A stretch of 22,919 nucleotides of DNA from a virus. Below are positions 1-22,919 of the stretch, in pieces. The stretch's first letter is position 1. The number at the start of each line of letters is the position of its first letter. Below the pieces are notes generated by a model. That model did not search any database. It saw only the letters and a program-made list of their open reading frames with translations, and was not told the origin of the DNA. Both the position numbers and the translations under genes were made by a program. The stretch covers positions 1 to 22,919 of the IMG/VR virus record IMGVR_UViG_3300037847_004410; one strand, written 5' to 3'.

Positions 1-842
1 TGTTCTTTCTTGGCATCTATTTCTGCCTGTACATCAACTACACCTCTTGTTGCAGCGTACTTGTAGTCCGATACGGTTTTCCTTGTTTTCTCAATGTCTT
101 TGACGAAATTAGAAATATCAGTTGCTAAACCACCCAACGGGATTGGATCACACTTAGATGGTTTTGGTACTTTGTTTGTCGATTCTTTTTCTTCTGCAAG
201 GACTTCATCACTTGCATTTTTCTTATCACTAGGGTCAGCACTATCAATAGTCGTGTGGTTTTGTGTGCCGTTTGTTTGTTGATTATTAGGTGCTTCTGTT
301 TCCCCTTGTGGTTTCTGTACTGCTGTCGTTGACGGAACTGGAGCTAAATCACCAGGATCTTGTTTAACTGTTCTCGCATAAGTTGCAACATTCTGTCCCC
401 TTGATGGGTTCAGACCATTGAAAGGAACGAACTTAGCATCAGGAACCTCTGCCATGATGGCAGTATAATCATTGTAACCAATCACACCCATGATGACTGG
501 TTGTTGTCCGTCTTCTCCATCTAAGAAGAAACCAAAGACAAACATACCCTGTCTCAGGTTTGCACTCTCAGATGTCGCAGCAGTTCCACCACCTGCTGTG
601 ACGGGATACATAACCGTCGCCCATGGTAGGTGGTCATCAGGTAGTTCTGATGGAACCGCAGTATGGTAACCCATAATACGGACTTTATATCTTTGACCAA
701 ATCCAGGAGTCTTTGTATTATCTTCGCTAGGAATACCGCTCTTATTATCTACCCAAGAAGATTCCTCTGCAATCTGTCCTATCCACCAGTAGAATCCGTC
801 TCTACCTACAAAATATTTTTTAAACAGTCCTTGATCTATCAT
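1..842 (-). CDS. gp5: gp5-like baseplate hub protein, N-terminal part (runs off window)
   Basis: The reading frame opens with an ATG at 842-840 (protein start MIDQGLFKKYFVGRDGFYWW) and stays open for 280 codons to the window edge, so the C-terminus is missing. Residues 1 to about 160 look like the OB-fold of phage hub/spike proteins: they contain GFGQRYKVRIMGYH, LPWATVMYPV and a GMFVFGFFLDGEDGQQPVIMGVIG stretch typed here in part only for its pattern. After that comes a Gln/Thr/Lys-rich linker. gp5 forms the central hub and needle base of T4-like baseplates. T4 gp5 carries an internal lysozyme domain after the OB-fold. None is visible in the part seen here; wall-cutting domains are in two neighbouring genes instead. 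It overlaps the upstream gene by four bases (ATGA), so translation is probably coupled. The family call rests on the N-terminal pattern and on the position next to a gp27-like gene. Confidence 0.8.
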   Translation of the reverse strand, partial: MIDQGLFKKYFVGRDGFYWWIGQIAEESSWVDNKSGIPSEDNTKTPGFGQRYKVRIMGYHTAVPSELPDDHLPWATVMYPVTAGGGTAATSESANLRQGMFVFGFFLDGEDGQQPVIMGVIGYNDYTAIMAEVPDAKFVPFNGLNPSRGQNVATYARTVKQDPGDLAPVPSTTAVQKPQGETEAPNNQQTNGTQNHTTIDSADPSDKKNASDEVLAEEKESTNKVPKPSKCDPIPLGGLATDISNFVKDIEKTRKTVSDYKYAATRGVVDVQAEIDAKKE

Positions 843-2185
843 GGATTGGCAAACCCTGTGTTTTTACCGAATGAATCTCTGACAAGTGAGAGACTACTGA
901 AAGACTCCTCTGGTGTCACACGGTGACAAACATGTGCTACCATATATATGCCACCACTCTCAGGGTTTGATTCCTTGTTAGATTGACCCTTGAGTTGTGG
1001 GAAGTCACATTGGATTAAGTCACCCGCTTTGATACTTAAGTCAAGTGCAATAGTAATATTAGTCTGTACAGAGAACAACTGATTGTATCTCATCACAGAT
1101 TGAACCATACTTCTCTCAGCATCATAGTTAGACACTGTTGGATTATCTTTCCAGTTCTTCAACTGAGCATCAGATGTAGTCCCTCTAGGAATAGTTCCAA
1201 CATCTAGAACATGACTGAACAATCTTGTAGGTGACTGAGTAAATTCTCTTGCCACCTGATCTGGTGCAAACTTCTTACCTGCAGTTGATAACTTACTCTT
1301 CTGATCCCCAATGTCAAAGTTGACAACCTTGTAATTCATTGAATAGAAGTCAAAGAAAATTGACCTGTTGTTGTAGGTTCCAAGAGACATACTCTCTTTG
1401 GTATCCACATCTCTATCGATACTATAAGATAAAATCTTTCCATCATATCCACCAGATGGAGAATCATTTATATTGTTGTATAAGTAACTCTTAACTGGTG
1501 TCTGTTCAAATATCTTGTCAATTGATTTGAAATTAAATCCATCCCTGGTCTGGTAAAATAAGTATCCTGCCGCACCACCTACACTATTACCTGAACCACT
1601 ACTTGTTCCCAGTGGTACAGACTTAGATGCTAACCAAGTACAAACATACAATGGTTTCCTATCATTACCAATGAAGTTATATTCAATCGCTGTTGAATCA
1701 ACATTGAATGTTTTGGTATCAGTTTTCAGTACATCCTTCAAAATCTTTATTATATTGTCAGATATTTTTCCTTCATACCTTTGTACTACTCTGGACTGTT
1801 CATTCGCAAAGTATTCTTTAGAGCACAGGTCCAACATGTACACATCATTCTGTGTTCCTGGTTGAGCATTTCTTACTCTGTTGACATACATACCATCCTT
1901 CAGAGTTAAGGTATTGCCATAGTTATCTTCGATAGAGATATCAACTCTCTCACCACCTCTAATTGGGAGACCATCAAGGAGACCTTCGGATGCAATGGTA
2001 TCATTACCACTCATTTCATAACCACTCTCAGCCAATACCATTGAACAGGTAGTGACATTAGACAATACACTCTCGTAATATCTAAAGTCGGGAGTGATGA
2101 CAGAAATATCCGCACTAGAACTATTCTGACTTGAAGAGATCAGAAGTTCCTTGATATTAGCTGCTTGTGCTGGTGAATTTGCCAT
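839..2185 (-). CDS. Baseplate hub protein, gp27-like
   Basis: This 448-aa soluble protein has no signal peptide or membrane segment. It begins MANSPAQAANIKELLISSSQ and has mixed beta-rich sequence throughout, with motifs such as ITPDFRYYESVLSNVTTCSM and GGERVDISIEDNYGN that resemble the tail-tube-like domains of hub proteins. T4 gp27 (391 aa) forms the trimeric ring that joins the gp5 spike to the tail tube. This gene sits directly before gp5, sharing ATGA with it, and directly after the GH19-domain gene, sharing TAATG. That position fits a hub ring partner of gp5. I infer the gp27 role from size, fold-like pattern and place; the sequence match to T4 gp27 is not obvious by eye. Another baseplate hub component is the main alternative. 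Confidence 0.6.
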   Translation of the reverse strand: MANSPAQAANIKELLISSSQNSSSADISVITPDFRYYESVLSNVTTCSMVLAESGYEMSGNDTIASEGLLDGLPIRGGERVDISIEDNYGNTLTLKDGMYVNRVRNAQPGTQNDVYMLDLCSKEYFANEQSRVVQRYEGKISDNIIKILKDVLKTDTKTFNVDSTAIEYNFIGNDRKPLYVCTWLASKSVPLGTSSGSGNSVGGAAGYLFYQTRDGFNFKSIDKIFEQTPVKSYLYNNINDSPSGGYDGKILSYSIDRDVDTKESMSLGTYNNRSIFFDFYSMNYKVVNFDIGDQKSKLSTAGKKFAPDQVAREFTQSPTRLFSHVLDVGTIPRGTTSDAQLKNWKDNPTVSNYDAERSMVQSVMRYNQLFSVQTNITIALDLSIKAGDLIQCDFPQLKGQSNKESNPESGGIYMVAHVCHRVTPEESFSSLSLVRDSFGKNTGFANP

Positions 2186-4626
2186 TAACCCTGTTTATAT
2201 AATGAGCCCAATACTTGTGACTTATAGTAACTATTTACCACGTCACCAGAACCCATAATTATTGGAGTTCCCTTACCACCACCAGACATCATAGGTGGTT
2301 CTTGTCCAGGAGTCTGCATCAGGACCACTGTACTTCCAGTTTCTTCATATGAAAGTTGTTGTGATAAACCAGTAATATCACTTGACATTTGTGATTGAGA
2401 TTGAGTTGATGGTGATACCTGAGCTGGTGTAGGTTCATGTCCTGAGATTGGAAGACCAGTGCTAGAATCATAAGTGATGCCACTCACTGTGTATGTTTGT
2501 GGTTTAATTACTGGGTTTCCTTCAGATTTTTCCATCTTGGTGAGTTGACCACTACCAAGTTTCTTCAGATACTTATCATATTTTGCCTGTCTATCTGCCA
2601 TCCCATTAACTTGAGATGGTTTTGTTGCGGCTGGATAATTAATCGCCTTAGAATGTAAGAATACATTATCCCAATCACCTTTTACAGTTGGTCTTACATT
2701 CTTTTGCCAATACAAGATAGCAATCTTCGCCGCGATGTCTCCTCTCATCGCCAAATCTGGATTGTTCAATAGATCTATTCCAAGTTCATCTCCATATTGT
2801 TTATAGTTGTAATCATGAGTAAGTTGAATATAACCTCTTCCATGATATTTTGCAGGAACCACTGTCCCATCAGGTAATGTGTAAGGACCACCACCACCGT
2901 AGTCTGAACGACCACCACTTATCTCTCTATCATAAACAAAGTTACCAGATTCATGTGCCATTTGTGCCATGAATGCTGCCAATTCCTTCCCTTCATATCC
3001 TGCTTCTCTTGCTGCTCTCAATAGTGAAGCCTCACCATATTCTGTGCTTCCTGATGGGGTAGATCCTGTAAATTGTGATTTATATTCCTCATATGTGTCA
3101 GGTAAACCAGTATCCTCTACTCTTGCATTATAATACTCTTGTTCGGTCATCATCCTTTCAGGTTCTGGAGCTTCTGATGTCTCTTTATTTTCGCCAGTCT
3201 CCTGTCGTTTTTTCCACTCGTTATAGGCGGCTTGATACTGTTGCGTTCCCTTTGTACCTTTGGGGAAGTGCGACCTTATCGGTTTCTTATTCTCTTTATT
3301 TCCACCAAGCACTGCAGTAACTATATTACCAATAGTATTATTCCAATCTTCTTTTAGTTTGTTCCCAACTGCATCAACTCCACCACCCATTGTCATAACA
3401 TAGAGTAAGTCACCAACATATTCACCAACAATTTCACCTACCAGTGTTCCAACTACTGGAACAGGAATGAATGAGCCAAGAACACCACCGATTCCTGCAC
3501 CAGCAGTTTTGAATACGGTTTGTCCTATTGGATCTCCAGACAATAAAGAGACAAGAGCCGTAATTAAAGAACCAACAACAGGTATTCTACCAAGAGTACT
3601 CTTAAGTGCCTTAGTGGCTTTAAGAGCATTCTTACCACCAAGTTTAAGAATAAGTCTGTTGGTGGAACGTCCGACACCACCCTTCAGTAATTGACTACCT
3701 TTAGGACCTTTAGGTGTAGGTGCCTTGGTTTTGGGGGGTTTGACTTTAGGTGTAGGTGCCTTGGTTTTGGGGGGTTTGACTTTAGGTGGCTTGGGTACTA
3801 ATTTACCAAGATCTTTAATCCTCCTCAATATTCCTTTTGCAAAATTCTTCAGAGATTTACCAATCCTCCCAAAGGAACTCCCTAATTTCCTACCCATGCC
3901 TCGGAGAAGAGAACCTATACCTTTTCCAAGGTTTTTGATTGGTGAGGCAACTTTACCAATTAACTTAAGTCCTCCCCTAAGTGATTTTCCTAAAAATTTA
4001 AGTCCAGAACTGAGTATCCTACCAGCATTATTGAGCGCTGCAAGAGAAGCTTTCAGAGGAGCAATTATACTACTTCCATTTTCTTGTATCCAATTGAGAA
4101 GATTCCCAAGTCCAATCATGGTGAAAAACTTGAGTGGGTCAAATCCCTCTGTGCCTTTGGCCAGGTCACTAGCCATCCCAACTACCTTACCAGCACCTTT
4201 CTCTAGTAGACTTTCTCTCTGTCTCTTCTTAGCTATCTCAGCAGCTTTACGTTTAGCTTTTCTTTTGTTTTCAACATTCTTCAGTTTTGCTGCTGAGGTT
4301 TTCTTCAGAACATTTGTCAGACCAATAATACTATCAAGTTGATTGTTGATGGTCTCGTAATTAACCTTAGATGGTTTCCCTACTTCATCTGGTTTATCTG
4401 ATATTGTCTCTACTCTATAACTACCAACCATAGGTGTGGTTGGCACAATCGCACCACTCTTACCATCTCCAACCGTTTCTTCAACACCTTTTCCAGATTT
4501 TACTAAAGCACCTTTTTTACCTTTCTTACCCGAAACAAAATTCTTAGCAGCACCTGCAACTGCTTTTTTCCCCGCCCCTGAGGCTAAAGCTTTGATTGCT
4601 GGACCTATAAGTGCTTGTGCTGCCAT
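2185..4626 (-). CDS. Large tail structural protein with GH19-type lysozyme/chitinase domain
   Basis: This 813-aa protein is very basic at the N-terminus. It then has glycine- and leucine-rich amphipathic stretches (about residues 155-270), a Lys/Pro repeat (about 281-304), a hydrophobic glycine-rich block (about 350-420) and a GH19-like hydrolase domain (about 540-700). In that domain MAQMAHESGNF places the likely catalytic Glu near residue 559, followed by HGRGYIQLTHDYNYKQYG, the usual GH19/endolysin signature. The C-terminus is Ser/Gln-rich and ends in SQVLGSLYKQG. The domain should cut glycan strands of peptidoglycan during infection. The hydrophobic, glycine-rich body and its position after the gp26/gp51 pair make it a candidate tape-measure or hub-lysozyme protein. 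It overlaps both neighbours by one base (TAATG). The enzyme domain is clear; the structural role is inferred. Confidence 0.75.
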   Translation of the reverse strand: MAAQALIGPAIKALASGAGKKAVAGAAKNFVSGKKGKKGALVKSGKGVEETVGDGKSGAIVPTTPMVGSYRVETISDKPDEVGKPSKVNYETINNQLDSIIGLTNVLKKTSAAKLKNVENKRKAKRKAAEIAKKRQRESLLEKGAGKVVGMASDLAKGTEGFDPLKFFTMIGLGNLLNWIQENGSSIIAPLKASLAALNNAGRILSSGLKFLGKSLRGGLKLIGKVASPIKNLGKGIGSLLRGMGRKLGSSFGRIGKSLKNFAKGILRRIKDLGKLVPKPPKVKPPKTKAPTPKVKPPKTKAPTPKGPKGSQLLKGGVGRSTNRLILKLGGKNALKATKALKSTLGRIPVVGSLITALVSLLSGDPIGQTVFKTAGAGIGGVLGSFIPVPVVGTLVGEIVGEYVGDLLYVMTMGGGVDAVGNKLKEDWNNTIGNIVTAVLGGNKENKKPIRSHFPKGTKGTQQYQAAYNEWKKRQETGENKETSEAPEPERMMTEQEYYNARVEDTGLPDTYEEYKSQFTGSTPSGSTEYGEASLLRAAREAGYEGKELAAFMAQMAHESGNFVYDREISGGRSDYGGGGPYTLPDGTVVPAKYHGRGYIQLTHDYNYKQYGDELGIDLLNNPDLAMRGDIAAKIAILYWQKNVRPTVKGDWDNVFLHSKAINYPAATKPSQVNGMADRQAKYDKYLKKLGSGQLTKMEKSEGNPVIKPQTYTVSGITYDSSTGLPISGHEPTPAQVSPSTQSQSQMSSDITGLSQQLSYEETGSTVVLMQTPGQEPPMMSGGGKGTPIIMGSGDVVNSYYKSQVLGSLYKQG
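3713..3784 (-). repeat. 36-bp tandem repeat, two copies, inside the GH19 tail gene
   Basis: Two identical 36-bp units (3713-3748 and 3749-3784) lie head to tail. A shorter, diverged third start follows. They are in frame and encode the 12-residue unit KVKPPKTKAPTP twice, a lysine/proline linker. Perfect identity at DNA level, not only protein level, points to a recent slippage duplication. Confidence 0.9.
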
Positions 4627-6680
4627 TATCCTACAATGTTATAGATGGATTTGATAACAATAAACTCAGTGTTACCCAAGTCCCTTGAAGAGAACGATGG
4701 AACATCCTTTTGACCAGCCGACACTGTACTAGTTGGTGGTTTTTGAGTAGGTGCGGGAATAGGTAAGACAGGTGCCTGTTTACTCTTTTGGGGTGGTGGT
4801 GAAATAGTTGGTGTTGATTTTGATGATGGTTTCACCGTAGCAATACGTCTTCCTCTTCTGTTGGTTTTAAATGCAGGAGCTCCTTCTTCTGGTGAAGATT
4901 TCACCTCACCCGCATCAGTTCCACTTCCAGGTTTAATTGTCCCATCGAAAACTCTAAGGGGGTTGACTACCTTTCCATCTTTATATGTTTGAAGATGTAA
5001 ATGTGTTTGAGCATAATTATTGGATGCCGTACCTAGAGGAATTAATTTTCCAATTCTCTCACCCCTCTTTACGGTAGTCCCCACTTTCTTATCTGGTGTC
5101 ATATGTAGATATGTCGCCATCAATCCATTGCCATGATTGACGGTTAAATTTGATGTGTATCCAGAAGTTTGATATGGGTAGTGTGGACTACTTGCTGCAA
5201 CCTTACCGTCTGCCATAGAAACAACAGGAACTTTAGGATCGGCACCATATGGTGGATCCTCTGTTATATCAATACCAGCATGTCCACCATAACTTCTTGG
5301 ATCACCATATTTTTGACCAGATTGTCCTTTGTAAGATCCTGATGGAACTGGTTGAACAACCCCTCCACCTGAGAATCCTTGAATAACACCCTCGGTTGGG
5401 ATATTAGTTCCACCAGCTGATTTATTCATAGCCAGAAGGTTGTTAAGACCATAGGCATCAACTGCCTTCTTACTCATCACAACCTCACCTGGTTGAGCTG
5501 CAATCAGTTGAGTATCAGGTCCCATACCTTTGATGGTTTCACCAGTATTGATGTTGATGACTCCACCACCAGACATACCTTCTACTTGTGTTTCTTCTTT
5601 CTCTCTTTCAGCTTTCGGTTTGAACTTTTCTATGGGTTCAAACTGGAATACTTCTGCCTTTGGAATTCTGGGGATTGTAAACTTGTCTTCCTCATCAACT
5701 CCCTCTTCACCAGCGAACATACCGAAGATACCATTGATTGCATTCTCAAGATTTGTTATACCACCATTCAAAGGTTCAACCATCTTATTGAGATTTTCAA
5801 CAATTCCACCAAACAAAAATTCAAGAATACCATTAACCACATTGATCACACCATTTACCATATCAATCAATGGATTGAGCGCCAACAATGGGTCATCAAG
5901 GATCTCAATGAGCCCCTTAAGAGCATTACCCAAGAAAATATTCTTAAAGAAATCTATGATCGTATCAAACATACTCTTTAAGGGTTTGGTGACTTTATCA
6001 GTTACCGTCTTTTTAAACCCTTTGGCACTCTTTTCTAGACCACTTTCCTTATCTCTTTTCTTTTTCTTCTCTCCAGCGACTCTATCAGCATCCGACTCTT
6101 TCTTTTGAATTTCAAGTTCCTCAGCAGATATATCCAACATATCACTAAGATTACTCTCAATCTTAGTCAACTTGTCTGAAATATCACCTAGAAAACTCTT
6201 TATTCCACCCACTGCGGGATCCTGTCCAACCTCAACATCAGGTTCTGTAGTTCCTGGAAGAGCAAGTAAAGATGATTGAGGTCTTGCTCTTTCTGATGTT
6301 TTTACATTAGCAACAAAAGAATCAAATTTAATCTTCTCTTTCTTTACTTTGAATCTACCTGTATTTCCCTTTACTCTCTTAAACTCTTCAGTTAATATTT
6401 CAGTTTCTTCGGTTGGCATCTTACTGTCTGCCATCCTACCTTCTATCATCCTCTCCCTGAGAAGAGTCTTGTAGGTTGCATAGTCAATATCAATAGCATC
6501 TTCCAAACCCAAAAGGGTTAGGATTCTTTCATCAATTTGTTCAGAGACCAGATCTTCTTCTCTCTCATCTGGTACATAAACAGCCAATGCACCCGATTTG
6601 TTCCCTCCAGATTTTCCCCTAATGGAGTCAAGCAGGTCATCAAGCCCTGGGATATTTTGATCATCGGATGGATTTATCAT
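4626..6680 (-). CDS. Large tail structural protein with M23 metallopeptidase domain
   Basis: This 684-aa protein has a charged, coiled-coil-like N-terminal third (for example EELEIQKKESDADR), then amphipathic helices about residues 235-330. A Gly-rich region around 385-450 holds two SGGGV motifs and PGEVVMSKKAV, a pattern I associate with tail tape-measure proteins. Residues about 450-585 are an M23/LytM endopeptidase domain: HAGID gives zinc ligands His467 and Asp471, and HLHL gives His560 and His562. The last 90 residues are Pro/Thr-rich. M23 enzymes cut peptide cross-links in peptidoglycan, so the domain likely helps the tail cross the wall. It starts inside the stop of the small gp51-like ORF (ATGA) and ends in a TAATG overlap with the GH19 gene. 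It is the first large gene after the chaperone-like pair, which is the place of the tape measure in many phages; that role is inferred. Confidence 0.75.
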   Translation of the reverse strand: MINPSDDQNIPGLDDLLDSIRGKSGGNKSGALAVYVPDEREEDLVSEQIDERILTLLGLEDAIDIDYATYKTLLRERMIEGRMADSKMPTEETEILTEEFKRVKGNTGRFKVKKEKIKFDSFVANVKTSERARPQSSLLALPGTTEPDVEVGQDPAVGGIKSFLGDISDKLTKIESNLSDMLDISAEELEIQKKESDADRVAGEKKKKRDKESGLEKSAKGFKKTVTDKVTKPLKSMFDTIIDFFKNIFLGNALKGLIEILDDPLLALNPLIDMVNGVINVVNGILEFLFGGIVENLNKMVEPLNGGITNLENAINGIFGMFAGEEGVDEEDKFTIPRIPKAEVFQFEPIEKFKPKAEREKEETQVEGMSGGGVININTGETIKGMGPDTQLIAAQPGEVVMSKKAVDAYGLNNLLAMNKSAGGTNIPTEGVIQGFSGGGVVQPVPSGSYKGQSGQKYGDPRSYGGHAGIDITEDPPYGADPKVPVVSMADGKVAASSPHYPYQTSGYTSNLTVNHGNGLMATYLHMTPDKKVGTTVKRGERIGKLIPLGTASNNYAQTHLHLQTYKDGKVVNPLRVFDGTIKPGSGTDAGEVKSSPEEGAPAFKTNRRGRRIATVKPSSKSTPTISPPPQKSKQAPVLPIPAPTQKPPTSTVSAGQKDVPSFSSRDLGNTEFIVIKSIYNIVG

Positions 6681-6850
6681 TGGTTAGCTTTTGCCTTTTC
6701 CTCTTCTTCTTTAATGTGGTTCTGAAGAAGTGATACATAAACATCACGCTCCCAAGGCATCATGTTTTCAATCTCAGTCAATGAATATTTATGGTACTGC
6801 ATCAAAGCAAAGTTTAATCTAAAGTATGACTCAAGATTCATGTGAGCCAT
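6677..6850 (-). CDS. Small gp51-like ORF, probable frameshift extension of gp26
   Basis: This 57-aa ORF (start MAHMNLESYFRLNFALMQYH, then YSLTEIENMMPWERDVYVSLL, end EEEEKAKANQ) is helical and charged. Small proteins of this kind with an IENMMPWER-type core follow gp26 in T4-like phages and resemble the T part of lambda-type tail chaperones. T4 gp51 is a baseplate hub assembly catalyst that is absent from the finished particle. It could start alone at the ATG at 6850, but its frame is exactly the -1 frame of the gp26 gene, and a slippery site with a downstream stem lies just before it. It may therefore be made mainly as a gp26 fusion. Its stop overlaps the start of the M23 gene (ATGA). Confidence 0.75.
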   Translation of the reverse strand: MAHMNLESYFRLNFALMQYHKYSLTEIENMMPWERDVYVSLLQNHIKEEEEKAKANQ

Positions 6851-6865
6851 ACCTACGCGAAAAAA
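6825..6865 (-). promoter_or_regulatory. Programmed -1 ribosomal frameshift signal (gp26 to small ORF)
   Basis: On the minus strand the gp26 frame reads AGT TTT TTC GCG TAG. This places the canonical slippery heptamer T TTT TTC (6865-6859) in the correct frame two codons before the stop. After a 7-nt spacer, 6851-6825 form a 9-bp stem (TATGGCTCA with TGAGTCATA, one G-U pair) with a 9-nt loop. A -1 slip at TTC continues as CGC GTA GGT ATG GCT, straight into the 57-aa ORF, giving a fusion of about 297 aa. All three parts and the spacing match known -1 signals. Function is inferred. Confidence 0.75.
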
Positions 6866-7569
6866 CTAGACAACCCCTCAAGAACAACTTCACTCTCTAC
6901 CTTAGTCTTAGGATTTGTGACCTTCAATGTATGAGACAACTTAGGCATCGTCTCAAAGAACTTCTCAATATCTTTGAACTGAATGGAGTTCATTTGTTCA
7001 AGGAATTCCAAAACCTCTTTCTTACTGACATCATCAGTAGACCAAACCTCTTCTTCATTGAAAATCTTATCAACACAACTAGCAATCAATTCAAATGACT
7101 GGTCAAAGTTTGAATCATTGATGTCAAAGTTGTTCTTAATAAACTGATCCAATGATGGATACCTCATCTCCATCATCAACTCATCATTGAGTTTGATTTG
7201 TTTGTTATGTTCTGGATTTTCACTAACCTTGATATCATCAATGTCAATGGTTACAGGAATTTGTGTCACACCATCATCGGGTGCAACAATATTAACTTCA
7301 ACCTCTTCACCAACAGACTTACCACGAATATTAAGGAAGAGATATTCAATATCAAATGTAGGAAGTTGTTCTACTTTAATACCTCTAGTCTGAATACAAT
7401 TCTTGATGACAGACTTAACAGCATTTGTAATCTCTTTCTGATCTTCAGTTTCAAGTGCAAGAACCAAGAGTTTCTCTTCCTTCACCAGGAAGGGTCTATA
7501 CTTGATTGTCTTTTTTGTCGAAGGCAATTCCAACGAATACGTTGGGGTGGCAATTGTTGGTAAAGGCAT
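6853..7569 (-). CDS. gp26: gp26-like baseplate hub assembly protein (T4_baseplate family)
   Basis: This 238-aa protein (start MPLPTIATPTYSLELPSTKK, then KYRPFLVKEEKLLVLALETE) matches the pattern of the T4 base plate protein family (gp26). It has a short beta-rich N-terminus, a KEEK..L.LA segment, and a helical, acidic C-terminal half. T4 gp26 helps assemble the baseplate hub. It is followed by a tiny overlapping gp51-like ORF and two very large tail genes, the order of tail chaperone pair then tape measure in lambda-like tails. The last codons carry a slippery heptamer, so the ribosome may make both the 238-aa form and a longer fusion. A late-promoter-like AATAAATA lies about 30 bases upstream of the start, overlapping the stop of the gene before it. 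Confidence 0.8.
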   Translation of the reverse strand: MPLPTIATPTYSLELPSTKKTIKYRPFLVKEEKLLVLALETEDQKEITNAVKSVIKNCIQTRGIKVEQLPTFDIEYLFLNIRGKSVGEEVEVNIVAPDDGVTQIPVTIDIDDIKVSENPEHNKQIKLNDELMMEMRYPSLDQFIKNNFDINDSNFDQSFELIASCVDKIFNEEEVWSTDDVSKKEVLEFLEQMNSIQFKDIEKFFETMPKLSHTLKVTNPKTKVESEVVLEGLSSFFA

Positions 7570-7598
7570 AATATCCTATAACGAGATGGTCAGTGGTT

Positions 7599-7606
7599 TA
7601 TTTATT
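7599..7606 (-). promoter_or_regulatory. T4-type late promoter motif upstream of gp26
   Basis: The minus strand reads AATAAATA here, one base from the T4 late consensus TATAAATA and a full match to the looser NATAAATA form proposed for cyanophages. It lies about 30 bases before the gp26 start and touches the stop of the gp54-like gene. It would start a transcript covering the hub genes. An 8-base A+T-rich motif can occur by chance. Confidence 0.4.
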
Positions 7607-8297
7607 AGGAAGCGTTGGGTCCTTTTGGATTAAAGAACTCACCATAATTCTTGAGAAGTCCCTGTTTAGATCTAAATCTAACGTATCTAGTGTATGCAAA
7701 TGACACACTCATCTTCAATACATCACTTTGATCATACGAAACTGGTATTGAGATGACATTAAGTGGGAATGCATCTACAAATTCATATGTCAATTGAGCA
7801 TCTGTAAGGTTCTTCTCAAACTTTGTGACATGAATTGGAGTTCTGTATGTCGAGGGGTAATTCATTCTATATGTGGCTGCACTACTCCTGTACATTTCTC
7901 TAGTGTCCCCACTATTGGGGTTATCAATATTCATACCACTCATATAATCAACCCAACCCTCAAAGAATTCGATGACATCATATGCCTTATCAACATAGAA
8001 AGTCATGTCAATCGTAGAGTCAAACATTCTACGATAGACCATTCTTTCAGTGACACCAGCATAATTGTTGGTGGCTTCAGTGGTAGAGAATGAAGTTCCA
8101 GGAAGAGCAGTTTCGTGACAAAGAAGTTCTATGTTCTGACCCCTTTGACTATAATCAAGTTTCCTCTCTGTTTTCAAAAAATTGAGAACATTTGGTGGTG
8201 GTTGAATTTTTACTTGATATACAGAAGTCTGAGCAAGATTCATTATCTTACTCTTTAGAGCTCCTGTCTTAAAAGCATTTGGCGATGCCCCAGCCAT
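7605..8297 (-). CDS. Tail-tube-family baseplate protein, gp54-like
   Basis: This 230-aa protein has no signal or membrane segment. It has the features of the gp19/gp54 tail-tube superfamily: an N-terminal NFLKTERKLDYSQRGQNIEL segment, a central LPGTSFSTTE loop, then beta-rich sequence ending in LKMSVSFAYTRYVRF. T4 gp54 (320 aa) starts tail-tube polymerisation on the baseplate; gp19 (163 aa) is the tube itself. The size lies between the two, and the position beside gp26 and hub genes favours a baseplate tube-initiator role. The gene starts 40 bases from the divergent gp4 start, and I see no clear promoter of its own in that gap. The tail-tube fold is likely; the exact T4 equivalent is uncertain. 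Confidence 0.6.
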   Translation of the reverse strand: MAGASPNAFKTGALKSKIMNLAQTSVYQVKIQPPPNVLNFLKTERKLDYSQRGQNIELLCHETALPGTSFSTTEATNNYAGVTERMVYRRMFDSTIDMTFYVDKAYDVIEFFEGWVDYMSGMNIDNPNSGDTREMYRSSAATYRMNYPSTYRTPIHVTKFEKNLTDAQLTYEFVDAFPLNVISIPVSYDQSDVLKMSVSFAYTRYVRFRSKQGLLKNYGEFFNPKGPNAS

Positions 8298-8298
8298 C

Positions 8299-8306
8299 TA
8301 TAAATA
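8299..8306 (+). promoter_or_regulatory. T4-type late promoter (TATAAATA) for gp4-gp48-gp53
   Basis: A perfect TATAAATA lies in the 40-base gap between divergent genes, on the plus strand, about 31 bases before the gp4 start. T4 late promoters consist mainly of this -10 motif, read by gp55 with gp33 and the sliding clamp; gp33 is encoded in this window. It would drive the four plus-strand genes up to the terminator at 11457-11486. Confidence 0.75.
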
Positions 8307-8337
8307 CACTTGACTACTATTACTATGTATGTGAGTT

Positions 8338-8844
8338 TTGGGAAAAAGTATTAAGTCAAAGTTCAAACCATCGAATCCAGACAAATACATGGGTGATCCC
8401 AACAATATTATTTGTCGTTCATCATGGGAGCGTAAGTTCTGTAACTGGTGTGATAAACAACCAAATGTATTGAAATGGGCATCTGAAGAATTCAGTATCC
8501 CCTATGTGTCACCAGCTGATGGTAAGGTCCATAGATATTTTCCTGACTTCTTAGTTGAATTCAAGGAAGCTAATGGTAAAACCAAGAGACAAATCATTGA
8601 GGTCAAACCCAAAAAACAGACCAAACCTCCTGAAAAGAAGGCAAGGATAACTAAATCATATCTGTATGAGGCAGCCACCTATGAAATCAATATGGCAAAG
8701 TGGAAAGCAGTCAGTGAGTTTGCCAAGGATAATGGTATTGAATTCAAAATCATAACAGAAGATGAGTTAGGTATCAAACAGCATGGACGAGGAACAGGAA
8801 GAGTATCTAGCAAGCGACACCCTAAGAACAGAAGATCTAATTGA
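8338..8844 (+). CDS. gp4: Head completion protein gp4
   Basis: This 168-aa basic protein matches T4 gp4 (about 150 aa): SKFKPSNPDKYMGDPNNI, then CRSSWERKFCNWCDKQPNVL, then HRYFPDFLVEF and IIEVKPKKQT. The PDF(x)n-EVKPK pattern resembles PD-(D/E)XK/TnsA-like nucleases, which the gp4 family is thought to relate to. gp4 acts at the head-tail connector after packaging. The only start that keeps the conserved N-terminus is TTG at 8338; an in-frame stop lies two codons upstream, and the next ATG (8389) would remove the FKPSNPDKY motif. No strong ribosome site precedes it. Its end overlaps the next gene by 62 bases. Confidence 0.9.
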   Translation: MGKSIKSKFKPSNPDKYMGDPNNIICRSSWERKFCNWCDKQPNVLKWASEEFSIPYVSPADGKVHRYFPDFLVEFKEANGKTKRQIIEVKPKKQTKPPEKKARITKSYLYEAATYEINMAKWKAVSEFAKDNGIEFKIITEDELGIKQHGRGTGRVSSKRHPKNRRSN

Positions 8845-9166
8845 TGTCTGTTCAAATATGACTGATGCTGATGACAAAATGGCAGAAGTCCTTGAAAGAC
8901 TATCTCAAGTCGAAGTCGTTCCTGATGTAGGTAGATACTATACTTTTATCTACAGACCTAAGACTCCTCGTATTCGTTATGATGAATATCCACTCATCGC
9001 ATGTACTGAAGTGAATCGATGGGGATTCAAAGGTCTAAATTATCATTGGGGTTCTTGGAGAAACTACACATGGGAAGAGGTACAAAGTAATCTCCATGTG
9101 GTCTATCCTAGAGAACTTGAAGACCTAAGATCTATAGAATATCAAAAATTTGAACTAAATATCTAA
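8783..9166 (+). CDS. Conserved unknown protein between gp4 and gp48
   Basis: This frame encodes 127 aa from ATG 8783, or 102 aa from ATG 8858. The first 25 residues are acidic and overlap the gp4 gene by 62 bases. The core is aromatic and looks like a compact fold: VGRYYTFIYRPKTPRIRYDE, then NRWGFKGLNYHWGSWRNYTW. I do not recognise a function. Sitting in the gp4-gp48-gp53 late operon, it is most likely a virion structural or assembly protein. The long overlap makes the shorter start possible; neither has a clear ribosome site. Confidence 0.7.
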   Translation: MDEEQEEYLASDTLRTEDLIDVCSNMTDADDKMAEVLERLSQVEVVPDVGRYYTFIYRPKTPRIRYDEYPLIACTEVNRWGFKGLNYHWGSWRNYTWEEVQSNLHVVYPRELEDLRSIEYQKFELNI

Positions 9167-9177
9167 AAAAGAGATAA

Positions 9178-10776
9178 ATGGCGACTGATCTTTCTAACTG
9201 GTCGAAATACGATAAGAATAAGAATAATATCGGAAAAGATTATAGTCGAATTACTCGCCTGCCTATTGGTGCAAAGTCAGAGAAAGAAAAACAAAAATTA
9301 AGAATCGTCACAAATATCAAAACTGGTGACTATAAGGTTCTCGCAATTGGTAAAAAGAAAGATTCTGGATCTGATGATCAAGATATTCTAATCTACTCCT
9401 ATGATGCAGACACAAATAAGATAACAATTAACGAAAACAAAAAGGGTAATCGTTATTATAACTTGATCTTTGGATCCAAGAGTGGTCAAAGAGAATTTAG
9501 ACAATTGAATAGAAGTACTAAATTAGACACATATAGTCTTGCTCAAGCAAATACAAAAACAGCAATCCAACAAGGAAACTTTGAAGAACAAAAACAATCT
9601 GAGGAAGACACCAAACAATTAGGAAAGAAAAAAGGATATGTGTCATCAACTAATGTAGTCGCAACAGCCCCACAAACACTCACAGCGGGACCAGTAGATA
9701 ACAATACTACAAAGAAGAAATCATCAACCACACAATCTACGGTCAGATCCACTAATAATCAAGTTCCACCCATTGACATGGGAACATTGAGTTCCAGTGA
9801 CTTGTCTTTAACTGTAGTCACTTCAAAAACTAGTGGTGACCAACAACCAGCATCAACAGGGTCACAATATTTCAGATATCCAGAAGGTAGAATACCAAAC
9901 CTTGGATATGATTATATTCAGATTACATCATATAAGTATGTTCCTGGATTGAGTCTTCCCTCAGTTGGTACTGGTTCTACCTCTGTATCAAATTATATAA
10001 GAACAAATAATAAACAAACAACATCTGGTAAAATTTTATCTCAGAAAGCAGAGAACATCATTCAACTTCCAATGACTGGTGGTCTTTCAGAGACATCATC
10101 TGTCCAGTGGAGTTCAGATACTCTAAGTGAAATAAATTTGATTGCTGGTAATATTGCATATGCTAACATAACTGGTGGTAGCAATCCTGTTACTGCTGTA
10201 ACTGGTGCATTAATGGATGTAATAAAAACAGGTCAAGAAGGTTTATTGGATGCTGACACAAAAACTCAATTAATGGCTTACTTTGCAGGACAGGCAGCAT
10301 CAGCTCCTAACTTCGTCCAAAGAGCCACTGGTAAGAAAATCAATAACAACATGGAGTTATTATTCAATGGACCTCAACTCAGATCTTTCAACTTTGCTTT
10401 TAAATTAAGACCAAGAACTGAAAGTGAGTCAATTCTCTGTAGAAACATTATCAAATCACTGAAGAGAGATTCAGCACCCAAGACGAGCACAACAAATCTT
10501 TTCCTTGAGACACCAAATGTATTCCAAATCGAATACATATATCAGGCACAGGATGGTGTTACTCCTTCATACACACAACATCCATTTTTGAACGTGATAA
10601 AACCTTGTGCTCTTACATCAATCAATGTGAACTACACACCTGATGGTTCATACATGACTTATGAAACCAATGGTTCAATGGTTGGTTATGATCTAAACCT
10701 CACCTTCCAAGAGATCGAACCAATCTACAGAAGTGATCAAGAGGCAGAGTACAAACGAGACAACATGGGTTACTAA
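9178..10776 (+). CDS. gp48: Baseplate tail-tube cap gp48
   Basis: This 532-aa protein is longer than T4 gp48 (364 aa). Residues 1 to about 240 are polar, Lys/Thr/Ser-rich and low in complexity. The C-terminal third carries the family pattern: NGPQLRSFNFAFKLRPR, RNIIKSLKRD, then YTPDGSYMTYETNGSMVGY and LNLTFQEIEPIYRSD. gp48 joins the baseplate hub to the first tail-tube ring with gp54. The start is ATG 9178, eleven bases after the previous stop, with a purine run upstream. Its stop overlaps the gp53 start by one base (TAATG), so the two are likely co-translated. The extra N-terminal region has no obvious counterpart in T4. Confidence 0.85.
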   Translation: MATDLSNWSKYDKNKNNIGKDYSRITRLPIGAKSEKEKQKLRIVTNIKTGDYKVLAIGKKKDSGSDDQDILIYSYDADTNKITINENKKGNRYYNLIFGSKSGQREFRQLNRSTKLDTYSLAQANTKTAIQQGNFEEQKQSEEDTKQLGKKKGYVSSTNVVATAPQTLTAGPVDNNTTKKKSSTTQSTVRSTNNQVPPIDMGTLSSSDLSLTVVTSKTSGDQQPASTGSQYFRYPEGRIPNLGYDYIQITSYKYVPGLSLPSVGTGSTSVSNYIRTNNKQTTSGKILSQKAENIIQLPMTGGLSETSSVQWSSDTLSEINLIAGNIAYANITGGSNPVTAVTGALMDVIKTGQEGLLDADTKTQLMAYFAGQAASAPNFVQRATGKKINNNMELLFNGPQLRSFNFAFKLRPRTESESILCRNIIKSLKRDSAPKTSTTNLFLETPNVFQIEYIYQAQDGVTPSYTQHPFLNVIKPCALTSINVNYTPDGSYMTYETNGSMVGYDLNLTFQEIEPIYRSDQEAEYKRDNMGY

Positions 10777-11441
10777 TGGCTAAGACTTACTTCAGAAACG
10801 TTCCAGACTTTAACTATGTTAGCAGACTGGAAGGAGAAAAAAATATCTCTGAGTATCTCAGAGTCAAAAATCTCTTTAAGAGAGTAAAAATAAGTGAAGA
10901 TTTATTCAATGATCTTTCTTACTTCACAAAGTATAAAATCATAGGTGAAGAAAGACCAGATCAAATTGCGTATAAGATCTATGGGACACAAGATTATGAT
11001 TGGATTGTTCTTCTGGCTAATAACATTTTAAATGTTCAGTCAGAGTGGCCTCTGTCAAATGAATCATTTTACAATTACATGACTAACAAGTATGGAACAG
11101 AAGACAATTTCTATACAGTTCATCATTATGAAACGAAAGAAATAACAGATAGTATTGGTAGAATTGTTGTTCGTGCTGGTTTACAAGTCCCCAGTGATTA
11201 TTCAGTAAGTTATTATGATTCTGGAAATCAAGTCACAAGAACAGATACTACAGTAGCTGTGACAAACTATGAGTACGAAAATAATATTCAAGATGATTTG
11301 AGAAACATCTATCTAATCAAACCAGAGTATATCAATCTGGTCATTCAGGGTATTGATAGATTAATGCCAGTAAAACCTGGTTCCACACAGTATGTCAGTG
11401 ATGACTTATCACAAGGTGATAACATCAGACTGTATTCATAA
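10776..11441 (+). CDS. gp53: Baseplate wedge protein gp53
   Basis: This 221-aa protein is close in size to T4 gp53 (196 aa) and begins MAKTYFRNVPDFNYVSR. It contains the family core, a LysM-like region with ERPDQIAYKIYGTQDYDWI and LLANNILNVQSEWPLSNESF. gp53 clamps wedge proteins around the hub in the baseplate. It is the last gene of the plus-strand late operon, translationally coupled to gp48, and is followed within 20 bases by a strong hairpin that ends transcription against the convergent gp32 unit. Confidence 0.88.
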   Translation: MAKTYFRNVPDFNYVSRLEGEKNISEYLRVKNLFKRVKISEDLFNDLSYFTKYKIIGEERPDQIAYKIYGTQDYDWIVLLANNILNVQSEWPLSNESFYNYMTNKYGTEDNFYTVHHYETKEITDSIGRIVVRAGLQVPSDYSVSYYDSGNQVTRTDTTVAVTNYEYENNIQDDLRNIYLIKPEYINLVIQGIDRLMPVKPGSTQYVSDDLSQGDNIRLYS

Positions 11442-11456
11442 AAAAGTAATACGCGT

Positions 11457-11486
11457 AAAAAATCCTGGGAAAAATTTTCCCAGGAT
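11457..11486 (-). terminator. Hairpin terminator between gp53 and gp32
   Basis: Positions 11462-11486 form a near-perfect palindrome (ATCCTGGGA arm, A/T-rich centre, TCCCAGGAT arm; up to 12 bp stem). On the minus strand it is followed by a run of six T (11462-11457), a standard intrinsic terminator for gp32. On the plus strand the stem is followed only by ATTTG, but its inner TTTT may still help stop the convergent gp53 transcript. Confidence 0.88.
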
Positions 11487-11513
11487 ATTTGAAACTAAAA
11501 GTCGATTTTGAAA

Positions 11514-12443
11514 TCAGCTGTCAGCCAACTTAGCAAAGTAGGACATGGGATCATCATCGTCATCAACTGACGAAGAGGGTTCCGTAGTCTTGGATGCCTG
11601 GTAGGAGTCTTCAAGTTTCTTCAGAACTTCTTCTTCAGATACTTTCTTCTCTTCTACTGCTGCGTAGTTATCATACTCAGTCTCTTCCTGAGGAGCTGAA
11701 CGCTTCTTGGTTCCCAGGACATAGTCCATACGCTTCTTCAGTTCATCATAAGACTTGAACTGATCAGGAGCAACCAGAGCTGCGAGTGAATACTCTTTCT
11801 TCCAGACGGCTTCCAGAGCATCATCGTCGTCCAGGAGAGGGGACACACGGTCGAACTCAGAACTATCATAGTTCCAGTAACCAGCAACCTTCTTCAGTTT
11901 CAGTTTGAAGTTAGCACCCTGCCAGAAATCGAAAGGATTGATGGGGGTTTCGTCTTCAAACTCAGGTTGCATTGCTTCCATGATCTTGTCGAAGATCTTC
12001 TTACCGAACTTGTACAGGAAGACCTTACCCTCGTTCTGAGGATTGGCTTTGTCCTGAACAACATAGATGTTCGCGTAGAAGGAGAGCTTACGCTTTTGTT
12101 TACGAACAATATCCTTATTCGCGTCCGTACCACTGTTCCACAGTTCACGGTTCAGTTCACCGACAGGGTCCTTACCACCAATGGTAGTCAAGGAGTTTTC
12201 GATGTACCAACCACCAGGACCTTGGAAGGCGTGGGAGAACAGTTTGACCCAGGGGAGATCTTCTCCATCGGGTGCGGGGAGGAATCGGATGACTGCATAT
12301 CCATTGCCAGTCTTATCCATCTCTGGCTTCCACAGACGGTCGTCTGCTCCTCCACCAGTGTTGTTTTGCTTCTCAACTTCTTTTACAAGCTTGGCTGTAA
12401 GGTTGCCAAGAGAAGACTGCTTCTTGAGATCATTGAATCCCAT
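11514..12443 (-). CDS. gp32: Single-stranded DNA-binding protein gp32
   Basis: This 309-aa protein is close to T4 gp32 (301 aa). The N-terminal LKKQSSLGNLTAKLVKEVEK is the basic LAST-type region for cooperative binding. The core holds GNGYAVIRFLPAPDGEDLPW, SHAFQGPGGWYIENSL and RKLSFYANIYVVQD, and the C-terminus is acidic (SSSVDDDDDP), the usual site for partner proteins. In the core the zinc-binding cysteines of T4 gp32 are absent; the equivalent loop reads IGGKDPVGELN. It protects and organises ssDNA in replication and repair, and is loaded with gp59, which is encoded two genes upstream. A good ribosome site (GAGGT) precedes the ATG, and a promoter lies at 12516-12544. Confidence 0.95.
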   Translation of the reverse strand: MGFNDLKKQSSLGNLTAKLVKEVEKQNNTGGGADDRLWKPEMDKTGNGYAVIRFLPAPDGEDLPWVKLFSHAFQGPGGWYIENSLTTIGGKDPVGELNRELWNSGTDANKDIVRKQKRKLSFYANIYVVQDKANPQNEGKVFLYKFGKKIFDKIMEAMQPEFEDETPINPFDFWQGANFKLKLKKVAGYWNYDSSEFDRVSPLLDDDDALEAVWKKEYSLAALVAPDQFKSYDELKKRMDYVLGTKKRSAPQEETEYDNYAAVEEKKVSEEEVLKKLEDSYQASKTTEPSSSVDDDDDPMSYFAKLADS

Positions 12444-12478
12444 TGTGTTACCTCGTATTGAACGTATTTGGTCTGTGT

Positions 12479-12508
12479 CCCGTAGCTTAAAGGGGATTGG
12501 GTAGCCCC
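12479..12508 (-). promoter_or_regulatory. Structured gp32 mRNA leader, possible translational operator
   Basis: In the gp32 leader GGGG (12508-12505) can pair with CCCC (12495-12492). The loop holds CCC (12501-12499), which could pair with GGG (12481-12479) as a short H-type pseudoknot. T4 gp32 represses its own translation through a leader pseudoknot. The pairing here is short, so this is only a candidate. Confidence 0.25.
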
Positions 12509-12515
12509 TGGTCTT

Positions 12516-12544
12516 AGTGTAGGTCCTAGTGGACCCAGTGTCAA
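12516..12544 (-). promoter_or_regulatory. Sigma70-type promoter for gp32
   Basis: The minus strand has TTGACA (12544-12539), a 17-bp spacer and TACACT (12521-12516). The TGA inside the -35 box is the stop codon of the DUF1825 gene. The spacer contains a perfect inverted repeat, GGTCC-ACTA-GGACC (12535-12522). It would start gp32 mRNA about 65 bases before the ATG. Confidence 0.65.
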
Positions 12545-12876
12545 GACCCTTCTCGTATTGATTTTTTCATGGAGTCGATGATGGCGGACATGTTTGAAAA
12601 GACATATCCCAAATCAACATCGGAAGGGAACCCAAGTTGCTTAGCAGACTTGATGATGTTCTCCTTCATCGCCTTTGCCTCAGGGTCATCGGACAGAGAG
12701 AGTCTCGTATAAAGAATCTTCTGTTTCTTGAGTAACTCCTCAAGCATTTCTACATGTTGTAACTTATCATCAGCATCCATTGTGGAGAAACTGAAGACCT
12801 TCGCATAGATTTCATCTTGGAGTTTTGAAATTTCTTTCATCTCCTCTTGTACAATTTCGGAATCGAAGAAACTCAT
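12541..12876 (-). CDS. DUF1825-family protein (cyanobacterial family)
   Basis: This 111-aa helical protein begins MSFFDSEIVQEEMKEISKLQ. That is the typical opening of DUF1825, a small family of unknown function found across cyanobacteria and about the same length. The rest is amphipathic helix (MLEELLKKQKILYTRLSLSD) with no cysteines or catalytic motif. It sits between gp59 and gp32, overlaps gp59 by four bases (ATGA), and its stop codon forms part of the gp32 promoter. Its place in the replication block suggests it is made with those proteins, but I infer no function. It is probably a host-derived gene kept by cyanophages. Confidence 0.8.
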   Translation of the reverse strand: MSFFDSEIVQEEMKEISKLQDEIYAKVFSFSTMDADDKLQHVEMLEELLKKQKILYTRLSLSDDPEAKAMKENIIKSAKQLGFPSDVDLGYVFSNMSAIIDSMKKSIREGS

Positions 12877-13481
12877 TGTCCAACTACTACTTCTTTAAGA
12901 ATCTTTTTGTATTTGAAGATGTCAATCTTCAGGAAGGTGTTATATTTATCCATCCTCATAGAGAGGAATTTCCAAACAGGATCATCCAGTTTCTTATCAA
13001 AGGTTGCCTTGAATCCTAAAATCCTATCAAGAATGATAAGTGTCTCTAAAGAAATGTTTTTGGCTAGATGCTCCTTGACAATCTGTGGATGACTCAACCC
13101 CTTGAGTTCAAACATATCATCAAATTTCTTTCCTGTAAATACGGTTTCCACTTCTTCCTTGAAAACATAAGACAATGACTGAGTTCTCTTCTTCCAATCG
13201 GTATAGCTCTTCTCACCATTCTGCATGATCTCACCAATCCACAGAGCCTGTGGGTCATCACATGCAACAAAGTTAGAGACGAAGAATTCAATTACTTCTG
13301 CATCATCTTTTTGTCTACTCAGTTTCTCAAAGAAAAACCTATCTCTCCTCTTGTAGAAACTCTGGAGAGATGCACGAGACTTACCACAGTATTTGTGGTA
13401 GTCATACTTAGGTTTAGTAAAGTGGTTCTTCAGTCCCAGATAGGACTTGTATGCATCAAACGGGGTCACCTTCGGAATCAT
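12873..13481 (-). CDS. gp59: Helicase loader gp59
   Basis: This 202-aa basic protein (T4 gp59 is 217 aa) contains the family pattern: DAYKSYLGLKNHF, YDYHKYCGKSRASLQSFYKR with RDRFFFEKLSRQ, FFVSNFVACDD, and a late ISLETLIILDRIL followed by DDPVWKFLSMRMDKY. gp59 loads the gp41 helicase onto forked DNA coated with gp32. It lies in the same cluster as gp32 and gp33, as in T4. It overlaps the preceding small gene by 26 bases and the next gene by four, so translation is probably coupled. An overlap of this size leaves the exact start slightly open. Confidence 0.9.
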   Translation of the reverse strand: MIPKVTPFDAYKSYLGLKNHFTKPKYDYHKYCGKSRASLQSFYKRRDRFFFEKLSRQKDDAEVIEFFVSNFVACDDPQALWIGEIMQNGEKSYTDWKKRTQSLSYVFKEEVETVFTGKKFDDMFELKGLSHPQIVKEHLAKNISLETLIILDRILGFKATFDKKLDDPVWKFLSMRMDKYNTFLKIDIFKYKKILKEVVVGQ

Positions 13482-13653
13482 CTACTTCTTCAAAATCAAC
13501 AATCTGATCAAGTCTCACAATATGTTCATCAGCGATGAGGTACATGTGCTCATCATTAATTTTACCAAGATATTTAAGTTCAGTCTCAGGGATATTGTTC
13601 TCCCTGATTGCTGCCAACATCTGATGATGTCTAAGATCTTTGGTAGAAATCAT
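13456..13653 (-). CDS. Small unknown protein between gp33 and gp59
   Basis: This 65-aa acidic protein starts MISTKDLRHHQMLAAIRENN and ends in DQIVDFEEVDDSEGDPV. It has no membrane segment or cysteine. It starts inside the gp33 stop (ATGA) and runs 26 bases into the gp59 gene. I do not recognise it. The tight coupling to gp33 and gp59 says it is a real gene expressed with the replication and late-transcription set. Confidence 0.7.
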   Translation of the reverse strand: MISTKDLRHHQMLAAIRENNIPETELKYLGKINDEHMYLIADEHIVRLDQIVDFEEVDDSEGDPV

Positions 13654-13913
13654 ATTGGTAGTTTGGCGTGAGACGTTCTCTTGAGTAAGTTAAGTTCCAT
13701 AGCTTCGTACTTCAACTTCTCTTTCAGAGGTTTAGATAATAACTTAGGAACAGACTCAATGTCAACATTGTTCTCTTCACAGAAGTGAACGATAGCATCA
13801 ATGTACTTCATACCACTACCTTCTTTGGCAATGGTTTCGATCTCTTCTGTGAACTTACGGGAACAATAGAACTTGTTCTCGATAAGTTTATTGATGTCTT
13901 CAGGCTTTGCCAT
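13650..13913 (-). CDS. gp33: Late transcription co-activator gp33
   Basis: From the ATG at 13913 the protein is 87 aa (MAKPEDINKLIENKFYCSRK). It carries the gp33 pattern EEIETIAKEGSGMKYIDAIV, HFCEENNVDIESVP, then a basic-hydrophobic tail ending LLKRTSHAKLPI. T4 gp33 (112 aa) binds RNA polymerase and the sliding clamp and, with sigma factor gp55, turns on late promoters of the TATAAATA type seen in this window. An in-frame extension to 13994 exists, but its 27 residues lie wholly within the exonuclease gene and are low in hydrophobic content. The chosen start overlaps that gene by only 14 bases. It is in the same neighbourhood as gp59 and gp32, as in T4. Confidence 0.8.
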   Translation of the reverse strand: MAKPEDINKLIENKFYCSRKFTEEIETIAKEGSGMKYIDAIVHFCEENNVDIESVPKLLSKPLKEKLKYEAMELNLLKRTSHAKLPI

Positions 13914-14574
13914 ATTCCTGTAATTTGAATTCAACAAACTCTCTAATATATTCGGAGAGAAGGTTGATGTACTTTCTCTTGTCGTATTCTTCATAGACTA
14001 CTACTTCTCCATCTTCACAAGACATAATGATTACAAATTTCTTGACCATAATTCCAGTCATTTCATACAACATACATGCATATGCCGCACACTGGACGAA
14101 GTGATGGTCAACCCACTTCTTAGGTTTTGGTTTCTTAGCTGTCTTAAAATCAATGATAGCTAACTCACCTTCATATTCAGCAATACAGTCAACACTACCA
14201 GCCACACCCAACTCATAACTGAATAGTGATTGTTCTTGTGCATGAATGTTATCAATCTTATCCAAGGTAGGTTTAGCCTGCTTGAATAACATCTCTGATA
14301 ACGGTTGAACAGATGGAAGTTCGGAGTTCTTCAGATAATACTCAGCGAGAGTGTGCATATCTGTGCCTCTTGAAGTTGCCTGTTTGGTAACTTTGTTGGC
14401 TTCCTTTTCTCCTACCTTTGCTCTCCACTCACGGAAGATTTCACGGTTGTAATGACTGATAACAGACGTGATGGATACTAACTTTTTACCTTTTGGGGTG
14501 TCATAATATCTAACTCCATCAACCGTCTCCCGTGAGAGAGACGGATAATCAATTTCAATATGGTTAAAAGTCAT
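13900..14574 (-). CDS. PD-(D/E)XK family exonuclease
   Basis: This 224-aa protein has the PD-(D/E)XK nuclease core: GVAGSVDCIAEYEGELAIID supplies the first Asp, and the following IIDFKTAKKPK supplies the D-x-K part. A downstream HFVQCAAYACMLYEMTG helix is typical of RecB/Cas4-like nucleases. TSRGTDMHTLAEYYL earlier matches the GT..H motif of the same families. It probably degrades or processes DNA ends in recombination or in host DNA breakdown. It shares ATGA with the phoH stop and overlaps gp33 at its end. Specific substrate cannot be read from the sequence. Confidence 0.85.
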   Translation of the reverse strand: MTFNHIEIDYPSLSRETVDGVRYYDTPKGKKLVSITSVISHYNREIFREWRAKVGEKEANKVTKQATSRGTDMHTLAEYYLKNSELPSVQPLSEMLFKQAKPTLDKIDNIHAQEQSLFSYELGVAGSVDCIAEYEGELAIIDFKTAKKPKPKKWVDHHFVQCAAYACMLYEMTGIMVKKFVIIMSCEDGEVVVYEEYDKRKYINLLSEYIREFVEFKLQEYGKA

Positions 14575-15335
14575 AGACCCAATTCATGTTTAGCGACGAT
14601 GTATTCTTTGACAAGACCACTTCTACAGATGTCCTCGGGTTGGAACTCAATGGTATCAAAGGATGGCATTTGATTGATGATTCTCATGAAATCAACAATA
14701 CCATTCCTCTCATGAGTCTTCACCAGGTCAGTCTGTGTTGCGTCTCCACAGAAGTGAATCTTGCTGTTCTCACCTACCCTAGTAATGATTGAGTCAAGTT
14801 CATGGAAGTTCAGGTTCTGGAACTCGTCAATGATGAGGATAGCATTATCAAAAGTTGTACCTCTAATAAAAGATGTACTCCAGAAACTAATTGTACCCTG
14901 AGCTTTCAAATTTGCATAGAGCATCTCAAAAGAATTGTCATCAGGCATCTCGAACATGTATTTCACCATGTTCTTGTATGGGATCTGATAGATGTCAGAC
15001 TTGTCCTCATGGTCACCAGGGAGGAAACCAATCTCTCTGGTGGGTACAAGGGATCTGACGATGTAAATCTTCTCGTAGGGTGTCCTCGTATCCAAAACGT
15101 CCATAAGGGCGTTGTAGAGGGTGATAAAGGTCTTTCCTGTACCAGCTACGCCATATGCCACCAGGTTCTTATCCTCTGCATAGGATTCAAAGAACGTCTC
15201 TTGATTCTCAGTCAGTGGTTCAACCTTCTTTATATAATCGAGGTTGATCGGTTTCTTCCGTTTCATCACTCTATTACTCATACCGAAGGGGACTGGATTG
15301 GTACTACCGATACCTGACTTACTCTTTCTTGGCAT
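14571..15335 (-). CDS. phoH: PhoH-like P-loop ATPase
   Basis: This 254-aa protein has Walker A (GVAGTGKT) soon after a NQETFFESYAEDKNLVAY lead, then RSLVPTREIGFLPGD, the PhoH-specific motif. Walker B is AILIIDEFQNLNFHELDSII, and a GD.TQTD sensor motif follows. The first 40 residues are basic (MPRKSKSGIGSTNP). PhoH proteins are ATPases of uncertain role, possibly RNA-related, and are very common in cyanophages. Some bacterial phoH genes belong to the phosphate regulon, but I see no Pho box here. It is four bases from the FmdB-like gene and shares ATGA with the exonuclease. Confidence 0.93.
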   Translation of the reverse strand: MPRKSKSGIGSTNPVPFGMSNRVMKRKKPINLDYIKKVEPLTENQETFFESYAEDKNLVAYGVAGTGKTFITLYNALMDVLDTRTPYEKIYIVRSLVPTREIGFLPGDHEDKSDIYQIPYKNMVKYMFEMPDDNSFEMLYANLKAQGTISFWSTSFIRGTTFDNAILIIDEFQNLNFHELDSIITRVGENSKIHFCGDATQTDLVKTHERNGIVDFMRIINQMPSFDTIEFQPEDICRSGLVKEYIVAKHELGL

Positions 15336-15339
15336 AAAA

Positions 15340-15591
15340 TTAGTCGTAATGTTTGATGGTTGCCCCAGGTTGTTTCTTAGCTGTCGAGATTACATCTTTC
15401 CAGCCTGGGTGTTTGGTATAGATTTTCGAGAAAGGTTCACCCATCTCAAGTCCCAGTTTGGGAGCATTGTCTGGAGTGTAATACCTTTCCCAGTCGGGAT
15501 TGTCTTCACACCACTGATCCCAATCATGAATACTCATCTTCACTTCTTTGGTCTCACCAGTTTCCTTATTTTTCACAGGATATGTCGCCAC
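15340..15591 (-). CDS. FmdB-like small protein without zinc-ribbon cysteines
   Basis: This 83-aa protein starts at GTG 15591 with a good ribosome site (GAGGTAA). The start is MATYPVKNKETGETKEVKMS and the end is HPGWKDVISTAKKQPG. The N-terminal strand pattern and the late GWKD.....K..PG segment resemble the FmdB putative regulatory family seen in cyanophages. FmdB proteins normally carry two CxxC pairs; only one Cys (in QWCEDNPDW) is present here, so no zinc ribbon can form. The role is unknown. It lies in the thyX-phoH run and is likely co-transcribed with both. Confidence 0.65.
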   Translation of the reverse strand: MATYPVKNKETGETKEVKMSIHDWDQWCEDNPDWERYYTPDNAPKLGLEMGEPFSKIYTKHPGWKDVISTAKKQPGATIKHYD

Positions 15592-15615
15592 AGTTTACCT
15601 CATCGTGTGTTGTAT

Positions 15616-16254
15616 TTAGTTCCACTCCAAAGCTTCTGCAATGGATGGGAATTGTTCGACAAAGATACTCTTTGCTGAGTTAGCAATGTCCATGTGTTCC
15701 TTCTGAGTTCCATGTGCAGATCTCAGATCAATATAATGAATCCATGAGCGAATTGATCCCGTCATATACATTTTTGTTGGTACGGCGAGGGGAAGTACAA
15801 AGCGAGAACACTCCTTTGCGATTCCCTCATCCAACATCCGTTGATACAGTTCCATTCCTTTCTTGAAGTGATCCTGCATCAACATCTCATACTTCTGTTT
15901 GACAAACGGGTCAATGTCATCAATAGAATTCTGACGATTCTTGGTGTCTTGACGCCGTAGTTCAGGTAGAGGGATCGTCTCCGAGAGTAAGGAAGAATCA
16001 GCATACCGTTGTGAAAATTCTTGATATGTGAATGAGCGATGGCGCAGGACTTGAGCAGCTAGTCCTCTGGTAGTTGAGATCTCCAGAGTCATAAACGCCT
16101 GTTCAAAGATGCTCCAGTGTTGATGTTTAATACAATACTTAATCAGACCAGAGAACTTCTCACTGTCCTGATTAGATGGGTTGCTCACACGAGCACAATA
16201 AGCAATGTGTTTCTCAGCGTCAGGTGTCACTGAAATCAATTTACAATCGTTCAT
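15616..16254 (-). CDS. thyX: Flavin-dependent thymidylate synthase ThyX
   Basis: This 212-aa protein has the ThyX signature RHRSFTYQEFSQRY (RHRx7S) at about residues 80-93. It is preceded by HQHWSIFEQAFMTLEISTTR and followed by ECSRFVLPLAVPTKMYMTGS and a closing RSAHGTQKEHMDIA helix, as in the family. ThyX makes dTMP from dUMP using FAD and methylene-tetrahydrofolate, supplying thymidine for phage DNA. Its length is normal and the key residues are present. The start ATG overlaps the stop of the 56-aa gene upstream (ATGA), placing it in the operon that starts at the promoter at 16813-16841. Confidence 0.96.
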   Translation of the reverse strand: MNDCKLISVTPDAEKHIAYCARVSNPSNQDSEKFSGLIKYCIKHQHWSIFEQAFMTLEISTTRGLAAQVLRHRSFTYQEFSQRYADSSLLSETIPLPELRRQDTKNRQNSIDDIDPFVKQKYEMLMQDHFKKGMELYQRMLDEGIAKECSRFVLPLAVPTKMYMTGSIRSWIHYIDLRSAHGTQKEHMDIANSAKSIFVEQFPSIAEALEWN

Positions 16255-16421
16255 TTCTTCTCCTGTTTCCTCACTTTCTTGAGTTCTTTTACTTCTACTT
16301 TAATCATCTGATATGCATCTTCAGCAGATATTCTACCACCCATTTCCATAGCAGCGATAACTTCTACTCTTGTACCAAAGTGTTGAAGGGCTCTCTCAAA
16401 TGTGTCTAGTTCTTCGTACAT
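16251..16421 (-). CDS. Small conserved cyanophage protein upstream of thyX
   Basis: This 56-aa helical protein reads MYEELDTFERALQHFGTRVE at the start and ends ELKKVRKQEKK. The core GGRISAEDAYQMIKVEVKEL looks like a short helix-turn-helix-like or coiled segment. I know of similar small ORFs in cyanophages but no function. It is a real gene on context: it starts two bases after the 72-aa gene ends and shares ATGA with thyX. An ATG five bases upstream is out of frame and stops within six codons. Confidence 0.75.
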   Translation of the reverse strand: MYEELDTFERALQHFGTRVEVIAAMEMGGRISAEDAYQMIKVEVKELKKVRKQEKK

Positions 16422-16422
16422 T

Positions 16423-16641
16423 TCATTTACCCTTGAAGTAAGCGTTGAAATAAGCTACAAGACCACTGGTGGATGCATTACCTTGAGAGACCCAAGTGTC
16501 TGCACATTCATAGATGTTCTGTGTACTATAAGATGCTTCGTCAATCTTGACAGTACCGAGTTTAGCAAGAAGTACTCGGATACATTGAGCCCTCAACTTG
16601 AGACGGTCTTCATCGTATCTCCAGTCTTGATTACTCGTCAT
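16423..16641 (-). CDS. Small conserved unknown protein
   Basis: From ATG 16641 this is 72 aa (MTSNQDWRYDEDRLKLRAQC, later YECADTWVSQGNASTSGLVA, end YFNAYFKGK). A longer frame back to 16713 lies inside the 53-aa gene and is rejected. The protein is helical and has two cysteines and no membrane segment. Function is unknown. It is the second gene of the thyX operon, overlapping the first by 11 bases. Confidence 0.75.
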   Translation of the reverse strand: MTSNQDWRYDEDRLKLRAQCIRVLLAKLGTVKIDEASYSTQNIYECADTWVSQGNASTSGLVAYFNAYFKGK

Positions 16642-16792
16642 CTTCAAATACCTCATCATAATCAGCCAGTGGTGGCAATGTCTGTTCAAGTCTATCAGTA
16701 TAAGACTTGACATCAGAATAAACCTCAGATTCTAATGCGTCTACTAGGAGTTTGAGGTTTCTAACTATAAGTTTGAGTTTGTCTCTTTCCAT
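16631..16792 (-). CDS. Small acidic unknown protein, first gene of thyX operon
   Basis: This 53-aa protein starts MERDKLKLIVRNLKLLVDAL and ends in a very acidic tail (ADYDEVFEDDE). The first half is an amphipathic helix. I do not know its function. Its start is about 20 bases downstream of the -10 box of a strong promoter, which supports the start chosen. It overlaps the next gene by 11 bases. Confidence 0.75.
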   Translation of the reverse strand: MERDKLKLIVRNLKLLVDALESEVYSDVKSYTDRLEQTLPPLADYDEVFEDDE

Positions 16793-16812
16793 AATATGAC
16801 ATCAGGTATACT

Positions 16813-16841
16813 ATTTTAGGCATAAAAAAAGGACCTGTCAA
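16813..16841 (-). promoter_or_regulatory. Sigma70-type promoter for the thyX-phoH run
   Basis: TTGACA (16841-16836), a spacer of exactly 17 bp, and TAAAAT (16818-16813) on the minus strand. The spacer is the T-tract of the terminator for the upstream gene, so the two signals share bases. It would serve the 53-aa gene, thyX and genes beyond, read by host RNA polymerase early in infection. Confidence 0.75.
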
Positions 16842-16850
16842 GCAGATCCT
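16824..16850 (-). terminator. Intrinsic terminator overlapping a promoter
   Basis: On the minus strand AGGATCTG and CAGGTCCT (16850-16843 and 16837-16830) form an 8-bp stem with one G-U pair and a 5-nt loop. A run of seven T (16830-16824) follows. It ends the transcript of the 30-aa gene eight bases upstream. Confidence 0.85.
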
Positions 16851-16858
16851 CTTTTATC

Positions 16859-16951
16859 TTATCTACACAGTAGTCTTAACTCTCCATAGATCAAGGAAAT
16901 AAAAGCAACAGACCCAAAGGATACGATCCCAGCGATTTGTAATGCTTCCAT
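16859..16951 (-). CDS. 30-aa single-span membrane peptide
   Basis: The frame reads MEALQIAGIVSFGSVAFISL then IYGELRLLCR. It is one hydrophobic helix of about 19 residues with a short charged end, the shape of the tiny subunits of photosystem II or cytochrome b6f. I cannot match it to a named subunit. It ends eight bases before a terminator and starts six bases after the DUF4278 stop, so the spacing supports a real gene. Coding status is moderate because of its size. Confidence 0.5.
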   Translation of the reverse strand: MEALQIAGIVSFGSVAFISLIYGELRLLCR

Positions 16952-16956
16952 GACTA

Positions 16957-17121
16957 TCACTTGGTGTAAGTACGACCACGATAGCAGAAGGTGCCGTGAG
17001 TTTCCTCAGATACCTCATGAACTTTACAATCTACACCACGATATTTGGTGATGTTGATTTGTGCGTCATGGGTAGCAGCTGCCTTTTCGATCTGCTTTTT
17101 GATGAGATTGAGTGTGTTCAT
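16957..17121 (-). CDS. DUF4278-like small protein
   Basis: This 54-aa protein reads MNTLNLIKKQIEKAAATHDA at the start and ends HGTFCYRGRTYTK. Two YRG motifs (KYRGVDCKVHEV and CYRGRTYTK) match the pattern of DUF4278, a small family found in cyanobacteria and their phages. The function is unknown. A clear ribosome site (AGGAGT) lies eight bases before the ATG, which fixes the start. Cysteines at two positions could matter, but no motif is complete. Confidence 0.75.
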   Translation of the reverse strand: MNTLNLIKKQIEKAAATHDAQINITKYRGVDCKVHEVSEETHGTFCYRGRTYTK

Positions 17122-17163
17122 TTGTCTTACTCCTGAAATACTAGGGATTTACGCCCCGTTCCT

Positions 17164-17331
17164 TCAGTCGTTTGCGTCCCAGTAGTGACTACATTCTGGT
17201 GTATAGTCCTTGATGGTTTCAACCAGCTCTATCTTCCACTCTTCATTTAGATGTTCATGCTTTTGAATCCGAAAGATTACAGCATCAGCATCTGTACATG
17301 AAATGCTTGAAGAAAGTAATAGATCAAACAT
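17164..17331 (-). CDS. Small conserved unknown protein
   Basis: This 55-aa protein starts MFDLLLSSSISCTDADAVIF and ends TPECSHYWDAND. It is acidic and mostly helical. The first ten residues are hydrophobic, but too short for a membrane span. I recall similar ORFs in other cyanophages without known function. It follows the 66-aa secreted-type gene in the same direction. Confidence 0.7.
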   Translation of the reverse strand: MFDLLLSSSISCTDADAVIFRIQKHEHLNEEWKIELVETIKDYTPECSHYWDAND

Positions 17332-17366
17332 GGGATGAACGCTCCGTTCCGCGACTTACTTGCGTC

Positions 17367-17567
17367 CTATGTATACACCCCTTCACATTTACCTTCTACT
17401 TTTGATTTCAGATACCCTATTAGATTCATCTTCGACCTAAGGTCAAGGTTTGGATCTGCCTGGATCTCTGTTCGTCTTTGTAGAAACCTTTCACATGACA
17501 TGTGCCACCCGTAGGGAGAACCGTCTTGATGATGGGCTAAGGTCAATGCCAACAGGAGTGATAGCAT
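17367..17567 (-). CDS. Small protein with possible signal peptide
   Basis: From ATG 17567 the protein is 66 aa and starts MLSLLLALTLAHHQDGSPYG. The leader is short and hydrophobic and could be a signal peptide or anchor. The rest holds two Cys (SCERFLQRR and KCEGVYT) that could form a disulphide if exported. The frame stays open back to 17615, but that would overlap the promoter at 17586-17615. The chosen ATG is 18 bases after the -10 box. The function is unknown. Confidence 0.7.
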   Translation of the reverse strand: MLSLLLALTLAHHQDGSPYGWHMSCERFLQRRTEIQADPNLDLRSKMNLIGYLKSKVEGKCEGVYT

Positions 17568-17585
17568 CGGATGAACGACAGGTCT

Positions 17586-17615
17586 ATTGTAGACCACATA
17601 TATTATATATGTCAA
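17586..17615 (-). promoter_or_regulatory. Sigma70-type promoter with nested inverted repeats
   Basis: TTGACA (17615-17610), an 18-bp spacer and TACAAT (17591-17586) on the minus strand. The spacer is an 8-1-8 inverted repeat (17596-17612), and the -10 box lies inside a second perfect repeat, GGTCTA-CAA-TAGACC (17595-17581). Such symmetry over both boxes suggests an operator. It drives the 66-aa gene and those after it. Confidence 0.7.
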
Positions 17616-17620
17616 GCCTC

Positions 17621-17654
17621 AGTTCAAAGTGTATAAATGGTTACACTCCGAACT
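17621..17654 (-). repeat. 13-bp hairpin after the glutaredoxin-like gene
   Basis: The two arms (17654-17642 and 17633-17621) pair over 13 bp, including two G-U pairs, around an 8-nt loop. It starts at the stop codon of the glutaredoxin-like gene. No T-tract follows, so it is not a standard terminator. It may protect or process the mRNA end, or be a weak terminator. Confidence 0.55.
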
Positions 17655-17892
17655 AAACGAACATCCCCTTTTCACTCATGTGATGTAGGGTTTCCTTGAG
17701 GCTACCGATATGTTTGTAACCAATGGCAATCTGAGGGAACTCTGATCCCTCACCGAACTCATCTGTGAATTGTTGAATGGTGAAGTCCTTATCAAGATAG
17801 TACACAATAGTTTCATCTAGATGACAAGCTTCTAGAACAGATTGTGCCCTCTCACACTCTTGATTTCTATTGCTGTAGATGATCGCTTTCAT
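17653..17892 (-). CDS. Degenerate glutaredoxin-like protein
   Basis: From ATG 17892 this is 79 aa: MKAIIYSNRNQECERAQSVL, then YYLDKDFTIQQFTDEFGEGS, FPQIAIGYKHIGSLKETLHH. The layout is that of a glutaredoxin: an N-terminal strand, the active-site position, a DFT..QF..EFG helix, a cis-Pro (FPQI) and the closing IG...ET helix. The active site reads NQEC instead of CxxC, so the first Cys is missing and only one remains. It may work by a monothiol route or have lost redox function. It is a paralog of the intact glutaredoxin at 20326-20562. Its start overlaps the 46-aa ORF by 26 bases. Confidence 0.75.
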   Translation of the reverse strand: MKAIIYSNRNQECERAQSVLEACHLDETIVYYLDKDFTIQQFTDEFGEGSEFPQIAIGYKHIGSLKETLHHMSEKGMFV

Positions 17893-18007
17893 TTCTCCAC
17901 TTATCGATTTGTTCTTGGGTAGGAACAATGATTCGGAAGGGTAGACCTTCCTCCTCAAATTCCTCATTCATTTTTTCGTATGTTTCAGGTGTGATCTTTT
18001 CAGTCAC
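17867..18007 (-). CDS. Small unknown protein with GTG start
   Basis: This 46-aa ORF starts at GTG 18007, overlapping the stop of the 104-aa gene by eight bases. It reads MTEKITPETYEKMNEEFEEE, then LPFRIIVPTQEQIDKWR. It is charged, with a strand-helix look. If the GTG is not used, an ATG at 17971 gives a 34-aa product. It fills an otherwise empty gap between coupled genes, which supports it. Function is unknown. Confidence 0.5.
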   Translation of the reverse strand: MTEKITPETYEKMNEEFEEEGLPFRIIVPTQEQIDKWRNESDHLQQ

Positions 18008-18314
18008 GTTGTCTCCAGTCGTCAGGTTTGTCTTGTTTAAACCAGTCTACAATTTCATCTGCACTATCAAACCCTGTTCGGTGATTAGATGGGTCGGGGT
18101 CTCCTAGTCCCATCTTATTTAAAAAATCGTCAGTGCTCCCTTCCTCAATATCTTGAGAAGCCTGTCTCCTTGCTTTCTGTAACCAGTCTCTTGCAAGAGT
18201 ATGTGCCTTGGCAAGTTTCTCTGCCCAGATCATATCCTCTAGTGGGACTGGTTCTTTATTAGCAATACATCTACAAATGGACTCTAACCGTAGTCTGTAT
18301 TGGGTTGATAGCAT
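18000..18314 (-). CDS. Conserved cyanophage protein of unknown function
   Basis: This 104-aa protein starts MLSTQYRLRLESICRCIANK, with MIWAEKLAKAHTLARDWLQK next and a Pro/Asp-rich segment MGLGDPDPSNHRTGFDS before a closing DEIVDWFKQDKPDDW. The first half is strongly helical and basic, the second acidic. I recognise the pattern from other cyanophages but know no function. It starts one base after the stop of the 63-aa gene and belongs to the unit driven by the promoter at 18531-18559. Confidence 0.78.
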   Translation of the reverse strand: MLSTQYRLRLESICRCIANKEPVPLEDMIWAEKLAKAHTLARDWLQKARRQASQDIEEGSTDDFLNKMGLGDPDPSNHRTGFDSADEIVDWFKQDKPDDWRQRD

Positions 18315-18315
18315 G

Positions 18316-18507
18316 TTAGTCTCGCAGTTTTAATTCGAGGTCTTCTAATTTATGATACTCTGCATGTGCTCGTTCTTGACGGGCACATACAATGTCCAGA
18401 ATGTCATTAACAATTACTTGATTGTCAACGTAGTCATCCAAATACTTATCAATTGCTTCTTTTAAGTATCTGTACCTGTGCCACTCAGGTGAGTATGGTT
18501 TATACAT
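18316..18507 (-). CDS. Small conserved unknown protein
   Basis: This 63-aa protein starts MYKPYSPEWHRYRYLKEAID and continues with DDYVDNQVIVNDILDIVCAR. It is rich in aromatic residues at the start and helical after. No known family is evident to me. It is the first gene after the promoter at 18531-18559, with the start about 24 bases beyond the -10 box. Confidence 0.75.
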   Translation of the reverse strand: MYKPYSPEWHRYRYLKEAIDKYLDDYVDNQVIVNDILDIVCARQERAHAEYHKLEDLELKLRD

Positions 18508-18530
18508 GATGAGGGGAATACATGCTAAGG

Positions 18531-18559
18531 ATCATACTCTTATTTACCAAGAATGTCAA
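18531..18559 (-). promoter_or_regulatory. Sigma70-type promoter with stop codon in the -35 box
   Basis: TTGACA (18559-18554), a 17-bp spacer and TATGAT (18536-18531) on the minus strand. The TGA in the -35 box is the stop of the 64-aa gene. A second TTGACA lies seven bases upstream (18566-18561). The spacer contains GGTAAATA, one base from the NATAAATA late motif. Confidence 0.75.
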
Positions 18560-18750
18560 CTGTCAAATCCTGCATCATGAGCTTCTTCAATCATCTTAGA
18601 GACGATCTCTTCAGTCCCATCCATTGTTTTGATGGCAAATAGATTAGACTTCTGATACTTCTTGATCTTCTTATACTTCTTAAGAAGATCCTGAACATCA
18701 TCAGGTTTCATATCTATACCTTCAAAACTGATATCAAATCCGCTACTCAT
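18556..18750 (-). CDS. Small unknown protein
   Basis: This 64-aa protein starts MSSGFDISFEGIDMKPDDVQ and has a lysine-rich helix (LLKKYKKIKKYQK) and an acidic end (MIEEAHDAGFDS). The charge pattern suggests a small binding protein. I do not recognise it. Its start shares ATGA with the 90-aa gene, and its stop lies in the -35 box of the next promoter. Confidence 0.72.
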   Translation of the reverse strand: MSSGFDISFEGIDMKPDDVQDLLKKYKKIKKYQKSNLFAIKTMDGTEEIVSKMIEEAHDAGFDS

Positions 18751-19019
18751 TTCTTTTTACTAGGTTTGTTTGGATCATTCCACAACTTAGGATTAACTCG
18801 TCCTTCAGTTTGTGTCATGTTAATGAAGTCATGACGATAGTGATCCCAGTAATGATCAAAGATGTCAATCATCTTCTTACAATTCACCAGGTCATAACGA
18901 ACTCTTCCATCCAACTTATACTCAACGAGATAGGTTGTATATGGAAGAGTTGTATCTTGAGCTAATTCTTTATCACAATCTTCATGTAAGATAGTAATCT
19001 TCAACTGCGATTCCCCCAA
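18747..19019 (-). CDS. Conserved cyanophage protein of unknown function
   Basis: This 90-aa protein starts MGESQLKITILHEDCDKELA, with LPYTTYLVEYKLDG, then IFDHYWDHYRHDFINMTQTE and a basic tail NPNKPSKKK-like end. The His/Tyr/Asp-rich central helix is distinctive and could bind a metal, but no family is known to me. It overlaps the DUF6433 gene by 19 bases. Confidence 0.75.
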   Translation of the reverse strand: MGESQLKITILHEDCDKELAQDTTLPYTTYLVEYKLDGRVRYDLVNCKKMIDIFDHYWDHYRHDFINMTQTEGRVNPKLWNDPNKPSKKK

Positions 19020-19504
19020 CTAATATCTGGAAATGCTTGTTCTACTACTTGTTTTGAAATCTTATACTTAGTTGCCAGACCTTTGTCCTTGGTCAGACAC
19101 ACCAGTTCTGCCTCTTCAGGATGGAGACCTTCCAACATCTGAATGAACATGGTCTCTCTACGGGTCTTGGAGAGGGAGTCATTACCACCCTTAACAAAGT
19201 GGTACATGTTCTTCCATTCCTTCCTCAGAGAGGTGTGGTCAGTCCCTACAGGGACCTCATTCCTCTCATAGGGAACTTCACCTTGTGGGAGGAGTGAGAT
19301 CACACTGTCATCAAAGTTCCAAATCAAAACAGCGGTCAAAGCATCGTTTCTATATTCCTTCAGAACCTCAATCTTTTTATTTACAGTCCTCTGTTTGGAA
19401 ACGTGTTCCAGAATCTCATGAATAAAAGGATTGGGAGGAAGTTTCTTTGCAACTGTTACTGCTTTCTTCGCTGTTGTTTTCTTTCTTGTTGATGATGTAG
19501 CCAT
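19001..19504 (-). CDS. DUF6433-like protein
   Basis: This 167-aa protein has a Lys/Thr/Ala-rich N-terminus (TRKKTTAKKAVTVAKK), then NPFIHEILEHVSKQRTVNKK and LKEYRNDALTAVLIWNFDDS, followed by a helical body ending VEQAFPDISWGNRS. The NPFIHEIL...K..LL.EY.NDAL pattern is one I know from T4-like phages, where it is labelled DUF6433. The function is unknown. The alpha-helical ring-like layout and basic tail could suit nucleic acid or polymerase binding, but this is inference. A double promoter (early type with a late motif inside) lies 20 to 48 bases before its ATG. Confidence 0.75.
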   Translation of the reverse strand: MATSSTRKKTTAKKAVTVAKKLPPNPFIHEILEHVSKQRTVNKKIEVLKEYRNDALTAVLIWNFDDSVISLLPQGEVPYERNEVPVGTDHTSLRKEWKNMYHFVKGGNDSLSKTRRETMFIQMLEGLHPEEAELVCLTKDKGLATKYKISKQVVEQAFPDISWGNRS

Positions 19505-19523
19505 TGTAATTTGTTTTGCATTC

Positions 19524-19552
19524 AGTATAGGTTATTTATTTTGACCAGTCAA
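19524..19552 (-). promoter_or_regulatory. Sigma70-type promoter with late motif nested in spacer
   Basis: TTGACT (19552-19547), a 17-bp spacer and TATACT (19529-19524) on the minus strand. Inside the spacer AATAAATA (19540-19533) fits the cyanophage late motif NATAAATA. One 29-bp stretch could therefore serve both early and late transcription of the DUF6433 gene and those after it. Confidence 0.7.
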
Positions 19553-19554
19553 GG

Positions 19555-19776
19555 TCAATCCTCATCTTGAAAGTCCTCTAGGTTATTTTCAAACCTAACA
19601 GACAATACCTCATCGGGGATGATTTGTCCATTCTCATCAAACATTTCTGGGTGCATAGGGATGTAAGTAGAGTTTCTCTCAATTACATACTCCTTCACTA
19701 GATACCCAATCACTCCTCCTACGAGAAGAAACATAACTGAAATGATTGCTGAAAAGGTTAGTGTTACCGCTAACAT
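19555..19776 (-). CDS. Small membrane-anchored protein
   Basis: This 73-aa protein has one N-terminal hydrophobic span (VTLTFSAIISVMFLLVGGVI, ending GYLVKEYV), then a soluble acidic tail with MHPEMFDENGQIIPDEVL and RFENNLEDFQDED. Charge placement suggests a tail in the cytoplasm. A very strong ribosome site (AAGGAGG) lies seven bases before the ATG. It resembles the 71-aa gene at 21331-21546 in layout, also with an HPE motif. I do not know a function. Confidence 0.78.
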   Translation of the reverse strand: MLAVTLTFSAIISVMFLLVGGVIGYLVKEYVIERNSTYIPMHPEMFDENGQIIPDEVLSVRFENNLEDFQDED

Positions 19777-19794
19777 TGTCTTCCCTCCTTGGGC

Positions 19795-20046
19795 TTACTT
19801 CTTTCTCCTAATGTCCAGGTAGAAGTTGAAGTGGAACACAATTTCCCTCTTGAAGAAAGAAACCAAGTTCCCAAACTTAATCTGGAAAGTCTTTGGTGGT
19901 TCTGGTCTCCTCCTCCTATTTCTAAGTAGTAATTCTACTCCACGATTAACGGGAATGGGATTACTTTCAAGCTTATTTAGAGAACTTTCTTCTTTTTCCT
20001 GGTTGTTTTTCTTGTTCGTACCTTCTGGCATCTTCCAGTATCCCAT
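19795..20046 (-). CDS. Small basic unknown protein
   Basis: From ATG 20046 this is 83 aa, or 78 aa from ATG 20031. The N-terminus is Lys/Glu/Asn-rich, the middle is very basic (LLLRNRRRRPEPPKTFQ), and the end is KFGNLVSFFKREIVFHFNFY followed by RRKK. The amphipathic basic helix could touch membrane or nucleic acid. It overlaps the 117-aa gene by 74 bases, long for this genome, so the N-terminus is less certain than the C-terminal half. Confidence 0.6.
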   Translation of the reverse strand: MGYWKMPEGTNKKNNQEKEESSLNKLESNPIPVNRGVELLLRNRRRRPEPPKTFQIKFGNLVSFFKREIVFHFNFYLDIRRKK

Positions 20047-20326
20047 GTAGATAGTCTTTTATTTTTCTTGCCTCTGGTTTACCCAGATGCCCATACCCTT
20101 CCCTGAGTTGTTTGTGATCGTTGTCACTACCACCGTGGATGTACTCTTCGAGATCATTGATAATGTCCTTAATCTCTTTCGCTGTAGAACTTTCAATGAA
20201 CTCTCTTACATCTACCTTCTTTGTCTTCTTGAGTTTTAGATACTCATACATGTTAAGGAAGAACTTGTGGTCAAAAGCGTAATCAATAGTTCTTTCGACT
20301 TCCCAATAGATCTCCCTATCTTCCAT
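19973..20326 (-). CDS. Unknown helical protein downstream of glutaredoxin
   Basis: From ATG 20326 the protein is 117 aa (MEDREIYWEVERTIDYAFDH, KFFLNMYEYLKLKKTKKVDV, later YIHGGSDNDHKQLREGYGHL, end EKQPGKRRKFSK). It is helical and ends basic. The open frame extends to 20371, but the extra residues lie inside the glutaredoxin gene; the chosen ATG shares one base with that gene's TAA stop. No family is recognised. Confidence 0.7.
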   Translation of the reverse strand: MEDREIYWEVERTIDYAFDHKFFLNMYEYLKLKKTKKVDVREFIESSTAKEIKDIINDLEEYIHGGSDNDHKQLREGYGHLGKPEARKIKDYLHGILEDARRYEQEKQPGKRRKFSK

Positions 20327-20562
20327 TATACTAATTTCTGCTCTCGTAGATACTTGACTGTTTCTTGACATCCACCAATAACTTCACCATCCATAACCAC
20401 CCTGGGGTAGGTTGAACCATCACCAAACTTCTGTAAGAATTCTTCTCTGGTGAAGTCTCGGTTAACTTTATATATCACATGCTGAACTTCTGCTAGCTGT
20501 AATACCTGTTCAACTTTGTTGCAAGAAGGACACCCATCTCTAGAAAATACTACGAATGTCAT
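20326..20562 (-). CDS. grx: Glutaredoxin
   Basis: This 78-aa protein is of normal glutaredoxin length. MTFVVFSRDGCPSCNKVEQV gives the CxxC active site (CPSC) after the first strand. YKVNRDFTREEFLQKFGDGS, TYPRVVMDGEVIGGCQETVK supply the helix, the cis-Pro and the glutathione-site GG. Such proteins feed electrons to ribonucleotide reductase or other thiol enzymes, and cyanophages often carry them alongside nucleotide genes. It shares ATGA with the 93-aa gene upstream and TAATG with the 117-aa gene after. Confidence 0.93.
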   Translation of the reverse strand: MTFVVFSRDGCPSCNKVEQVLQLAEVQHVIYKVNRDFTREEFLQKFGDGSTYPRVVMDGEVIGGCQETVKYLREQKLV

Positions 20563-20840
20563 AATTTACCTCCGACTACTCCACTATTTACAACACGGGT
20601 ATATTCATCAAGGGAACCATCTTGTAGGCACATAAGATGCCATCGAGTCATGGTTTCCACACCCTCTTTAGTCATCCCAGTGATAAAGTGTTGTCCCAGT
20701 GGTTCTTTAAGAATACTGGTGAACAATCCAAAACGTGTCTTTTTGATGTAGAAACAATCATCAATCCACTCTACATTTTCTGGAATGTTTTTCTCTACTG
20801 TCCCACCAAACGATGTGGGAAGTTTAGGGTGTACTGCCAT
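20559..20840 (-). CDS. Conserved cyanophage protein of unknown function
   Basis: This 93-aa protein starts MAVHPKLPTSFGGTVEKNIP and has a well-conserved-looking core: RFGLFTSILKEPLGQHFITG, then TRWHLMCLQDGSLDEYTRVV and VGGKL at the end. I recall this pattern in cyanophages, usually near glutaredoxin, but no function. It shares ATGA with glutaredoxin, so the two proteins are probably made together. Confidence 0.8.
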   Translation of the reverse strand: MAVHPKLPTSFGGTVEKNIPENVEWIDDCFYIKKTRFGLFTSILKEPLGQHFITGMTKEGVETMTRWHLMCLQDGSLDEYTRVVNSGVVGGKL

Positions 20841-20961
20841 CTTTCTCCTGATAAGTGATTGTATATCTGTAAGATACTTTTCCTGTATGGTCTACGAGTG
20901 TTTGGTGGGATACTTCCCCATCAAGCAGAGACTCCAGGTTCCTCAACTGAATTTGAACCAT
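20824..20961 (-). CDS. Small unknown protein
   Basis: This 45-aa ORF starts at ATG 20961 with a ribosome site (AGGAAG) a few bases upstream. It reads MVQIQLRNLESLLDGEVSHQ and ends YTITYQEKDGSTP. A helix followed by two strands is likely. It overlaps the genes on both sides (41 and 17 bases). Without it, 80 bases would be empty in a stretch where all other genes overlap. No function is known. Confidence 0.55.
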   Translation of the reverse strand: MVQIQLRNLESLLDGEVSHQTLVDHTGKVSYRYTITYQEKDGSTP

Positions 20962-21334
20962 TGTCTTCCTGGTCTGCTCGTCTAGTTTCTTTGACATGAT
21001 GTCCGATAAGTTCAGGGTTGGGTTGTGATTTAGTCAGGTCTCTACGAGATTGATTCTTAATGATGATGAAGGCATCTTTGTTGTACTTACGAGTACCAAT
21101 CGGAGACTGCCACTTCTTATTGTACACTTCACCCACATCAATACCAGAGACAGATGTACCACCAATCTCTACATCAACCTCATCACCATACTCCCACCCC
21201 AGTTTCTCCAGGACGAGAGCAAGTTGTCCCAACATACCACCAGGGTAAATGACACTGTCATCTAGTACCCGTTCGTCTGGCTCAAGATTTCCGTTCATAA
21301 AAAATGGGAGCGTTAACTCCCTGTAGTCTATCAA
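20921..21334 (-). CDS. Conserved unknown protein, TTG or ATG start
   Basis: The frame gives 137 aa from TTG 21334, or 125 aa from ATG 21298. The body reads GNLEPDERVLDDSVIYPGGM, LALVLEKLGWEYGDEVDVEI and KKWQSPIGTRKYNKDAF, followed by a polar, probably disordered tail. The TTG overlaps the previous stop and has a GAGGA ribosome site six bases before it; the ATG has none but sits just after a hairpin with a T-run. Function is unknown. Confidence 0.65.
   Translation of the reverse strand: MIDYRELTLPFFMNGNLEPDERVLDDSVIYPGGMLGQLALVLEKLGWEYGDEVDVEIGGTSVSGIDVGEVYNKKWQSPIGTRKYNKDAFIIIKNQSRRDLTKSQPNPELIGHHVKETRRADQEDNGSNSVEEPGVSA
21299..21321 (-). terminator. Possible weak terminator after the 71-aa gene
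   Basis: GGGAG (21321-21317) and CTCCC (21310-21306) pair around a 6-nt loop on the minus strand, followed by ATTTTTT (21305-21299). The stem is only five pairs and may lie within the next gene if TTG 21334 is its start. Confidence 0.4.
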
Positions 21335-21546
21335 TCTTCATCCTCTTTGTAAAGTCTTTCCAGTTTCTCTTTGGTAAGGTCAACGTACATGACTTCCTCA
21401 CCAAACTCTGGTGCCTCTGGATGACGAGGTCTAGGTTTACTCATCTCCACATTAATGGACTGAATATTAGACCACATCATTGCAAAGGCAGCACCAGCAA
21501 TGATAGCGAAACAAAGAAAGTAAAAGAATATCTCAAAACTATTCAT
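21331..21546 (-). CDS. Small membrane-anchored protein
   Basis: This 71-aa protein has an N-terminal hydrophobic span (IFFYFLCFAIIAGAAFAMMW), then a soluble tail with MSKPRPRHPEAPEFGEEVMY and an acidic end KEDED. It resembles the 73-aa gene at 19555-19776 in plan. The stop of the halogenase-like gene overlaps its ATG by one base (TAATG). Function is unknown; a role at the cell or thylakoid membrane is possible. Confidence 0.78.
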   Translation of the reverse strand: MNSFEIFFYFLCFAIIAGAAFAMMWSNIQSINVEMSKPRPRHPEAPEFGEEVMYVDLTKEKLERLYKEDED

Positions 21547-22664
21547 TATACCGAAACATTCTCAATCCATTGTTTAAAACTGTACCTAGGCCATATTGCA
21601 TACCCATCCAGATTTCCATCATAACGATCTAGTTCAAAATGACTTGAATTGATGGACTGTTCCAAACGTATTTTGAACTCATCATCTGGATTAAATTCCA
21701 GTGACTTAGCATATTCCCAGAAAGGAGTATCAAACTTAGACCCAAACTGATAATGCCACAAGAGAAAAGTCTGTACTCTTCTCACAATGAGTTGTAATTC
21801 TTCATTCACCTTATCCTTTGGTGCTCCATCAAAGATATGGTTCCAAGCAAACTTAGCAACACTTTGATATACTGGTGTTGATGTTGCTTCTAAGGGTTCA
21901 ATGAACGAAAATCTATTTCCGTTGAGTATAGTTCTTTCCCCTGCCCACACATTCTTTGCGACATAATTATTGAAATTCAAACCACCATTAGGTTCTACAT
22001 CGAATCGTTCAATGAAGTCTTTCTCTGCTTCCTCTTTGGTAGTGATTGTATTGTTATAGAGATACCCATATGAAACACTATCGTGATTAGGAATCACGAA
22101 CGTCCAACCATTTGGAGTTGCAACACATCTAGTATGAGTTAAGTCGGGATCTCTACCCTCTTTTTGAGCCAAGACAACCGAATTGAGAGGGTTGATAAGC
22201 TTATCATAATCACGTTCAAAATTATTTCTTGACTTTCCTCTACAATCAAAGATGTAGTCTGCATCGATTTCCTCTTCTGGGTTCTCGATATTCTTCTCGA
22301 TTGGATTGACAAGTCCAGATTCTATGACAGCCTTTGATAATAAGGATGGAACATAGTGACAAGCCATACTATTAAAATTAAACTTGTGGTAAAAATTATG
22401 ATTCAATTTACCCCAGTTTTCAAATCTTGCCCCAGTCTTAAAAGTTGCTTTGATTGGATTGTTAGACCAATCCATACTCAAAGATTCTGCCAATAGTTTA
22501 GCGATAGGCACAACAGTCCCTTGACCGACTCTTTCTATTGGAATATTTGGATCGTAATATAAATCGATATCACAGATTTCATTTCCGTAGTATCCATAAT
22601 GAAGTGCAGTAATAGATCCAGCGTTACCAGATCCAACAACAGCAATCTTTTTCTTTCTCATCAA
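21546..22664 (-). CDS. Flavin-dependent tryptophan halogenase-like protein
   Basis: From ATG 22664 this is 372 aa, starting MRKKKIAVVGSGNAGSITAL, an FAD-binding GxGxxG motif at the very N-terminus. ATFKTGARFENW around residue 75 matches the region of the catalytic lysine of PrnA-type enzymes, and SFIEPLEATSTPVYQ holds the Glu region. The signature WxWxIP is altered to WTFVIP. Known tryptophan halogenases are longer (about 500-540 aa). Similar genes are common in cyanophages, annotated as halogenase, but the product is not known. The frame is open to 22721, but that would contain the promoter and terminator at 22687-22738, so the later ATG is preferred. Confidence 0.85.
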   Translation of the reverse strand: MMRKKKIAVVGSGNAGSITALHYGYYGNEICDIDLYYDPNIPIERVGQGTVVPIAKLLAESLSMDWSNNPIKATFKTGARFENWGKLNHNFYHKFNFNSMACHYVPSLLSKAVIESGLVNPIEKNIENPEEEIDADYIFDCRGKSRNNFERDYDKLINPLNSVVLAQKEGRDPDLTHTRCVATPNGWTFVIPNHDSVSYGYLYNNTITTKEEAEKDFIERFDVEPNGGLNFNNYVAKNVWAGERTILNGNRFSFIEPLEATSTPVYQSVAKFAWNHIFDGAPKDKVNEELQLIVRRVQTFLLWHYQFGSKFDTPFWEYAKSLEFNPDDEFKIRLEQSINSSHFELDRYDGNLDGYAIWPRYSFKQWIENVSV

Positions 22665-22686
22665 ACTTCTGATGCACTTCTTCAAG

Positions 22687-22697
22687 TATTTATTATA
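22687..22697 (-). promoter_or_regulatory. Overlapping early -10 and late promoter motifs
   Basis: The minus strand reads TATAATAAATA: a perfect -10 box TATAAT (22697-22692) overlaps AATAAATA (22694-22687), the late motif. No good -35 box lies 16-18 bases upstream. The halogenase-like ATG is 23 bases downstream. Confidence 0.5.
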
Positions 22698-22708
22698 CCA
22701 TAGGGCAT

Positions 22709-22738
22709 AAAAAAAGACCACCCCTGTGAGGAGGTGGT
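22709..22738 (-). terminator. Intrinsic terminator after psbD
   Basis: ACCACCTC and GGGGTGGT (22738-22731 and 22724-22717) form an 8-bp stem with one G-U pair and a 6-nt loop, followed by C and seven T (22715-22709) on the minus strand. It lies 20 bases after the psbD stop. Confidence 0.92.
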
Positions 22739-22757
22739 TAACACTTTGAAATGTGGT

Positions 22758-22919
22758 TTAGAGTGCATTACCTCTGGGAAGAACTTCCTCAGGGAATACA
22801 AAGTTTTCATGTGGTTGGTCAACAGGTGCGAGCCAGTTACGAAGACCTTCATTCAAGAGAATGTTCTTGGTGTAGAAGGTTTCAAACTCTGGGTCTTCTG
22901 CTGCTCTGATCTCTTGGGA
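22758..22919 (-). CDS. psbD: Photosystem II D2 protein, C-terminal 53 residues
   Basis: The frame enters from the window edge and ends at TAA 22760-22758. It encodes [20 protein letters not shown], then [18 protein letters not shown] and the ending [10 protein letters not shown], the well-known C-terminus of D2. D1 ends differently, so this is psbD and not psbA. D2 pairs with D1 in the photosystem II core, and cyanophages carry it to keep host photosynthesis running during infection. The start is outside the window. Confidence 0.96.

Follow-up and report, generated by a model that had tools for sequence, protein, structure and literature searches.

Most long-tailed phages build their tails with the help of a short and a long tail assembly chaperone. 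The window, by which we mean the whole stretch of 22,919 nucleotides analyzed here (part of a 24,351-base record from an uncultured virus, a marine T4-like phage), carries on its minus strand, in this order, a tail tube gene, gp26, a 57-aa open reading frame, a 684-aa protein and an 813-aa protein. The locus raises the question of whether gp26 and the 57-aa frame behind it are two genes, as public annotations have it, or one tail assembly chaperone (TAC) gene read in two frames.

The gp26/51 Junction in the Window

The gp26 protein scored 255.3 bits against the PF12322 profile, well above the curated cut-off of 24.5, and its gene ends in TTG TCT AGT TTT TTC GCG TAG. The features of the junction are as follows.

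Positions 6853..7569, minus strand: gp26, predicted short tail assembly chaperone (TAC-N), 238 aa; PF12322 E=6.4e-76, phrog_150 E=4.2e-80.
Positions 6859..6865, minus strand: candidate slippery heptamer T TTT TTC (mRNA U UUU UUC), in the 0 frame; T TTT TT(C/T/A) in 182 related loci that keep the arrangement.
Positions 6853..6855, minus strand: TAG that ends gp26 in the 0 frame; the −1 frame reads these bases as part of GTA G..
Positions 6680..6859, minus strand: −1 frame extension of 60 codons (TAC-C); phrog_634 E=2.5e-28; its alignment with T4 gp51 begins at gp51 residue 201 and runs to the C-terminus.
Positions 6850..6677, minus strand: 57-aa "gp51" open reading frame, lying inside the −1 extension; stop TGA at 6679..6677.
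Positions 6677..7569, minus strand: predicted frameshift product gp26-51 (TAC-NC), 297 aa, putative counterpart of T4 gp51; its PHROG matches cross the junction.

The original prediction had placed a heptamer in the correct frame two codons before the gp26 stop. The frame is as described (6865..6859), and the distance holds if the stop itself is counted, a single sense codon (GCG) separating heptamer and stop. Since the phase of T TTT TTC is right, two tRNA-Phe would be able to slip back by one base. Past the slip, the −1 frame reads TTT TTT CGC GTA GGT ATG GCT CAC ATG and runs into the 57-aa frame, so that the proposed read-through (CGC GTA GGT ATG GCT) and the proposed product sizes, 238 aa and about 297 aa, were both recovered. 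In the 297-aa fusion, phrog_150 spans residues 1–287 and phrog_634 residues 190–297, both through the junction, where the predicted peptides are ...GLSSFFR and VGMAHMNLESYFR. From these and the comparative data below, gp26 and the downstream −1 frame are very probably a single tail assembly chaperone gene expressed through programmed −1 ribosomal frameshifting.

Conservation of the Heptamer Among Relatives

A first scan covered 80 viral contigs whose gp26 is 68–83% identical to that of the window. All 80 contained T TTT TTC two codons from the end of the gp26 frame, stop counted, with the 51 frame in −1, and the two Phe codons and the base directly in front of them were invariant in 79 of 79 parsed loci. 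When distant relatives were added (an 18-sequence alignment proved too diverse as a scan query, and a five-sequence alignment worked), T TTT TT(C/T/A) was found at the gp26 end in 182 loci. These comprise every relative sharing this gene order except the T4 group, whose two genes are separate, the Ackermannviridae and two Ackermannviridae-like Vibrio phages, and loci L095 and L105, where an apparent indel breaks the gp26 frame. Some contigs were present twice, and the 182 loci correspond to 163 distinct long junctions; 179 of the 182 had a −1 extension of 35 codons or more. A scan of viral contigs with gp26 of Vibrio phage 1.255.O found no relative. The alignment of this junction across relatives, proposed earlier as a check, bore the prediction out: heptamer, −1 relation and hairpin are conserved and nearby bases vary.

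Because gp26 proteins of this family end in a conserved FF, and TTT is the commoner Phe codon in these genes (0.73), the heptamer and its frame relation might be a chance or codon-usage effect of that ending. Usage of TTT and TTC elsewhere in the gp26 genes, however, predicts TTT TTC in only about 20% of cases against the 79 of 79 observed, and the Ser or Gly codon in front ends in T in every one of the 79 loci. The same genes offer internal controls: T TTT TTY accounts for just 5 of 172 other Phe-Phe pairs, and across the 39,525 remaining codon positions of 166 gp26 genes an in-frame T6N was counted 21 times. We therefore attach a negligible probability to chance or codon usage.

Is 51 a Separate Gene?

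A more serious alternative is that two separate proteins are made, the 57-aa frame being translated from the ATG at 6850 by termination-reinitiation or independent initiation. The public records do annotate gp51 as a separate CDS, the ATG of the window sits 2 nt past the gp26 stop, and many other loci likewise have an in-frame ATG soon after it. Stop and start overlap as TGATG in Cr30, YB07 and EniLVp02, and TGATG or TAATG overlaps in some distant phages would permit reinitiation. However, 36 of the 163 distinct junctions have no ATG, GTG or TTG among the first nine −1 codons. A Shine-Dalgarno-like motif precedes the 51 ATG in 8 of 169 cases compared with 97 of 169 for gp26; cyanobacteria rely less on Shine-Dalgarno motifs, and so these counts serve as supporting evidence. 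In the −1 frame, the stretch from the slip to the ATG is conserved as a hydrophobic FFR-[ILV]-x-[LM], and the heptamer itself is fixed even at wobble positions on which gp26 places no demand. At junctions without an early start codon only a stub is annotated as gp51, 45 aa long in HTVC008M (L081:3753-3890) and 31 aa long in P-SSM7 (L205:2301-2396), probably because the frameshift went unrecognized.

Comparison with T4 also bears on this alternative, as T4 gp51 holds both parts in a single chain. T4 gp26 and T4 gp51 both match PF12322 and so are paralogues; their genes (L092:7803-9229) are neighbors and divergently transcribed, and gp51 carries an extra C-terminal part that T4 gp26 lacks. When the in silico fusions were made into a profile, its alignment with T4-group gp51 continued across the junction (probability 98.8); the extension taken by itself matched gp51 from residue 201 to the end (probability 95.0). 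The 57-aa frame had been called gp51-like, and it does resemble gp51 (249 aa); the match is confined to the C-terminal domain, again from residue 201 to the end, which indicates that the missing N-terminal part is gp26, and by profile alignment the true counterpart of gp51 would be the fusion. Sullivan et al. (2010; PMC3037559) described cyanophage gp51 as lacking the first 200 residues and as reduced to one fifth of the full length. It would have looked shortened because the remainder is gp26, joined to it through the frameshift. Judged by sequence, T4 gp26 and gp51 are the short and long forms placed in separate genes. T4 and the window phage are thus alike in their PF12322 proteins and in the match of gp51 to the fusion across the junction, and differ in that T4 uses two divergent genes and cyanophages one; no slippery site was found at the gp26 end in the T4 group. 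Overall, independent translation of the 57-aa frame seems very unlikely, and frameshifting from gp26 remains our preferred reading.

A Predicted Stem-Loop 3′ of the Proposed Slip Site

The sequence directly past the heptamer of the window can fold into a stem-loop:

Positions 6824..6852, minus strand: 3′ stem-loop GTATGGCTCA-N9-TGAGTCATAC, probable stimulator, 6–7 nt past the heptamer; MFE −14.9, z −3.65.

In the stem GTATGGCTCA/TGAGTCATAC, positions 6852-6843 pair with 6833-6824, giving 10 pairs including one G.U after a 6-nt spacer; the 9-bp stem and 7-nt spacer predicted at the outset equal the inner 9 of these pairs, and RNAfold gave 12 pairs at −14.9 kcal/mol. Against a null of random synonymous codons in the −1 frame, the 42-nt windows directly past the slip had a mean z of −1.84 over the 163 junctions, compared with −0.28 and −0.19 in control windows further on. 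In group A, defined by peptide, the paired fraction was 0.92 (null 0.52, sd 0.033), and in group B, also peptide-defined and with a different, shorter stem, it was 0.893 (null 0.753, sd 0.016). Covariation amounted to 11 double-change cells versus 3.6 after shuffling, a level reached by 0 of 500 shuffles, and in one stem pair U-A was replaced by G-C, a synonymous Ala substitution on one side being matched by a Glu-to-Ala substitution on the other. Counts from alignment A3 lean towards pairing, as this alignment was chosen partly for pairing, and the peptide-defined groups are the fairer test.

A single universal hairpin was considered and rejected, as registers differ between lineages. Six loci (L176, L184, L188, L152, L084 and L088) kept the heptamer and showed no hairpin above the synonymous-codon expectation. 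With the stem weak or not evident in several lineages, the hairpin is probably a stimulator and not indispensable, and in hairpin-poor lineages the stimulator may be different or absent. The hairpin of the window is in the group A register (GTATGGCTCA/TGAGTCATAC); in gp26 and in the −1 extension, however, the window is closest to group B phages (GGTCCATATGGACC type). This mismatch could reflect convergence or a register switch.

A Variant Site in Ackermannviridae

The Ackermannviridae and VPALA loci (L199, L200, L201, L203, L208 and L209-L226) have the 51 part in the −1 frame as well. In Ackermannviridae the site GAR ATT TTC ATY TAA was present in 18 of 18 contigs, 15 of which have no start codon in the first twelve codons of the extension, and four records leave the 51-like extension unannotated. 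Related phages have A-CTT-TTC, A-CTT-TTT, G-CTT-TTT or G-GTT-TTC. At a site of the Ackermannviridae type, clean re-pairing would be available only to the A-site Phe codon. As to its distribution, the [AG] ATT TTC site was seen in Kuttervirus, Limestonevirus and Taipeivirus-like phages, with A-CTT-TTC or G-GTT-TTC elsewhere.

T runs serve as RNA polymerase slippage sites in some bacteria, and the six-T run at the gp26 end could be such a site, in which case slippage during transcription, or mRNA indels that change the frame, would yield the same fused product. The Ackermannviridae variant, however, has only four T's. Where the run is present, it consists of six or seven T's in the codon phase TTT TTC or TTT TTT expected of a tRNA-slip heptamer, with none longer among the listed junctions, and the covarying RNA hairpin is placed at a suitable distance for making ribosomes pause. 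Slippage of the polymerase is accordingly given a slighter chance still than separate initiation, and we continue with the ribosomal frameshift.

A broader proposal is that one conserved recoding site extends across the T4-like superfamily with lineage-specific stimulators. Cyanophages and their relatives would combine the canonical T6 heptamer with covarying hairpins in at least two registers, other lineages would lack an evident hairpin, and Ackermannviridae, in which 51 often has no start and is unannotated, would use a non-canonical N-NTT-TTY slip; the two genes of T4 would then be a secondary split of the frameshift pair. We regard this wider picture as evenly balanced between right and wrong.

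Structural and Genomic Context

The AlphaFold model of gp26 (pLDDT 89.6) aligned best in the PDB with the HK97 tail assembly chaperone 2ob9, over 84 residues with an rmsd of 4.1 and a Z of 7.9, which is in the range common for models that have no clear match. The next alignments were YqbN (3klu, Z 7.3) and a PICI-like element protein (5ir0, Z 5.4), and the first apparently unrelated chain followed at Z 4.0; these alignments cover gp26 residues 1–93 only. Foldseek searches of the PDB gave nothing significant with either the gp26 model or a T4-group gp51 model, and searching the sequences of solved structures revealed no relative. VIA-align listed no chaperone for the T4-group gp51 model, an absence that proves nothing. 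The model suggests that the gp26 fold is chaperone-like, and as the Foldseek E-values are not significant, the HK97 likeness is suggestive and not proof.

The neighboring genes in the window are:

Positions 7605..8297, minus strand: 230-aa tail tube protein, encoded immediately upstream of gp26; Phage_TTP_2 E=8.8e-13, phrog_45 E=7.2e-36.
Positions 4626..6680, minus strand: probable tape-measure protein, 684 aa, adjoining the TAC genes; weak tape-measure PHROG matches (best E=1.1e-5); Peptidase_M23 E=9.7e-15.
Positions 4626..2185, minus strand: 813-aa protein with a GH19 domain (E=1.5e-12) found by domain search.

The order tail tube, G, T, tape measure is thus seen in the window, with tape-measure PHROG matches that are only weak, and the HTVC008M and Cr30 records have a tape-measure gene downstream with one further small open reading frame in between. 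The two large tail proteins (2185-4626 and 4626-6680) bear the cell-wall enzyme domains GH19 and Peptidase_M23. The ATG of the 684-aa gene overlaps the −1 frame stop (ATGA, 6677-6680), and translation of this gene may therefore be coupled to frame-shifted ribosomes. In a G/GT-type pair both proteins would be made, the long one as a minority, and neither would be part of the virion; in the LIMEstone1 record, gp26 is noted as a confirmed structural protein.

Proposed Role and Relation to Previous Work

The heptamer in its conserved frame, the hairpin, the missing start codons, the homology of the fusion to T4 gp51 and the HK97 likeness together argue that gp26 and gp26-51 are a G/GT-type (TAC-N/TAC-NC) pair, as the original prediction had proposed. 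We infer the slip itself, its efficiency and the protein contacts to be as follows. Most ribosomes would halt at the TAG and release the 238-aa TAC-N. A minority would pause at the hairpin with tRNA-Phe in the P and A sites, these tRNAs would re-pair from TTT TTC to TTT TTT, and reading would go on in the 51 frame to give the 297-aa TAC-NC. If the pair works as lambda G/GT does, the tape-measure protein encoded by the next gene would be coated by numerous short-form molecules, and the few long-form molecules would use their C-terminal 51 domain to recruit tail-tube subunits, encoded by the preceding gene.

The heptamer of lambda G/GT, GGGAAAG, differs from that of the window phage; gp26 of the window is also the larger protein, and its likeness to HK97 gp13 is limited to the first ~86 residues. 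Vladimirov and colleagues (2022) are reported to have seen conserved frameshifting across several groups of T4-like phages, with T4 using genes 26 and 51. Lambda makes a short product and a rarer long product (Xu et al., 2004; PMC5009743), and a 2016 review placed T4 outside the frameshift rule (PMC5009743). The original prediction knew of no such slip as established for T4-like phages, a view overtaken by later papers, which report that T4-like TAC genes were identified by Vladimirov, Gautam and Davidson (2022, Virology 566:9–15; cited in PMC10885494 and PMC12846349). According to the summary given by the PRFect authors, some T4-like phages have one short and one long gene in place of frameshifting (PMC10885494), and a 2025 paper attributes to the same study the polyT slippery sites of TAC-N genes in T4-like phages (PMC12846349). 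As represented in these citing papers, that work concerns the same genes and makes the same proposal, with gp26 as the short chaperone and, in T4, the separate gene 51 as the long form; the present case differs in that the window comes from an uncultured phage. The TAC frameshift of phage Adele (Vandenendeviridae/Andersonviridae) belongs to different families, and its motif is GTTTTT and not a T TTT TTC tandem-Phe site (PMC12846349).

The frameshift principle and its occurrence in T4-like phages were thus already known, and our data give them strong new support: a confirmation with added detail, not a surprise. The additions are breadth, hairpin covariation, absent start codons and the non-canonical N-NTT-TTY site in Ackermannviridae, of which the last three may go beyond Vladimirov et al. 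(2022). The gp26 and gp51 annotations in hundreds of marine phages should be merged, and the junction offers a defined site at which to study the ratio of short to long chaperone in tail assembly, in phages whose hosts are abundant ocean bacteria.
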